Of a DNA stretch of 64,000 nucleotides, positions 1 to 64,000 are shown one piece after another. Position 1 is the first letter of the stretch. Every line of letters begins with the position of its first letter. This stretch comes from Peteryoungia algae (lineage in GTDB: Bacteria > Pseudomonadota > Alphaproteobacteria > Rhizobiales > Rhizobiaceae), in the NCBI RefSeq assembly GCF_030369675.1, contig NZ_CP128477.1, positions 4,110,501 through 4,174,500 on the forward strand, in the 5' to 3' direction. The translations under genes were made by a program, and so were the position numbers. Below the pieces are notes generated by a model. It worked only from the letters and a program-made list of their open reading frames with translations, was not told the DNA's origin and did no database searches.

Positions 1-1533
1 GTGGGAGTGCGGCGCGTCTGCACCCGACGCAAGGCAAGAGGTGTCGATCCCGGAGGACTGCCGCAGGCCGGGCGACATCCAGAGGACGAAAGGCACATGG
101 GTCTGCTGCGTCGGAGCGAACATGTATGGCGCTCCATGCAGGTAAAGACCGTTTTCGCCCAGTGATTCCCCGTGGTCGGACATGTAGATCATCGCCGTGT
201 CCAGCCGGTCGCCGTGTGTACCGAGCTTGTCGATCACTTCAGAAAGAATGTGGTCGGTATAGAGGAGGGCATTGTCATAGGCGTTGGCGATGGTTTCCGG
301 CGTACAGGTGTCGAAATCCACGGAGCGGCAGTCCGGCATGAACTTGCGATAGGCTTCGGGGTAGCGGAGGTAGTAAGCCGGGCCGTGATTGCCGAGCTGA
401 TGCAAGACCAGCACCGCGTCACCATCGATCTTCTCCAGCCAGGCGTCTAGCCCGTCGACAAGGATCTGATCAAGGCACTCACCTCCGTCACAAAAGCGCG
501 GATCGTTCGACTTGAACAACTCGGTCTTTTTGATCCGATCGGCAACATGCTTGTCGCCGGTGTTGTTGTCCCACCATTCGGTCTTGATCCCGGCGTGGCT
601 GAGGACGTCCACGAGATCTTCGGTCGCCAGTGCTTTTGCGTGGGAATAGTCATTCCGCCCATAAACTGAGAACATGCAGGGCACTGATACGGCTGTCGCC
701 GTTCCGCAGCTTGACGTATTGTTGAAATAGACGATGTCTCGCTTCGATAGCTCGGGATTTGTTTCGCGGGCGTAGCCTCCAAGCTGGAAATTCTGTGCTC
801 GCGCGGTCTCGCCGACAACAACGACGGTCACCCGCGGCTTGCGGCGTCCGGCTATGAGATCGTCTGCCACCTTCGCATCGGCGCCGAGGGGCTGAACGAT
901 GATGGCCTGCTCCTTGCTTTCGCCGATAAAGTACCCTGCGGCGCTTGCCATCGGGAACACGGGATTCAAGGTGCGGAACCAGTCCCGATGCTCGCGAATG
1001 TTGAAGATGAAGCTGCCGCTGTTCGAGAGCCCCGCCAGACCAAAGACAACAAGGCAAGACAGGATGATCATCAGATTGACGGCGACCTTTTTCAGGATCG
1101 GTCGATGCACAATGTCCACCAGGACGATGAACAGCGCCGGGAGCAGGCCGAACAGGACCATGTGAAGGATGAAGGCGGAAGTGATGAGGTGACCGGCTTC
1201 CGCCTGATTGGTCTCCATGGCGTTGCGGATCATCTCGCCATCGATGATGACGCCGAACCGGTCCATGAACCAGGCTCCCCCGACGCTTGCCAGGAGGACC
1301 ACGATCAGCACTGGCTTGATCACGTACTTGGCCGAAAAGGTGACGGTGAGCGCAATGAATCCCGCGAGCAGTCCAGTGCCAAGCGCGAAGAGTGCCAGCG
1401 CATCGCCCTTCAGGAAGACTGAGGACTTGTCCCAGAACGTCCCGTTCATGAAGATGAGAAGATAGACTGCGGTGAGGATGCACAGCCACTCGCTGCGCAT
1501 CCTCGGCCGGACCTTCAAAAGCGTCTTGAACAA
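1..1533 (-). CDS. eptA: lipid A phosphoethanolamine transferase, EptA-like (3' end outside window)
   Basis: The minus strand is open from about 1533 to the window edge, giving about 511 residues and lacking the last few tens of residues. The N-terminal ~160 residues form several hydrophobic segments (inner-membrane anchor). A periplasmic sulfatase-fold domain follows. The presumed nucleophile is Thr243 in GETARAQNF. Further family motifs are NNTSSCGTATAVSVPCMFS, LHQLGNHGPAYY and MSDHGESLGENG, which supply metal and substrate ligands. The family transfers phosphoethanolamine from phosphatidylethanolamine to lipid A, usually lowering polymyxin sensitivity. A TTG start at 1533 is preceded by AAAGGAAG at good spacing; an in-frame ATG at 1500 is the alternative. 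The exact acceptor (lipid A, core or another glycan) cannot be told from sequence. Confidence 0.88.
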   Translation of the reverse strand, partial: MFKTLLKVRPRMRSEWLCILTAVYLLIFMNGTFWDKSSVFLKGDALALFALGTGLLAGFIALTVTFSAKYVIKPVLIVVLLASVGGAWFMDRFGVIIDGEMIRNAMETNQAEAGHLITSAFILHMVLFGLLPALFIVLVDIVHRPILKKVAVNLMIILSCLVVFGLAGLSNSGSFIFNIREHRDWFRTLNPVFPMASAAGYFIGESKEQAIIVQPLGADAKVADDLIAGRRKPRVTVVVVGETARAQNFQLGGYARETNPELSKRDIVYFNNTSSCGTATAVSVPCMFSVYGRNDYSHAKALATEDLVDVLSHAGIKTEWWDNNTGDKHVADRIKKTELFKSNDPRFCDGGECLDQILVDGLDAWLEKIDGDAVLVLHQLGNHGPAYYLRYPEAYRKFMPDCRSVDFDTCTPETIANAYDNALLYTDHILSEVIDKLGTHGDRLDTAMIYMSDHGESLGENGLYLHGAPYMFAPTQQTHVPFVLWMSPGLRQSSGIDTSCLASGADAPHSH

Positions 1534-1764
1534 GCCCGCTTCCTTTCGTGCATGGATAAGAGATCCGATGCACTGGAGCGGAAAGCTGACAGGAACCTGA
1601 ACGCAACGCGGCTCAGTTGCGACGCAAGGCTAGATGCAAGGACGGGTGCGCCGGGCAATCATCGAAACGCACCGCACGACGAGGTTCGCGCAGCGTTACG
1701 CAATTCAGATGCACACAAACCCGAATTGGCAATATTGCGCCGTGACACCGTCCGCCTGGTGGGA

Positions 1765-2814
1765 TCAGTCGAGACGGACGCCGTCTGTGCCGAAGAAGTG
1801 CAAATCGGATGCTTTCGCGCCGATCTGGACCATGTCGTCCATCTCGATCCGCGAGCGACCGGCGACACGGAAAACAATGTCGCTGCGATCGGCCAGCGTT
1901 CCATGGACATAGCTTTCGGCCCCGACCAGCTCGACTGCAGCAACCTTGACGCTGGCAGTGAAGATCTCGTCGCCCGGCGCATCCGTGATCATGTGCAGGT
2001 CTTCCGGCCGGATACCGAGGGTGGCGGTGCCTGATGGAACCGACGCGCCTGATGTCATCGACCAGCTCTCCGTCGCCTTGCCCATGTGCAGCAGGTTCAT
2101 CGAGGGTGACCCGATAAAGGTTGCGACAAAGGTCGTGGCAGGACGTTCATAGAGCTCGATCGGCGTGCCGACCTGTTCGATGCGCCCGGCATTGAGGACG
2201 ACCAGTCGGTCGGCAAGCGTCATCGCTTCCATCTGGTCATGCGTGACATAGACGCTGGTCGTGGCCAGCGAGCGTTGCAGCCGCTTGATCTCGACGCGCA
2301 TCTGCACGCGGAGCTTGGCATCGAGGTTCGACAAGGGCTCGTCGAAGAGATAGGCGGCAGGCTCGCGCACGATCGCGCGGCCCATAGCCACACGCTGGCG
2401 CTGGCCGCCCGACAATTGCCGCGGCTTGCGCTCGAGGAACGGCTCGATCTCCAAAGCCTTGGCGGCCTGCCCGATCCGCCGGTCGATCTCGTCCTTCGGC
2501 GTGTTGCGGTTTTTCAGGCCGTAGGCCAGATTCTGGCGCACCGTCATGTGGGGGTAGAGCGCATAGTTCTGGAACACCATGGCGATGTCGCGCTCGGAAG
2601 GTTCCAGTTCGTTCACGACCCGGTCTCCGATCGTAATTTCACCGCCTGAAATTCCCTCAAGGCCTGCAATCATGCGCAACAGCGTGGACTTGCCGCAGCC
2701 TGAAGGCCCGACGAGAACAACCAGTTCTCCATCGGCAATTTCCAGCGACACGCCTTTGATGGCTTCGACATTGCCATACATCTTGCGGACATCGTTCAAA
2801 ACAATCTGGGCCAT
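1765..2814 (-). CDS. ugpC: sn-glycerol-3-phosphate ABC transporter ATPase UgpC
   Basis: This 349-residue ABC ATPase of the MalK/UgpC group energises glycerol-3-phosphate import at the inner face of the membrane. Walker [10 protein letters not shown] is at residues 36-44, the signature is [14 protein letters not shown], Walker B is [14 protein letters not shown], and the switch histidine is in [11 protein letters not shown]-terminal ~110-residue OB-type (TOBE) regulatory domain follows. The start is ATG at 2814, since MAQIVLNDV is the usual UgpC beginning. The ATG overlaps the ugpE stop by one base (TAATG), so the two are translationally coupled. It is the last gene of ugpBAEC. Confidence 0.95.
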
Positions 2815-3662
2815 TACTTTTCTGTCTCCACAAGACCTTTGACGAACCATCGCTGCATCAGGACGACGACGAGGATGGGAGGGATGATGGCGAGGATCGC
2901 AGTCACCATGACGTAGTTCCAGGGCGTGGAGGCGTCGGTGAAATCGACCATGCGGCGCAGGCCGATGATGATCGTGTTCATCTTGGCATCATTGGTGACC
3001 AGAAGCGGCCAGAGATACTGGGTCCAGCCATAGATGAACAAGATCACGAAGAGCGCTGCGATGTTGGTAGTCGAAAGCGGAAGCAGGATATCCTTCATGA
3101 ACCGGAAGGGACCGGCATTGTCGATCCGCGCCGCCTCGACCAGTTCGCCCGGTATCGTCAGGAAGAACTGCCTGAACAGGAAGGTTGCGGTTGCCGATGC
3201 CATCAGCGGCAAGGTGAGCCCCGCATAGGTGTCGATCAGTCCGAGATCCACGATCACCTTGTAGGTCGGCAGAATGCGCACCTCGACCGGCAGCATCAGG
3301 GTGATGAAGATCATCCAGAAGAAGAACATTCGGAATCGGAAGCGGAAGAAGACGATGGCAAAGGCCGACAGGAACGAGATGAGGATCTTCCCGACGGCAA
3401 TTGCGATCGCGACCACGAACGAGTTGAACAGCAGGCGTTCGAGGCTGACCCCGACGACGCGCTCGACGCCGCCGGACATGGCTTCGGTGTAGTTTTCGGT
3501 CAGGTGGCCGCCCGGCAACAGTGACATCGGCGGACGGATGATGTCTTGCGAACTCATCGATGAGGCGATGAACGTGTAGTAGATTGGGAAGGCGACGATG
3601 ACGATTCCGATCACGAGGATCAGGTGGCCAATCAGATTGGCGATGGGGCGATTTTCAATCAT
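2814..3662 (-). CDS. ugpE: sn-glycerol-3-phosphate ABC transporter permease UgpE
   Basis: A 282-residue inner-membrane permease with about six transmembrane segments. Near residue 190 it carries an EAA loop ([20 protein letters not shown]) that docks on UgpC. Length and order match UgpE of E. coli. It forms the translocation pore with UgpA. It lies 9 bases after ugpA and overlaps ugpC by one base. Confidence 0.95.
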
Positions 3663-3671
3663 GTCCGGTCC

Positions 3672-4553
3672 TCAGCCGTAATGGACCCGCTTCTCAACGA
3701 AGCGGAACTGGAAGGCGGTCAGGCCAATCACGATGATCATCAGGATGACGGACTGCGCGGCAGATGAGCCGAGGTTCAGGTTGACGAAGCCGTCATTGTA
3801 AACCTTGTACACCAGCGTTTCGGTTGCTTTTGCCGGGCCACCACCGGTGACGGCGTGGATGATGCCGAACGTATCGAAGAAGGCGTAGACCGTATTGACC
3901 ACCAGCAGGAAGAAGGTGGTCGGCGCCAGAAGCGGGAAGATGATCGTCCAGAAGCGTCGGCTGCCACGGGCACCATCGATCGCGGCCGCCTCGATGAGAG
4001 ACTTCGGGATTGCCTGGAGGCCGGCAACGAAAAACAGGAAATTATAGCTGATCTGCTTCCATGCGGCGGCAAAGACGATGAGGGTCATCGCCTGGTCGCC
4101 TTTCAGAAGGGGGTCCCAGTTGAAGCCGGTGGAGCGCAGCAGATAGGCAAGCGTTCCCATGGCCGGGTTGAACATGAAGAGCCAAAGCATGCCGGCAACG
4201 GCGGGAGCCACTGCGTAGGGCCAGATCAAAAGCGTGCGGTAAAACGTCTGGCCGCGAACGACCTTGTCGGCAGCCGTCGCGAGAAGCAGCGCCGCCGCCA
4301 TCGACACCAGAGCCGTCAGCGCGCTGAACACGATCGTGACCTGGAGCGAATGGAGATAGTTCGGATCCGAGAGAATATCGGAAAAATTGGCAAAACCCAC
4401 GAAGGTGCTTTTCAGCCCGAACGGATCTTCCCGGAGCATGGACTGGTAGATCGCCTGGCTTGCCGGCCAGAAAAAGAAGACCAGCGTCAGGATGATCTGG
4501 GGCGCCAACAGCAGGTAGGGCAGGATTTTGTTCGGGAAGTGAACCGTGTGCAA
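3672..4553 (-). CDS. ugpA: sn-glycerol-3-phosphate ABC transporter permease UgpA
   Basis: A 293-residue inner-membrane permease with six predicted transmembrane segments and the EAA motif [20 protein letters not shown]. The start is TTG at 4553, supported by GAGGAG seven bases upstream; no in-frame ATG is closer. It follows ugpB by 77 bases, and that gap holds a strong stem-loop. The gap suggests the permeases are made at lower levels than the binding protein. Confidence 0.93.
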
Positions 4554-4584
4554 GGCGATGCTCCTCAGCCGGCCAAGGGAAAAA

Positions 4585-4614
4585 CACTGCCCGCACGTTG
4601 CGATGCGGGCAGTG
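4585..4614 (-). terminator. intra-operon stem-loop between ugpB and ugpA
   Basis: A perfect 11-base-pair stem (CACTGCCCGCA against TGCGGGCAGTG) with an 8-base loop. In the ugp transcript it is followed by TTTTT. It has the form of an intrinsic terminator but sits inside the operon, 17 bases after the ugpB stop codon. It is probably a partial terminator or 3' RNA stabiliser that keeps binding-protein mRNA in excess. Confidence 0.75.
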
Positions 4615-4630
4615 TCGTCATTCGGTCAGA

Positions 4631-5938
4631 TCAGTTGCTGGAAACGGCTGCGATGGCTGCATTGCCACGATCGACGATGCGGTCGAGCGTCGTCTTGGCG
4701 TCCTGCGAGCCGGCGAGCATTGCTTCGAACTCTTCGTTCATGATGTCGCGAACCTGCGGCAGGTTCGGCAGACGCACGCCCTTGGAGTTTTCGGTCGGAG
4801 CCTTGCCGGTCATCTGCAGGATGGGCGTTTCACGCGCCGGATTCTTCTCGTAGAAGCCCGAGGACTTCGTCGCCTCATAAGCCGCATTGGTCACCGGAAG
4901 ATAGCCGGAAACCTGGTGCAGGCGTGCCTGGATTTCCGTCTGCGACAGGAAGTTGAAGAACTGGGCGATGCCCTTGTATTCTTCATCGCTCTTGCCACCG
5001 AAGACCCAGAGGCTGGCGCCGCCCGGAATGGTGTTCTGCGGACCATTGCCTTCGTAGTAGGGAAGCTGGCCGATGCCATAGTTCATGCCAGACTTTACGA
5101 TGTCACCGAGGCCGCCCGAGGACTCGGTCATGATGGCGCATTCGCCCGACAGGAAGAGCTGCTTCGCTTCAGACGTGCGACCGCCGTAGCGGAACACTTC
5201 GTCCTTGGCCAAGTCGGCAATGGACTGGAAATGCTCGACAAAGACCGGCGAATTGACCTGCAGTTCGACGGTGCCTTCCGCAAGGCCGTTTTCATTGGTG
5301 CCATAGGAAAGATTGTTCCAGGCGGCGAAGTTCTCGGTCTGGATCCAGGTCAGCCAGGTCGATGTCATGCCGCAGGGTGCAGCGCCGCTCTCCTTGATCT
5401 TCCGAGCTGCCTCGAACACTTCGGGCCAGGTCTTCGGCGGGTTTTCCGCGTCAAGGCCCGCCTTGGTGAAGGCGTCCTTGTTGTAATAGAGGATCGGCGA
5501 CGATGAATTATACGGGAAGGACAGCATGGTGCCATCCGGCTTGGAATAATAGGCAACGATGCCAGCCAGATAGTCCGACTTGTTGAATTCGAACCCGCCC
5601 TTCTGGAGGACTTCGGCGACCGGAACGATGGCGCCTTCAGCGCCCATCATCACGCCGGAGCCTGCATCGAAGACCTGGATGATGGCTGGCGGCTGCTTTG
5701 AACGGAATGCAGCGATGCCGGCATTCAGGGTTTCCGGATAGGTACCCTTGAAGACTGGCGTGATCGTGTAGTCGCTCTGGCTTTCATTGAACTCCTTGGC
5801 GAGCTGGTCGACCACCTCGTTGTTGGCGCCGGTCATTGCGTGCCACCACTGCAGTTCCGTGGCAGCAAAAGCCGAGGAGCCGAAAGAAAGCGAAAGTGCG
5901 AGGGTCGCTGCGGATGCAGCTAAACGTTTGGTGAACAT
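4631..5938 (-). CDS. ugpB: sn-glycerol-3-phosphate-binding periplasmic protein UgpB
   Basis: A 435-residue family 1 solute-binding protein. Residues 1 to about 25 are a Sec signal peptide (MFTKRLAASAATLALSL...SSAFA). The mature part begins ATELQWWHAMTGANNEVVDQ, typical of UgpB, where the WWHAM region helps bind glycerol-3-phosphate. It captures glycerol-3-phosphate or its diesters in the periplasm for UgpAEC. The chosen ATG at 5938 has GGGAGG at proper spacing. It is first in the operon, with a possible Pho box about 130 bases upstream. Confidence 0.95.
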   Translation of the reverse strand: MFTKRLAASAATLALSLSFGSSAFAATELQWWHAMTGANNEVVDQLAKEFNESQSDYTITPVFKGTYPETLNAGIAAFRSKQPPAIIQVFDAGSGVMMGAEGAIVPVAEVLQKGGFEFNKSDYLAGIVAYYSKPDGTMLSFPYNSSSPILYYNKDAFTKAGLDAENPPKTWPEVFEAARKIKESGAAPCGMTSTWLTWIQTENFAAWNNLSYGTNENGLAEGTVELQVNSPVFVEHFQSIADLAKDEVFRYGGRTSEAKQLFLSGECAIMTESSGGLGDIVKSGMNYGIGQLPYYEGNGPQNTIPGGASLWVFGGKSDEEYKGIAQFFNFLSQTEIQARLHQVSGYLPVTNAAYEATKSSGFYEKNPARETPILQMTGKAPTENSKGVRLPNLPQVRDIMNEEFEAMLAGSQDAKTTLDRIVDRGNAAIAAVSSN

Positions 5939-6653
5939 GGTGCCTCCCTGATGTTCCACTTGGTCCAGCTAACGCTGGCAAGCATGGCCCCACGACAGAT
6001 CCTCCCGATCCGGCGTGAGCTCGCTTCGTTTGAAGCAGCTCACATAGGAAACGAAAATATGTGAACCCGCAACGAAATTGTGACAGTCGGTTGTCTCTAG
6101 GTGTGCACAATCAAGGGGCGTACTGGATCAGCGTGCGAGAACACGGGCATTTTGACGAGGGCTATGCCTCGCCGCCTTCATGTCGGACTGACGGAAGACA
6201 GTCGTGCAGTCGGAATGTCACATCTTCTACCACGCGCAGGGATCCCCAGCCAAACCTGTCGAAGTCGGACGTCCGCCCCCCCGGCGGCCGGCTCTCTACC
6301 TGGTTCTCAATCAGTCGGGTGGTAACAATTGCCTTGCGGCCGGGGAGGGGCAGATGCTCTGCGAGTTTACACCTTGCATATCGAGTGATGAGTTTGATCT
6401 CATCCGCGCAAACCTGAAGGCCGGTTCACCCCGTGTCATCCGGTCCCAGAACCCTTGCGCCCGCCGATTTCAACCGCGCCCTTTCCATAGTCAGGGGAGA
6501 CTGAAACATGCCCGCCAAATTGTCGCGACAAGCCTTTTCCGTCTGGCGACTGCCTCTCATTCTGTTGCCGCTGACGACTGCAACAGCCCCGTGCCGACCG
6601 TCCTGTTGCCCGCTGTTCCGGGAAGCACAATCATCGGCTCCCGTTCTGGCGCG
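5939..6653. other. gene-poor intergenic region between ugpB and phnF
   Basis: About 715 bases with no convincing gene. It contains the ugpB leader and the weak Pho-box candidate. A plus-strand frame at 6508-6762 has AGGGGAGA before its ATG, but its product (84 residues, no recognisable fold) overlaps the end of phnF antisense, so I do not call it. The rest has no family signal in any frame and may be decayed sequence. Confidence 0.6.
6069..6086 (-). promoter_or_regulatory. weak candidate Pho box upstream of ugpB
   Basis: On the minus strand the site reads CTGTCAC-AATT-TCGTTGC. The first half matches the PhoB half-site CTGTCAT at six of seven positions. The second half is poor (three of seven). 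An A/T-rich 4-base spacer and a following TTCACAT at the same 11-base period are suggestive. Ugp systems are classic PhoB targets, which raises the prior. Confidence 0.42.
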
Positions 6654-7427
6654 CTACTTCGCCGGGGTCCCAAAAACGAACTCGACCGACATCAGCGGCC
6701 AGCAGCCTGACGTCCACTCGATCGTGCGGCCATCGCTGTCCTCGTTGCGCGCGTTCAGGTGAAATACCGGCGTTCCCGGCGTCAGTCGCAGGTTGCCAGC
6801 CTCTTCCGCCGACGCGAAGCCGCCACTGATACGGGTCTCGACCCTCCGGAAGGCAGCGATGCCATTCGCGCGGAAGACATCCGTCACCGACTGCCGTTCG
6901 GCATAGAGCGCCTCGAAATCGGGAAAGCGACTGGCGGGAAAGTGCTTGTCGTTCACATAGACCGGTTGGTCGCCGAGCAGCCGCAGTCGCCGCAGGTGGA
7001 TGATGTCTGCGCCCTCGGCGATGCGCAACCGCGCTGAGAGTTCGGCAGTCGCGAGTTCGCGCCGCACGAAGCGGGTATCGGTGGTGATGGGCGCGCTATG
7101 GGTCTCGATATTCTCCCGGAACGGATGGCCATCGCGGACGGAGAAGATTGCCGGCGGGCTGCGCACGAAGATGCCGACACCCTTGCGCGCCGTTAGGTGC
7201 CCCTCGTTCTGCAACTGTTGCAGGGCCTGGCGCAGCGTGATGCGGGTGACGCCGAGGCTTGCGGCGAGATGCGTTTCTCCGGGCAATTGGCTGCCTGGCT
7301 TCAACGTCCCGCTTTCGATCAGGCCGAGGATATGGTCGCGGATCTGCTGCCAGATCGGCATGTCGCTCCGCGGGCCAAAGACCAGCCCATCGAAGGTGGT
7401 GATTGGGATTTCAGGCGTGTCGAGCAT
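6654..7427 (-). CDS. phnF: PhnF-type GntR/HutC-family transcriptional regulator
   Basis: A 257-residue regulator. The N-terminal winged helix-turn-helix (about residues 17-85, PIWQQIRDHILGLIESGTL...LAASLGVTRITLRQAL) is joined to a C-terminal UTRA ligand-binding domain of the HutC/PhnF subfamily (RRLRLLGDQPVYVNDKHFP). PhnF proteins repress phosphonate uptake and catabolism genes. The ATG at 7427 has GGAAACC upstream and lies 13 bases after the phnM stop, so both are one transcript. The matching operator core GTCTATAC lies before phnD. Confidence 0.88.
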   Translation of the reverse strand: MLDTPEIPITTFDGLVFGPRSDMPIWQQIRDHILGLIESGTLKPGSQLPGETHLAASLGVTRITLRQALQQLQNEGHLTARKGVGIFVRSPPAIFSVRDGHPFRENIETHSAPITTDTRFVRRELATAELSARLRIAEGADIIHLRRLRLLGDQPVYVNDKHFPASRFPDFEALYAERQSVTDVFRANGIAAFRRVETRISGGFASAEEAGNLRLTPGTPVFHLNARNEDSDGRTIEWTSGCWPLMSVEFVFGTPAK

Positions 7428-7440
7428 GATGGTTTCCGGT

Positions 7441-8607
7441 TCAGGCGGCAGCCGAGGCAATCGCGGATTCGGTCTCTAACAGAATAAGTGCCGAATAGAC
7501 CAGCCGACCGCCAACGAAGGTTGCCACCACCTTCGGGTGGCGGATGTCTTTCGCATCGACGAGGATGACGTCGGCGCGTTTTCCCTTCTCGAACCGTCCC
7601 CGGTCGGCAAGGCCGGCAGCGGCAGCGGCATTGGCTGACACGAGGTGCCAGGCCCTGGCGAAGTCTGCATCCTCGGGGGATGCCAGCCGGAAGGCTGCAT
7701 GGAGGGGTGACGGATAGTGGTAATCGGACGCAAGCACGGTGCAAAGCCCGTCGCGGATTGCCGTCGTTGCGTCAAGCGCGCCATTGTGGCTGCCGCCGCG
7801 CACGACGTTGGGCGCGCCGAGGATGACATGTTCGCCGGCGGCCCGCGCTTCGGCAGCCGTCTCCAGCGTCAGCGGAAACTCCGACGATACTGCCCCCAGC
7901 GCACGGAAGTGCCGGCGCTCGTCGGGTGAGGCCTCGTCATGGGCGAGCAGCACGTTGCCGTTCTCGCGCGCTGCTGTGGCGAGCTCTTCGATGGCACCGG
8001 CCACATCTTTGCGCCGTGCCCAGACCCTGTCGAGCAGCGCCATGTAGTCGTCGCGCGACAAACCGGAGCGTTCCGCCATCTGGCCGATCTTGCGGGCAAT
8101 CGTGCCCTTCAGCACCGATCCCGTCGTATGGTCGTTCAGGGCCACGAGCGGCTTCGGGTCGAGCGACAGCCAATCGATCACCTGCTGTAGCGCATCGAGT
8201 GCAAAGGTTTCCCAGCGCAGGTGCAGGCGGGTGTCGCAGGCCAGATGCGGGCGGGCGGTGGCAAGTGCAGTGACGAAGTCGCCGGCGGCCTGCAGGGACC
8301 GAAGGCCGGGCTCCCAGGACACCGTCACGCCGTGAAAGGCAGTGGTGATGCCGTTGGCCACCAGTTGTCGGTCGGTGTCGCGCAGTGCCAGACCGACGTC
8401 GAAGCGCACGCCCGGTCGCGGCATGATCTGCCGCTCGAAGCCGTCACCGTGGATGTCGACGATGCCCGGCAGGACGAGCAGGCCTGCAGCGTCGATCTCG
8501 CGCCCGCCATTGCCCCTGTCCGACAGAATGCCGCCGTCGATGAAGAAATCGCTGCGTTCGAGCCTCTCGGCGCCCAGCACGGTGCCGTTGCGGATGGTCC
8601 AGTTCAT
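7441..8607 (-). CDS. phnM: PhnM-like phosphonate amidohydrolase (ribose methylphosphonate triphosphate diphosphatase family)
   Basis: A 388-residue amidohydrolase-superfamily TIM barrel. The metal motif DIHGDGFER is at about residues 54-62, and later ligands lie in LAHDEASPDE and LASDYHYPSPL. In the C-P lyase pathway PhnM removes pyrophosphate from 5-triphospho-ribosyl phosphonate. Here no phnGHIJKL genes accompany it; its partners are phnF and the divergent phnDCE transporter. Either the lyase lies elsewhere or this copy acts on a different phosphonate ester. The start MNWTIRNGTVLGAERL is family-typical, with an AGAGAG ribosome site before it. Confidence 0.85.
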   Translation of the reverse strand: MNWTIRNGTVLGAERLERSDFFIDGGILSDRGNGGREIDAAGLLVLPGIVDIHGDGFERQIMPRPGVRFDVGLALRDTDRQLVANGITTAFHGVTVSWEPGLRSLQAAGDFVTALATARPHLACDTRLHLRWETFALDALQQVIDWLSLDPKPLVALNDHTTGSVLKGTIARKIGQMAERSGLSRDDYMALLDRVWARRKDVAGAIEELATAARENGNVLLAHDEASPDERRHFRALGAVSSEFPLTLETAAEARAAGEHVILGAPNVVRGGSHNGALDATTAIRDGLCTVLASDYHYPSPLHAAFRLASPEDADFARAWHLVSANAAAAAGLADRGRFEKGKRADVILVDAKDIRHPKVVATFVGGRLVYSALILLETESAIASAAA

Positions 8608-8645
8608 CGCGTCTCTCTGTCTCGTTTTCGTCCCGGGGCGGAAAA

Positions 8646-8663
8646 TTGTCACGTGCCCGTCAC
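8646..8663 (+). promoter_or_regulatory. Pho box upstream of phnD
   Basis: TTGTCAC-GTGC-CCGTCAC: two 7-base half-sites at the 11-base spacing used by PhoB (consensus CTGTCAT), five matches of seven in each half. It lies 61 bases before the phnD start in the phnM/phnD divergent gap and predicts induction under phosphate limitation. Confidence 0.75.
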
Positions 8664-8697
8664 GTCTGGTCGCTAGGGATAGTCGCAGAAGATGCTC

Positions 8698-8709
8698 CTG
8701 TCTATACAG
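8698..8709. promoter_or_regulatory. putative PhnF operator before phnD
   Basis: CTGTCTATACAG is a near-palindrome whose core GTCTATAC equals that of the known mycobacterial PhnF site (TGGTCTATACCA on one strand) and resembles HutC sites. It sits between the Pho box and the phnD ribosome site, a natural place for repression by the adjacent phnF product. Confidence 0.55.
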
Positions 8710-8723
8710 CAAAGGAAGATATC

Positions 8724-9581
8724 ATGATCCGCTCCCTTCTCGCAGCCTGCGCAATCTCTCTGGTCTCTCTCGCGCCGGCCGCGGCCGAGAGCATCAAGTT
8801 CGCTGTTACCGATATCGAGGGCATGGAAGCCCTGCAGCAGGAATTCGGCGGCTTTCAAAAAGCGCTTGAGCAGGCCTCCGGCCTGGAAATCGAGCTCTTT
8901 CCGGTCAGCTCGCGCACCTCTGCCGTCGAAGCCCTGAATTCCGGACAGGTCGACCTCGTCCTTACGGGTCCGGCCGAATACGTCGTCATGAAGGAACTCG
9001 CCCAGCCGGAGATCGTCGTCGCCTGGCAGCGTCCGGACTACTTCGCCCAGATCGCCGTGCTCGCCAATGGCCCGATCCGTTCGCTGGAAGACCTCAAGGG
9101 CAAGAAGGTCTCCTTCGGTTCCGTCGGCTCCACCTCGCAGCACCTTGGCCCCGCCCAGGCGCTCACCGATTTCGGCATCAAGTACAATGAGGACTACGAG
9201 CCTGTGATCCTCGCCCGCAACGTCGCGGCGGAAGCCCTGATCCGTGGCGACATCGCGGCCATCGGCCTCAACTTCGGCCACCTCAACTCGATCCGCGAAG
9301 CCTTCCCGGACGTTGCCTTCGCCGTTCTTGCCCGTGGCCGCGACCTGCCGAACGACATCCTCGTTGCCCGCAAGGATCTGCCGGAAGAGATCGTTGCCAA
9401 GATCCGCACCGCCTTTGTCGAACAGGGAAGCGACCTGATGGCCGCCGTGCTCACCGGCGACGACAATCAGAAGTTCAAGGGAGGCTTCTTCCTGGCCGAT
9501 GTGAAGGACAGCGATTACGACTACGTCCGCTCGATGTATCGCACGATCGGCGTCGACACCTTCAACGACTTCGTCAACTGA
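8724..9581 (+). CDS. phnD: phosphonate ABC transporter substrate-binding protein PhnD
   Basis: A 285-residue periplasmic binding protein of the PhnD/phosphite family. A short signal peptide (MIRSLLAACAISLVSLAPAAA) is cleaved before ESIKFAVTDIEGMEAL. The stretch SSRTSAVEALNSGQVDLVLTG and the later KKVSFGSVGSTSQHLGP are the ligand-binding loops seen in this family. It delivers phosphonate, phosphite or a phosphate ester to PhnE/PhnC; the exact ligand is not predictable. The ATG at 8724 has AAAGGAAG upstream. Confidence 0.88.
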   Translation: MIRSLLAACAISLVSLAPAAAESIKFAVTDIEGMEALQQEFGGFQKALEQASGLEIELFPVSSRTSAVEALNSGQVDLVLTGPAEYVVMKELAQPEIVVAWQRPDYFAQIAVLANGPIRSLEDLKGKKVSFGSVGSTSQHLGPAQALTDFGIKYNEDYEPVILARNVAAEALIRGDIAAIGLNFGHLNSIREAFPDVAFAVLARGRDLPNDILVARKDLPEEIVAKIRTAFVEQGSDLMAAVLTGDDNQKFKGGFFLADVKDSDYDYVRSMYRTIGVDTFNDFVN

Positions 9582-9606
9582 GCGGATTGGCCCCGATCCC
9601 GCCATC

Positions 9607-9631
9607 GGGCCGGCGCGATCAGCGCCGGCCC
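9607..9631 (+). terminator. stem-loop between phnD and phnC
   Basis: A perfect 10-base-pair GC stem (GGGCCGGCGC and GCGCCGGCCC) around a 5-base loop, starting 26 bases after the phnD stop. No T-run follows, so it is more likely an mRNA stabiliser or attenuator than a full terminator. Its position mirrors the ugpB-ugpA hairpin. Confidence 0.6.
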
Positions 9632-9657
9632 CTCGCCATATCCGCAGAAAGAACAAG

Positions 9658-10407
9658 ATGATGGACGTTATCAGCACGCAGGGCCTGAAGAAGGGATATG
9701 CGAACGGAAAACCGGTGTTTTCCGGTGTCGACATCCGCATCCGCAGCGGCGAGCGTGTGGCGCTTGTCGGCGCCAACGGAGTGGGCAAGTCGACGCTGCT
9801 CAAGTGCCTGATCGGCCACACGGCATTCTGCGATGGTGAGATCTCGACGCTTGGCGAAGCCTTTTGCCGCACGCCAAACGGGTCGCAGCTCAAGCGCATG
9901 CGCCAGCAGATCGGCTTCGTCTTCCAGCATCATGGCCTTGTTCGCCGCCAGTCGGTGCTGACCAATGTCGTTCACGGCAAGCTCGGCCTTCCCGGCACCT
10001 GGCGTGCCTGGCATCAGGCGATTGCCGAGCGTGAAAGTCGCGAAGAGGCGATGGATGCGCTCGACCAGGTGAAACTTTCCCACAAGGCGACCGCGCGCGC
10101 CGACGAACTTTCGGGCGGTCAGGCGCAGCGCGTCGCCATTGCCCGCGCCCTGGTGCGCAAGCCTAGGCTGATGATCGCCGACGAGCCGGCTGCCAGCCTC
10201 GACCCGACGGCGGGCCGCGACGTGATGGCGCTGTTTTCCGACCTCGTGCGCGAAAAGGGCATCACGCTGGTCTATACGACCCACGACATGGATCATGCGT
10301 TGAGCTTCGCCGACCGGATCGTCGCGCTGAAGGCCGGCCGCGTACATTTCGACCTCCCGGTGGCCGATGTGGACCGCGAACGCCTGGAGGGTGTCTTCCA
10401 TGCGTGA
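9658..10407 (+). CDS. phnC: phosphonate ABC transporter ATPase PhnC
   Basis: A 249-residue ABC ATPase. Walker A is GANGVGKST (Asn replaces the usual Ser after Ala), the signature is ELSGGQAQRVAIARAL, Walker B is LMIADEPAASLDP, and the switch is YTTHDMDHAL. It supplies ATP hydrolysis for PhnDE uptake. Two adjacent ATGs (9658, 9661) follow a weak AGAAAGAA site. The 3' end overlaps phnE by 8 bases, so they are co-translated. Confidence 0.9.
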   Translation: MMDVISTQGLKKGYANGKPVFSGVDIRIRSGERVALVGANGVGKSTLLKCLIGHTAFCDGEISTLGEAFCRTPNGSQLKRMRQQIGFVFQHHGLVRRQSVLTNVVHGKLGLPGTWRAWHQAIAERESREEAMDALDQVKLSHKATARADELSGGQAQRVAIARALVRKPRLMIADEPAASLDPTAGRDVMALFSDLVREKGITLVYTTHDMDHALSFADRIVALKAGRVHFDLPVADVDRERLEGVFHA

Positions 10408-11191
10408 TGCTGTGCCCGCCCGCTTCTTCCGTGCCTCGCCCTTTGCCTTTGCCGTCCTGGTCGCTCTTGGTGCGATCTTGATCGTCTCGGCCACGCAGGT
10501 CGCGCCGACACCGAACCAGTTGATCAACGGCGCTCCGAGAATGGCAAACCTGATCGAGCGCATGCTGCCGCCGAGCCTGGAACCCGGTTTCCTGATGCGC
10601 GTCATCTGGCGCACGATCGAGACGCTGCAGATCGCCTTTGTCGGCACTGTCATCGGCGTGCTGCTCAGTTTGCCGATTGCCTGGCTCGCCTCGCGCACGC
10701 TGTCGCCTATCGGACCCTTCCGACACGTCTTCAAGGTGATGATCTCGCTGTTCCGCACAGTGCCCGACATGGTCTGGGCACTGCTCTTCGTCGCCTCCAT
10801 CGGGCTTGGCGCCGTCGCTGGCACCATGACCATCATCATCGATACGATCGGGTTTTGTGGACGCTTCTTCGCCGAAGCGATCGAGGATGCCGACAAGGAG
10901 CCGCAGGAAGCCCTGTTCTCCGCCGGCGCCGGCCGGTTCTCCGTTCTCTCCGGCGCGGTTGTGCCCGATATCATGCCGTCCTTGATCAACACTTCGCAGT
11001 TTGCGCTGGAAAAGGCGGTCCGCTCGTCGGTCGTGCTTGGCCTCGTCGGCGCCGGGGGAATCGGCCAGGAACTGAAAGTCGCCTTCGACCTTTTCCAGTA
11101 TCGCAATGCCTCGACCATCATCCTGGTGATCTTCGCGATCGTTCTTCTGATGGAGCTTGCGACCGACCGGCTGCGGCAGAAGGCGCAATAA
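10400..11191 (+). CDS. phnE: phosphonate ABC transporter permease PhnE
   Basis: A 263-residue inner-membrane permease with about six transmembrane segments. Its docking region DADKEPQEALFSAGAGRFSVL is the PhnE form of the EAA loop. The start at ATG 10400 has GGAGGGT upstream, inside the end of phnC. There is a single permease gene, where some systems have two. The product would work as a homodimer with PhnC and PhnD. Confidence 0.9.
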   Translation: MRDAVPARFFRASPFAFAVLVALGAILIVSATQVAPTPNQLINGAPRMANLIERMLPPSLEPGFLMRVIWRTIETLQIAFVGTVIGVLLSLPIAWLASRTLSPIGPFRHVFKVMISLFRTVPDMVWALLFVASIGLGAVAGTMTIIIDTIGFCGRFFAEAIEDADKEPQEALFSAGAGRFSVLSGAVVPDIMPSLINTSQFALEKAVRSSVVLGLVGAGGIGQELKVAFDLFQYRNASTIILVIFAIVLLMELATDRLRQKAQ

Positions 11192-11403
11192 GCACGGCCG
11201 GCCACCTATGTGCGCTCAGATAATCTCACCAATCCTGATAGCACCGCGCGAAGGCTTTCGCCGGCCAGGCTGACGAGAGCGGCCATTAAGGCAGGGGATG
11301 GCGACGGTTCTGTGCGTCGTCTCAACTGAAGCTGCTCCTCACGAACTCCCCAATTTCGATGTCTTCGCCGCTCGTTCGAAAGCCCGGTTGCGCAACCGGA
11401 TCT

Positions 11404-11991
11404 CTATGTTTGACGCTTCAGTTGCTGGTCCAGATAGAGCTGTGTTTGCTTCAAGGCGCTCTCACGTGTCACCGAACCGGGCTCAAGCCCCATGCGCAGC
11501 CACAATCCGTCGATCAGCGCACTAATGCCAAGCGCCAATTCCTCGGCTTCCTCGCGAGCCATGAGCTGCTGAAGCGCCGACAAGAGGTTGGAGCGCATTC
11601 TGGCATGAAAGACCTTTTGAAGACGGGCGAGTTGCGGCTCGCGTGGAACTTCGGCGCAGAGCGACAGCCAGGCATGGCTGATCGAAGGCTTGAAGAATTC
11701 CTCCTCGAAATTCCCAAGGATGATCGCCATCACCCTTTCTCGCGGGCCGCGGGCATCGCGTAGCCGCTTGACCACCGCCAGCCGCAAGGCGCCGTTCGCC
11801 TCGCGCATCGCATGCTCGAACAACTCTTCCTTGTTGCGGAAGTAGTGCAACACGATGCCTTTCGATGCGCCGGCATAGGCCGCGACCTTCTCAAGCGTCG
11901 TGCCGGCCACACCCTCGGTTTGCAGGACGCAATAGGCGGCATGTCGCAGTTCCCTGCGCCGGATTTCGCTGATCCTGGAAAGTCTCGCCAT
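11404..11991 (-). CDS. betI: BetI-type TetR-family regulator of choline/betaine genes
   Basis: A 195-residue TetR repressor. The DNA-binding domain (about residues 8-55, RRRELRHAAYCVLQTEGVAGTTLEKVAAYAGASKGIVLHYF) is BetI-like, as is the length. BetI normally represses choline uptake and glycine betaine synthesis genes and is released by choline. No betBA genes are present here; its divergent neighbour is choX. A TetR-type palindrome lies between them. The start MARLSRISEIRRREL is typical of BetI. Assignment to betI rather than a close paralogue is not certain. Confidence 0.72.
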   Translation of the reverse strand: MARLSRISEIRRRELRHAAYCVLQTEGVAGTTLEKVAAYAGASKGIVLHYFRNKEELFEHAMREANGALRLAVVKRLRDARGPRERVMAIILGNFEEEFFKPSISHAWLSLCAEVPREPQLARLQKVFHARMRSNLLSALQQLMAREEAEELALGISALIDGLWLRMGLEPGSVTRESALKQTQLYLDQQLKRQT

Positions 11992-12048
11992 GATGTCATC
12001 TCTGCAAAGTCCGCCTGTCATTGACAATCTATCCCAAAAGATCAAGAC

Positions 12049-12064
12049 TTGACCGAGCGGTCAA
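12049..12064. promoter_or_regulatory. BetI-type operator between betI and choX
   Basis: TTGACCGAGCGGTCAA has perfect 7-base arms around a 2-base centre. A second half-site TGACCG follows at 12070. It overlaps the divergent promoter region, 45 bases before choX and 58 before betI, so the regulator probably controls both. Confidence 0.7.
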
Positions 12065-12108
12065 TTAAATGACCGTTCGTATAAAATCAGGAACGGGGAA
12101 CCGGGATC

Positions 12109-13062
12109 ATGAAGAAATCTGCCTCCAAGTCCGCGCTTGTCGCCTCATTGGCCGCCCTGTCAGTGACGGCAGGACCTCATTCTGCCCGGGCTGCGGAGCC
12201 CGCGACCTGTCAGACGGTCCGTCTGGCTGAACCGGGCTGGAATGACCTCGCCTTCACCACCGGCATCGGCATGACGCTGTTGAAGCAACTCGGTTATGAT
12301 GCGCAATCATCGCTTCTGGGCATCGACGTGATCTACCTCAGCATGAAGAACAACGACCTCGATGTGTTCCTCGGCTATTGGGACCCGGCAATGATCACCT
12401 ATGCCAAGCCCTATCTTGAGGAGGGTTCCGTCGAGACTGTCACGGTCAATCTGCAGGGCGCGAAATACACGTTTGCGGTGCCATCCTATGTCTACGAGGC
12501 AGGCGTACGCGACTTCGCGGATCTGCAGAAATTTGCCGACAGGTTTGAAAGCAAGCTCTATGGCATCGAGCCCGGCTCAAACCAGCTCATGCTGGACGCC
12601 CTAGACGACCCAGCTCTCGGATTGAACGGCTGGAAGGTGGTCGAGTCCAGCGAACAGGGGATGTTGGCTGAAGTACAGCGACACGAGAGGGGGAAGGACT
12701 TCATTGTATTCCAGGGTTGGGCGCCACATCCGATGAACGCGCGGTTTGACATGAAATATCTGAGCGGAGGCGACAAATTCTACGGCCCGAACTTCGGCGC
12801 CGCCACGGTCTCGACGCAGGTGCGCAAGGGCTACAAGCAGGAATGCCCGAATGTGACGAAGCTGCTCGAAAATCTGAAATTCGATGTGGAGTTCGAGAAC
12901 AAGGGCATGGGCTATCTGATGGATGACGGACTGGAGCCCGAAGCAGCAGCAGTCAAAGCCATCACGGAAGAGCCTGCGAGACTGGAGAATTGGCTTGCCG
13001 GTGTTGCGACTTTCGACGGCAAGCCCGGGCTTGAAGCGGTACGTCAGGGTCTCGGCCTTTGA
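12109..13062 (+). CDS. choX: choline ABC transporter substrate-binding protein ChoX
   Basis: A 317-residue periplasmic protein of the OpuAC/ChoX family with a signal peptide ending near ARAA (residue 29). The residues that form the aromatic cage for the quaternary ammonium group in Sinorhizobium ChoX are all present: Trp44 and Asp46 (EPGWND), Trp91 (GYWDPAM), Tyr near 127-129 (PSYVYE) and Trp204 (FQGWAPHP). ChoX binds choline and also acetylcholine. The usual permease and ATPase genes (choW, choV) are absent; an esterase-like gene follows with a one-base overlap. The transporter partners may be encoded elsewhere. Confidence 0.85.
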   Translation: MKKSASKSALVASLAALSVTAGPHSARAAEPATCQTVRLAEPGWNDLAFTTGIGMTLLKQLGYDAQSSLLGIDVIYLSMKNNDLDVFLGYWDPAMITYAKPYLEEGSVETVTVNLQGAKYTFAVPSYVYEAGVRDFADLQKFADRFESKLYGIEPGSNQLMLDALDDPALGLNGWKVVESSEQGMLAEVQRHERGKDFIVFQGWAPHPMNARFDMKYLSGGDKFYGPNFGAATVSTQVRKGYKQECPNVTKLLENLKFDVEFENKGMGYLMDDGLEPEAAAVKAITEEPARLENWLAGVATFDGKPGLEAVRQGLGL

Positions 13063-13895
13063 TGCCTCAGGCGAAGGATGCCTGGCGCAGGGGAAAGCAG
13101 CAGATTCGGCTGCCTTCAGGCCGGCACCTTGCCGTCGTCGACACGAAAGGCGACGGGGCGACCGCCCTCCTGCTTCACGGCTACACCGATACGAGCCGCA
13201 GCTATCAGGCGATTGCACGCTATCTGGGCGGCTTTCGCCTCGTCATCCCCGACTTGCCCGGGCATGGCGACAGCGCAGAGGACAGCGAGGCGGACCTGTT
13301 GACAATCGTGGAGGACCTGACGGCCATTGCCGACCATCTCGACTGCGCACCCTCGCTGGTCATCGGCCACTCCTTCGGCTCTCTGGTCGCCCTGGAAATT
13401 GCCAGGCAAAAGACCTGGAGCGATTTGAAGATTGTCACGCTCGCGGGATCACCCTGTCCGAATCTGACGGGCTTGCAGGCTCTGGACCCCATCCGCCGTT
13501 TCGGCGACGCGGTGGAGGTCGCAGACCCGTTCCTGACGCATTGGTATTCCGGCCCCGTGGCGCTGGATCCGCAGTTTCTTGCCCTGGTGAAGGCGGACGC
13601 TGTGCGCATGCCGGTAGGGACTTGGCACCACTATCTCGATCTCCTGGAAAAAGTGGATCTCCGCAGCAAGCTGGAAGAGATCGAGGCGCCGCTGCTGTCG
13701 ATCGCCGGTGACCGCGACCAGCTCTTCGGCGCCCGTCACGTCGATGCACTCGGCCATGGCCTGCGTCGGGGGCATGACATCAGGCTACGGGGGGTCGGAC
13801 ACAATCCGCACTGGGAAGCGCCGCAACAGGTCGCAACGATTATCACGGACTGGTTGGACGCTCTCGTGAGGGATCGCGATCGCGCCCTCAGGTGA
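13062..13895 (+). CDS. alpha/beta hydrolase co-transcribed with choX
   Basis: A 277-residue alpha/beta hydrolase fold protein with no signal peptide, so cytoplasmic. The oxyanion region is HGYTDTSRSY, the nucleophile is Ser104 in GHSFGS, an acid lies in AGDRDQLF (Asp217 or Asp219), and His247 is in GVGHNPHWE. The ATG overlaps the choX stop (TGATG), so it is translationally coupled to a choline-binding protein. A role on choline esters or a related quaternary ester is an inference from context. Sequence alone says only esterase, lipase or haloperoxidase-like. Confidence 0.8.
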   Translation: MPQAKDAWRRGKQQIRLPSGRHLAVVDTKGDGATALLLHGYTDTSRSYQAIARYLGGFRLVIPDLPGHGDSAEDSEADLLTIVEDLTAIADHLDCAPSLVIGHSFGSLVALEIARQKTWSDLKIVTLAGSPCPNLTGLQALDPIRRFGDAVEVADPFLTHWYSGPVALDPQFLALVKADAVRMPVGTWHHYLDLLEKVDLRSKLEEIEAPLLSIAGDRDQLFGARHVDALGHGLRRGHDIRLRGVGHNPHWEAPQQVATIITDWLDALVRDRDRALR

Positions 13896-13926
13896 AGTCC
13901 TGACGTTGTCAGGCGCAGGAAAAAGC

Positions 13927-14076
13927 TCAAGGATTCGTGTCGCTGATCCCTTCCAGTCGCTCGAGCTCCTTGTCACGCTCATGTTCGAAAAGCGTCTGGA
14001 GCTGCTGCTTGGACATTGTTTCCGTCGACTGCATCTTCAATTCGGCAAGCCGCGTGTTGAGTTTGCGGCCGATCAT
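13927..14076 (-). CDS. small conserved-looking hypothetical protein
   Basis: A 49-residue, charged, probably helical protein beginning MIGRKLNTRLAELKMQ. The ATG at 14076 is preceded by GGAAAG at good spacing. The frame stays open upstream, but the added residues look unlike a real protein. No family recognised; the composition (many Glu, Gln, Lys, Leu) suggests a short coiled coil. Confidence 0.5.
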   Translation of the reverse strand: MIGRKLNTRLAELKMQSTETMSKQQLQTLFEHERDKELERLEGISDTNP

Positions 14077-14368
14077 CTGTGCTTTCCTATGATCCGAACA
14101 AGGAAGGGTCAGTGAAAGTCGGCTGCCGGGTTGGCAGTGAATGGAGCTGCTGGAATGCGTGGCCGCCAGGAAAAGACGTTTTCCCCGACGGATAAGATTT
14201 TCGACCCCGTGGCGGACTGCCATGACGAAGACACCCCGTATCAGGCCCGAAGGTCACCTCGTACCGATTTCAGCTTGGGGCCCACCTTTGGGCATCAGGT
14301 CGCCAATGACGCCAAAACGGGATCCGGCACGACGGAAAAACTTGAGAATTAGGGCTTTTTGGGAGAAT

Positions 14369-14442
14369 TGGCTGGGGAACCTGGATTCGAACCAAGATTA
14401 ACGGAGTCAGAGTCCGTCGTTCTACCGTTGAACTATTCCCCA
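14369..14442 (-). tRNA. tRNA-Gln (anticodon CTG)
   Basis: The minus strand folds as a 74-base tRNA with encoded CCA. The acceptor stem is TGGGGAA/TTCCCCA, the D-arm is around GTTCAACGGTAGAAC, the anticodon loop in GGACTCTGACTCC reads CTG, and the T-arm is GGTTCGAATCC. CTG decodes CAG, so this is glutamine. Confidence 0.95.
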
Positions 14443-14474
14443 CCAGGGTATCGCCGCAGCGATCGGTGAGCGGG

Positions 14475-14502
14475 CTTATAGACAAAAGCTTCTGCGTTGC
14501 AA
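14475..14502 (-). promoter_or_regulatory. candidate promoter of tRNA-Gln
   Basis: On the minus strand TTGCAA and TATAAG are separated by 16 bases, with the -10 about 33 bases before the tRNA 5' end. This fits a sigma-70 promoter with a short precursor leader. Confidence 0.5.
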
Positions 14503-14752
14503 AGACCGTTTTTGTAAAAAAATGCATGCGGCTGAGAAAGGTGGCGTGGAAGAGGTCGCTGGCAGGCATCGGGCCCGTTCATCGGGTGTCGGGCGCAGGC
14601 GCGACGGCGCTGTGGCCGGCCCGGCGACCGGCGTTCGAAAAACCGTTTGGCGCCGGGGGCAGGCGCTGGTATGCTTCAGCCAACGAAACGAATGATGACA
14701 CCAGCGGCACGCGTCGATCTTGGCGCCTTGCGCGGTGCAGTGGATAACTTAA

Positions 14753-16414
14753 GTGACAGACCCCAATCGCGGCGGACAGCCGAACAGCGAGGGGGCGTCG
14801 ACAGGCAAGCGCAAGGGTGGGGGCTCCCGCCGGCGCGGCAAGGGCAAGAAGGCGGGACCGGTCAGGAACGGTCACGATGCTTCTGCCTCGGCAGGATCGG
14901 CAGTCGCGCCGGTCGCCGAGCGACGTTCCGAATCAGCCTTTGCGGATGGTCCCATCCGCAAGCGAAAGCGTCGCCGGCGTGGCAAGGGCGGCGCTCAGTC
15001 GTCTGTGGACACCAGTGACATCTCAAGTGGCAGCGCAAGTGTTGGCGGCGAGCCGTCTGCCGGCGGCACGGCTGTGCCGATGGCTGCGCGCAACGACGGT
15101 CCACGCCCGGCAGGCGTCACCGCGTCGCCGCCGCATGCGTCTGCCTCGCCACAGGCAACGCCGGCCGATCAGGCCGGCCATCGCCCCGGTCGCAAGCGCA
15201 AACGCAATCGAAACCGCCATGCCGCGGCCCAAAAGCCCGGCCAGGTGCGTCCGCTCGCCGGCTCCGAGCCACCCTCCGTCGTGGTCGCCAAGGCGCGCCG
15301 ACCGGAGCAGCAGGTGGCGCCGGCCGTTCACACACGTGGGTCCGCCCAGCCGCAGATGCAGGCGCGTCCCCCGGAACGGTCGCGCCCCGTCCCGGATGCC
15401 GGCCCGGACGATCTTTACGCCGCGCTCGATCTCGGCACCAACAATTGCCGGCTGCTGATCGCACAACCGACCCGCCCCGGCCAGTTCCGCGTCGTCGATG
15501 CCTTTTCCCGCATCGTGCGGCTGGGTGAAGGTCTGGGCGCCACCGGACGCCTCTCGCAGGATGCCATGGACCGGGCCGTCGATGCCCTGCGTGTCTGCGC
15601 AGCCAAACTCTCCGGCCGTGACATCAGGCGCATGCGCCTGATTGCGACGGAAGCCTGCCGGGCTGCCGAAAACGGTGAACTCTTCCTGGATCGCGTCACG
15701 GGTGAGACCGGGCTGCAACTCGAGATCATCAACCGGGAAACCGAGGCGCGGCTCGCCGTCTCCGGTTGCTCCTCGCTGGTCGGGCGCGAAGCCCGGTCTG
15801 TGGTGCTCTTCGACATCGGCGGCGGCTCCTCCGAGATCGCCGTCATCCGGATCAACGACAACCGTTCCAGCCGTCTCGCCAACCACATCACCCACTGGAC
15901 CTCACTGCCGGTCGGCGTTGTCACGCTGTCCGAGCGCCATGGTGGCCGTGACGTCACCCCGGACATCTTCGAGGCGATGACCCAGGAGGTCGAGGGCATG
16001 CTGGCAAGGTTCGATTGCCCAGATATTCCCCGCAGCCTGGACGATTTCCATCTGATCGGCACGTCGGGCACGGTAACGACGCTCGCCGGCGTTCATCTCG
16101 ACCTGCCGCGTTACGATCGCCGCAAGGTCGACGGTCTCTGGCTGTCCGACGCGGAGGTGACCGCCATGCAGTCCAAGCTCCTGTCCTGGGATTATGCCGG
16201 CCGCGCCGCCAATCCCTGCATCGGGCCGGACCGCGCCGACCTCGTTCTGGCCGGCTGTGCAATTCTCGAGGCGATCCGCCGCCGCTGGCCCTCGAGCCGC
16301 ATGCGGGTCGCCGATCGCGGCCTGCGTGAGGGCCTGCTCACCGACATGATGGCTGATGACGGCGTCTGGCGCCGCGGCCGCAACCGCCGTCCTCCAGTCT
16401 CCAGGGAGCGTTGA
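14753..16414 (+). CDS. Ppx/GppA family phosphatase with a long basic N-terminal extension
   Basis: A 553-residue protein. Residues 1 to about 220 are low-complexity and rich in Arg, Lys, Gly, Ala and Pro, with repeated K/R clusters ([30 protein letters not shown]), and are likely disordered and nucleic-acid or polyphosphate binding. The catalytic part starts at about 222 with [18 protein letters not shown] (phosphate 1 loop) and includes [11 protein letters not shown] (phosphate 2 loop) near 350. The family hydrolyses inorganic polyphosphate and/or the gamma phosphate of pppGpp. It ends 2 bases before rlmE, so they form an operon. The start is GTG at 14753; the ribosome site is weak. Confidence 0.88.
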
Positions 16415-16416
16415 CC

Positions 16417-17193
16417 ATGGCCAAACCACCCATCGCCGGCAATCGCACGGGCCGAAAGCTCGGCCAGAAGGTCAAGAAGGGCAAGCTCAAGGCGTCGTCC
16501 AGGCGCTGGCTCGAGCGCCACATCAACGACCCCTATGTCCAGCGCGCCAAGCTCGAGGGCTACCGGGCCCGTGCGGCCTTCAAGCTGCTCGAGATCGACG
16601 AGAAGCATCAGGTCCTGAAGGGTGCCAAGCGCATCATCGACCTGGGGGCCGCCCCCGGCAGCTGGTCGCAGATCGCCGCCAAGGTGACCGATTCCTCCGA
16701 TGACGATATCCGCGTCGCCGCGATCGATTTCCTGGAAATGGCGCAGATTCCGGGCGTGAAGATCCTGCAGCTCGACTTTCTCGATCCCGACGCCCCGCGC
16801 CAGCTGATCGAGGCCGTCGGCGGCACCCCCAATCTCGTCCTGTCGGATATGGCCGCACCCACCACAGGCCACCAGAAGACCGACCACATCCGCACCATGC
16901 ATCTGTGCGAGGTTGCGGCCCATTTCGCCGTCGAGGTTCTGGCCGAAGGCGGGCACTTCCTGGCCAAGACTTTCCAGGGCGGAACGGAAAAGGAGCTGCT
17001 CAACATGTTGAAGCAGAATTTCCGCCAGGTCCTGCACATCAAGCCGGCATCGTCGCGTCAGGAATCCGTCGAGATGTTCCTGCTGGCCAAGGGCTTCAAG
17101 GGGCGCAATGGCCCGGCTTTGGTCGAGCTGGATGAGGAGGGCTTCGCCCGCGATCCGCGCGAAGACATTCCAGCCGACGAAAACCAGGACTGA
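16417..17193 (+). CDS. rlmE: 23S rRNA 2'-O-methyltransferase RlmE (FtsJ/RrmJ)
   Basis: A 258-residue SAM-dependent methyltransferase that methylates the ribose of U2552 (E. coli numbering) in the 50S A-loop. The SAM motif is [13 protein letters not shown]. The catalytic K-D-K-E set is met by Lys in [11 protein letters not shown], Asp in VLSDMAAP, Lys in FLAKTFQG and Glu in [12 protein letters not shown] basic N-terminus (residues 1-30) precedes the fold, as in rhizobial homologues. ATG at 16417 with AGGGAG upstream. Confidence 0.95.
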
Positions 17194-17229
17194 GCCGGAA
17201 TTCTAAGGACAACGGCAGGGAGGACGGCC

Positions 17230-17613
17230 ATGTTCACCTACATCACCGTCGGCATCAATGATCTGGCCCGCGCCATCCGGTTCTATGATCGGGTTCTGGC
17301 GACGCTCGGGCTGGAGCGCCGGGAGACCGACGAAAACGAGGCGGGTTATGGTATGGCCGGCGATAACCGCTGCCGGTTCTGGATCAATCACCCCTTCGAT
17401 CGCCAGCCGGCGACCGTGGGCAATGGCTCGATGCCGGCCTTTGACGCCTCTTCGCGGGCCGTGGTCGATGCCTTCCATGCAGCAGCAATTGCCCATGGCG
17501 GCACGGATGACGGCGCGCCGGGCATCCGCCATTTCCATCCCAATTTTTACGCCTGCTATGTCCGCGATCCCGATGGCAACAAACTGTCGGCCCTGTGCGA
17601 GCGGCCGGAGTGA
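17230..17613 (+). CDS. VOC-superfamily (glyoxalase/dioxygenase-like) protein
   Basis: A 127-residue single-domain vicinal-oxygen-chelate protein: MFTYITVGINDLARAIRFYDRVLATLGL at the start and a final YACYVRDPDGNKLSALCE strand. Family members are metal-dependent lyases, dioxygenases or antibiotic-binding proteins; no specific substrate can be given. GGGAGG precedes the ATG. Its stop codon directly abuts that of the convergent MFS gene. Confidence 0.82.
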   Translation: MFTYITVGINDLARAIRFYDRVLATLGLERRETDENEAGYGMAGDNRCRFWINHPFDRQPATVGNGSMPAFDASSRAVVDAFHAAAIAHGGTDDGAPGIRHFHPNFYACYVRDPDGNKLSALCERPE

Positions 17614-19020
17614 CTATTTCACGCTGATCGTCTCGTCTCCGGTCCCGCGCCGATAGCCGGACACCGCCGAGCCGACATCGCGCGGCAGCCCGAAAAACGG
17701 CAAGACCGCGAAGATCGACAACCCCGCGACGATCGCAAAGGCAAGGTGAAAATCACCGAGCGACAGCGTTTCGCCTGTCACCCGCGTGCTTGCCTCGAGG
17801 ATCGACGCCGCCGTCGCCACGCCGAGGGCCAGACTCACCTGCTGAAGCACTGAAGTCAGCGAAGTCGCCTGCGAGGCGGCGCGATCCTCGATATCCGCGT
17901 AGCCCAGCGTGTTGACCCCGGTAAAGAAGAACGAACGGCAGAATCCGCCGACGAGCAGGACAGCCATGATCAGCAGGATCGGCGTCGCGGGTGTGAAGAA
18001 TGCGTTCGCCGCCGTCGTCAGTGACCCGAACAGACCAGCAAGGATGAGAACATTGCGAAAGCCGACGGCCGCAAAGGCGCGCCTGGCGATGAACTTGGTC
18101 GAGATTGCACCCACGGCAGCGATGAAAGTTGTCATGCCGGATTGGAAGGCCGACATGCCGAAGCCGAGTTGCAGCATCAGGGGCAAGAGGAAGGGTGTGG
18201 CACCGGCGGCAATGCGAAACAGAGTGCCGCCGACAATAGAGGCGCGAAAGCTCCTGTTGGAGAAAAGTGTCAGGTCGAGCAGCGGGGCCGGATGCCGGCG
18301 GGCGTGGATCCCATAGAGGATCATCGATAGAAGCCCGACCACCGTTGCTATCGCGCCGACCCAGATGGGCAGGGCAGGCAGGCTCATCACGGATAGCCCG
18401 AAGACGAGCCCGGATGCGGCACAAGCACTGAGCAGAAAGCCCGTCCAGTCGATTCGCGCCGTCTCGATCGGATCGATCTCTGGCAGATAGAGGCTGGACA
18501 GCCAGAGGCCCAGAACTCCGATCGGGATATTGATCAGGAAAATCCAGTGCCAGCTGAAGAAGGTGGTGATGAAGCCGCCGACCGGTGGGCCGGTGATCGG
18601 ACCGAGCAGGGCCGGAATGGTGAGCAATGCCATGGCCGAAACGAGGTCGCTTTTCTTCGTGGTTCGCAGAAGCACCAGGCGCCCGACCGGGGTCATCATT
18701 GCCCCGCCCATGCCCTGCAGGAAGCGCGCAGCGACGAAGGTGATGAGCGAATCCGAGATTGCGCAGAACAGAGACCCCAGCATGAATACGAGGATTGCTG
18801 CACGAAACACCCGCTTGGCACCGTATCGGTCCGCCATCCAGCCACTCGCCGGAATGAAGATCGCAAGCGCCACCATGTAGGAAGTAAGCGCCAGCTTCAG
18901 GGTGATCGGCCCGACGCCGAGATCGGTGGCGATCGCCGGCAGGGCCGTGGCTATGACGGTCGAATCCATCTGCTCCATGAAAAGTGCGACGGCGAGAATG
19001 AGAGGTGTGATGCGGTTCAT
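17614..19020 (-). CDS. DHA2-family major facilitator drug/proton antiporter
   Basis: About 468 residues with 14 predicted transmembrane segments. Motif A-like GWMADRYGAKRVF lies between segments 2 and 3, motif C-like LGPITGPPVGGFIT in segment 5, and FMEQMDSTVIATALPAIA is the DHA2 motif D1. Such inner-membrane pumps export drugs or dyes in exchange for protons. An ATG at 19020 with GGA upstream is preferred; ATG 19026 and GTG 19044 are possible. No regulator is adjacent, so the inducer is unknown. Confidence 0.88.
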   Translation of the reverse strand: MNRITPLILAVALFMEQMDSTVIATALPAIATDLGVGPITLKLALTSYMVALAIFIPASGWMADRYGAKRVFRAAILVFMLGSLFCAISDSLITFVAARFLQGMGGAMMTPVGRLVLLRTTKKSDLVSAMALLTIPALLGPITGPPVGGFITTFFSWHWIFLINIPIGVLGLWLSSLYLPEIDPIETARIDWTGFLLSACAASGLVFGLSVMSLPALPIWVGAIATVVGLLSMILYGIHARRHPAPLLDLTLFSNRSFRASIVGGTLFRIAAGATPFLLPLMLQLGFGMSAFQSGMTTFIAAVGAISTKFIARRAFAAVGFRNVLILAGLFGSLTTAANAFFTPATPILLIMAVLLVGGFCRSFFFTGVNTLGYADIEDRAASQATSLTSVLQQVSLALGVATAASILEASTRVTGETLSLGDFHLAFAIVAGLSIFAVLPFFGLPRDVGSAVSGYRRGTGDETISVK

Positions 19021-19255
19021 CGGCATTCCGGGGGCGGGCGGCACAGGGCGTGACGACTTCTAGCCGTTCTGCCGTTCAAGGCAACCTGGACTTGCAGTTT
19101 ATGGCGTCAAATCAAGGCGCAGGCCGCTTGTCATGTTCCATGGAAATCATGTCGCGGCATCACGATGGTGTGAGAGAGCTTTCTGCGGCTGGTCCGAAGC
19201 CTATTTGCGCTGCAGCCCGTAATACGGGCGCAGAATATTTTGCAGGGAGATTTGG

Positions 19256-20245
19256 ATGAATTCGATCAAGAGACGTACGCTTCTCGGTGGGGCCGGTGTA
19301 GCTCTGGCATCCCCGATGATCATGACCCGGGCCGCCATTGCACAGGGGACAGGCACCGAGACTTCGATGGATATCGATCATGCCATGCCGCCAGAAACCC
19401 ATCGGTTCAATGTCGGAAAATTCGAGGTGCTTGTGGTCAAGGACGGCGCCCGCGCCTCCGGCAATCCGCAGGAGACCTTCGGTACCAACCAGAGCGTGGA
19501 GACCGTCGGCGCGCTGCTGGAGGCCAACTTCCTTCCCGCCGACAACTTCGTCAACAGCTTCGCGCCGGTGCTCGTCAATACGGGATCGGATGTCATTCTC
19601 TTCGATACGGGCCTCGGTGAAGGCGGTCGTGCGAACGGTCTGGGCCGGCTTGCCGAAGGTCTGACGGCGGCCGGCTACAAGCGCGAAGACGTGACGATTG
19701 TCGTGCTGACACACATGCATGGAGACCATATCGGTGGCATGATGGAAGGCGGCCAGCCGGCCTTCCCGAATGCGCGCTACGTCACCGGCCAGGCAGAATA
19801 CGACTTCTGGGCGGATCCGGCCCGCGTCGGCACGCCGGCCGAGAACGGCCACAAGGGTGTGCTCGCCAACGTCACGCCCATGGCGGAAAAGATGACTTTT
19901 ATCGGCGATGGCGGAGAAGTCGTGTCCGGCATTACCGGCATGGCAGCCTTCGGTCACTCGCCGGGCCACATGATCTACCGTCTGGAATCGGAAGGTCGCC
20001 AGCTGGTCCTGGCGGCCGATACGGCGAACCATTTCGTTTTGTCTCTTCAGCGCCCGGATTGGGAAGTCCGCTTCGACATGGACAAGGCAGCAGCGGCCGC
20101 GACCCGCACGAAGGTCTTCGACATGCTCGCAACCGACAAGCTCGCCTTCCTCGGCTACCACATGCCGTTCCCGGCAGTCGGTTTCGTCGAGAAGATCGAC
20201 CAGGGTTATCGCTACGTTCCGAAGGCCTATCAGTTCGACATTTGA
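19256..20245 (+). CDS. Tat-exported metallo-beta-lactamase-fold hydrolase
   Basis: A 329-residue protein. Its N-terminus MNSIKRRTLLGGAGVALA is a twin-arginine signal, and the mature protein begins near residue 31. The zinc motif HMHGDH is at 153-158, with further ligands in GHSPGHM and AADTANH. The sequence style resembles the methyl-parathion-hydrolase-like and quorum-quenching-lactonase-like branch of the family. Tat export implies folding with metal in the cytoplasm and action in the periplasm. The ribosome site is CAGGGAG. Substrate unknown. Confidence 0.85.
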   Translation: MNSIKRRTLLGGAGVALASPMIMTRAAIAQGTGTETSMDIDHAMPPETHRFNVGKFEVLVVKDGARASGNPQETFGTNQSVETVGALLEANFLPADNFVNSFAPVLVNTGSDVILFDTGLGEGGRANGLGRLAEGLTAAGYKREDVTIVVLTHMHGDHIGGMMEGGQPAFPNARYVTGQAEYDFWADPARVGTPAENGHKGVLANVTPMAEKMTFIGDGGEVVSGITGMAAFGHSPGHMIYRLESEGRQLVLAADTANHFVLSLQRPDWEVRFDMDKAAAAATRTKVFDMLATDKLAFLGYHMPFPAVGFVEKIDQGYRYVPKAYQFDI

Positions 20246-20256
20246 AGATTGCCGAG

Positions 20257-20281
20257 GGGGCCGCGCCAGAATTGCGGCCCC
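20257..20281. terminator. bidirectional hairpin between convergent genes
   Basis: GGGGCCGC and GCGGCCCC form a perfect 8-base-pair stem with a 9-base loop in the 45-base gap between the metallo-hydrolase gene and the convergent ATPase zeta gene. There is no clear T-run on either side. Confidence 0.5.
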
Positions 20282-20290
20282 GTCACCGGC

Positions 20291-20602
20291 TTAGTGGCCG
20301 GCGAAAATCTCGTCGGTTGCCTGCTCGATGAAGTGATGAATACGGCTGTCGATATCGGCGTCGCTCACTGTGACGCCGGCCTGGCAAAAGTCCTGGCGCA
20401 ATTGCTCCAGGAGACGGTGCGGCTCGACCACCTGCTTGACGGCGACAGTGCCGGCATAGGCTTCGACATCGTCGAGGCCCATCGTATAGGCGGCCCAGCG
20501 GCCGGCCATCTTGCTGCCGCGCATACGGGCTTTGAACTGGATTTCTGCCTGGCGGGCGAAGTGGTTCTCGAGTGCCTGGGCGCGCTGCTTCAATGCGGTC
20601 AT
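20291..20602 (-). CDS. F1Fo-ATP synthase inhibitory zeta subunit (DUF1476)
   Basis: A 103-residue protein matching the alphaproteobacterial ATPase zeta subunit: ALENHFARQAEIQFKARM, then GRWAAYTMGL and a helical C-terminus. In Paracoccus the N-terminal helix inserts into F1 and blocks ATP hydrolysis while allowing synthesis. Length and the HFA-x-AE-x-xFKA pattern fit. The gene stands alone, divergent from guaB. The ribosome site is GGGGACC. Confidence 0.85.
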   Translation of the reverse strand: MTALKQRAQALENHFARQAEIQFKARMRGSKMAGRWAAYTMGLDDVEAYAGTVAVKQVVEPHRLLEQLRQDFCQAGVTVSDADIDSRIHHFIEQATDEIFAGH

Positions 20603-20907
20603 GGACGGTCCCCTTCGTCTTCTTGTTTGTTGTTGGTGCCCCCAGCCCCTGAGAGCACCTCCCTTATATAAGCGAGGCCTTCAAGGACCGTGTAGCCGCT
20701 GCTTAAAATTCTAATGATTGTCGATTTTTCTGTATGGGCCTTGCGGCAAGTCGGGGAGAGGGGAACCGTCGGGCGTTTTGCTATTCCCTTCCTGTCATGA
20801 ACGTGTTACCAGCCCTCGCCAACTTCCAAGCATTTCATGCAGAAGCGACCGAACGGGGATTCCCGTTTTCCGGGCGGATTCTGCCTATTCAAACGAAGGA
20901 ATTGGCA
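20603..20907. other. divergent promoter region between the zeta-subunit gene and guaB
   Basis: About 305 bases. The frame upstream of guaB stays open but encodes nothing resembling IMP dehydrogenase. The central part (around 20690-20730) is AT-rich and is the likely divergent promoter. I see no riboswitch-like architecture. Confidence 0.5.
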
Positions 20908-22398
20908 ATGGCACGCATCGTAATGTCGGCAACCGGCGCAGAAGCGCTCACTTTTGACGACGTCCTCCTGCAGCCGGGGCACTCTGAAGTGATGCCGGGG
21001 CAGACCAATATCGCGACGCGGATTGCCCGGGACATCGATCTTTCGTTGCCGATTCTCTCCTCCGCCATGGATACGGTCACCGAAAGCCGTCTTGCGATCG
21101 CCATGGCCCAGGCCGGCGGCATCGGCGTGATCCACCGCAACCTGACCCCCATCGAGCAGGCCGAAGAAGTTCGCCAGGTGAAGAAGTTCGAAAGCGGCAT
21201 GGTGGTCAACCCGGTGACCATCGGTCCCGAGGCGACACTGGCCGAAGCGAAGGCGCTGATGAACGCGCATGGCATTTCGGGCATTCCGGTCGTTGAGGGC
21301 GCAAGTCGCCCCGGCCGCCTCGTCGGCATCCTGACGAACCGCGACGTGCGTTTTGCCTCTGATCCGAGCCAGAAGATCTACGAACTGATGACCCACGAAA
21401 ACCTCGTGACGGTCAAGGATGGTGTCGACCAGCAGGAAGCCAAGCGTCTCCTGCATTCGCACCGTATCGAGAAGCTTCTGGTGGTCGACAATGAGGGCCG
21501 TTGCGTCGGCCTGATCACCGTCAAGGACATCGAGAAGTCTCAGCTCAACCCGCATGCCGCCAAGGACGCCCAGGGCCGTCTGCGTGTCGCCGCCGCCATC
21601 TCCACCGGTGACGACGGCGTGGAGCGCGCCGAGCGTCTGATTGACGCCGGCTGCGACGTCATCGTCGTCGATACCGCCCACGGCCACAGCCAGAAGGTGC
21701 TGGATGCCGTCGCACATGTGAAGAAGATGTCGAACGCGATCCGCATCATCGCCGGCAACGTCGCCACGAGCGAGGGCACACGCGCCCTGATCGACGCTGG
21801 TGCGGATTGCATCAAGGTCGGCATCGGTCCGGGCTCGATCTGCACCACCCGCGTCGTGGCCGGCGTCGGCGTTCCCCAGCTTGCAGCCGTCATGGCCGCT
21901 GTCGAGGAAGGCAACAAGCACGACATTCCCGTCATCGCCGATGGTGGCCTGAAGTTCTCGGGCGACGTCGCCAAGGCGATTGCAGCCGGCGCATCGGCCG
22001 TCATGGTCGGCTCGCTGCTTGCCGGCACGGACGAAAGCCCGGGCGAGGTCTATCTCTACCAGGGGCGCTCCTTCAAGGCCTATCGCGGCATGGGCTCCGT
22101 CGGTGCCATGGCCCGCGGCTCGGCCGATCGCTACTTCCAGGCAGAGGTGCGCGATACGCTGAAGCTCGTGCCTGAGGGCATCGAAGGCCAGGTGCCTTAC
22201 AAGGGGCCGGTCTCGGCGGTGCTGCATCAGCTCGCCGGTGGCCTGAAGGCTGCCATGGGTTATGTCGGCGGCAAGGACATCAAGGACTTCCAGGAAAAGG
22301 CGACCTTCGTGCGCATCTCCGGTGCCGGCCTGCGTGAAAGCCATCCGCATGGGGTCACCATCACCCGCGAAAGCCCGAACTATCCGGGCGCTGCATGA
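20908..22398 (+). CDS. guaB: IMP dehydrogenase
   Basis: A 496-residue enzyme oxidising IMP to XMP with NAD+, the first committed step of GMP synthesis. The TIM barrel is split by a pair of CBS domains (about residues 95-215). The active-site loop [13 protein letters not shown] carries the catalytic Cys. The flap is in [20 protein letters not shown], and the potassium/IMP loops lie in DGGLKFSGD. The ATG at 20908 with AAGGAA upstream is the family start. The 3' end overlaps the next membrane-protein gene by 4 bases. Confidence 0.97.
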
Positions 22399-22961
22399 TC
22401 CTGGGGCGATTGCCCGGACCACGTCAGGCGCCGCTCCTCTGGGCGAGCGGCGTCCTGTCGGCTGCGCTGCTCGCCTGGATGAACCTCGGCTTTGCGTCTC
22501 GGTTCACTGAACTGACCGGCGTAAGGACGATGCCCGACCTCGATATCGAAAGCACGGGGGAGGCTCTGCTCGCCCTCAAGGCCGTGCTGGAGACCAGGCC
22601 AGACGCGGCAGAGCTTCTTCGGGCCGTGCATCTCGGGCCGGATCTCGTCCTCCCGGCGGTCCTCGGCCTCTTTCTCGTCCTGCTGATGTGTCGGGTCGCT
22701 CCCGGTGCCGGTCTCTACGGTCGCCCCGCCGAGCGCTTGCTGCCCGCACTGCTTTCCCTGCCGATCGTTTATGGCTTGGTCGATTATGCAGAGAACATCG
22801 TCAGCCTCATGCTCTTTCCGCCATCCACACAACTGCCGGAAACAGCGACCCTGCTGGCAGAGGCCCTGGCCTGGCTGACGCGCTTGAAGTTTGCCGCCTT
22901 GGTTGTCTCAGGCATTCTGGTGCTGCGCCTCGCCTTCGGCCCAAAACATCACCACGAATGA
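22395..22961 (+). CDS. four-helix membrane protein of unknown function, coupled to guaB
   Basis: A 188-residue integral membrane protein with about four hydrophobic segments (around residues 13-32, 83-101, 115-135 and 164-182) and a loop after the first segment. No family recognised with confidence. The ATG overlaps the guaB stop (ATGA), so translation is coupled. Confidence 0.72.
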
Positions 22962-22983
22962 GCTTTAAGGAAGCGCGCGTCGA

Positions 22984-23397
22984 ATGACCGGATTTGAAAT
23001 GTTCTGGCCCCTCCTGGCCCATGCCTTCCTTGTCTTCGGCCTCTATGCCCTCCTGGTGGTCCGACGCGCTGCCGTCGTCAGGGCCGGCAAGGTTGAGCGT
23101 ATCGCCTTTCGCGAAAACCTCGCCGAGCCGGAGGAGAGCCGGGTGGTCAACAGGGCAATTGCCAACCAGTTCGAACTGCCTGTCTTATTCTACGCCGTCT
23201 CCGTCCTGCTGTTCATGACCGAGGCAGACAATCTTGCTGCCGTGGTGCTTGCCTGGATCTTCGTCTTGGCTCGCTACGTCCAGGCGGCCATGCAGGTGAT
23301 CGGCAACCTGCCGCTTCGTCGTCTGTCCTTCATGCTGGGCTTCGTGGCGCTTTTCCTGATGTGGATGTGGCTCGCCACCTGGATGGCGACCAGCTGA
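22984..23397 (+). CDS. MAPEG-family membrane protein
   Basis: A 137-residue protein with four predicted transmembrane helices and the MAPEG pattern RVVNRAIANQFELPVLFY in the second-helix region and ARYVQAAMQVIGNLPLRRLSF. The eukaryotic MAPEG family (microsomal glutathione transferases, leukotriene synthase) conjugates glutathione to lipophilic compounds. Bacterial members are poorly characterised. It lies 22 bases after the guaB-linked membrane gene, probably in the same transcript. Confidence 0.82.
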   Translation: MTGFEMFWPLLAHAFLVFGLYALLVVRRAAVVRAGKVERIAFRENLAEPEESRVVNRAIANQFELPVLFYAVSVLLFMTEADNLAAVVLAWIFVLARYVQAAMQVIGNLPLRRLSFMLGFVALFLMWMWLATWMATS

Positions 23398-23481
23398 CGC
23401 CTTCACGGCAACGTGTGTGGGCGGAAGGAAACATGGCGCTATCTTTCGGAGGCATCCAGTCCGTCCCGCGAGGAGAGTGCC

Positions 23482-24357
23482 ATGTCAAAGCCCGAAATCA
23501 CCCAGGCCATGATCGATGCCTATGATGAATACACCCACCTGAGCCTCGACCGCCGAGGCTTCATGCAGAAGCTGACGGCGCTTGCAGGCTCCGGCGCCGC
23601 CGCCGCCGCGGTGATGCCAATGCTGGCCGCCAGCAAGGCGAGTGCTGCCATGGTCGAAGAGACCGACGCCCGTCTCGACGTCGCCGACGTGACCTATCCG
23701 GGTGCAGCAGGTGAAATGAAGGGTTACCTCGCGATCCCGAAGGACGCGGCGGACAAGCTGCCGGCCGTGATCGTCATTCACGAGAACCGTGGGCTCAATC
23801 CGCATATCCGCGACGTGGCCCGGCGCATGGCACTCGAAGGTTTTGTCGCACTCGCCCCCGATTTCCTGTCGCCCAATGGCGGAACGCCGGCCAATGAAGA
23901 TGAAGCCCGGGCGATGTTCCAGTCCCTCGACATGGACGGTGCCACAGCCAATGGCGAGGCGACACGCGCGTTCCTGTCAGGCCACGAAAAGACCAACGGC
24001 AAGGTTGGCGCGATCGGTTTCTGCTGGGGCGGTGGCATGGTCAACCGCATGGCGGTCGCCTCTCCGGAACTCGGCGCAGGCGTCGCCTATTACGGCTCGC
24101 AGGCCCCGGCCGATCAGGTGCCGTCGATCGAGGCGCCGCTGATGCTGCACTATGCAAGCCTTGACGAGCGCATCAATGCCGGCATCGACGCCTACAAGGC
24201 AGCCCTCGATGCCAACGGCAAGACCTACGAACTGCACATGTATGATGGCGTGAACCACGCCTTCAACAACGATACCTCGGCGGCGCGCTACGACAAGGCT
24301 GCCGCCGATCTCGCCTGGTCCCGCACGATCGAGTTCTTGAAGAAGAACCTGGCCTGA
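23482..24357 (+). CDS. dienelactone hydrolase family protein, probably exported
   Basis: A 291-residue alpha/beta hydrolase. The triad is Cys181 in GFCWGGG, Asp228 in ASLDERIN and His259 in GVNHAF; Glu101 in HENRG matches the glutamate that positions the cysteine in dienelactone hydrolases. Residues 24-56 (RRGFMQKLTALAGSGAAAAA...KASAA) look like a Tat signal after an unusual 23-residue leader, as in other rhizobial copies of this family. AGGAGAG precedes the ATG. Substrate unknown; a carboxymethylenebutenolidase role is only a family label. Confidence 0.85.
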   Translation: MSKPEITQAMIDAYDEYTHLSLDRRGFMQKLTALAGSGAAAAAVMPMLAASKASAAMVEETDARLDVADVTYPGAAGEMKGYLAIPKDAADKLPAVIVIHENRGLNPHIRDVARRMALEGFVALAPDFLSPNGGTPANEDEARAMFQSLDMDGATANGEATRAFLSGHEKTNGKVGAIGFCWGGGMVNRMAVASPELGAGVAYYGSQAPADQVPSIEAPLMLHYASLDERINAGIDAYKAALDANGKTYELHMYDGVNHAFNNDTSAARYDKAAADLAWSRTIEFLKKNLA

Positions 24358-24366
24358 ACCGACATC

Positions 24367-24398
24367 TGCCGGGAGAGCCCTGAAGGGTTCCCCCGGCA
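24367..24398 (+). terminator. stem-loop after the dienelactone hydrolase gene
   Basis: TGCCGGG and CCCGGCA form the outer stem, with an inner GAGCCC/GGGTTC stem. It starts 10 bases after the stop codon and has a weak T-tail. Probably an intrinsic terminator of modest strength. Confidence 0.5.
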
Positions 24399-24428
24399 TT
24401 GTGAAGTTTCGATGAAATCGCCGATAGT

Positions 24429-24442
24429 TTGATACCGATCAA
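24429..24442. promoter_or_regulatory. perfect FNR/FixK box upstream of adhP
   Basis: TTGATACCGATCAA matches the FNR/FixK/FnrL consensus TTGAT-N4-ATCAA exactly. It is 95 bases before the adhP start, suiting an activator-dependent promoter. It predicts microaerobic or anaerobic induction of the dehydrogenase. Confidence 0.75.
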
Positions 24443-24536
24443 TCGCCCACATCCCCAGCGCGCATAAGGTCTGGTCATGCCCGCCCTGCAAGTCCAGTTG
24501 GCGGGGGTCCAGTTCGAAGAACGATGGGAGTTTGAT

Positions 24537-25565
24537 ATGGCATCGATGATGAAAGCCGCCGTGGTGCGGGAATTCGGCAAGCCCTTGACGATCGAGGAAT
24601 GGCCGATCCCGGAACCCGGCCCTGGTCAGATCGTCGTCAAGTATGAGGCGACCGGCGTCTGCCACACCGACCTCCACGCCGCCAGTGGCGATTGGCCGGT
24701 CAAGCCCAGTCCACCTTTCATTCCGGGCCATGAGGGCGTGGGTTACGTCGCAAAGCTCGGTGCGGGCGTATCCCGCATCAAGGAAGGTGATCGTGTCGGC
24801 GTGCCGTGGCTGCACACCGCCTGTGGTTGCTGCTCGCCGTGCCGCACTGGCTGGGAAACGCTTTGCGGCAGCCAGCAGAACACCGGCTATTCGGTCAACG
24901 GCACCTTTGCCCAATATGGCCTCGCCGATCCCGACTATGTCGGCCGCCTGCCGGACAATCTGGAATTCGGCCCGGCAGCACCGGTGCTCTGCGCTGGCGT
25001 GACCGTCTACAAGGGGCTGAAGGAAGCCGAGGTGAAGCCCGGTGAATGGGTGGTCATCTCCGGCATCGGCGGCCTCGGCCACATGGCCGTGCAATACGCC
25101 AAGGCCATGGGTATGCATGTGGTCGCCGCCGACATATTCGACGACAAGCTGAAGCTCGCCAAGGACCTGGGCGCCGATGTGGTCGTCAACGGCAAGGATG
25201 CCGATGCGATCGCGCAGGTGCAAAAGGCAACAGGCGGCGTTCACGGCGCGCTGGTCACGGCCGTGTCACCGAAGGCAATGGAGCAGGCCTACGGCTTCCT
25301 GCGTTCCAAGGGCACGATGGCGCTGGTTGGCCTTCCGCCGGGCTTCATCTCGCTACCGGTTTTCGAGACCGTCCTGAAGCGTATCACCGTGCGTGGCTCG
25401 ATCGTCGGAACGCGCCAAGACCTTGAGGAAAGCCTGGAATTTGCCGGCGAGGGCAAGGTCGCATCGCATTTCAGCTGGGACAAGCTGGAGAACATCAACA
25501 CCATCTTCGACCGCATGAAAGAAGGCAAGATTGACGGCCGCATCGTGCTTGATCTCGCAACCTGA
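24537..25565 (+). CDS. adhP: zinc-dependent alcohol dehydrogenase AdhP-like
   Basis: A 342-residue medium-chain dehydrogenase interconverting primary alcohols (ethanol) and aldehydes with NAD(H). Catalytic zinc ligands lie in GVCHTDLHA and PGHEGVG. Structural zinc cysteines lie in CGCCSPCRTGWETLC. The Rossmann fingerprint is ISGIGGLGHMAVQYA. Length and motifs match AdhP/AdhA. ATG at 24537 with GGGAG upstream. The perfect FNR box before it and a terminator right after it make a stand-alone, oxygen-responsive transcription unit. Confidence 0.92.
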   Translation: MASMMKAAVVREFGKPLTIEEWPIPEPGPGQIVVKYEATGVCHTDLHAASGDWPVKPSPPFIPGHEGVGYVAKLGAGVSRIKEGDRVGVPWLHTACGCCSPCRTGWETLCGSQQNTGYSVNGTFAQYGLADPDYVGRLPDNLEFGPAAPVLCAGVTVYKGLKEAEVKPGEWVVISGIGGLGHMAVQYAKAMGMHVVAADIFDDKLKLAKDLGADVVVNGKDADAIAQVQKATGGVHGALVTAVSPKAMEQAYGFLRSKGTMALVGLPPGFISLPVFETVLKRITVRGSIVGTRQDLEESLEFAGEGKVASHFSWDKLENINTIFDRMKEGKIDGRIVLDLAT

Positions 25566-25584
25566 TCTGAGCTTCCAGACAGGC

Positions 25585-25614
25585 AAAACGGCGCGGCAGG
25601 ACCGCGCCGTTTTT
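25585..25614 (+). terminator. rho-independent terminator of adhP
   Basis: AAAACGGCGCGG pairs with CCGCGCCGTTTTT around a short CAGGA loop; the A-run before and T-run after make it usable on both strands. It also serves the convergent secreted-protein gene. Confidence 0.85.
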
Positions 25615-25640
25615 GATTGTTGAATGTTCGTGCCCGTGGC

Positions 25641-26096
25641 TTATTCCACCCCCTGGATGGCGATGATCTGGGCTTCCACCTCGGCGCAGCCGTCATCAAG
25701 GCAAACGGCACTCATCCAGACTTCGCCATTGCCGAACATCACGCCGTCGCTGTTGACGAAGAGACTGCCATAGTCCTGGTTGACGATCACTTCGACAATA
25801 TCCGGGGTGAAGATGTCGCTGTAATACTCCTCGAGATCCTCCGCCTGTCGGAGCGTCTTGCGCATGCCATTGATGGAGACGGTGATCGGATAGGAGATGA
25901 AGGCGGACACCGCGATGGAATCCTCGTCGGCAACGCGCCGTTGCAGGTCGGCAATCGTGCTCCGGAAGGTCCGGGGATCACCGAGCAAGGCTTCGATCTG
26001 CTGGTCGACCTCCGCCTCGTCGGCATAACCGGGCGTGGACAGGAAAAGGGTTGCACCGACCAGAAGGGCGGCAAGGGTGGAAAGGGATTGGGTCAT
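25641..26096 (-). CDS. secreted hypothetical protein
   Basis: A 151-residue protein with a Sec signal peptide (MTQSLSTLAALLVGATLFLSTPGYA, cleavage near 25). The mature part is acidic, with two cysteines in AVCLDDGCAEVE near the C-terminus that could form a disulfide. Rhizobial proteins of this kind look like small cystatin/NTF2-like periplasmic domains, but I cannot name a family. It stands alone, convergent with adhP. Confidence 0.7.
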   Translation of the reverse strand: MTQSLSTLAALLVGATLFLSTPGYADEAEVDQQIEALLGDPRTFRSTIADLQRRVADEDSIAVSAFISYPITVSINGMRKTLRQAEDLEEYYSDIFTPDIVEVIVNQDYGSLFVNSDGVMFGNGEVWMSAVCLDDGCAEVEAQIIAIQGVE

Positions 26097-26284
26097 CGGC
26101 TGTCCTCGTCTCCGGATGGGCTGACTCCTTCATAGTCCGGAAACGCAGGTGCGCATCGCATTTCTTTTGGGTCGAATGCCGAGGAAACGCTGCGACAGGG
26201 AAGACCGCGTGAGGTCGCCCCCCACTGGCATTGAGCCCGCAACAGCCCTATCTTTGTGCGGCGCAGCAATAACCGGGCAGGCGA

Positions 26285-27424
26285 ATGGCAGAAACAGGCA
26301 TCAATACAGGCACAGATCGCATCTTCGTGTTCCAGGGCGGCGGGGCACTCGGGGCCTATCAGGCAGGCGCCTATGAAGCCCTGCATGAAAACGAGGTGGA
26401 GCCGGACTGGCTGGCGGGCATATCCATCGGTGCGATCAATGCAGCAATCATTGCGGGAAGCCCCCGCGAGCGACGGATCGCCAACCTGCGCGACTTCTGG
26501 CAGACCGTGTCATCCGGTCTCGACTTCGGCTGGGCGACCGGAGACAACAGGCTGAGGCGCGTCCAGAACGATGCCGCAGCGCTTGCCGCGACGGCCTTCG
26601 GCATCCCCGGCTTCTTTTCTCCCCGCCTTCCGACACCGCAACAGATTTTTGGCAATCCGGACATGCGTGTCAGCGCCTATGACACCGAGCCGCTGGTGAA
26701 GACCCTCGACAGGCTGGTCGATTTCGAACTGCTCAACGATTGCCAGACCCGTCTCAGCCTCGGTGCCGTCGAGATCCGCTCCGGAAATTTTGCCTATTTC
26801 GACAACCGCACGACAAAGCTCGATGCGCGTCATGTCGCAGCATCCGGCGCCCTGCCGCCCGGCTTTCCGCCAATCGAGATCGATGGCCGCCATTACTGGG
26901 ACGGGGGGCTCGTGTCGAACACGCCGCTGCAGCATGTGCTCAACGTCAACGATGCCTCGCGCGATCTGGAGATCTTCCAGGTCGATCTCTTCAACGCCCG
27001 AGGCGACATGCCTCGCGACCAGTTCGAGGTGGAAAGCCGGATCAAGGAAATCCGCTACTCGAGCCGGACCCGCATGAACACGGATGATTTCGCGAGGCGC
27101 CAGATCGTCCGCCGCGCTGCCAAACGCCTGTTGGAAAGACTGCCGCCGGAGTTCCAGGACGATGAGGACGCAAGGATCTTGCGCTCCATCGGCTACGAAT
27201 ATGACGTGACGATTGTACATCTCATCCATCGCCGTGCCTCGCATGCCACCCATGCCATGGACGTGGATTTCTCCCGTCTTTCGATCGAGGATCACTGGAA
27301 GGCGGGATATGACGACGCGGCTTATACTCTGAAGCATCCGACGTGGCGTGATCGGGGGCGCCCGAAGGACGGCATCCAGACCTTCGACCTGGCCCGCGAG
27401 CGGCATCTGCAGGACGGCAGCTGA
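26285..27424 (+). CDS. patatin-like phospholipase with DUF3734 C-terminus
   Basis: A 379-residue patatin-fold acyl hydrolase. The oxyanion hole is FQGGGALGAYQ (residues 16-26), the nucleophile is Ser47 in GISIG, and the catalytic Asp is in YWDGGLVSNTP. A DUF3734-type C-terminus (SIEDHWKAGYDDAAYTL) follows. Such proteins hydrolyse acyl ester bonds of phospholipids or stored polyesters; in rhizobia they often sit beside hydroxybutyrate dehydrogenase genes, which are absent here. Cytoplasmic, no signal peptide. Confidence 0.88.
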   Translation: MAETGINTGTDRIFVFQGGGALGAYQAGAYEALHENEVEPDWLAGISIGAINAAIIAGSPRERRIANLRDFWQTVSSGLDFGWATGDNRLRRVQNDAAALAATAFGIPGFFSPRLPTPQQIFGNPDMRVSAYDTEPLVKTLDRLVDFELLNDCQTRLSLGAVEIRSGNFAYFDNRTTKLDARHVAASGALPPGFPPIEIDGRHYWDGGLVSNTPLQHVLNVNDASRDLEIFQVDLFNARGDMPRDQFEVESRIKEIRYSSRTRMNTDDFARRQIVRRAAKRLLERLPPEFQDDEDARILRSIGYEYDVTIVHLIHRRASHATHAMDVDFSRLSIEDHWKAGYDDAAYTLKHPTWRDRGRPKDGIQTFDLARERHLQDGS

Positions 27425-27475
27425 CGTCGGGACGCACCTTTTCTGTGTGAAATCGTCCAATCATGGGGCTGATGG

Positions 27476-27491
27476 AAATCATTAATGATTT
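27476..27491. promoter_or_regulatory. 16-base perfect palindrome before the TetR gene
   Basis: AAATCATTAATGATTT reads identically on both strands and lies 71 bases before the TetR gene and 52 bases after the patatin gene. It is a likely autoregulatory operator. Confidence 0.6.
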
Positions 27492-27561
27492 GGCCAGACC
27501 CCTGGCCTATTGCCATGGCATCTATCGGCGGCAATGACAGCCGCCTTGCTCGGGGAATGGA

Positions 27562-28188
27562 ATGAACGATCATGTGAGGGAGGGGCGGCTTCAGTTGCGC
27601 AAGAAGCCGCAGCAGGAACGGAGCATCCAGCGCCTGGAGGCGATCCTCGAGGCTGCGATCGAGCTCTTCCTGGAGAAGGGCATAGCCCAGACGACGATGA
27701 GCGAGGTTGCTCAGCGGGCAGGGATTTCAATCGGCTCGCTTTACCAGTTCTTCCCGCAGAAGGCTGCGGTCATCAAGGCGCTGCACGACCGATTTTCGGC
27801 GCGTCTGGATGGTTTCATCCGACAGATTTTCATCGGGGTCAAAACCCTGGAGGAAGCAGCTGATCGCGCGGCCGACAGTCTGATCGAGCTTCACGACATA
27901 TTCCGCCAGGAACGGATCTATACGACGCTCTGGCAGGCGATCGTGACGGATAGGGATCTGGGCCAGATTTCCGCCGACTACCATGAACATGTCATTACAT
28001 GCTTCTATCGCGACCTGTCTCATCTCGTTCCCGAAAGCGATTACCAGCGCTTCCGGGTCAATTTGAAGCTGATGATCCTCGCGACCGGTGAAGTCATCCG
28101 GTACGCCACGCAGCAGGAAGAAGACGTCGCGCGCGCGCACCTCGATCAGTGGCGCCGTGTTACGCGCGTGTCCCTGTTCGCCTACTGA
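27562..28188 (+). CDS. TetR-family transcriptional regulator
   Basis: A 208-residue regulator. The helix-turn-helix domain lies at about residues 20-66 (RSIQRLEAILEAAIELFLEKG...MSEVAQRAGISIGSLYQFFPQKAAVI). The remainder is an all-helical ligand and dimer domain with no specific signature. A CGGGGAA ribosome site precedes the ATG. Target genes are unknown; a perfect palindrome upstream suggests autoregulation, perhaps also of the preceding patatin gene. Confidence 0.85.
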   Translation: MNDHVREGRLQLRKKPQQERSIQRLEAILEAAIELFLEKGIAQTTMSEVAQRAGISIGSLYQFFPQKAAVIKALHDRFSARLDGFIRQIFIGVKTLEEAADRAADSLIELHDIFRQERIYTTLWQAIVTDRDLGQISADYHEHVITCFYRDLSHLVPESDYQRFRVNLKLMILATGEVIRYATQQEEDVARAHLDQWRRVTRVSLFAY

Positions 28189-28207
28189 GCATCACCTGCC
28201 GATACCG

Positions 28208-29161
28208 TTACCAGCCCGGAATCATGTTGCTGGCACGAAGGCGCGGATAGTAGCGCGAATAGGTCTTTGGCTCGCCGTCCAGGTCGTCGTCCACTTGGGC
28301 CGGCGTGATGTTGTCGAGGCATGCGGTAATGTGGTCGGTGATTGCATTGACCAGCGAGGTCGAGAGGCCCGGACGTTTCATCAGACCGATCTGCACCGGC
28401 GGCAATGGCGGAAAACCGTCATTGGCGGTCAGCACCTTCATGCCTGTTCTAAGCGCCGACTCCGGCAGGATCGAGACGGCCATGCCGGCGAGCACTGCAG
28501 CCGCGACCACGGTCGAGGACCAGCTCGTGAACAGGATCTGATATTCGCGTCCGTCAGCATCGAGTGCCGAGCAGGCAAGTTGTCGCCACTGGCAATCGCG
28601 CCGGCCGACGGCCAGTGGAACCGGCGCGTCATCCTTCAGCGGATGGTTGGCCGATCCGACCCAGCACAGGGGTTCGGTGCGCACGACGTCGGACTGCCGC
28701 AGAAGCGGATTATGCGTCACGAGCGCGATGTCGAGCTCACCCTTGGCCATCTTGTCGGCGAGGTCCATCGAGGGTTCGCAGACGATATAGAGCTCGACAT
28801 TCGGGTGGGTTTTGGCGAAGCGTCCAATGATCTCCGGCATGTAGCGGTCGGCATAATCATCGGGTGTCCCGATCCGGAGCGTGCCTTCCAGCCTGTTGTC
28901 GTCGAAGGCTGCCATCGCCTCGGAATTCAGCCGGATGATCCTGCGCGCATAATTGAGCAGTTTGTCGCCGTCTGCCGTCAGGCGGTTGCCGCGCCCGTCC
29001 TTGATGAACAGCTGCTTGCCGACCCGTTCCTCAAGTCTGCGCATCTGCATGGAAACGGCCGATTGGGTTTTGAACACGCGTCCGGCAGCCTTGGTGAAGC
29101 TGCCTGTGTCGACGATGGCGATGAAGGTCTGCAACTGATCGATATCGAGTGGGGCCGACAT
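28208..29161 (-). CDS. LysR-family transcriptional regulator divergent from a DUF1127 gene
   Basis: A 317-residue LTTR. The N-terminal helix-turn-helix (residues 7-66) is LDIDQLQTFIAIVDTGSFTKAA...QSAVSMQMRRLEERVGKQLF, of the LrhA-like subgroup. The effector domain carries four cysteines between about 125 and 200. LTTRs usually control their divergent neighbour, here the small DUF1127 protein 191 bases away. In Brucella a LysR regulator (VtlR) activates several DUF1127 genes, a useful precedent, but orthology is not shown here. Confidence 0.85.
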   Translation of the reverse strand: MSAPLDIDQLQTFIAIVDTGSFTKAAGRVFKTQSAVSMQMRRLEERVGKQLFIKDGRGNRLTADGDKLLNYARRIIRLNSEAMAAFDDNRLEGTLRIGTPDDYADRYMPEIIGRFAKTHPNVELYIVCEPSMDLADKMAKGELDIALVTHNPLLRQSDVVRTEPLCWVGSANHPLKDDAPVPLAVGRRDCQWRQLACSALDADGREYQILFTSWSSTVVAAAVLAGMAVSILPESALRTGMKVLTANDGFPPLPPVQIGLMKRPGLSTSLVNAITDHITACLDNITPAQVDDDLDGEPKTYSRYYPRLRASNMIPGW

Positions 29162-29352
29162 GGGAATTCATCCATCAGAAGGGTTGATGACTACCATTAG
29201 AAACATTCGTTGGACTGATCAATATCCTTTTGCGATCTTCACTCTCGCAATCCTCACCGGCCGGTTACCGGCCAAGCTTTCACCTCCTACCCTCATCGCC
29301 TGTCCGCTCCCGCGGGCGGCTGTCTTCTCGTGCCCGCTGAAAGGAATTTGCC

Positions 29353-29664
29353 ATGCGCACGAACGATCGGATCCTCGACTTTGACCTCGATATTGCCGTT
29401 GGACGGCCGAGCCAGACGCTTGCCGCGCGCCTTGCCCGCCTCAACGTGTGGTTCGGATCCCTTCGCGTTGCGCTGCGCAATCGTCTCGCTGCGAACAGCC
29501 TCGCCGAGCTCGACGAGCGCCTCCTGAACGACCTCGGCCTCAGCCGCGGGGAGGTTCAGGACGTGCTTCACCGCCACGGTTACGCTGACGATCCTTCGCT
29601 GCATCTGACCCGTCTCGCGCGCCGTCGCGCCGAGCAGTCCCTTCGCGGCCTGAAAGCCGATTGA
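29353..29664 (+). CDS. DUF1127 domain small protein
   Basis: A 103-residue basic protein. The C-terminal half contains the DUF1127 motif ELDERLLNDLGLSRGEV. Short Arg-rich DUF1127 proteins in Agrobacterium and Rhodobacter affect RNA turnover and phosphate and carbon metabolism. This one is longer than the ~45-residue minimal members, with an N-terminal extension. It is followed by a strong terminator, so it is a single-gene unit divergent from the LysR gene. Confidence 0.85.
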   Translation: MRTNDRILDFDLDIAVGRPSQTLAARLARLNVWFGSLRVALRNRLAANSLAELDERLLNDLGLSRGEVQDVLHRHGYADDPSLHLTRLARRRAEQSLRGLKAD

Positions 29665-29710
29665 TTCGCCTTCCATCCCCGCAGGGTGACAGCCAATAGC
29701 CCTGCTTCTT

Positions 29711-29745
29711 GCCCGGTCCCGATTATTTCGGACCGGGCTTTTTTT
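29711..29745 (+). terminator. rho-independent terminator after the DUF1127 gene
   Basis: GCCCGGTCC pairs perfectly with GGACCGGGC across an 10-base loop and is followed by seven T residues. Confidence 0.9.
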
Positions 29746-29816
29746 GTTGATGCTAAATTAGTGGCGAGACCTGTGGAATATGAGGGGAAAAGTGGCGGGA
29801 AGTAACCTGTTGCTAA

Positions 29817-32369
<2,553 letters not shown>

Positions 32370-32391
32370 GCCAGAGCCGTTCCTGAACGCG

Positions 32392-32420
32392 AAAACGGCG
32401 CGGGAGACCGCGCCGTTTTT
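32392..32420 (+). terminator. rho-independent terminator of the chemoreceptor gene
   Basis: AAAACGGCGCGG pairs with CCGCGCCGTTTTT, nearly identical to the terminator after adhP. It probably also ends the convergent DUF937 transcript. Confidence 0.85.
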
Positions 32421-32443
32421 CGTTTCTGCAAAAGGTGGACCTC

Positions 32444-33346
32444 TCAGCCCTTGCTGTCAGGCTCTGGCGCCGAAGGCTTCTGTGCGTCCTTGGGAGAGGT
32501 GGTGCGATAGGTGTCGAAGATCTGTTCCATGCTCTTCTGGTAGCTCTTCTGCACTTCGAGCCCGCTGTCGAACATGGTGTTCATCATCGCAGCGAAACCT
32601 TCCTGCGTGTCTTTTTCCGACGTCTTTGCCGGCTCCTGTGGGGCCTTTGGCGCTTCCGCCGGCTGGCCGGTCACTTGCGCCGAATAGGCAGCCGCCATGT
32701 CCTGGAACGCCTTTGTGAACGGATTGTCGAGGAAGGGATTGGCAGCGGCCTGCGGGTCCGGCTTCTTCTGTCCGCCCATCATATCCTGGAAGGCACGCGT
32801 GAACGGGTTGTCGAACATCGTCGCGGCCTGGGCCTGCGGTTTAGGCTGCATGCCGGTGCTTTCCAGCCATTGCTGCATCATCGCCGCCATCGGCGTTCCG
32901 GCAAAGGCGTTGGCGCCCGGGAACTGCCCCGTCGTCTGCTTGAACAGCCCGCCCATCAACGTGTCGGCCATGGCAGGCATCATCTGCTTGAGAATGTCCT
33001 GGCCGATGCCCGAAAGCTGTGCGGCCTGTGCGGCGATCGCGCGCGAGACTTCCTTGGAGCCGAAGAGCTGCTGCAGCACCTGGTTGCCATCGGCTATGCC
33101 CTGCGGCGTGAAGGCCGAGCTCATGTCTTCGAAATACTTGGCATAGCTGCCTGAGGTCATCGCCTGGAGCAGGGCGGAGAAGTCGTAAGGATTGGTCGTA
33201 TTGCGCTTGAAACCGGATGCAAAGGCCGGCATCAGCGCGGCGACCGCCTTGGCGGCCTGTTCCTGTGCCAGGCCATACTGCTTGGCCATGGCATCCACGG
33301 CCATGCCGTTCTGCGCCTGCATCATCATGTCGAACAGTGGCAGCAT
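32444..33346 (-). CDS. DUF937 domain protein
   Basis: A 300-residue cytoplasmic protein. The N-terminal ~150 residues form the helical DUF937 domain (YGLAQEQAAKAVAALMPAFASGF, ILKQMMPAMADTLMGGLF). The rest is low-complexity, with a duplicated motif DNPFTRAFQDMMGG / DNPFTKAFQDMAAA, and Pro, Ala and Lys-rich linkers. Function unknown. It may form a transcript with upstream gshA (113-base gap). Confidence 0.75.
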   Translation of the reverse strand: MLPLFDMMMQAQNGMAVDAMAKQYGLAQEQAAKAVAALMPAFASGFKRNTTNPYDFSALLQAMTSGSYAKYFEDMSSAFTPQGIADGNQVLQQLFGSKEVSRAIAAQAAQLSGIGQDILKQMMPAMADTLMGGLFKQTTGQFPGANAFAGTPMAAMMQQWLESTGMQPKPQAQAATMFDNPFTRAFQDMMGGQKKPDPQAAANPFLDNPFTKAFQDMAAAYSAQVTGQPAEAPKAPQEPAKTSEKDTQEGFAAMMNTMFDSGLEVQKSYQKSMEQIFDTYRTTSPKDAQKPSAPEPDSKG

Positions 33347-33459
33347 GGCAATCTCCTCGGATTAGTGCAGCTGATTCAGCACTATATCCGGAAAGGCCGC
33401 GAGGCAAACCGCTTTTTGCCGGCTTGCGCAAACGTATGCCGCTGCGGCGCTTGAAGCCT

Positions 33460-34833
33460 TTAGTACTGATAGTCCTCGAAGACCGGTTCCACGGAGCCGT
33501 TCCAGCGGCCGTGATACAGCGCCAGCATGTCGTCCGCCAGCGTCGTGCGCTTGGCGAGCACCTCGTCCAGCGTGTTGAGGAAGACGCTCTCGTCCTGGCC
33601 TTCGGAATTCTGCCGATCCCGCGCCTTGAGGCCGGCACGCGAGAGTTCGACGACCTCGCGGGCGACCTCCATCAGCGGACGTCCGGCAACCGAAGCCTTC
33701 AGCCCCTGGGCCGGAACCGCGTCGCGCATGGCGACGACGTCCTCGACCGTCCAGTTCGCGGTCAGTTCGTCCGCAGCGGCGAGCGCTGTCTCGTCATAGA
33801 GAAGGCCGACCCACAGCGCGGGCAGTGCGCAGATGCGCCGCCAGGGACCGCCGTCTGCGCCGCGCATCTCGAGAAAGCGCTTGAGCCGTACATCCGGGAA
33901 GAGTGTGGAAAGATGATTGGTCCAATCGCCCAGTTCCGGCGCCCAGTCGGCGACTTCGCCCTTGAGCGCGCCATCCATGAACTGGCGGAAGGTAATGTGG
34001 GTACAGTCGTGATAGCGCCCGTCACGCACGATGAAATACATCGGCGCATCGATGGCCCAGGCGACATAGTCGCCGAAGGAAAAATCCTTGGAGAACGTGA
34101 AAGGCAGCACGCCGGCACGCTGGTTGTCGGTATCGCGCCAGATATTGCCCCGCCACGAGACGAGACCGTTCGGCTTGCCTTCGGTGAACGGCGAGGATGC
34201 GAAGAGCGCGGTCGCCAGCGGCTGCAGCTTCATCGATACCCGCATTTTCTGGCGCATGTCGGCTTCCGAGGCGAAGTCGAGGTTCACCTGGATCGTGCAG
34301 GTCCGATACATCATGTCGAGACCCTGGGTCCCGACCTTTGGCATGTAGCGGGTCATGATTTCGTAGCGCGACTTCGGCATGCGCGGTGTCTCGGCCAGCG
34401 ACCACTTCGGGCTGCCACCGATACCGAGGAAGCGGATACCCATGGGCTCTGCCACGTCGCGCAGCACGGCGAGATGCTGGTTCGATTCCTTGCAGGTCTG
34501 GTGCAGCGTTTCTACCGGCGCGCCTGAGAGTTCGAACTGGCCACCCGGCTCGATCGAGATGGCGCCCAGACCGTGCTGTTCGCCAAGCCCGATGATGTTG
34601 TCGCCGTCCATGATCGGCTCCCAGCCGAGCTTGGACTGCATGCCCTTCAGGAGTGCCGAAATGCTGGCTTCGCCATGATAGGGAACCGGGCTGTTGTCTG
34701 CGCGGAAGAAGGCGAACTTCTCATGTTCGGTGCCGATCCGGAATTGCTCCTTCGGCTTCGAGCCTGCGGCCATGTAGGCCGCCATGTCGTCGAGCGTGCC
34801 GAGAGGGGTCTGGTCAGTGGTATCACGAGCCAT
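33460..34833 (-). CDS. gshA: glutamate-cysteine ligase, plant/alphaproteobacterial type
   Basis: A 457-residue ATP-dependent enzyme joining glutamate and cysteine, the first step of glutathione synthesis. It belongs to the GCS2 group shared by alphaproteobacteria and plants: FRIGTEHEKFAFF, SIEPGGQFELSGAP, RTCTIQVNLDFASE and MRGADGGPWRRICALPALWVGLLY. The plant enzyme is redox-controlled by a disulfide; I did not find an obvious equivalent pair. The start MARDTTDQTPLGTLDD at 34833 fits the family. It follows rsmE in the same orientation. Confidence 0.93.
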   Translation of the reverse strand: MARDTTDQTPLGTLDDMAAYMAAGSKPKEQFRIGTEHEKFAFFRADNSPVPYHGEASISALLKGMQSKLGWEPIMDGDNIIGLGEQHGLGAISIEPGGQFELSGAPVETLHQTCKESNQHLAVLRDVAEPMGIRFLGIGGSPKWSLAETPRMPKSRYEIMTRYMPKVGTQGLDMMYRTCTIQVNLDFASEADMRQKMRVSMKLQPLATALFASSPFTEGKPNGLVSWRGNIWRDTDNQRAGVLPFTFSKDFSFGDYVAWAIDAPMYFIVRDGRYHDCTHITFRQFMDGALKGEVADWAPELGDWTNHLSTLFPDVRLKRFLEMRGADGGPWRRICALPALWVGLLYDETALAAADELTANWTVEDVVAMRDAVPAQGLKASVAGRPLMEVAREVVELSRAGLKARDRQNSEGQDESVFLNTLDEVLAKRTTLADDMLALYHGRWNGSVEPVFEDYQY

Positions 34834-34974
34834 GAAAGCTACCTTGGTGGTCATCGCCGGTGGGCACGTCTGGAGCCCGGTACCGAGGCTGATTGAACCG
34901 GATTTATGTGCCGCGCAAGTGAAATTCTCTCAAGCTCGGCTCAAAAAACCGGAACCAGCAACGCGCTGCAAACA

Positions 34975-35712
34975 CTATCGCCAGTCGCCGATGGCAGCCT
35001 GCACGACAGCCATTGCGGCAACGGCCGCCGTGTCGGCGCGCAGGATGCGCGGGCCGAGCGGAATGGCTGTGACGAAGGGCAGGGAGCGCAAGAGCTGGCG
35101 TTCTTCTTCAGAGAAGCCACCTTCCGGCCCGACCAGCAGCGCCAGTGATCTTTCCTCGATGCGGGACAGGGCGGGAAGAGGATTCTGGGTGGCACTATCC
35201 TCGTCGCAATAGATGATGCGCCGGTCCGCTGGCCAGCGGTCGAGCAGGTCGCGCAGTTTCTGAGGCTCGGCGACTTTGGGAATCGCGAGGATGCCGCATT
35301 GCTCCGCTGCCTCCACGGCATTGGCCTGCAATCTTTCGACGCTGCCGATCTTGCCCTGGACATGCTGGGTCATCACCGGCTGCAGGGTACCCGCACCCAT
35401 TTCGACCGCCTTTTGCACCAGATAATCCATCCGCCCCACCTTGAGCGGCGCAAAGAGGAAATGCAGGTCGCAATCGGCAGGCTGCGGACGCGTCTCATCC
35501 TTCGGGGTCAGCAGGATCTTCTTGCGCGATGGGAAATGCACCGAAGCTTTCCACTCGCCATGCCGGCCGTTGAAGACGAGAAGCTCCGCCCCGTCTTCGA
35601 AGCGCAGCACATTGGCGAGGTAGTTGAACTGCTCCGCCGTTGCCTCGAAGGGTTGGTTCAACGTCAGGTCGGCGGTCACGTACAGCCGTTGCATTCGATA
35701 ATTGGCACGCAT
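34975..35712 (-). CDS. rsmE: 16S rRNA m3U1498 methyltransferase RsmE
   Basis: A 245-residue SPOUT-class methyltransferase with an N-terminal PUA-like domain ([16 protein letters not shown]) and the C-terminal knot motif [15 protein letters not shown] followed by [12 protein letters not shown]. It methylates N3 of U1498 in 16S rRNA. Start at ATG 35712 with GGAGAC upstream; a second ATG at 35694 is possible. It is 141 bases before gshA. Confidence 0.92.
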
Positions 35713-35731
35713 GGACGTCTTGTCTCCAAGA

Positions 35732-37237
35732 TCAAAGAGCCAGGTGAGACATAGCCCAATACAAGACGGCTGCAAGCCCGGCCGAGGCAGGAACGGTGAT
35801 GATCCAGGCCGCGACGATTGTCATGAAATGCGACCGACGCACGAGGTAGCGGCGGCGGATCTCTTCCGGGTTGCGTTCGGGCTTTGCTTCGATCTCGAAG
35901 CGTTCGGCCTTGTTGCGCATGTAGGCCATGCGCCGCTTGGAGTTGCGGGTGTACCATTCGCGGAAGAAGCCAACGCCGAAGACGGCGCCGACCGCGATAT
36001 GCGTCGAGCTCACCGGCAGACCGAGCGCCGAGGCGACGATGACGGTGATGGCAGCCGAAAGCGAGACACAGAAGGCGCGCATCGGGTTGAGTTTGGTGAT
36101 CTGCTCGCCGACGAGACGGATCAGGCGGGGCCCAAAGAGCAGAAGGCCGAGCGAAATGCCGACAGCGCCGATGACCATGACCCAGAGCGGCACGGTAACC
36201 TGCCCCGAGATTTCGTGGTCCTGCGCGGCGTGCACGATGGCCGATAGCGGCCCGATCGCATTGGCCACGTCATTGGCGCCATGCGCGAAGGAGAGGAGGG
36301 CGGCTGCAAAGATCAGCGGAAGCTGAAAGAGCTTTCGCAGGGATTGGTTGCGGTTTTCGAGCCCGCGCGACTGCCGCCGGATCAAGGGCACGCTCAGCCA
36401 CCAGGACAGGAGCCCGAAACCGAGACCGATCAGGCAGGCCTGCATGAGGCTGACGGAAACAACCTTGTTCAGGCCCTTGAGCGCGAGATAGGCGAGGAAG
36501 GAACCGGACATGATGCCGATCAGGACCGGCACCCAGCGCCGCGCCGCCGCGATCTTTTCTTCGCGGTAGATGATGAATTCCTTGATGAAGGCAAGGAAGA
36601 GCGCGGCAATGACGCCGCCGAGCACGGGCGAAATGACCCAGCTCGCGGCAATGCCACCCATGACACCCCAGTCGATGGCCGACATGCCGGCGGCAGCGAT
36701 CCCTGCGCCGAGCACGCCGCCGACAACCGCATGGGTCGTCGAGACCGGCGCGCCGATCCAGGTCGCGAGATTGACCCAGAGCGCCGACGAAAGCAGCGAA
36801 GCCATCATCGCCCAGATGAAGACGTCCGCATTCGGCATCTTGCCCGGATCGACAATACCGCGGGAAATCGTGGACACGACATCGCCACCGGCGATCATCG
36901 CGCCCGCAGTTTCGAACACCACGGCAATCGCCAGCGCGACACCCATGGTCATGGCGCGCGAGCCGACAGCGGGGCCGACATTGTTGGTGACGTCGTTTGC
37001 GCCGATGTTCATCGCCATGTAGGCGCCGATCGCGGCCGCCGCCACGATGATCCAGGCCCCCGGGCGATCCATGGCAAGCGCACCAGCGAGCAGGGTTGCA
37101 AGCACCAGGAAGATCAGCGCGATCCCGAGGGGCGCGAATCCGCGCGAGACGTAATGTGCCGCTTCCTCGACATGGGCGATCTTGTCGAGATCCTTGTCGA
37201 GGGTCGGCTTGACGAGTTTCGGCTTTGTCTTGCCCAT
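35732..37237 (-). CDS. pit: low-affinity inorganic phosphate transporter (PHO4/Pit family)
   Basis: A 501-residue inner-membrane protein with about ten transmembrane segments. The two PHO4 signature repeats are [21 protein letters not shown] and [16 protein letters not shown] ~45-residue charged N-terminus precedes the first helix. Size is that of PitA-type transporters rather than the shorter rhizobial Pit paired with orfA. It exchanges metal-phosphate complexes with protons. ATG at 37237 with GGAGA upstream. A good Pho box lies 153 bases upstream; in Sinorhizobium PhoB represses pit when phosphate is scarce. Confidence 0.93.
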
Positions 37238-37389
37238 GCTGGGTGTCTCCGGACGAGGCTTCCGTGTCCGGATCCTCGGTCTGCAGTCTAGCGATTGATG
37301 ATGAAGGCTAAGCCGTGGGCCACTGGCCGCGCGCGACAAAATTCATCGGGTCGCAAAAGGCCCTAGCGATAAAGGGGTCGGGCTGCAAT

Positions 37390-37407
37390 ATGACAGTTTT
37401 GTGACGG
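37390..37407 (-). promoter_or_regulatory. Pho box upstream of pit
   Basis: On the minus strand it reads CCGTCAC-AAAA-CTGTCAT, with the second half a perfect CTGTCAT and the 4-base A spacer typical of PhoB sites. It lies between the Nudix stop codon and pit. Confidence 0.78.
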
Positions 37408-37413
37408 TCATAT

Positions 37414-37923
37414 TCAGGCGCGTTCTGCAGCCTTTTTTATCGAAGGGGCGGCGGATTGTGACATTTTGGCAAAGTCGGCGAGCAGCGATTTCAGTTCGGG
37501 CTCCTCGACGCGAGCAGCGGCTTCGTCGCAACTGACCCATTCCAGCCGGCGCACGCCCTTCTCCGGAAACTCTTTTGCGGCACCCTTGACCTCGAGTGCG
37601 TGAACCTGGACCCGGGTCGCGACCTTGTGCCCGCCACGCATCTTTTTCATGTAGGTGTAGAAGCCGATTGGCTCCGACGTCGCCTTGCCCTTGATGCCGG
37701 CCTCCTCGAAGGCTTCCCGCTCGGCAATGGCATGGGGCTGCTTGCCCTGCATGTGCCACCCCTTGGGAATGACCCAGCGGCCCGTATCCCGGCTCGTGAT
37801 CAGCAGGACCTCCAGATCGCCCGTCTTCTTCTTCGTGCGATGGCAGATCGCAGCGAATTGCTGTCGCGGCGGACGCTGCAGCATGAGCCTGAGGTCGGAT
37901 GTGATGCGGCCAATGATACCCAA
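37414..37923 (-). CDS. Nudix hydrolase
   Basis: A 169-residue Nudix protein. The box reads GWHMQGKQPHAIAEREAFEEAGI; the REAFEEAG half is intact, while the first conserved Glu position holds Lys. This resembles (di)phosphoinositol/diadenosine polyphosphate hydrolase-type members with RWVIPKGW before the box. It likely hydrolyses a nucleoside or inositol diphosphate-linked compound. The start is TTG at 37923, with GAGGTG at good spacing; the first in-frame ATG (37884) would remove a likely beta strand. Confidence 0.82.
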   Translation of the reverse strand: MGIIGRITSDLRLMLQRPPRQQFAAICHRTKKKTGDLEVLLITSRDTGRWVIPKGWHMQGKQPHAIAEREAFEEAGIKGKATSEPIGFYTYMKKMRGGHKVATRVQVHALEVKGAAKEFPEKGVRRLEWVSCDEAAARVEEPELKSLLADFAKMSQSAAPSIKKAAERA

Positions 37924-38098
37924 GGAATTGTCACCTCGATTCGTTGATTAGAATACGCCAAAATGCTGTCATGATACGCGTGATGTTGAAGCGTTCAGGC
38001 ACTTTTCACGCGATGGTTATTGCTTGCCTATCAGGTGCGCGCCCGAGGCGTTCATTACAATGCGACATTCTATGCCCAGAAGTCGCTTTTTCCGACAT

Positions 38099-38875
38099 TC
38101 AAGCCGGTTCGGATGGCGCAAACACGCCGAATCTCGTGAGCCCCTCGATCACGCCCCGGGCGGCGATGCCTCCGGTGGCGATGATTGTCTCAGGCCTTGT
38201 TTGCGCGAGGCTGGCGAGTTCCGGAAGTGCATTGCCCGGCAAAATCCCGCGCACGGCATCCAGTTCGAACATTGCCCGGTCATTGCCGGTGTCACCGGCC
38301 ACCACCACCTCGTCGAGATCTATCGCAAGGGTCTGGCAGAGCCAGGTGAGCGCCTGGCCCTTGTCGGCGACCTCCGGCAACACGTCCAAATCCCGCCCGC
38401 TCGAATAGATGATCCGGGCGCGGTGTCCCGACCCGGCGAGAAGCTGTTCCAGCTCCTGGATGTCTTCGGCTGTCGCGTCATGCAGGTACCAGCTTGATTT
38501 ATAGTCGTGCTGGTACTGCGCCGGCTGCCGCTTGAGGCGCTCCATCATCACCAGTTCCGCCTCGATCAGGTCCACGTCAAAGCCTTCGCCAATCAGCGTC
38601 TGATACTCCGCGGTCAGATGCGGATGGCTCTCCGAATGCACCATGGTGCCGACGCCGCCGATCAGGAAATCGGCTGGCGGCAACCCCTCTTGCACCGTGA
38701 ATTCGATGATGTCCTCGATCAGGCGGCCGCTATTGTAGACAAGCAGCGGCCGCTCGCCGTCGGGCAGCGACTGCCACAGCTGCGCGAATTCCTGTGACGC
38801 ATCGCGGTCACCCGCCAGCGTTCCGTCCAGATCGGAGGAGAACAGGCGTATCGGTTTCAATCCCCGTCGTTCCAT
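38099..38875 (-). CDS. mfppA: mannosylfructose-phosphate phosphatase (SPP-type HAD)
   Basis: A 258-residue HAD phosphatase of the sucrose-phosphate-phosphatase group. Motif I is FSSDLDGTLAGD, motif II is LLVYNSGR, Lys is in DVLPEVADKGQAL, and motif III is VVVAGDTGNDRAMF. With the overlapping synthase it makes the osmolyte mannosylfructose in Agrobacterium. It overlaps the end of mfpsA by 19 bases, so co-translation is likely. A sucrose-phosphate phosphatase cannot be excluded from sequence alone. Confidence 0.82.
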   Translation of the reverse strand: MERRGLKPIRLFSSDLDGTLAGDRDASQEFAQLWQSLPDGERPLLVYNSGRLIEDIIEFTVQEGLPPADFLIGGVGTMVHSESHPHLTAEYQTLIGEGFDVDLIEAELVMMERLKRQPAQYQHDYKSSWYLHDATAEDIQELEQLLAGSGHRARIIYSSGRDLDVLPEVADKGQALTWLCQTLAIDLDEVVVAGDTGNDRAMFELDAVRGILPGNALPELASLAQTRPETIIATGGIAARGVIEGLTRFGVFAPSEPA

Positions 38876-40194
38876 GGTTCGGCCCAGTCGCTTTCTTCAA
38901 GAGCTTGCGCCACCGGGCGGCCTTCGACAAGTGCCACGAGTTGCTGGGCGATTCCGGTCCAGGTGAAGAGGCTGCGCGCCTTGTGGGCACCCATGCGCGA
39001 CAGCCGTCCGTAGAGACGCGCATGCTTCAGCGGCTTCATCATCGTGATGCCGAGATCATACTTGTCGAACGTGTCGGCGAAGAGGGCATGGCGGCCATAG
39101 CTGATGGCGCGATACAGCCCGCCGTGGATCGTAACGATCGTGGGTGTGCCGCTTGCCATGGCCTCGATTGCTGTCATGCCGAAAGGCTCGTATCGGCTCG
39201 ACAGCACGAAGAGGTCGGCCGCACGATACATGTCCGGAAGGTCGTCGTCGGCAATGAAGCCGGAAAACTCTACCTTGTCAGAAATTCCGAGGTCGGCGAC
39301 CTGCTGCTTGAGCTGGGCGAGGATCGTCTCTTCATGAGGATCCATATTCTCGCCGCCCACGGCAAGCCTCAGGCGTGTCTCCGGCATGCGCTCGACCAGA
39401 ACCGAGAAGCCATCGATCAGGAGATCATAGCCCTTGTTGGTCGCAAGCCGCCCGAGCGCGAGAATGGTCGTGCCTTCAAAGCCGAGACGCTGGCGCAACA
39501 TTTTGCGCGAGGCCGACGATACCGGATAAAAGCGGTTGTCGTCGTAACCAGGCGGGATCATGTGCACACGGCTGCGTGACAGCCCGTAATCTTCCGTCAG
39601 CATGTCCAGCTGGATCGGCGTCGTCGCAATGACCAGCTGGCAGCTGCGATAGATGATCAGCTCGTGCTGGATGCGTTCCTTGAAATTGAACTCCTGCTCG
39701 AACTTGTCCGCCTGTTCCGGATAGTCCGTTTCCATCTGACGCTTCTTCCACATGCCCAGCGAATGCGGCGTGTGGATGTGCGGCACATGCAGCGCTTCCG
39801 AAAGCCTTTGTCCTGCGACGCCCGCATCCCAGTAATGGCTGTTGATGAAAAGATAGGTCAGATCTTCGCGCTTGATCCAGCGCAGGGCCTTCTCGTTCCA
39901 CTCGGCCAGATGGCGGTGGAGATATTCCTTCGGAATGAAGTCTGGGCCGCCACAGGGAATGCGCACGACGCGAACGTTCTCGTCCACCTCGTCGATCTCA
40001 GGCTGGTCCTCGAACCGGCGGGTGAAGATGTCGACCTTATGCCCGAGCTGGGCGAGTTTCTTTGCAAGTTCAAGGACGTAAACGACCTGTCCGCCAGTAT
40101 CGGCGGCACCGAGAGGCGGGTGTGCGGCGACGTAGCCATGCGTGGAAACGAGCGCAATGCGCGGCGTTTCATGCGGGTCCGTTAGTAGTGCCAT
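38857..40194 (-). CDS. mfpsA: mannosylfructose-phosphate synthase (SPS-like GT4 glycosyltransferase)
   Basis: A 445-residue GT-B retaining glycosyltransferase. The N-terminal acceptor region has PPLGAADTGGQVVYVLELAKK. The donor-site region has ALGRLATNKGYDLLIDGF and the EX7E motif in SSRYEPFGMTAIEAMASGTP. The Agrobacterium enzyme MfpsA uses GDP-mannose and fructose-6-phosphate and is closely related to sucrose-phosphate synthases. The adjacent HAD phosphatase completes the pathway. Product is a compatible solute. GGGG precedes the ATG; a 12-base inverted repeat brackets the promoter region. Confidence 0.85.
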   Translation of the reverse strand: MALLTDPHETPRIALVSTHGYVAAHPPLGAADTGGQVVYVLELAKKLAQLGHKVDIFTRRFEDQPEIDEVDENVRVVRIPCGGPDFIPKEYLHRHLAEWNEKALRWIKREDLTYLFINSHYWDAGVAGQRLSEALHVPHIHTPHSLGMWKKRQMETDYPEQADKFEQEFNFKERIQHELIIYRSCQLVIATTPIQLDMLTEDYGLSRSRVHMIPPGYDDNRFYPVSSASRKMLRQRLGFEGTTILALGRLATNKGYDLLIDGFSVLVERMPETRLRLAVGGENMDPHEETILAQLKQQVADLGISDKVEFSGFIADDDLPDMYRAADLFVLSSRYEPFGMTAIEAMASGTPTIVTIHGGLYRAISYGRHALFADTFDKYDLGITMMKPLKHARLYGRLSRMGAHKARSLFTWTGIAQQLVALVEGRPVAQALEESDWAEPWNDGD

Positions 40195-40209
40195 AAATCC
40201 CCACTGTTA

Positions 40210-40283
40210 AAAATTTCGTTCTTAAGAAGAGGAGATGATAATGCACGAAACGGGCGAATGTTTCAAATTTTGAACGAAATTTT
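40210..40283. repeat. spaced 12-base inverted repeat upstream of mfpsA
   Basis: AAAATTTCGTTC at 40210-40221 and its exact complement GAACGAAATTTT at 40272-40283 flank 50 AT-rich bases containing the mfpsA promoter region and possibly the 3' side of the lut operon. It could be a two-site operator for looping. Confidence 0.5.
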
Positions 40284-40328
40284 CAATAACAGGCGACTTT
40301 GCTAGATTCGATCGCCGCAGGATCTCCC

Positions 40329-41018
40329 TCAGGTCAGGCGCCCCTCGTTCTCTCCAACAATCACGATATGAAGAGCCCTCGGACCATGCGCGCCGAGCAG
40401 CAGCGTCTGCTCTATATCGGCGGAACGCGACGGTCCGGTGATCATGTTGACCGTTCGCGGCATGGTGTCACCCTGCGCTGCCCGCAAGTTCGCCCAGAGG
40501 CTCTCCATGTCGCCGACAATGTCTGTGGCCTGGACCACGACAATGTGGTGATCGGGCAGGAAATTCAGCGTCACGGGATTGTCCGGTCCGGACAGCACGC
40601 AGAGCGTTCCCGTCTCGGCGATGCCCCCGAAGGCATGGCTCACGGCCACGAGGTCATTGCCGTCAGAGGCCCCGTGCTTGATTTCCAGTGCACCTGTCGC
40701 ATGCCAGGGAAGGTTTGCGAGCCGCGCGTCGGCGCCGATACGGATGGCGGCGGGCAGGTTCCGCTGCTTGAGATAGTCGGCGACGGCTGCCGGCAAAGTC
40801 GCACAGCTAGACATGCGCTCTGTCGTGGCATTGTATTTCTCGGCCATGGCGATGAAGAGCGCCAGCCGCTCCTCGGCTGGCAACTGCCCGCGTTTGGGAA
40901 TGATGCCGAGCGGGCGCTCGACGAGCCTGCTCGCAACGGCCGCAGCGCGCTCGGCGTCGTCTCCGCTCACTTTCAGCGAGGTCCGGATCCGGGAAAGAAT
41001 GGCTTGGCGGCTGTCCAT
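40329..41018 (-). CDS. lutC: L-lactate utilisation protein LutC (LUD domain)
   Basis: A 229-residue LUD-domain protein, the third component of the LutABC L-lactate oxidising complex. The pattern GIAETGTLCVLSGPDNPVTLNFLPDHHIVVV is diagnostic of LutC/YkgG. It starts 3 bases after the lutB stop. Last gene of lutR-lutA-lutB-lutC. Confidence 0.9.
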   Translation of the reverse strand: MDSRQAILSRIRTSLKVSGDDAERAAAVASRLVERPLGIIPKRGQLPAEERLALFIAMAEKYNATTERMSSCATLPAAVADYLKQRNLPAAIRIGADARLANLPWHATGALEIKHGASDGNDLVAVSHAFGGIAETGTLCVLSGPDNPVTLNFLPDHHIVVVQATDIVGDMESLWANLRAAQGDTMPRTVNMITGPSRSADIEQTLLLGAHGPRALHIVIVGENEGRLT

Positions 41019-41021
41019 GGC

Positions 41022-42446
41022 TCAGGCCCCCTGTTTCTGGCGCGCGGCCCATTGCTGCGTAAAGGTCTGGGCCTCGGGCGCCGGAAGGTCTCGGATGCTG
41101 GTCCAGCCGGAGGCGAAAGGCAGGGTGGTGATCCGGCCCTTCGATCCGCCGATCAGGTTCAGCAGTCGTGCGCCGATCGCGGTTGCCATCCGGTAGAGCC
41201 TCGGCCGCTTGGCTATGAAGGCAAAGACACCAAGACCGTAGCGTGCGGTGGCGGGATTGAGATGTTTTTCGAATTCGCGCTCGCGCCAGTGCCGCATCAT
41301 CTTCGGCAGCGGAATATGCATGGGACACACGCTTTCACACCGTCCGCAAAAGGTCGAGGCGTTCGGCAGATGGCCCGAGATGTCGACACCGAACAGAGAA
41401 GGGGTCAGAACGGCGCCCATCGGGCCCGGATAGACCGAGCCGTATGCATGGCCGCCGACGGCATGGTAGACAGGGCAATGGTTCATGCAGGCCCCGCAGC
41501 GGATGCAGCGGAGCATGTCCTGGAACTCGCTGCCGAGCATGGCGGTGCGTCCATTGTCGAGCAGGATGACGTGATACTCCTCCGGGCCGTCCGGATCCTC
41601 GGTGCGGCGCGGGCCGGTGGAGAAGGTCGTATAGACGGAGATGTCCTGGCCGGTCGCCGAGCGGGCAAGCAATCTCAGGATCTGCGAACAATCCTCCAGC
41701 GTCGGCACCAGCTTCTCGATCGAGGCGACCACGATGTGCACCTTTGGCAGCGACTGCGTCAGGTCGCCATTGCCCTCATTGGTGACGATGACGGAGGTTC
41801 CGGTCTCGGCGATCAGGAAATTGGCGCCGGTAATCCCGACATCCGCCTGGAAATAGCGCTTGCGCAGCACCTGCCGCGCTTCCGACAACAGTGTTTCCGG
41901 TGCCGTGAGGTCGCGTTCTGGGTCGAGATGCGTATGCACCCGGCGGAAGTCCTCCTCAACCTGCTCCTTGTTGAGATGCACGGCCGGCGCGATGATGTGG
42001 CTCGGATGCTCGCCCCGGAGCTGGATTATGTATTCGCCGAGATCGGTTTCGACCGGCTCGATTGCATGCTCGAAGAGGAAATCATTGAGGTTGATCTCCT
42101 CGGTGATCATCGACTTGCCCTTGGTCACGGTCTTCGCCCCGACCCGCTGGCAGATATCGAGCACCAGCCGGCGTGCATCTTCGGCACTCTCGGCCCAATG
42201 CACATGTCCGCCCGACTCCGTCACCTTTCTCTCATAGGCCTGGAGATAGAGGTCGAGATGGGCGAGCGTGTGGTTCTTGATCTCGCGGCCCTTGTCGCGC
42301 AGCGCATCGAATTCAGGAAGGGCGGCAACGGCGGCAGCGCGCTTGCCGATGAAACCCTTTTCGACATTGGTGAGCGCCTTTTGCAACTGAGGGTCGGCCA
42401 GCGCCCTGGCGGCATTGTCCTTGAACTGCGGAGCGGTGAACTGCAT
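41022..42446 (-). CDS. lutB: L-lactate utilisation iron-sulfur protein LutB
   Basis: A 474-residue protein with an N-terminal LUD-type domain (GITGANFLIAETGTSVIVTNEGN) and two 4Fe-4S motifs, CIRCGACMNHCP and CGRCESVCPMHIP. A DUF3390-type tail follows. It transfers electrons from lactate within LutABC. A strong GGAGGAGGAAGAG site precedes the ATG; it is 21 bases from lutA. Confidence 0.93.
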   Translation of the reverse strand: MQFTAPQFKDNAARALADPQLQKALTNVEKGFIGKRAAAVAALPEFDALRDKGREIKNHTLAHLDLYLQAYERKVTESGGHVHWAESAEDARRLVLDICQRVGAKTVTKGKSMITEEINLNDFLFEHAIEPVETDLGEYIIQLRGEHPSHIIAPAVHLNKEQVEEDFRRVHTHLDPERDLTAPETLLSEARQVLRKRYFQADVGITGANFLIAETGTSVIVTNEGNGDLTQSLPKVHIVVASIEKLVPTLEDCSQILRLLARSATGQDISVYTTFSTGPRRTEDPDGPEEYHVILLDNGRTAMLGSEFQDMLRCIRCGACMNHCPVYHAVGGHAYGSVYPGPMGAVLTPSLFGVDISGHLPNASTFCGRCESVCPMHIPLPKMMRHWREREFEKHLNPATARYGLGVFAFIAKRPRLYRMATAIGARLLNLIGGSKGRITTLPFASGWTSIRDLPAPEAQTFTQQWAARQKQGA

Positions 42447-42467
42447 CTCTTCCTCCTCCCGTGTTCT

Positions 42468-43241
42468 CTACTTGCCGCTGCCGGCAATCGGCCGGCCGTC
42501 GGTCATGCCGGCCAGTACCTCCGCGACATGCCGCACCTCGATGGTTGAGCCTTCGCGCTTCAGTTTGCCCGCCATGTTCATCAGGCAGCCCATGTCGCCG
42601 GCGAGCAGAATGTCTGCCCCGCTCTCGGCGATCGTCGCCGTTTTCTTCGAAACGATCTTGCCGGAGATATCGGGATATTTGACGCAGAATGTACCGCCGA
42701 AGCCGCAACACACATCGGATCCCGCCATCTCCTTCAGCTCCAGCCCCTCGACTGTCGCCAGCAGCTGACGCGGTTGTTTGGCGATGCCGAGTTCCCTGAG
42801 GCCCGAGCAGCTGTCGTGATAGGTCACCGATTTGTCGAGCCGGGCCTTCACCTGGCTCATGCCGCGCACGTCGGCGAGAAAGGAGACGAGCTCGAACACC
42901 TTGTCCGCGAAGCGCCGACAACGCTCTTCCCAAAGCGGATCGCCTTTGAAGAGATCGGGATAGTGCTTCTTCAGCATGGCGCTGCAGGAGCCGGAAGGAG
43001 CGACCACATAATCGAAGCCCTCGAACTGCTCGATCACCTGCCTGGCAAGATCGCGGGTGTCCTTCGTGTCGCCGGAATTATAGGCTGGCTGACCGCAACA
43101 GGTCTGGGCGATTGGCACATGCACGTCACAGCCGGCCTCTTCGATCAGCTTGGCAGAGGAAAACCCGACGCTCGGCCGGAAGAGATCGACCAGACAGGTG
43201 GCGAAAAGGCCGACCTTCGGCCGGTTCTGGGCTTGGCTCAC
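42468..43241 (-). CDS. lutA: L-lactate utilisation protein LutA (CCG domain)
   Basis: A 257-residue protein with two cysteine-rich CCG domains: PIAQTCCGQPAYNSGD with PSGSCSAML, and SDVCCGFGGTFCVKYP with GDMGCLMNM. It is the LutA/YkgE component, likely binding a heterodisulfide-reductase-type cluster. A GTG start at 43241 (VSQAQNRPKVGLFATC) has GGAGAC upstream and overlaps the lutR stop by 4 bases. Confidence 0.9.
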   Translation of the reverse strand: MSQAQNRPKVGLFATCLVDLFRPSVGFSSAKLIEEAGCDVHVPIAQTCCGQPAYNSGDTKDTRDLARQVIEQFEGFDYVVAPSGSCSAMLKKHYPDLFKGDPLWEERCRRFADKVFELVSFLADVRGMSQVKARLDKSVTYHDSCSGLRELGIAKQPRQLLATVEGLELKEMAGSDVCCGFGGTFCVKYPDISGKIVSKKTATIAESGADILLAGDMGCLMNMAGKLKREGSTIEVRHVAEVLAGMTDGRPIAGSGK

Positions 43242-44068
43242 GGTTTCGTCTCCGTTCTGGAAGGTGCTGTTGTGCGGGTTCCGCGGCTGCCGTCGCGCCG
43301 GATCAGCCGGAGTTTCGCGACCCGGCCCCATTCGCCGGCCCGCGCGCTTTCGTCTGCGGCCCGCATGACGAAGTCGATATGTGCTTGCGCTGCCGCCTTG
43401 GCGGCTTCCGGATCGCCGGCCAGGATCGCGTCATGGATCGCCACATGCTGTTCCAGCAGCCTTTCCCGCGCATTGTGCAGCGAGAATACGGCCTTGCGGT
43501 TGAAGAAGATGCCTTCCGACAGAAGCCGGTAGCAGGCGCGCATGGTGTGCAGCAGGATGATGTTGTGCGCGGCTTCGCCGACGGCATTGTGAAACTCCAC
43601 ATCCGCCACCAGCTCGTCCTCTGGCTGCGCCTCGGCATGGGCGCGCCGCATGTCCTCGATGATGCGTGACAGAAGCGCCTTGTCGGTCTCCGTTGCACGC
43701 TGGGCCGCAAGCTCCGCCGTCAGGCCTTCAAGCTCACGGCGATACTCGAGATAATCTCGCGTTGCCCGCGCATGCCGCGAGATGAGGTCGGTGATCGGCT
43801 TGGAAAAGACCTGGCCGATGATGTCGGCGACAAATGTGCCACCGCCATGATGGCTGACAAGCAGCCCTCGGCTTTCCAGCTCTTTCAGCGCATCCCGCAA
43901 GATCGGTCGCGACACCTCGAGCGACTGGGCAAGTTCCCTTTCCCCTGGCAGCCGGTCCCCGTCGCGCAACACGCCGTCAAGGATCAGAAGCTCGATCTGC
44001 TGGACCACCTCGTCTGCGGTCCGGCTGTGGCTCACGCCTGAAAACAGGCTGTCTTCATCGTCTGTCAT
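43238..44068 (-). CDS. GntR/FadR-family regulator of the lut operon
   Basis: A 276-residue regulator. The winged helix (about residues 16-80: ADEVVQQIELLILDGVLRDGDRLPGERELAQSLEVSRPILRDAL) is followed by a FadR-type C-terminal domain with metal-binding-like residues (Asp/His in DVEFHNAVGEAAHN and EQHVAIHDAI), like LldR/PdhR. First gene of the lut operon, coupled to lutA, so it would control its own level. The chosen ATG at 44068 has GGAGAG upstream. Lactate (or another 2-hydroxyacid) is the expected effector. Confidence 0.87.
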   Translation of the reverse strand: MTDDEDSLFSGVSHSRTADEVVQQIELLILDGVLRDGDRLPGERELAQSLEVSRPILRDALKELESRGLLVSHHGGGTFVADIIGQVFSKPITDLISRHARATRDYLEYRRELEGLTAELAAQRATETDKALLSRIIEDMRRAHAEAQPEDELVADVEFHNAVGEAAHNIILLHTMRACYRLLSEGIFFNRKAVFSLHNARERLLEQHVAIHDAILAGDPEAAKAAAQAHIDFVMRAADESARAGEWGRVAKLRLIRRDGSRGTRTTAPSRTETKP

Positions 44069-44108
44069 CACGCTCTCCATGCCGTTTCATAACAAGCCTT
44101 GCAACAAT

Positions 44109-44127
44109 TGGTCAATTTTATTGTCCA
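44109..44127. promoter_or_regulatory. candidate operator of the lut operon
   Basis: TGGTCAAT-TTT-ATTGTCCA is a 19-base inverted repeat with seven of eight pairs matched, 41 bases upstream of the regulator start. The form (TGG...CCA) suits FadR-family proteins. Confidence 0.62.
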
Positions 44128-44233
44128 CTTCATCTTTTGCAGATGAAGCCATGGGCAAAGGCTGTGACGTTTGTGCCTTTGCGCTGGCGTCGCGGCACTG
44201 TTAGCTTGATCCCGGGCCAAGGGAGACAGCTGC

Positions 44234-45505
44234 GTGGCAAAGGGTGATTTCGCATTTCCGATGGCGCCGGAGCGCGCATTGGCGCTCGGTGAAATCCACG
44301 CGAGGCCGTATGCGCTGGTGAAATCCAGCCGGGTGATCTTTCAGCTCGCCTTCATGATGGATGGCGGCTCGGCCGTACATTACGCGGCCATTTCCGAACT
44401 GTCCCGCGCCCGCGGCGTGGCTCCACCGGACAAGCAGGGGCGCTATCACGCGCTCGCCTGGGGGCAGGGAACCCTGCGCTGGGAGCGTCACACGGAATTC
44501 TCCACCTGGTTCTGGGATGGCCCCCTGCCGGAGACCTTCGGCGGTGATGTGCCGATCCATCCCTTCGGTGACGGCTTCATTGCGCCTGGTCCGCTGATCT
44601 CCGGCATCCGCTTGGAAATGCGCCCCGATGGTTCCGAGATTGCCGACGCACGCGCAGCCTTCGATCCCGCGAGCCTTTGCTACAGCGAACTCAAGAACGG
44701 TCAGGCGGCGGTGCTCACCGACTTCCGTCAGGACGGGCATGGTCTCACGCAGATCCTCGTCATTGATCGCGGCATGACGGAAGCCGGTCGCGGCGCCGTC
44801 GTCCAGCGCCTGCTCGACATCGAGACCTATCGCACCATGGCCATGCTCGGCCTCCCGCTCGCACAGACGCTGTCACCGGAAATGCGCCGCATCGAGGATG
44901 GCCTGACGGCCGTCACCCAGCGCATGAAGGCCCATGCCCGCAATGAATCTGATGAAATGCTGTCGGAACTCACCCGGCTTGCGGCGGAGCTGGAGGCCGA
45001 TGCGGCGCTCAGTCTTTATCGCTTCGGCGCCAGCCGCGCCTATGACGGCATCGTGCGCGAGCGCATCAAGACACTGGACGAGACGCCGGTCCCGGGACAC
45101 GAGACGCTCGGTGCTTTCCTGGAAAGACGGCTGGCACCGGCCATGCGCACCTGTCAGTCGATCGAGGAACGTCAGGCGAACCTCTCGCGAAAACTCTCAC
45201 GCGCCACGGCCCTTGTCCGCTCCTGGATCGATGTGGAGTTGGAACGGCAGAATTCCGACCTCCTGGCGGCCATGAACAGTCGTGCCGAAATGCAATTGCG
45301 CCTGCAACAGACGGTCGAAGGGCTCTCCGTCGCTGCCATCTCCTACTATGTCGTCGGTCTCGTCGGTTATGCCGCCAAAGCCATCCCGCACGATCTCCTG
45401 CCCTTCGATACGGCCATCATTACCGGCATTTCGGTGCCGTTCGCGGTCCTCGGCGTCTGGTGGGTGGTGCGGCGAATCCGCCGCAGCCATGAACGGCCGG
45501 CCTGA
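44234..45505 (+). CDS. DUF3422 family membrane-anchored protein
   Basis: A 423-residue protein. The N-terminus PERALALGEIHARPY and the mid region VLTDFRQDGHGLTQILVIDRGMT are typical of DUF3422. A long helical region leads to two transmembrane helices at the C-terminus (around 368-390 and 400-418), so most of it faces one side of the membrane like a CorA-shaped cone; that comparison is an inference. GTG start with GGGAGA upstream. Function unknown. Confidence 0.8.
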   Translation: MAKGDFAFPMAPERALALGEIHARPYALVKSSRVIFQLAFMMDGGSAVHYAAISELSRARGVAPPDKQGRYHALAWGQGTLRWERHTEFSTWFWDGPLPETFGGDVPIHPFGDGFIAPGPLISGIRLEMRPDGSEIADARAAFDPASLCYSELKNGQAAVLTDFRQDGHGLTQILVIDRGMTEAGRGAVVQRLLDIETYRTMAMLGLPLAQTLSPEMRRIEDGLTAVTQRMKAHARNESDEMLSELTRLAAELEADAALSLYRFGASRAYDGIVRERIKTLDETPVPGHETLGAFLERRLAPAMRTCQSIEERQANLSRKLSRATALVRSWIDVELERQNSDLLAAMNSRAEMQLRLQQTVEGLSVAAISYYVVGLVGYAAKAIPHDLLPFDTAIITGISVPFAVLGVWWVVRRIRRSHERPA

Positions 45506-45571
45506 TCAGCGCTTGCTGCCTGCCGCTGCCGGTCGATATAAGGCGACAGACAGTTGCGGATGACAGGCGGA

Positions 45572-46990
45572 ATGGCGAAGCAGACCAAGGCGAAACTCGA
45601 CAAGAAGGGGCTATCAGGTCTTGGTCTTGAGAAACTGGTCGATATCCTCCTGGAGGAGTCTGCGGCCAACAAGGCCCTGAAGGCACGGCTCCAGACGGCG
45701 CTGGCCGGCGAAACCGGGCCGGACGAAATGGCCCGGCTCATCGACAAGCGCCTCGATGCGATCGACCAGGCGACGACGCGCATCAATCGCGCCCGCGCCC
45801 GTGATCTCGCCGGCGAATTTGCAGCCCTTGCCCGCAACATTCTCTCCGAACTTGGCGGAGCCGATCCTCAGGCTGCAGCGGAGCGTATCCTGCGCTTCCT
45901 TGGTCTGCGCTTCCCCGTCTCGGCCCGCTTGGCGACCGACAATGCCCGGCTCTGGAAGGTCTTTGAGGATACGGAACTCGCAGCGATTGATCTGATCAAG
46001 AGCGTCGGTGCTGAGGAGCAGGCCCTGCTAGTTGCCCATCTGGAACGACTGCGGCTGCGCGACCGCTACGGCGAACACACCGGTTTCCTCAGGGCATTGA
46101 CCGGCGTTGTTTCGGCACCGGCGGCCAAGGCCTGGCGCACCGTGCTGGCTGAGCTTGTTCCAAGCGAGCCCTTGAAGCTCGGTGCCCTCGATCTCCTGCA
46201 ATCACTCGCTTTGCACCAGGGCGATATCGATCACTTCCTTGCCCTCGAATGTCAGAAGCCCGACAACAGGCGCGACACGCTTGCGGTTGCCGACATGCTG
46301 CACAAGGCAGGCCGATTCGAGGTTGCCTTGGAATGGGTGCGCGAGCGCCCGCGCGGCGTGCGTCTCATCCCGGTCAACGGCGTGCTCGCCTCTGTCGGCC
46401 CCGACTATGGTGCCCATGAGCGCCGCCTGCTCGAAGCCGAGATCCTCGATAAATTGAAGCGCCGCGAAGATGCGCAGGAACTGCGCTGGCGGGAGTTTGC
46501 CGAAACTCTCGATCCTGGTGTCCTCAAGCTCTACCTCTCGAAGCTCGACGATTTTGCCGAATTCGATGAGCTGGACCGGGCACTCGCGCTCGCTAAGGAA
46601 CACGAGGATATCTATCTCGGTCTCGACTTCTTCCTCGCCTGGCCGCGCCTCGATCTCGCCGCAGCCCATGTGCTGCGCCACCGCCACGATTGGGAGGGCC
46701 GCCACTACGACGACCTCGCCCCTGCCGCCGAAGCCCTGTCTGCCAAGGAGCCGCTGGCCGCCGTCGTGCTCTACCGTGTACTGGTCGAAGATATCCTGCG
46801 ACGTGGCATCGGCATGGCCTATCCGCATGCCGGCCGCTATGTCGGCGAACTCGCACGCCTCATGCCGAACCTGCCCGAAGGTCACGGATTGTCGACCCAC
46901 GCCGCCTTCCTCGCGGAGCTAAGGCGCAGTCATTCGAAGAAATACGGCTTCTGGAGCTCGGTGCCGGGCGGGTTGTCGGGTCAGCCCTAG
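45572..46990 (+). CDS. DUF6880 family protein
   Basis: About 472 residues, mostly alpha-helical with TPR/HEAT-like spacing (ADMLHKAGRFEVALEWVRER, DAQELRWREFAETLDPGVL). The C-terminal part YPHAGRYVGELARLMP is characteristic of this family, often found near SWIM zinc-finger genes but alone here. The start MAKQTKAKLDKKGLSGLGLEKL is family-like; an ATG at 45560 is an alternative. Its stop overlaps that of the convergent LysR gene by 4 bases. Function unknown. Confidence 0.75.
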   Translation: MAKQTKAKLDKKGLSGLGLEKLVDILLEESAANKALKARLQTALAGETGPDEMARLIDKRLDAIDQATTRINRARARDLAGEFAALARNILSELGGADPQAAAERILRFLGLRFPVSARLATDNARLWKVFEDTELAAIDLIKSVGAEEQALLVAHLERLRLRDRYGEHTGFLRALTGVVSAPAAKAWRTVLAELVPSEPLKLGALDLLQSLALHQGDIDHFLALECQKPDNRRDTLAVADMLHKAGRFEVALEWVRERPRGVRLIPVNGVLASVGPDYGAHERRLLEAEILDKLKRREDAQELRWREFAETLDPGVLKLYLSKLDDFAEFDELDRALALAKEHEDIYLGLDFFLAWPRLDLAAAHVLRHRHDWEGRHYDDLAPAAEALSAKEPLAAVVLYRVLVEDILRRGIGMAYPHAGRYVGELARLMPNLPEGHGLSTHAAFLAELRRSHSKKYGFWSSVPGGLSGQP

Positions 46991-47883
46991 CGCTCCCAAT
47001 AGGGCACCGGCCCGTAGAGCTCAGCCAGATAGTCGATGAACAGCCGCACCTTGGCCGGCAGAAACTGGCGGCTCGGATAGACGGCCGACAGCGCCACGTT
47101 GCGCGAGCTTTCATACTGCGGCAGCACCTGTACGAGCTTGCCGCTCTTCAGTTCCGCGCCGACATCCCAGGTCGAGCGCAGCGCAATCCCCAGACCGGCG
47201 ATAACGGCTTCGCGGATGACCTCGCTGGAATTGGTGATCAGCATACCCTCCGGACGCAGCGTGACTGGCCCGGTCGGACCTTCCAGCCGCCAGGAGTCGT
47301 GGTTGTGTGCTGGCAGGCAGCGATGCTTCTTCAGGTCGTCGAGGGTTTCAGGCGTCCCGTGTGCAGCAAGATAGCTTGGAGCCGCACACAGCACCCGACG
47401 CACGGGCGCGAGCCTGCGCGCAACGAGCGAGGAATCGTTCAGCTCGGCGATGCGAATGGCGATGTCGAAGCCGCCACCGACAATGTCGGTAAACTCGTCC
47501 GACAGCACCAGATGGATCGCGAGATCCGGATGCGCCTGCATGAAGGGCTTCAGATGCGGCGCCACATGCATGCGGCCGAAGGAGGTCGATGCGGAGATCT
47601 TCAAGGTCCCGTTGACCTCGGAGGAGCGACCGGACGCAAAGGCTTCCGCCTCTTCCAGTCCGCCCAGCACCGTCAGCACCCGCTCGTGAAATCCCTGGCC
47701 CGCCTCCGTCAGCGAGATCTGCCGTGTCGTTCGCTGCAAAAGCCGGGTGCCAAGCTTGTCCTCCAGCCGCTTGATGCGCTTGGAGACGACGGCCGGCGAG
47801 AGGCCGAGATCACGCGCTGCCGTCGACATGCTGCCGGCTGCAATCACCCGGACGAAGACTTCGAGATCGCCGAGATTGGTCAT
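46987..47883 (-). CDS. LysR-family regulator divergent from glcD
   Basis: A 298-residue LTTR of the CrgA/AaeR type: LGDLEVFVRVIAAGSMSTAARDLGLSPAVVSKRIKRLEDKLGTRLL at the N-terminus and a substrate-binding domain with KISASTSFGRMHVAPHL. It is divergent from glcDE-orf-glcF with a 136-base gap, so it is the likely regulator of glycolate oxidation. Confidence 0.87.
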   Translation of the reverse strand: MTNLGDLEVFVRVIAAGSMSTAARDLGLSPAVVSKRIKRLEDKLGTRLLQRTTRQISLTEAGQGFHERVLTVLGGLEEAEAFASGRSSEVNGTLKISASTSFGRMHVAPHLKPFMQAHPDLAIHLVLSDEFTDIVGGGFDIAIRIAELNDSSLVARRLAPVRRVLCAAPSYLAAHGTPETLDDLKKHRCLPAHNHDSWRLEGPTGPVTLRPEGMLITNSSEVIREAVIAGLGIALRSTWDVGAELKSGKLVQVLPQYESSRNVALSAVYPSRQFLPAKVRLFIDYLAELYGPVPYWER

Positions 47884-48019
47884 GAATGGATGCCACTGTT
47901 TCCGTTTTCGTCATAAGTGCATAGCATTTGCCCTGCGAAAGTCCTAGTGGTAAGAAAAATGAACCAGTTGAGATGCACGTGCTGCGCCGCTAGGATCAGG
48001 ACAAAGAGGGGAGACTGTC

Positions 48020-49453
48020 ATGACCGAGGCCATCGCCTTTTTGCCGCCGAGGCAAGCGGTGCTGTCGCGCCGCGCCGAAATCCTCGACGATCTCAAGGAA
48101 CTGGTGCCCGCAGGCCGCCTCGTGGAGGAGCGAAACGCCCTCGTGCCCTTCGAAACGGACGGCTTCATCGCCTATCGTCGCCGCCCGCTCGCCGTCGTCC
48201 TGCCCGAGACGACAGCCCAGGTGGCTGCCGTGATGAAATACTGTCATCGCTACGGCATCCCCGTCGTGCCCCGCGGCGCCGGCACTTCGCTCTCGGGCGG
48301 TGCGATCCCGCAGGAAGATGCCGTCGTCCTTGGCCTCTCGGCCATGACGCGGATCATCGAGGTCGACTACGCCAACCGCTGCGCCACCGTCCAGGCGGGC
48401 GTCACCAACCTCGCGATATCCGATGCCGTCGGTGCAGACGGCTATTTCTACGCGCCCGATCCGAGCTCCCAGCTTGCCTGCACCATCGGCGGCAACATCG
48501 CCATGAATTCCGGCGGCGCCCACTGTCTGAAATACGGTGTCACCACCAACAACCTGCTCGGCGTGAAGATGGTCCTCGTCGACGGCACGGTGGTCGATCT
48601 CGGCGGCAAGCATCTGGACGCCGAGGGTTATGATCTGCTCGGCCTTGTCTGTGGCTCCGAGGGCCAGCTCGGCATTGTCACCGAAGCCACCGTTCGCCTG
48701 CTCGCCAAGCCAGAAGGCGCACGCCCCGTGCTCTTCGGTTTTGACAGTGCGGAGGACGCTGGCTCCTGTGTTGCCGATGTCATCGGCGCCGGCATCATTC
48801 CTGTTGCCATCGAATTCATGGACAAGCCGGCGATCGAGATCTGCGAGGCCTTCGCCAAGGCCGGATATCCACTCGATGTCGAGGCCCTGCTGATCGTCGA
48901 GGTCGAGGGGTCCGAGGCCGAGATGGACGCCATGCTCGCTGCCATCGTCGAGATCGCCAAGCGCCATGGCGTGAAGATCGTGCGCGAAAGCCAGTCCGCC
49001 AATGAGGCAGCCCTCATCTGGAAAGGCCGCAAATCTGCCTTCGGCGCCACCGGCCGCATCGCCGATTATATCTGTATGGACGGCACAGTACCGCTGAGCC
49101 AGCTCGCCTACGTGCTGCGCAAGACCTCCGAGATCATCGATCGATACGGACTGCGCGTCGCCAACGTCTTCCACGCCGGCGACGGCAACATGCACCCGCT
49201 GATCCTCTACAATATCAACGACCCGGAAGACGCGGCCAAGGCTGAAGCGGCCGGCATGGAAATCCTCAAACTCTGTGTCGACGCCGGCGGCTGTCTCACC
49301 GGCGAACACGGCGTCGGCATCGAAAAGCGCGACCTCATGTTGCACCAGTTCACCCAGGTCGATCTCGATCAGCAGATGGCCGTGCGCTCCGCCTTCGATG
49401 CGGACTGGATCCTCAACCCGTCCAAGGTCTTTCCGCTGGAGGGCAGGGGATGA
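48020..49453 (+). CDS. glcD: glycolate oxidase FAD-binding subunit GlcD
   Basis: A 477-residue flavoprotein. The FAD-binding domain has VVPRGAGTSLSGGAIPQED and CTIGGNIAMNSGGAHCLKYG. The C-terminal FAD-linked oxidase domain has HAGDGNMHPLILY and the final GEHGVGIEKRDLM. It oxidises glycolate (or D-lactate) to glyoxylate with GlcE and GlcF, passing electrons to the quinone pool. GGGGAG precedes the ATG. Overlaps glcE by 4 bases. Confidence 0.95.
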   Translation: MTEAIAFLPPRQAVLSRRAEILDDLKELVPAGRLVEERNALVPFETDGFIAYRRRPLAVVLPETTAQVAAVMKYCHRYGIPVVPRGAGTSLSGGAIPQEDAVVLGLSAMTRIIEVDYANRCATVQAGVTNLAISDAVGADGYFYAPDPSSQLACTIGGNIAMNSGGAHCLKYGVTTNNLLGVKMVLVDGTVVDLGGKHLDAEGYDLLGLVCGSEGQLGIVTEATVRLLAKPEGARPVLFGFDSAEDAGSCVADVIGAGIIPVAIEFMDKPAIEICEAFAKAGYPLDVEALLIVEVEGSEAEMDAMLAAIVEIAKRHGVKIVRESQSANEAALIWKGRKSAFGATGRIADYICMDGTVPLSQLAYVLRKTSEIIDRYGLRVANVFHAGDGNMHPLILYNINDPEDAAKAEAAGMEILKLCVDAGGCLTGEHGVGIEKRDLMLHQFTQVDLDQQMAVRSAFDADWILNPSKVFPLEGRG

Positions 49454-50655
49454 CGCCAAGTATGCTCACCCCCTCGACCGAAACCGAAGCCGCTGAACTC
49501 ATCCGCGACCATGCCACCCGCAAGACCCCGCTCCAAATCCGTGGCGGGGGCACGCGCTCGGGCTTCGGCAATGCCGTCTCCGCAGATGCGGTACTGTCTT
49601 CGACAGCCATCACCGGCATCATCGAATACAACCCCGCCGAAATGGTCATGACCGCCCGCGCAGGAACCCCCGTTGCCGAGATCGAAGCGGCCCTTGCCGA
49701 AAACGGGCAGGGCATGGCCTTCGAACCCATGGATCACCGCGGCGCCATGGGGACGTCGGGCACGCCAACCATCGGTGGCCTCTTCGCGGTCAACAGCTCC
49801 GGCCCGCGCCGCTTCACCGCAGGCGCTGCCCGCGACCATCTCCTGGGGGTCCGTTTCGTCAACGGCGCCGGCGATGTGGTGAAGGCCGGCGGCAAGGTGA
49901 TGAAGAACGTCACCGGCCTCGATCTCGTCAAGCTGCTCGCCGGGTCTTACGGTACAATGGGTTTTCTCACCCAGGTCACCTTCAAGGTTCTGCCGGTGCC
50001 CAAGACGGCTGCGACCATCGTGATCTCCGGGCTGGAGGATGAAAACGCGATGAAGGCGCTTGCCGCTGCCCTCTCGCTCTCCGTCGAGGTCTCCGGCGCT
50101 GCCCATCTGCCGGAAAGCGTGCGGGGTCGCTTTATCGGCGGCAAGCTCCCTGAAGGGGCGGCGACTGTCATGCGCCTCGAAGGACTGGAGGCCTCCGTCG
50201 CGGTCCGTGCCGAAAAGCTGATGTCTGCCATGGCTGGCTTAGGCCCGATCAACCGCCTCGACGCTGACGATACGAAAGCGCTCTGGACCGAAATCCGCGA
50301 TGTCACGCCCTATGGCGATGGCACGGCCCGGCCGCTCTGGCGCGTGTCCATGCCTCCGTCTGAGGCGTGGAAACTGGTGGCGGGCCTCAGGCTCCGCGCC
50401 GGCATCGATGCCTATTACGACTGGCAGGGCGGCCTCGTCTGGATGCGCATGGAGGCCGACCACGAGGCAGACGTGTTGCGCCATGGCATCCGCAGTCTCG
50501 GCGGCGGTCATGCCACGCTCGTCCGGGCCGCCCCTGAAATCCGGGCCAAAGTCCCGACCTTCGAGCCATTGTCTCCTGCCGTCGCCTTGCTTTCGGGCCG
50601 GGTCAGGGCAAAACTCGACCCACACGGGATCTTCAATCCCGGTCTGATGGCATGA
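49450..50655 (+). CDS. glcE: glycolate oxidase subunit GlcE
   Basis: A 401-residue FAD-binding domain protein, shorter than GlcD and lacking its full C-terminal domain. LQIRGGGTRSGFGNAV and GTPTIGGLFAVNSSGPRRF are the flavin-binding loops. It forms the heterotrimer with GlcD and GlcF. ATGA overlap with glcD indicates coupling. The next gene begins 13 bases later. Confidence 0.93.
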   Translation: MTPSMLTPSTETEAAELIRDHATRKTPLQIRGGGTRSGFGNAVSADAVLSSTAITGIIEYNPAEMVMTARAGTPVAEIEAALAENGQGMAFEPMDHRGAMGTSGTPTIGGLFAVNSSGPRRFTAGAARDHLLGVRFVNGAGDVVKAGGKVMKNVTGLDLVKLLAGSYGTMGFLTQVTFKVLPVPKTAATIVISGLEDENAMKALAAALSLSVEVSGAAHLPESVRGRFIGGKLPEGAATVMRLEGLEASVAVRAEKLMSAMAGLGPINRLDADDTKALWTEIRDVTPYGDGTARPLWRVSMPPSEAWKLVAGLRLRAGIDAYYDWQGGLVWMRMEADHEADVLRHGIRSLGGGHATLVRAAPEIRAKVPTFEPLSPAVALLSGRVRAKLDPHGIFNPGLMA

Positions 50656-50667
50656 AGGAGTTTTGTC

Positions 50668-51048
50668 ATGACTGATCCGAATTACCAGCCACCTCCGACC
50701 TCTGGCGGCGAAGGCTGGTTTTCCCCTGGCCGCCTGAATGTCCAGATGGTCTATGTTCTCTATCTCGTCAGCCTTGTTGTCGGCATCACCGGCATTGTCG
50801 GCCTGATCATGGCCTATGTGAACCGCGGCAAGAGCACGGCCTGGATCGATACGCACTACACCTATGCCATCAGGACCTTCTGGATCGGCCTGCTATATGC
50901 TCTGGTCTCCGCCCTGCTGATGGTGGCCATGGTCGGAATGCTCCTGATCTTTGCCACGGCAATCTGGTTCGTCGTCCGCTGCGTCATCGGTTTGCAGAAG
51001 GCCTCGGCCGGCGAACCCATCGCCCGTCCCACCAGCTGGTGGATCTGA
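50668..51048 (+). CDS. DUF4870-type small membrane protein within the glc operon
   Basis: A 126-residue protein with three hydrophobic segments (around residues 27-50, 68-88 and 85-107) and a Pro/Gly-rich N-terminus (NYQPPPTSGGEGWFSPGRL). The stretch GLIMAYVNRGKSTAWIDTHYTYAIRTFWIG is typical of DUF4870-like proteins. AAGGAG precedes the ATG. Its place between glcE and glcF, with short gaps on both sides, makes it part of the operon. A membrane anchor or chaperone role for the otherwise soluble GlcDEF complex is an inference. Confidence 0.78.
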   Translation: MTDPNYQPPPTSGGEGWFSPGRLNVQMVYVLYLVSLVVGITGIVGLIMAYVNRGKSTAWIDTHYTYAIRTFWIGLLYALVSALLMVAMVGMLLIFATAIWFVVRCVIGLQKASAGEPIARPTSWWI

Positions 51049-51097
51049 ATTCAAGTCACGGGAGCGGCCATGCCGGCCGCTCCGGGGGAGAAAAAGC

Positions 51098-52411
51098 GTG
51101 CAGACCAATTTCACCGCCGAGCAGCTCGCCGATCCCCATGTGGCGGAAGCCGAGAGCATCCTGCGCAAATGCGTGCATTGCGGCTTCTGCACCGCCACTT
51201 GTCCCACCTATGTGACGCTCGGCAACGAGCTCGACAGCCCGCGCGGCCGCATCTACCTGATCAAGGACATGCTGGAAAACGGCCGGCCCGCAGACGAGCA
51301 GATCGTAACCCATATCGACCGCTGTCTCTCGTGCCTCGCCTGCACGACGACCTGTCCCTCCGGCGTCGACTACATGCATCTGGTTGATCACGCCCGCACC
51401 CATATCGAAAAGACCTATCGCCGCCCGCTGATGAACCGGCTGACCCGGAACATGCTGGCCATGGTGCTGCCTTATCCCGGCCGCTTCCGGTTGGCCCTGA
51501 AGCTTGCGGCCCTCGGACGCCCGTTTGCCGGCCTCTTCGACAAGGTGGGACCGCTGAAGCCGATGGCCGCCATGCTCAGGCTTGCGCCGTCGACCGTCGC
51601 GCCACCCTCCGACTTCGCAAGGCCCGCGACCCACGCTCCCTTGGCAACCCGCCGTGGCCGTGTCGCGATCCTCACCGGCTGTGCCCAGCCCGTCCTGGAT
51701 CCCGGCATCAACGAAGCGGCGATCTCGCTTCTCACCCGTCTTGGTGTCGAGGTCGTCGTGCCGCAGGGGGAGGGGTGCTGCGGTGCGCTTGTCCATCACA
51801 TGGGTCGCGAAGAGCAGGCGCTGGACAGCGCGCGCCGCAATGTCGACGTCTGGACGCAAGCGATCGAAGACGGTGGCCTCGACGCGATCATCGTCACGAC
51901 CTCGGGCTGCGGCACGACGATCAAGGACTACGGCCACATGCTGCGCCTCGACCCTGCCTATGCCGAAAAGGCCGCGCGCATCTCGTCTCTTGCGAAGGAT
52001 GTGACGGAATATCTGTCCACCCTCGACCTGCCGATCGTAGAAGCGAAGGGCATGACCGTCGCCTATCATTCCGCCTGCTCCCTGCAGCACGGCCAGAAGG
52101 TGACCATGCCCCCGAAGCTGCTGCTGGAGACCGCGGGCTTTACCGTGAAGGACCCGCCGGAAGGCCATCTCTGCTGCGGCTCTGCCGGAACCTACAACAT
52201 CATGCAGCCGGAGATCTCGGCAAGGCTGAAGGCTCGCAAGGTCAGGAACATCGAGAAGACCAGGCCGGATGTCATCGCTGCCGGAAACATCGGCTGCATG
52301 GCCCAGATCGGCTCTGCCACCGGCATTCCGGTCGTGCACACGGTCGAGCTGTTGAACTGGGCCTATGGTGGCCCGCGCCCGAAAAGTATCGAGCGACATG
52401 AGATCGGCTGA
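51098..52411 (+). CDS. glcF: glycolate oxidase iron-sulfur subunit GlcF
   Basis: A 437-residue protein with two 4Fe-4S motifs, CVHCGFCTATCP and CLSCLACTTTCP, then two CCG domains (GEGCCGALVHHMG and GHLCCGSAGTYNIM). It accepts electrons from GlcD/GlcE. The start is GTG at 51098 (VQTNFTAEQLADP) with a strong GGGGGAG site; the open frame before it runs through the preceding gene antiparallel to codon use and is not coding. Confidence 0.95.
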   Translation: MQTNFTAEQLADPHVAEAESILRKCVHCGFCTATCPTYVTLGNELDSPRGRIYLIKDMLENGRPADEQIVTHIDRCLSCLACTTTCPSGVDYMHLVDHARTHIEKTYRRPLMNRLTRNMLAMVLPYPGRFRLALKLAALGRPFAGLFDKVGPLKPMAAMLRLAPSTVAPPSDFARPATHAPLATRRGRVAILTGCAQPVLDPGINEAAISLLTRLGVEVVVPQGEGCCGALVHHMGREEQALDSARRNVDVWTQAIEDGGLDAIIVTTSGCGTTIKDYGHMLRLDPAYAEKAARISSLAKDVTEYLSTLDLPIVEAKGMTVAYHSACSLQHGQKVTMPPKLLLETAGFTVKDPPEGHLCCGSAGTYNIMQPEISARLKARKVRNIEKTRPDVIAAGNIGCMAQIGSATGIPVVHTVELLNWAYGGPRPKSIERHEIG

Positions 52412-52474
52412 GCGAATTGTTAAGCGGTTTATTCTAGTGTGGGCCTCAGGATGGTACATCCTGGAAGGCCGATC

Positions 52475-52942
52475 ATGTGCACTAAATCCTTGCTTACCGC
52501 GTTGTTGTTTCTCTGTCCCATGGCTCTGTCCGCCGAAGCGGCAGAGCGCATTTATTGCGCCGCTTCCGATCCGGTGGTCGATCTGTCGCTGGAAAGCGGT
52601 TTCAGCAGCAAGGACCAGGAAAAACTGGTGCATTTCCGCGGCATGGCCGGGGTGAAGGACCAGTCCGCCCCCACCGGTTTCCGCCGCTTCCAGATCAGCT
52701 CGGACATGCTGCGTCAGTACTGGATCGATGATCGCGACCTGCGTTTCAGCATTCATGCCTTCGCGCCGCAAAGGGAACCTCTCTACCGGGTGACCATGTC
52801 GATGATCACCGACCGAAGCTCCGCGACGCGTTTCAAGGGAAGCTACGACCTGAAGGTCGAGAAGCTGAAAATGGGCAGCACCGTCGGTGCCGAGACGATC
52901 ATCGCCCATGAGGGCGTCATCTTCTGCGATATCAAGCGCTGA
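52475..52942 (+). CDS. secreted hypothetical protein
   Basis: A 155-residue protein with a Sec signal peptide (MCTKSLLTALLFLCPMALSAEA). Cys near both ends of the mature part (RIYCAAS and VIFCDIK) could form one disulfide. GGAAGG precedes the ATG. No family recognised. It follows glcF by 63 bases and is convergent with the beta-barrel gene. Confidence 0.72.
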   Translation: MCTKSLLTALLFLCPMALSAEAAERIYCAASDPVVDLSLESGFSSKDQEKLVHFRGMAGVKDQSAPTGFRRFQISSDMLRQYWIDDRDLRFSIHAFAPQREPLYRVTMSMITDRSSATRFKGSYDLKVEKLKMGSTVGAETIIAHEGVIFCDIKR

Positions 52943-52945
52943 AGC

Positions 52946-53608
52946 TCAGAACCGGTAGCTGACGCCGACATTCACGGCATTGGTCAGGATATTCGTCTTC
53001 AGCGACGCGCCCGAATCGATGTCGACGTCGACCCAGGAATAATTCCCCTTGTACTCGACGAAGCCCGACCAGCTCTCGTTGAAGTCATAGGCGACACCGG
53101 CCTGCGCCTGCACTGTCGCCCCACCCAGCTGGTATTTAAAAGTCCTGCCCGAACCGCGCGTCACCTCGACATGCGGCACGTTGATGCCGGCGCCGGCACC
53201 GATATAGGGCACGAACTTCGTCCCCTCGATCGGCATGCGGTAGAGCGCGTTCAGCGTCAGCAGGTTGATCCCGTCGGAAAATTCGAAATGCGACCAGCCG
53301 GAGGTACTCAGCGTCTCGCTGTCGGCATAGACCTTGGCATGGGTGAAATCGACTGAAAGGCCGAGATTGGGTTTGCCCAGACCGGTCATCCACCAGGTTC
53401 CACGCAGGCCGTAATAGGGCGGCATTTCAAACGACTTGCCTTCCCAGCCGGCACGGAAGTCGGGGCCATCAGACACCTCGATATCGCTGTGCGGTGCCGT
53501 CTGGAAACCGCCGTAGACGGAGATACCCATTTCAGCGGCCGCCGGCACTGTGGCGAGCGTGGTGAGGCACGCACCGGCAAGGGCGAGCGCAAGCGAACTA
53601 TGGATCAT
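52946..53608 (-). CDS. outer-membrane beta-barrel protein, LpxQ-like
   Basis: A 220-residue protein with a signal peptide (cleavage near AAA-E, residue 25), alternating hydrophobic strands and a C-terminal Phe (GVSYRF), as in small outer-membrane barrels. Motifs SVYGGFQTAPHSDIEV and YIGAGAGINVPHVEV resemble my memory of rhizobial LpxQ, which oxidises the lipid A glucosamine to 2-aminogluconate in the outer membrane. This would need confirmation by alignment; otherwise it is a generic OmpA-like/porin-family barrel. Confidence 0.72.
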   Translation of the reverse strand: MIHSSLALALAGACLTTLATVPAAAEMGISVYGGFQTAPHSDIEVSDGPDFRAGWEGKSFEMPPYYGLRGTWWMTGLGKPNLGLSVDFTHAKVYADSETLSTSGWSHFEFSDGINLLTLNALYRMPIEGTKFVPYIGAGAGINVPHVEVTRGSGRTFKYQLGGATVQAQAGVAYDFNESWSGFVEYKGNYSWVDVDIDSGASLKTNILTNAVNVGVSYRF

Positions 53609-53708
53609 GAACGGGTCCCTGAGAAACGATGTATGGCAGCCCTGGGGCCACCGAGCCCCGACCTGCGCGGAGACTGCACCGTCGAGACAACAATATCATG
53701 ACACCAGA

Positions 53709-53734
53709 ACGGCCGCGCTTCGCAGCGCGGCCGT
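53709..53734 (-). terminator. stem-loop downstream of the first L,D-transpeptidase gene
   Basis: ACGGCCGCGC and GCGCGGCCGT form a perfect 10-base-pair stem around TTCGCA, about 28 bases after the minus-strand stop codon. The T-run is poor (TCTGGTGT). Confidence 0.55.
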
Positions 53735-53761
53735 CGGTGCAATCCCTTGATGCGGCCGGTT

Positions 53762-54448
53762 TCAGCCGCCGAAGATGGTGCGCAGAATATCCACGCCCTT
53801 GTCGTCGAAGGAAACATCGCCCTGGCGATTGCCCGGGCCGATCACGATCACCTTGGAGCCGATGCCGGCGCGGTCGTAGAGATGCTCGACATCCTTGTTC
53901 ATCATGCGGATGCAGCCCGACGACATGTTGAGACCGATGGTCCAGGGCTGGTTGGTGCCGTGGATGCGGAAAATCGTATCGCGGCCGCCCTTGTAGAGAT
54001 ACATGGCGCGCGCGCCGAGCGGATTGTCCGGCCCGCCTTCCTGCACCACTGGCAGGATATGACCCTTTGCGGCTTCGCGGCGACGCATTTCTGCCGGCGG
54101 GCGCCATGACGGCCATTCCGCCTTGCGACCGATCTTCACCACGCCCGACCAGCCGAAGCCTTCGCGACCGACGCCCACGCCGTAACGGGTCGCGCGGTTC
54201 TTGCCCTCGACATAGTAGAGAAACTTGTTGTTCGTATCGATGATGATCGTGCCCGGCTTTTCGTCCGTCGTCAGACGCACGACCTTGCGCTTGAACTTCT
54301 CCGGCACTTCCTTGCGCTGCTGCGCGACGAGCGTCACGTCACTGGCAGTCCGGATACGATCGAGGCTGATGGCGGATGCTGGTAGCGGCATGGCAAAGGT
54401 CACCGCCAGCATGGCGGCGGTGACGCTCTTCGAGATGGTTTTGAGCAT
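53762..54448 (-). CDS. L,D-transpeptidase (YkuD domain)
   Basis: A 228-residue periplasmic enzyme with a signal peptide ending near PASA (residue 25). The YkuD domain runs from about residue 65 (GTIIIDTNNKFLYYVEG) to about 205. The catalytic motif is HGTNQPWTIG followed by SSGCIRM, supplying His and Cys. It makes 3-3 crosslinks in peptidoglycan or attaches proteins to it. It is paralogous to the next gene, in tandem. Confidence 0.9.
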   Translation of the reverse strand: MLKTISKSVTAAMLAVTFAMPLPASAISLDRIRTASDVTLVAQQRKEVPEKFKRKVVRLTTDEKPGTIIIDTNNKFLYYVEGKNRATRYGVGVGREGFGWSGVVKIGRKAEWPSWRPPAEMRRREAAKGHILPVVQEGGPDNPLGARAMYLYKGGRDTIFRIHGTNQPWTIGLNMSSGCIRMMNKDVEHLYDRAGIGSKVIVIGPGNRQGDVSFDDKGVDILRTIFGG

Positions 54449-54538
54449 ATTCTATCCCCTGAATTTGCAGGGTTGAAGCCTAGCTTCTTCCATTTGCAAC
54501 GCAAGGGTTAATCCAGACTTTGTGATCGGATCAGTGTC

Positions 54539-55339
54539 TCAGATCACAATGACCCGGGTGCCCACCTTCACGCGCCCATAGAGATCGGTGACATCCTCAT
54601 TGCGCATGCGGATGCAGCCGGAGGACACGCCGCTGCCGATCGACCACGGCGCATTCGTCCCATGGATGCGATAAAGCGTCGATCCGAGGTAGAGCGCGCG
54701 GGCGCCAAGCGGGTTTTCAGGGCCGCCCGGCATGTGCGCGGGCAGGACGTGGCCCTTCGCGGCCTCGCGGGCGATCATTTCCTGCGGCGGACGCCAGTCC
54801 GGCCATTCGCGCTTGGCGGTCACCTTGTGCGTGCCGGCCCATTCGAAGCCCGGCTTGCCGACGCCGACACCATAACGCTTGGCCATGCCGTCGGCCATGA
54901 CGAGATAGAGGAAGCGCTCGCGCGTATCGATGACGATCGTGCCGGGTTTGTGCTTGGTCTGGTATTCCACCATCTGTGGCAGGAACTGCGGATCGATCTG
55001 GGTTCGTACCGGCTTGTCCGGCCGCATCGCGACCTGCTGCGCTGACGGCTGCTGCGGGAAGAGCACGCGCCGCTGCTGGACGAGACGGCGTTGCTGTTGC
55101 ACCGGTTGCGGCTGGTGAAGCACCCGCTGACGGCCAGCCGGAACGACCTGACGCTGGCGCTGCGGCGTTGTGTATGCGCGCGTCTGGGCAGGCACGCCGC
55201 CCAATTGCAACACCCACGACGCCTGCAGGTCGGGGCTCACCATCACCGGCGGTCGGGTTTGGTAGCGATCATTCGCATGAGCGGGCAGGGCAAGCGGCAG
55301 GCAGGCCAGAACGGCCAGGAACAGGGAAGTCTTCGACAT
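54539..55339 (-). CDS. L,D-transpeptidase with Gln/Arg-rich linker
   Basis: A 266-residue paralogue of the neighbouring transpeptidase. After a signal peptide (MSKTSLFLAVLACLPLALPAHA) comes a Gln/Arg/Pro-rich linker (about residues 55-110, with QQRRLVQQRR-type runs) and then the YkuD domain with HGTNAPWSIG and SSGCIRM. The linker could span peptidoglycan or bind it electrostatically. The upstream ATG at 55438 would hide the signal peptide, so 55339 is preferred, although its ribosome site is weak. Confidence 0.88.
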   Translation of the reverse strand: MSKTSLFLAVLACLPLALPAHANDRYQTRPPVMVSPDLQASWVLQLGGVPAQTRAYTTPQRQRQVVPAGRQRVLHQPQPVQQQRRLVQQRRVLFPQQPSAQQVAMRPDKPVRTQIDPQFLPQMVEYQTKHKPGTIVIDTRERFLYLVMADGMAKRYGVGVGKPGFEWAGTHKVTAKREWPDWRPPQEMIAREAAKGHVLPAHMPGGPENPLGARALYLGSTLYRIHGTNAPWSIGSGVSSGCIRMRNEDVTDLYGRVKVGTRVIVI

Positions 55340-55543
55340 CGGACAACTCGCAACTTGGGACCGGATGCAGCGGCACGGAATGCCGCCAACTCGCTTTGAG
55401 CCTGCCAGAGCCCATCCCGCCATTTGGTAAAGAGCCATTCATGAAAATGCGATCGAGGCCGCAAACCTTTCGGAAGGGTTAGCATCCGGTTTGGAAAAAT
55501 CGTGAACAAATGGTAAACGCGTCTCCGCATGGGGGAGAATCGC

Positions 55544-56179
55544 ATGGACATGATCGCCGAAGGCCTGATCCGAGAAGACGACGGTCTCGACCGCTGCTTC
55601 TGGTACGGCGGTCTGGAGGACTACCGCCGCTATCACGACGAGGAATGGGGCAAGCCGGTCACCGACGATGTCAGGCTCTTCGAGAAGATCTGCCTCGAAG
55701 GTTTCCAGTCCGGCCTCTCCTGGCTGACGATCCTGAGAAAGCGGGAGAATTTCCGCGCCGCCTTCGCCGGCTTCGATTTCCACGCGGTTGCCCGTTTCGG
55801 CGACGACGACATCGCCCGCTGCCTGGCCGATGCCGGCATCATCCGCCATCGCGGCAAGATTGTCTCGACCATCAACAATGCCCGCCGCGCGATCGACCTG
55901 CAGGCCGAGTTCGGCTCGCTGTTTCGCTACTTCTGGAGTTACGAACCCGACGCTTCCGAGCGCCCGAAGCGCATGGACTATGCGACGCTGAAGGCCAATC
56001 CAACTTCGCCCACCTCGATCCGCCTCTCCAAGGATCTGAAGAAGCGCGGCTGGACCTTTGTCGGCCCGACCACGGTCTATGCCTTCATGCAGGCCATGGG
56101 TCTGGTCAACGACCACATCGAGGGCTGCTGCTGCCGTGACCGCAACGAAGAGCTGAGAGCGCAGCTCGTCCGCCCCTGA
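55544..56179 (+). CDS. tag: DNA-3-methyladenine glycosylase I
   Basis: A 211-residue helix-hairpin-helix-like glycosylase that removes 3-methyladenine from DNA. Zinc-snap ligands of E. coli Tag are conserved: Cys18 (DRCFWYG), His31 (YHDEEWG), His191 and Cys195 (NDHIEGCC). The catalytic Glu is Glu52 in KICLEGFQSGLSW. ATG at 55544 with GGGGGAG upstream. Convergent with a divergent paralogue 3 bases away. Confidence 0.95.
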   Translation: MDMIAEGLIREDDGLDRCFWYGGLEDYRRYHDEEWGKPVTDDVRLFEKICLEGFQSGLSWLTILRKRENFRAAFAGFDFHAVARFGDDDIARCLADAGIIRHRGKIVSTINNARRAIDLQAEFGSLFRYFWSYEPDASERPKRMDYATLKANPTSPTSIRLSKDLKKRGWTFVGPTTVYAFMQAMGLVNDHIEGCCCRDRNEELRAQLVRP

Positions 56180-56182
56180 ACC

Positions 56183-56848
56183 TCAGTCGATGCTGACCGC
56201 AAGGATGCGGCTGATCTCCGTGAGGGACCGGCCGGACTGCGCCCGCCAGGTGTTGAACGCCGCCTGCACGGCAGCCTTGTCCTTCGCCGAAGTCGGCGCC
56301 TTGCTCACAATGCCTTCGGCAATCAGCCGGTTCACCACGCTCTGCGACAGGATGAAGCTGTCGATGCCGGCAAAGCGCAGGAAATATTGACCGGTATTGC
56401 CGCCGAGCCGCGAGCCCTTCTTCTGCAGAAGATCGAGCAGGCCCACATAATTTTCAGTCGGCCAGCCGACAAAGAAGGCGCCCGCCGAACCATGCTCCCG
56501 AGCAATTCCGGAAAGAAACACGGCATTCTCCTGCACCGCCCGGATCTTCGGACCGTGCCGCACAATGCGTGTATCCGAGACGAGGCGCGCAAACTCCTCG
56601 TCATGCAGCATGGCGCAGTGCCCGATGTCGAAGCCGTCGAAGGCCGCCTCGAAACCCGGCCACATCGCCTCGACGACCTTCCAGTTGAAGCCGGACTGGA
56701 AGATGCATCTGGTCATCAGGGAGAGAAAGCGATCATCCGGCATGGCCGCGATCTCGGCCTGAGGTTTCGGATGCTGCAGGCTTTCAAGCACCCCGGCCTC
56801 ACCTTTGCGGGCGACGGCAAGCGCATGGATCTCATCGAAGGAATGCAT
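56183..56848 (-). CDS. divergent Tag-like glycosylase paralogue lacking zinc ligands
   Basis: A 221-residue protein aligning with Tag: QSGFNWKVVEAMWPGFEAAFDGFDIGHCAML matches QSGLSWLTILRKRENFRAAFAGFD, and IVRHGPKIRAV matches IIRHRGKIVS. The N-terminal Cys and His, the C-terminal His-x3-Cys, and the catalytic Glu (here Cys in TRCIFQSG) are absent. It keeps the fold but probably has another base specificity or a non-catalytic DNA-binding role. Similar short proteins occur beside tag in other rhizobia as I recall. Confidence 0.8.
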   Translation of the reverse strand: MHSFDEIHALAVARKGEAGVLESLQHPKPQAEIAAMPDDRFLSLMTRCIFQSGFNWKVVEAMWPGFEAAFDGFDIGHCAMLHDEEFARLVSDTRIVRHGPKIRAVQENAVFLSGIAREHGSAGAFFVGWPTENYVGLLDLLQKKGSRLGGNTGQYFLRFAGIDSFILSQSVVNRLIAEGIVSKAPTSAKDKAAVQAAFNTWRAQSGRSLTEISRILAVSID

Positions 56849-56856
56849 CGCGGATC

Positions 56857-57564
56857 TTAATTCTGCAGGTTGGCGATCAGAGCGGAAACATGGCCGAGAT
56901 CCGGGATTTCGCGGAAACGCGGCGCCTCCTCGGGCTTCTCGACATGTTCGAGCACCCAGGTCAGCTCATGCGGCACGAAGACGCCCCAGGCACCCGCCGC
57001 GATCGCCGGCACGACATCCGACTTCAGCGAATTGCCGATCATCATCGAACGCTCCGGTCCTTCGCCATGTTTGCCGAAGATCCGTCGATAAGTGGTGGCA
57101 GTCTTGTCGGAGACGATCTCGACCGCGTCAAAATAGTCGCCAAGTCCGGATTGGGCGAGCTTGCGCTCCTGGTCGAACAGGTCACCCTTGGTGATCAACA
57201 CGAGAAAATACTTCCCCGACAGCGCCTCCAGGGCATCGCGGGCATGTGGCAGGCATTCGACGGGGTGGCTGAGCAAGTCGCGGCCGATGGCGAGGATCTC
57301 GCTGATGACGGACGAAGGGGCCCGGCCCTCGGTGATATCAAGCGCCGTCTCGATCATCGACAGCGTGAAGCCTTTGATGCCGAAACCGTAATGGGCGAGG
57401 TTCCGCTTTTCGGCTTCCAGCAGGCGTTCGGAGACATGCTCGCCTTCGGCAAACTCGGAGAGCAGGCTGCGGAAATGGCTTTCCGTCAGCTTGTAATACT
57501 GCTCGTTCTGCCAGAGCGTGTCGTCGGCATCGAAGCCGATCACGGAGACAGGGCGATTGGACAT
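56857..57564 (-). CDS. HAD-family hydrolase
   Basis: A 235-residue haloacid-dehalogenase phosphatase. Motif I is IGFDADDTLWQNE, motif II LVLITKGD, Lys in VSDKTATTYRRI, and motif III MIGNSLKSDVVPA. A helical cap sits between motifs I and II (C1 type). Substrate unknown; the set resembles phosphoglycolate/pyrimidine nucleotidase types. It lies 8 bases upstream of the Tag-like paralogue and is co-directional. Confidence 0.85.
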   Translation of the reverse strand: MSNRPVSVIGFDADDTLWQNEQYYKLTESHFRSLLSEFAEGEHVSERLLEAEKRNLAHYGFGIKGFTLSMIETALDITEGRAPSSVISEILAIGRDLLSHPVECLPHARDALEALSGKYFLVLITKGDLFDQERKLAQSGLGDYFDAVEIVSDKTATTYRRIFGKHGEGPERSMMIGNSLKSDVVPAIAAGAWGVFVPHELTWVLEHVEKPEEAPRFREIPDLGHVSALIANLQN

Positions 57565-57663
57565 GACGCCTCCTTATCGATCAAGGAGGGTGAGACTAGC
57601 CCCTCTCTTCGGCAAAGCAATGGCGCCCGAAGACGCCATTGCCGTTTGCAGATCTGGCAGCTT

Positions 57664-58047
57664 TTACTGGCCGTTCCTGGCGAGCCAGGCCTTCATCATG
57701 GCAATCTCGCCTTCCTGGGCGGCGATCACGCCTTCCGCAAGCTTGCGGATCTCGGGATCCTTGCCGTGTTCGAGCACGATGTTCGCCATGTCGATCGCGC
57801 CCTGATGGTGCGGGATCATGCCGCGGACGAAATCGACATCGGCATTGCCGGTGAGCGGCGCGGCCATGTCCCGGTGCATTTTGGCACTGGCCTCTGCGAA
57901 AGCCTTGGAGGATGCATTGTCCTCCATCATGCCATGGTCCATCGAGGACATGTCATGGCCCTGATGCATGCTGTTGTCCTGAGCGAAGACGGCAGGGGTG
58001 AATAGCGCGGTCGCAATCGACGCCGCGATGAGAAGCTTGCTGAGCAT
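57664..58047 (-). CDS. DUF305 family periplasmic protein
   Basis: A 127-residue protein with a signal peptide (MLSKLLIAASIATALFTPAVFA). The mature part is rich in Met and His (MHQGHDMSSMDHGMM) and carries the DUF305 core FVRGMIPHHQGAIDMANIVLEHG. The Met/His segment suggests metal, probably copper, binding in the periplasm; that is inference. AGGAAA precedes the ATG. Confidence 0.87.
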   Translation of the reverse strand: MLSKLLIAASIATALFTPAVFAQDNSMHQGHDMSSMDHGMMEDNASSKAFAEASAKMHRDMAAPLTGNADVDFVRGMIPHHQGAIDMANIVLEHGKDPEIRKLAEGVIAAQEGEIAMMKAWLARNGQ

Positions 58048-58110
58048 TGAAATTTCCTGTGGTGATCGGTGATTGGGAAGTTCACGGCCCATCGGGCCGC
58101 CGTCATCCGG

Positions 58111-58503
58111 TCAGCTACGGGGAGGGGGTGTCAGAGGAGCGGCCGTCTGCGACACAAGCCGCGGGGAGAGCGTGGCTGCTTCGGCCGCCCGCGCGGGTTT
58201 GCCGCTGTCGGACAGCGATAGGGCGACGGGCAACATGGGGCATGCCGCGCAATGCCAGATCATCTTCGTCGATGTCGAGTGGGGCGCGCTGCCATGATCG
58301 ACATCGGCGACTGTCGTCTCTGTCACGGAATGCGGACAATCGAGGTCCGCCACAGCCTTGGTGAGGGAAGCCGGCACCGCAGCTTCGCCCGCCGTATCCG
58401 TCGCATGCACCATAGGCATAGCCATGGCCGCCATGCCGGTGATCGGCATGGCACCGTAGGCGAGCGCTGCAAGGAAAAGCAGGATGCGGGCGAGCGATTT
58501 CAT
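58111..58503 (-). CDS. small secreted His/Cys-containing protein next to DUF305 gene
   Basis: A 130-residue protein with an N-terminal hydrophobic segment (MKSLARILLFLAALAYGAMP) and candidate metal residues in DLDCPHSVTE, DVDHGSAPHS and MIWHCAACPM. The pattern resembles DUF2946-like copper-associated proteins but I cannot assign it. The 63-base gap to the DUF305 gene suggests one transcript. Function unknown. Confidence 0.62.
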   Translation of the reverse strand: MKSLARILLFLAALAYGAMPITGMAAMAMPMVHATDTAGEAAVPASLTKAVADLDCPHSVTETTVADVDHGSAPHSTSTKMIWHCAACPMLPVALSLSDSGKPARAAEAATLSPRLVSQTAAPLTPPPRS

Positions 58504-58555
58504 GGCGTGAAGATGATGCTCGATCTGGACGAAAGCAAGACCGGATTGTGGCCGG

Positions 58556-59302
58556 TCAGTTCGCGATGACGTGATGCAGAATCCGGTAGTCGCGACTTTC
58601 CTCCCCAAAGGGGATCACCGGCCAATCCCACTCGCCAAGCCCGGGCCCAAGATCGACCCCGTGCATCAGATCGACGGTCTCGTGGCGGGCTCCGCTGCGG
58701 TCCACCACGGTATAGCTGATGTCCGTAACAAGGCAGGTTGCAGCCGGAACCTGCGCCAGCCCCTCCATATGGGCTGAGATCACTTGAGGCACGATGGCAT
58801 TGCTTGCCGGATGCCCCTCAAGTCGCCGCGTTGCGCCGATGCCGATTTGTGAGAGCAGGTTGGCCGAGACGACGAGATCCAGATAGGGCACCTGCCGCAG
58901 GAAGGAGAGCGGTTCGAGAGCCTGACCGGCAAGGGCTGCATCAAGCCCGGAGAGATCCCGCTCGATCAGCCGGACGTTCTTCAATCCCTTCATGACGATC
59001 CAACAGCGCACACTGGCCAGATGCACGAGATCGACCAGCACGACCGTATCGAACAGCCGCGCAAGCTCGACCACCGGCACGTCGCGCAGCAGCCCCGAAC
59101 CGAGCACCACCACCGTCCGCTGCTGCCGGCAAGCTTGAGCCCTCGCCAGTATGGCCGCCTTTGTCCGTGTCTCATGCTCGACCCAATCCTTTGCGCAACG
59201 ATTGGCGCGCGCCCAGAGATTGACGGAGGACCGAATGAAGGGACGATGGGCAGCCGATGTCAGCGGCCAGCTTGCGGCATAGTTCAAAGCTTCGAGGATC
59301 AT
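58556..59302 (-). CDS. hypothetical protein with a methyltransferase-like Rossmann region
   Basis: A 248-residue cytoplasmic protein. VVVLGSGLLRDVPVVELARLFDTVVLVDLVH around residues 64-94 resembles a SAM-binding motif I-II, and YLDLVVSANLLSQIG resembles motif IV. No family recognised. It begins 4 bases after the end of the broken toxin gene. Confidence 0.65.
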   Translation of the reverse strand: MILEALNYAASWPLTSAAHRPFIRSSVNLWARANRCAKDWVEHETRTKAAILARAQACRQQRTVVVLGSGLLRDVPVVELARLFDTVVLVDLVHLASVRCWIVMKGLKNVRLIERDLSGLDAALAGQALEPLSFLRQVPYLDLVVSANLLSQIGIGATRRLEGHPASNAIVPQVISAHMEGLAQVPAATCLVTDISYTVVDRSGARHETVDLMHGVDLGPGLGEWDWPVIPFGEESRDYRILHHVIAN

Positions 59303-59305
59303 GTT

Positions 59306-59574
59306 TTACCGATAGACGGAGCTGCGATGGCCGGTCTCGACCACGAGGACGACGAGTTTTTGGTCCTGGATATCGCAGATGATGCGGTAGTCGCCGACCC
59401 GGTAACGCCAGTAAGCGCCCAGCAGATTCCCTTGAAGTGGTTCTCCGAGGCTTCTGGGTTGTCGTGTCTGGCAAGACGCTCTTCCAAAAACGTCACAATG
59501 CGCTCGGCATCTTTTCGATGCAGCTTTTCAAGCTGTTTTTCCGCCTTGGCACGGAGCTCAATGGTCCAGGCCAA
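59306..59574 (-). pseudogene. RelE/ParE toxin gene with a single-base frameshift
   Basis: The first ~47 residues ([26 protein letters not shown]..., in the start frame) and the last ~45 ([20 protein letters not shown]..., in the -1 frame, ending HRSSVYR) together give a normal 89-residue RelE/ParE toxin. The break lies near 59450, where GCCTCGGAGAACC would read through correctly if it were GCCTCGGGAGAACC (one G lost). As assembled, the start frame continues into a nonsense tail. The toxin is probably inactive, unless this is a sequencing error or a programmed shift. It overlaps the antitoxin gene by 17 bases. Confidence 0.82.
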
Positions 59575-59788
59575 GTCTCTGTTTCACTTCTGCGAGGGGG
59601 TAGGTAGGTTCGCCCTTGCGGATGCTCTCCATCGCTTCGTCGGCGGCGGCGATGTCTTGGAGATCTTCGAGATGTCGCTGGATCATCTGGCGCAGATAGT
59701 CATCCGGCTCGGCACCCGCCTCCCAGGCGTATTCAACGATCAACTGGTGCATTTCTTCCGGCATATCGATCGTGACGCGCTTGTTCAT
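59558..59788 (-). CDS. RelB/RHH-type antitoxin
   Basis: A 76-residue protein. The N-terminal ribbon-helix-helix is MNKRVTIDMPEEMHQLIVEYA; the acidic C-terminus, ending PLAEVKQRLGLDH, would wrap the toxin. GAGG precedes the ATG at 59788. First gene of a type II toxin-antitoxin pair whose toxin is frameshifted; the antitoxin remains intact. Confidence 0.85.
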   Translation of the reverse strand: MNKRVTIDMPEEMHQLIVEYAWEAGAEPDDYLRQMIQRHLEDLQDIAAADEAMESIRKGEPTYPLAEVKQRLGLDH

Positions 59789-59941
59789 CGGCCCAACCTC
59801 TGGTTTCGCGTTGGAATATACCACCCCAACGGCCCATTTTCCAGCATCCGGCCTCGCGCCCTTCTGCCTTCGCCCTTGCCGCCAAATCCTTGATCCTCTA
59901 AGACACCGGCACCTTTTTGAAACGAAATTCCGGTTGTCATC

Positions 59942-61513
59942 ATGAGCGATAAGAACAAGAAGCCCCAGAAGCTGAAGGCCCGCCTGCCGCGTGGCTTCGT
60001 CGATCGCGAGGCTGCCGATATCCGCGCTGCCAACCAGATGATGGAGACCATCCGCGAGGTCTATGAGCGCTACGGCTTCGACCCGATCGAGACGCCGCTC
60101 TTCGAATATACCGACGCGCTGGGCAAGTTCCTGCCTGATAGCGATCGCCCGAACGAAGGCGTCTTCTCGCTGCAGGACGATGACGAGCAGTGGATGTCGC
60201 TGCGCTACGACCTGACCGCCCCGATGGCCCGTCATGTCGCGGAGAATTTCCAGGAAATCCAGCTGCCGTTCCGCACCTATCGCGCCGGCTACGTCTTCCG
60301 CAACGAAAAGCCCGGCCCGGGTCGCTTCCGCCAGTTCATGCAGTTTGACGCCGATACCGTCGGCGCACCAGGCGTCCAGGCCGATGCCGAAATGTGCATG
60401 ATGATGGCCGATACGCTGGAAGCGCTGGGCATCAAGCGCGGCGACTATGTGATCCGGGTCAACAACCGCAAGGTTCTGGACGGCGTGATGGAGGCCATCG
60501 GCCTCGGCGGCGAGGGGAATGCGGGACGGCGTCTGACTGTGCTGCGCGCCATCGACAAGTTCGACAAGTTCGGCATTGAAGGCGTGTGTCTGCTGCTTGG
60601 GGAAGGTCGCAAGGATGAGTCAGGCGACTTTACTAAGGGTGCCGGGCTTAAACAAACGCACATAGACTTCATCGCAAATTTGTTTTTGAAGACGAATGAC
60701 GATGCATCGACCCGACAGAAGCAATCAACCGAAGCCATCCGGCAGCACATGATGCTGCCATTCCAAGGTCTCCTCGGCGGAGAGAAGCAAAACGAGACAT
60801 ACTTGAACGGTGTCGACGAGCTACTTGCCCTCGGAACTCTGGTTGCGGCTGCCGGTTATGGACCTGATCGCATTCTCATCGATATGTCTGTCGTTCGCGG
60901 TCTCGAATATTACACTGGCATGGTCTACGAAGCCGAACTCACCTTCGACGTCACCAATGAAAAGGGCGAGAAGGTCGTCTTCGGCTCGGTCGGCGGTGGC
61001 GGGCGTTATGACGGACTCGTCTCGCGCTTCATGGGCCAGCCGGTCCCGGCCACGGGCTTCTCGATCGGCGTCTCGCGCCTGATGACGGCGCTGAAGAACC
61101 TCGGCAAGCTCGGCCAGGACGACGTGCTTGGCCCTGTCCTCGTCACCGTCATGGACGGCGATGTCGAAAGCATGGGCCGCTACCAGCGCTTCACGCAGGC
61201 TCTGCGGGCCGAAGGCATCCGCGCCGAAATGTACCAGGGCAACTGGAAGAAATTCGGCAACCAGCTGAAATATGCCGACCGCCGTGGCGCCCCGATCGCC
61301 ATCATCCAGGGCGGTGACGAGCGCGCTGAGGGTATGGTGCAGATCAAGGACCTGATCGAGGGCAAGCGCCTGTCCGGCGAAATCACCGACAATGCCGAAT
61401 GGCGCGAGGCCCGCGTCGCCCAGGAAGTCGTGGCCGAGGCGGACCTGGTGGCCAAGGTCAAGGAAATCCTGGCTGCCCAGGCGGAAGATCGCCGTCGGGC
61501 GAAGGGCGGCTGA
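59942..61513 (+). CDS. hisS: histidyl-tRNA synthetase with a compositionally foreign middle segment
   Basis: A 523-residue class II synthetase. Motif 2 region is [24 protein letters not shown], the HisA motif is [17 protein letters not shown], motif 3 is in [10 protein letters not shown], and the anticodon-binding domain lies after residue ~400. It charges tRNA-His, which in many alphaproteobacteria has unusual identity. Bases about 60600-60840 (insertion domain, residues ~220-300) are near 51% GC against ~70% in flanking lines, with rarer codons, and differ from the rhizobial pattern I know. First gene of hisS-hisZ-hisG. Confidence 0.95.
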
Positions 61514-61514
61514 A

Positions 61515-62636
61515 ATGCCCCTGACCGATATGCCGGATTTCGCCGGCACCATCCTGCAGGAATTCTCATCACGGGGCACCACCCGTGTTGACACGCCGGT
61601 AATCCAGCCAGCGGCTCCGTTCCTCGACATGGCGGGCGAAGACTTGCGCCGGCGCATCTTCCTGACCGAAAACGAGCGCGGCGAAAGCCTCTGCCTGCGG
61701 CCGGAATTCACCATCCCCGTCTGTCTGCGCCATATCGAAACGGCGACCGGCACACCGAAGCGCTATGCCTATCTCGGCGAGGTCTTCCGTCAGCGCCGCG
61801 AAGGCCCGCAGGAATTCTACCAGGCCGGCATCGAGGATCTGGGCGACATCGCAACCGCGGCAGCCGACGCCCGCGCGATTGCCGATAGCGTATCCATCCT
61901 CACGCGCCTTCTGCCGACCAGACCGCTCGCCGTCACTCTCGGCGATCAGTCGGTCTTTGAAGCCGTGGTCAAGGCACTCGGCCTGCCTGCCGGCTGGCAG
62001 AAACGCCTGATCCAAGCCTTCGGCAATCCGGCACAGATCGAACAACTCCTGCGGACGCTCGCCACGCCGACGCCGGTTCCAGGGCTTGATCCCGCGGTTT
62101 CGGCGCTTCTGGTGAAGGGTGACCATAATGCGCTCATCGCCCATATCGATGCTACCATGCAGGAAACCGGCTATCTCACCAATGCCAGCCGCACGCCGGC
62201 CGAGATCGCCCGCCGCCTGAAGGAGAAGCTCGAGCTGTCCGAAACAAGGCTCGACGGCGCGGCCCTGCTATTGCTGCGCGAATTCCTCTCGCTGGAGCTG
62301 CCGCTTGCCGATGCTTCGGCCGCACTCGCCGGCTTTGCCGATGCCGCAGGCCTGAAGCTCGGGTCGGCACTTGGCCGCTTCGACGAACGCGTCGCAGCCC
62401 TTGCCAGCACCGGCGCCGACCTCGACCTGATCACCTACCGTGCCGCCTTCGGTCGGCCGCTGGATTATTACACCGGTCTCGTCTTCGAGGTGGTCATTGA
62501 AGGCAAGCCGGCCGTGCTTGCCGGCGGCGGCCGCTTCGACCGGCTGCTCACCCTGCTTGGCGCGGAAAGCCATATCCCGGCCGTCGGCTTCTCGCTGTGG
62601 CTGGATCGAATTGACGCCGAAAGGAGCGCGACATGA
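61515..62636 (+). CDS. hisZ: ATP phosphoribosyltransferase regulatory subunit HisZ
   Basis: A 373-residue histidyl-tRNA-synthetase-like protein lacking the anticodon domain ([47 protein letters not shown], and [15 protein letters not shown]). HisZ partners with the short HisG to form the histidine-inhibited hetero-octamer. It starts one base after the hisS stop and overlaps hisG by 4 bases. Confidence 0.95.
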
Positions 62637-63328
62637 CCATCACCATCGGTCTGCCCTCCAAGGGCCGCATGAAGGACGATGCCTCCGCCATCTTTGAAAA
62701 GGCCGGCATGAAGATCATCGCTGTCGGCAATGACCGCTCCTATCGCGGCCGCGTCGAAGGTTTCGACGATGTCGAGATTGCCTATCTCTCGGCCTCCGAG
62801 ATCTCGCGCGAGATCGGCAATGGCACGGTCGATTTCGGCGTGACCGGCGAAGACCTGATCCGCGAAGGCCTGGCGGAAGCCGACGCCCGCGTCGAGATCG
62901 TAGCCCGCCTCGGCTTCGGCCATGCCGATGTCATCGTGGCCGTGCCCGAGATCTGGTACGACGTCGACACCATGGCCGATCTCGGCGATGTCGCCGCCGA
63001 ATTCCGCACCCGTCATGGGCGCCGTCTGGCCATCGCCACCAAATACTGGCGCCTGACGCAACAGCATTTCTCGGGCAGTCACGGCATCCAGCTCTACCGC
63101 ATCGTTGAAAGCCTAGGGGCGACCGAAGGCGCTCCCGCCGCTGGCCAGGCCGACATCATCGTCGACATCACCTCGACCGGTTCGACGCTGCGCGCCAATC
63201 ACCTGAAGGTGTTGTCGGACGGCGTGATCCTGCGCTCCGAGGCCTGCCTTGTGCGCGCCCGAAAGCCGGAGCACGAGGGCAATCCCATGATCGGCCGCAT
63301 CATCGAGGCGGTGCGCGGCGCACTCTGA
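62633..63328 (+). CDS. hisG: ATP phosphoribosyltransferase catalytic subunit HisG, short form
   Basis: A 231-residue short-form HisG catalysing the first step of histidine biosynthesis (ATP + PRPP). Landmarks are [29 protein letters not shown] and the PRPP loop [17 protein letters not shown]. It lacks the C-terminal regulatory domain of long HisG, so it needs HisZ. Overlaps hisZ by ATGA. Confidence 0.96.
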
Positions 63329-63335
63329 GGGCCCC

Positions 63336-63935
63336 ATGTCACACGCGAATGCGATTCCCGGATTGTATGCGCGGCACGCAGAAGCCTTTGATCGCATACG
63401 GGGCAAGAATGGCTTCGAGCGTCCCTGGCTGGATCGGCTTGTCGCGCCATTGCCTGAACATGCTCATGTGCTCGACATTGGATGCGGTTCCGGCGAGCCG
63501 ATTGCGGCGGATCTGATTGGCCGGGGCTTTTTCGTCACCGGGCTCGACGTTTCCGAACCTCTCATACGTCTGTGTCGGGAGAGATTCCCGGGACACGACT
63601 GGCATGTCGGCGATATGCGGGATCTGTCTCTGGGGCGGACCTTCGAGGCGATCGTCGCCTGGCACAGCTTCTTCCACCTCACACCAGAGGCGCAGCGGAC
63701 CATGTTTCCGCGATTTGCGTCGCATGCAGCGAGAGGCGGCGTGCTGATGTTCACATCAGGGCCGTCTGCCGGTGTGGCCATCGGCGAATTCGAAGGGGAG
63801 CCGCTCTACCATGCGAGCCTCGACCCTGCGGAGTATCGGTTCCTTCTGGCGGAAAGCGGCTTCGTCGTTTTGCAGCACGTGGTCGAAGACCCCGCATGCG
63901 GTGGTGCCACCGTCTGGCTGGCGCAAAAGACGTAA
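63336..63935 (+). CDS. class I SAM-dependent methyltransferase
   Basis: A 199-residue protein with SAM motif I VLDIGCGSGEPIAADL, acidic post-I GLDVSEPLI and motif IV-like AWHSFFHLT. Substrate unknown. It lies 7 bases after hisG and is probably read through from the his genes, but its content (no histidine link) suggests an independent role. Confidence 0.83.
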   Translation: MSHANAIPGLYARHAEAFDRIRGKNGFERPWLDRLVAPLPEHAHVLDIGCGSGEPIAADLIGRGFFVTGLDVSEPLIRLCRERFPGHDWHVGDMRDLSLGRTFEAIVAWHSFFHLTPEAQRTMFPRFASHAARGGVLMFTSGPSAGVAIGEFEGEPLYHASLDPAEYRFLLAESGFVVLQHVVEDPACGGATVWLAQKT

Positions 63936-64000
63936 TTCGGAAAGACACGACAGGGCTCTCGGAGCGATCCGGCGGCCTTTTGTTTCGTCCTGCCGTTGTG

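Follow-up and report, generated by a model that had tools for sequence, protein, structure and literature searches.

The window, that is, the whole stretch of 64,000 nucleotides that was analysed, carries hisS together with two downstream histidine-biosynthesis genes. The 523-aa hisS product scores 372.6 bits against the TIGR00442 family (curated cut-off of 286.75, applied to the whole protein) and is therefore assigned to it. The genes and the parts of hisS are as follows.

58556..59302, minus strand: conserved gene upstream of hisS, 248 aa, a control without hypervariability
59942..61513, plus strand: hisS, histidine--tRNA ligase (HisRS) of alphaproteobacterial type, 523 aa (TIGR00442)
59942..60481, plus strand: hisS conserved upstream flank, aa 1-180, silent divergence at background
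60482..60661, plus strand: hisS aa 181-240, protein mostly conserved, putative upstream recombination edge (from fourfold divergence)
60662..60811, plus strand: hisS hypervariable core, aa 241-290, unrelated between alleles
60812..60898, plus strand: hisS semi-conserved tail of the insertion domain, aa 291-319, putative downstream recombination edge
60899..61513, plus strand: hisS conserved downstream flank, aa 320-523, with the remaining catalytic domain and the anticodon-binding domain
61515..62636, plus strand: hisZ, ATP phosphoribosyltransferase regulatory subunit, conserved operon partner and a control without hypervariability
62633..63328, plus strand: hisG, following hisZ

The upstream flank presumably holds catalytic motifs 1 and 2, and the 248-aa gene has no Pfam family at E 0.01. 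The HisRS structure predicted by AlphaFold2 has the fold of solved HisRS (this is the second model; the first was poor, with a pLDDT of 54.8, and was set aside). In it the tail of the insertion domain consists of the end of a helix at residues 285-303 and the strand that follows.

An earlier note on this DNA had pointed to a GC dip of about 51% at 60601-60840 in the HisRS insertion domain. The dip is real: GC is 51.3% there versus 61.2% across hisS, and among 240-bp windows taken every 10 bp along the 64 kb, 0.5% reach a value that low. The figure of about 70% given for the preceding line was too high, with 58% in the preceding 60 bases and 65% in the preceding 120. Over 60650-60790, in the hypervariable core, GC is 49%, and third-position GC is 0.62 compared with 0.81 in the remainder of hisS. 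The placement at residues ~220-300 was nearly right: the stretch that lacks similarity between species covers roughly aa 241-290 (60662-60811), and different-allele pairs have elevated silent divergence from about aa 201 to 300.

Extent of the variation

In the first genome search, matches to the window were broken in mid-hisS in several species of its genus. When HisRS from 110 loci (97 of them distinct) was compared with the window protein, mean identity came to 0.75-1.00 along most of its length and to 0.09-0.18 at aa 241-285, which agrees with the earlier description of a segment unlike ordinary rhizobial HisRS between two well-matching sides. In the window's genus, 34 HisRS genes (one from each species) sort into 21 core families that show no detectable similarity to each other: 10 genes have the short, common type that we call standard, 4 have the window type, two form a pair and 18 are singletons. 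These genus counts leave out G004, which had no match to hisS, and G018, whose gene is divided between contigs. The sample has one genome per species, and the pairs compared below are not independent.

A wider set of 221 sequences gave 45 families at 45% identity and 80% coverage, from the segment between two conserved anchors (9 of 230 sequences lacked the anchors and were dropped). This total is rough: single linkage through the conserved tail puts the window and standard types together in cluster 0, a problem that does not touch the genus count of 21. Totals from the clustering of all loci are equally rough, with 15 of 205 loci dropped and some unrelated cores merged. The whole variable segment ranges from 52 to 154 aa between alleles, in a set from which 21 of 338 sequences were dropped and in which the window and standard types were again merged in cluster 0. 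The very short 52-aa segment was seen in six genomes of several genera (L065, L143, L144, L145, L146 and L148).

Cores change while their surroundings hardly do. Among 198 distinct loci (L029, in which the gene is cut, was excluded here and from the first same-genus pair counts), 34% of the 627 pairs with a flank identity of 0.95-1.00 have a core identity <0.30, with gaps counted as mismatches. For example, L093 and L151 share 0.978 of the flank and 0.00 of the core, and L008 and L009 share 0.981 and 0.037, respectively. Members of one core family can be met in genera far apart. The core of L392 and L209 is recognisably common to the window's family and to another family of the order (E 2.4e-9; shuffled queries gave 0/360 matches at 1e-4). 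Two pairs with shared species names, P0058/P0097 (both named R. rosettiformans) and P0010/L072 (both N. huautlense), agree at 93-97% in their flanks and resemble each other in the core segment only at its tail, which, going by the record names, suggests polymorphism of the cores within species.

Controls among close relatives

Protein pairs were binned by median-window identity and scored for a lowest 40-residue window of <0.30, with gaps as mismatches in the initial counts; those for the window's genus, for the two other families and for genus g6 were repeated on gap-free columns. At a median-window identity of at least 0.90, 430 of 473 same-genus HisRS pairs have such a window (290/309 at 0.90-0.95 and 140/164 at 0.95 or above; 266/309 and 130/164 on gap-free columns). 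None was found in the AspRS of the genus (0/152 pairs, from 20 of 21 same-genus genomes), nor at 0.90 or above in HisZ (0/198) or in the 248-aa upstream gene (0/35). HisZ pairs at 0.70-0.80 include 4 of 1,830, and low windows in HisG were traced to two contig-truncated loci.

HisRS itself does not behave this way everywhere. In two other alphaproteobacterial families, 0/38 and 0/17 pairs (0/55 together) at 0.90 or above fall below 0.30. One of 22 pairs is low at 0.85-0.90 in one of them (f29), and at 0.60-0.80 about half and about nine tenths of the pairs have low windows, so the insertion domain is fast-evolving there too but without abrupt change between close relatives. A set of 118 Bartonella-type HisRS proteins gave 0/1,776 pairs <0.30 at 0.90 or above (41 are <0.50 in gap-free columns), and the cores inspected form one gradually changing type. 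For genus g6, a member of a different family within the order, the count at 0.90 or above is 59 of 94 pairs <0.30, dropping to 19 of 94 on gap-free columns because many of the g6 changes are changes in length. Judged by these comparisons, the hisS insertion domain is hypervariable across the window's genus, between genera of its family and in one genus of another family of the order.

Recombination and age of the alleles

Divergence at fourfold-degenerate sites was compared between 485 different-allele pairs and 36 standard-standard pairs, all from the window's genus. In the former it is 0.22-0.38 over aa 1-180, 0.55 over 181-200, 0.60-0.63 over 201-240, 0.73-0.76 over 241-300, 0.53 over 301-320 and 0.22-0.42 over 321-520. 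Silent divergence is thus raised at the edges of the core and returns to background within about 60 codons. The core values of 0.73-0.76 are what unrelated codons give and are uninformative by themselves. Standard-standard pairs have a smaller peak (0.46 at aa 201-240, 0.44-0.57 over aa 181-320), so part of the silent peak is not tied to allele differences, and at aa 181-200 both classes are raised alike. What is informative is that silent sites at aa 201-240 are more diverged in a part of the protein that is itself conserved, and that they return to background on both sides.

The window-type core is present in 6 of 63 genus genomes and also in N. galegae DS1499, Rhizobium sp. S152, N. huautlense and an Oricola (Neorhizobium, Rhizobium and Oricola). 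It needs 4 changes on the flank tree (FastTree, branch support not weighed). The standard versus alternative state needs 29 changes on a flank tree of 128 rows, and 200 shuffles of the labels need 35-50 (mean 42.4); on this tree the distribution is patchy, although less scattered than random. Recurrence of cores in distant species, together with the breaks at both edges, is explained by recombination that moves alleles, and these data support homologous recombination in the flanks as the carrier of cores between strains, species and genera.

The age of the window-type core is less clear-cut. Its dS exceeds that of the flanks in three of eight pairs (1.00 vs 0.46 in L001/L004, 0.92 vs 0.42 in L003/L004 and 1.97 vs 0.78 in L001/L033) and is lower in five, which include the nearest relatives L002 and L003, so great age is not uniformly supported. 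The core thus seems to have descended vertically among the closest relatives, and the signal at older splits looks mixed.

The earlier note had read the segment as a domain replacement by homologous recombination and took uniform vertical divergence in close relatives to speak against that. The two nearest relatives do carry the segment approximately vertically, yet breakpoints exist. Recombination as such is upheld by the identity breaks at both edges, the raised silent divergence next to them and the recurrence of the core in distant species. A replacement peculiar to the window genome does not fit a core shared within the genus and a domain that is hypervariable across the genus, between genera of the family and in one genus of another family. 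The interpretation in the note is partly supported, and one replacement is too small a reading.

Alternative explanations

The main rival to selection by an antagonist is relaxed constraint: the tip of the domain would be dispensable in this HisRS lineage, and unrelated DNA would be captured repeatedly and tolerated with no antagonist involved. Composition is in its favour. Alternative cores from 113 loci have a mean GC of 0.522 versus 0.624 in their flanks, and 82% are lower by more than five points; standard cores from 84 loci have 0.606 versus 0.632 (both averages include loci fetched twice). The GC dip in the window is therefore typical of alternative alleles. The wide range of segment lengths (52 to 154 aa), seven segments that fall in no Pfam family and low AlphaFold2 confidence in parts of the window core (residues 251-257 and 278-282) point the same way, as does a core dN/dS (Nei-Gojobori, own script, averaged over the core) of 0.14-0.61 in eight window-type pairs compared with 0.03-0.07 in the flanks of the same pairs. 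Against it, standard cores are strongly conserved (dN/dS 0 to 0.24 in 10 pairs, two of them saturated at silent sites), and other alternative cores are at 0.05 (L009/L012) and 0.06 (L011/L064), with six further pairs saturated at silent sites. By these ratios the cores are constrained protein wherever this is measurable, and the window type is less constrained than its own flanks. The same type of HisRS is not hypervariable among close pairs of the two other families or of the Bartonella-type set, and cores of one family turn up in genera far apart. Relaxed constraint is weakened by how strongly the standard core is conserved and by the lack of such a pattern between close relatives in other lineages with this enzyme, and we regard it as rather unlikely.

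A second alternative is co-evolution with an endogenous, polymorphic protein partner that touches the insertion domain. Variation confined to one module of hisS, with a constant tRNA, would suit it, but no allele-linked variable neighbour was found in the flanking genes, conserved across roughly 3 kb, and a core that moved between species by itself would be parted from its partner. This makes an endogenous partner improbable. Upstream of hisS, on the minus strand (59370-59788), the window has a DUF6290 gene, which we take to be antitoxin-like, followed by a frame, presumably toxin-like, that is apparently split over two frames. The DUF6290 gene was rejected as an allele-linked partner, as such genes stand beside both standard and alternative alleles in other species.

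Searches for a source of the cores were similarly negative. A protein-level search of the window's own genome returned hisS as the one match to the segment and no second copy. A diversity-generating retroelement target is unlikely, given that this protein-level search showed no template-repeat copy and the alleles also differ in length. The window core had no match in phages and plasmids or, by pattern search, in IMG/VR viral contigs, which tells against a core borne by a phage or mobile element in the sets searched. An intein or homing element was rejected, since the window segment and six long alternative segments have no Pfam match at E 0.1, and the best hit in a PHROGs scan of four segments had an E value of 0.063. 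A profile of the window core matched 60 of 397 genomes of the order at E 1e-4, at full length only in the window's own. The other 59 matches cover later parts (from position 24 at the earliest), mostly in frames of hisS length, the exceptions being one of 256 aa, one of 437 aa and one of 1037 aa. A region search of a large protein set, word-limited and weak, gave 2 of 18 candidates, both already known.

Two viral contigs (L310 and L311) carry hisS, one near a presumed integrase-like gene and both beside a gene that we take to be DUF488-like. Some Bartonella genomes seemingly have two hisS genes (P0121/P0128, P0122/P0130 and P0123/P0136), judging by pairs of proteins whose contigs have the same length. 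This lead was rejected as a source of the alleles, as the cores inspected belong to the ordinary type.

A single recent domain replacement in the window strain would account for the sharp change in GC and identity relative to many relatives, but, with the window-type core in other genomes of the genus and dozens of other cores in existence, it is very improbable.

The insertion domain lies over the tRNA acceptor arm in solved bacterial HisRS, which counts for co-adaptation with tRNA-His. So does the unusual tRNA-His of the clade: the accessible text of PMC3937112 describes an RRCH-clade HisRS/tRNA-His pair with A73 and no templated G at -1. The pair in the window's own genome, G000, conforms to this, in that its tRNA-His ends ...CAACCGTA-CCA and is preceded by T (A73, no templated G at -1). 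Within the genus, where the comparison covers 31 of 36 genomes, an identical tRNA-His (74 bases compared) is found in 24 genomes carrying 16 core families, differences in the remaining seven are confined to the T arm, and the genomes with the window-type core are split between two tRNA-His groups. One tRNA-His sequence with 16 core families contradicts co-adaptation at the level of gene sequence and leaves this explanation scarcely credible; nor does it support the altered tRNA recognition suggested earlier.

Among the tRNA-His genes compared (loci L336-L365 and L325), the changes in the seven that differ include compensated stem changes, perhaps left by integrating elements. Outside the window, at G000:C1:4012249-4027513 (L388), 49 bp from the 3' part of tRNA-His are repeated without mismatch at a distance of 15 kb from the intact gene. 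The copy is adjoined by an integrase-like gene, whose arm DNA-binding domain match is below the Pfam cut-off. Between the copy and the intact tRNA-His lie a flagellin gene and a mobilisation-like gene, the latter match also being under its cut-off. The region is a probable island integrated at tRNA-His.

Discussion

Comparison of hisS sequences brings out a multi-allelic module that recombines and that varies independently of tRNA-His within the genus. The best explanation, to which we incline with little more than balanced confidence, is long-term diversifying selection, favouring rare alleles, by an antagonist of HisRS that acts on this recombining insertion domain. The sequence evidence supports the first part of this picture, in which unrelated cores sit within an essential gene whose flanking parts are strongly conserved and are moved among strains, species and genera by homologous recombination there. 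The antagonist, for example a phage protein or an interbacterial toxin, would bind or modify HisRS through the exposed insertion domain. Since this domain is at the periphery of the active site, a HisRS-binding protein is a better candidate than a small molecule that inhibits the active site. Rare alleles would be favoured in the long term, and we infer that the allele in the window belongs to the rare, resistant ones. The earlier note speculated that the segment may evade a toxin directed at HisRS, and this is the kind of explanation that would fit best.

Many divergent alleles across species and a local peak of silent divergence (present, although smaller, in same-allele pairs too) are features expected of balancing or diversifying selection. 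A dN/dS above 1, also expected of diversifying selection, was not seen in the core averages of the eight window-type pairs (0.14-0.61). No antagonist or immunity gene for HisRS was found in the neighbourhood, phage, plasmid and genome searches. A bolder reading, which we consider quite possible but short of probable, is that the HisRS insertion domain in Hyphomicrobiales is the recognition surface for a novel class of agent that enters the cell and attacks or hijacks HisRS, with the dozens of alleles forming an immunity or compatibility locus spread by recombination.

Slow, vertical evolution is the expectation for an essential enzyme of the cytosol, and more than 20 unrelated domain alleles of hisS in one genus depart from it. 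The recombining alleles would point to a persistent conflict inside rhizobial cells that is unnamed in the literature searched. Titles and abstract openings, from a collection without preprints and many subscription papers, gave no report of HisRS hypervariability or of a HisRS-directed bacterial toxin. In practice, it is unsafe to use hisS for phylogeny or typing in the order. The alleles also offer a direct route toward the antagonist proposed here.

Several known systems resemble parts of this picture. The HisRS of the RRCH clade of Alphaproteobacteria is of the same enzyme family and fold and is paired with a tRNA-His with A73 and no templated G at -1. The difference is that here the core of the insertion domain is swapped for unrelated sequence between close species, which the accessible text of PMC3937112 does not mention.

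In type I restriction systems, the target-recognition domains of HsdS are swapped by recombination between conserved flanks. The hisS locus is alike in its conserved flanks, its unrelated and interchangeable domain and its recombinational exchange; it is unlike HsdS in that HisRS is essential and the window segment has no second copy in the genome. Phage receptors, flagellin and other surface antigens are under selection for rare alleles, and they share with hisS many divergent alleles spread by recombination. HisRS is cytoplasmic, unlike surface antigens, so the proposed antagonist would have to act inside the cell. Resistant aminoacyl-tRNA synthetases are also paired with toxins, as with agrocin 84, whose producers carry a second, resistant LeuRS. 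There, in the same bacterial family, a synthetase variant could likewise confer immunity, but agrocin 84 resistance comes with a second gene, whereas in hisS a peripheral domain of the only copy changes.
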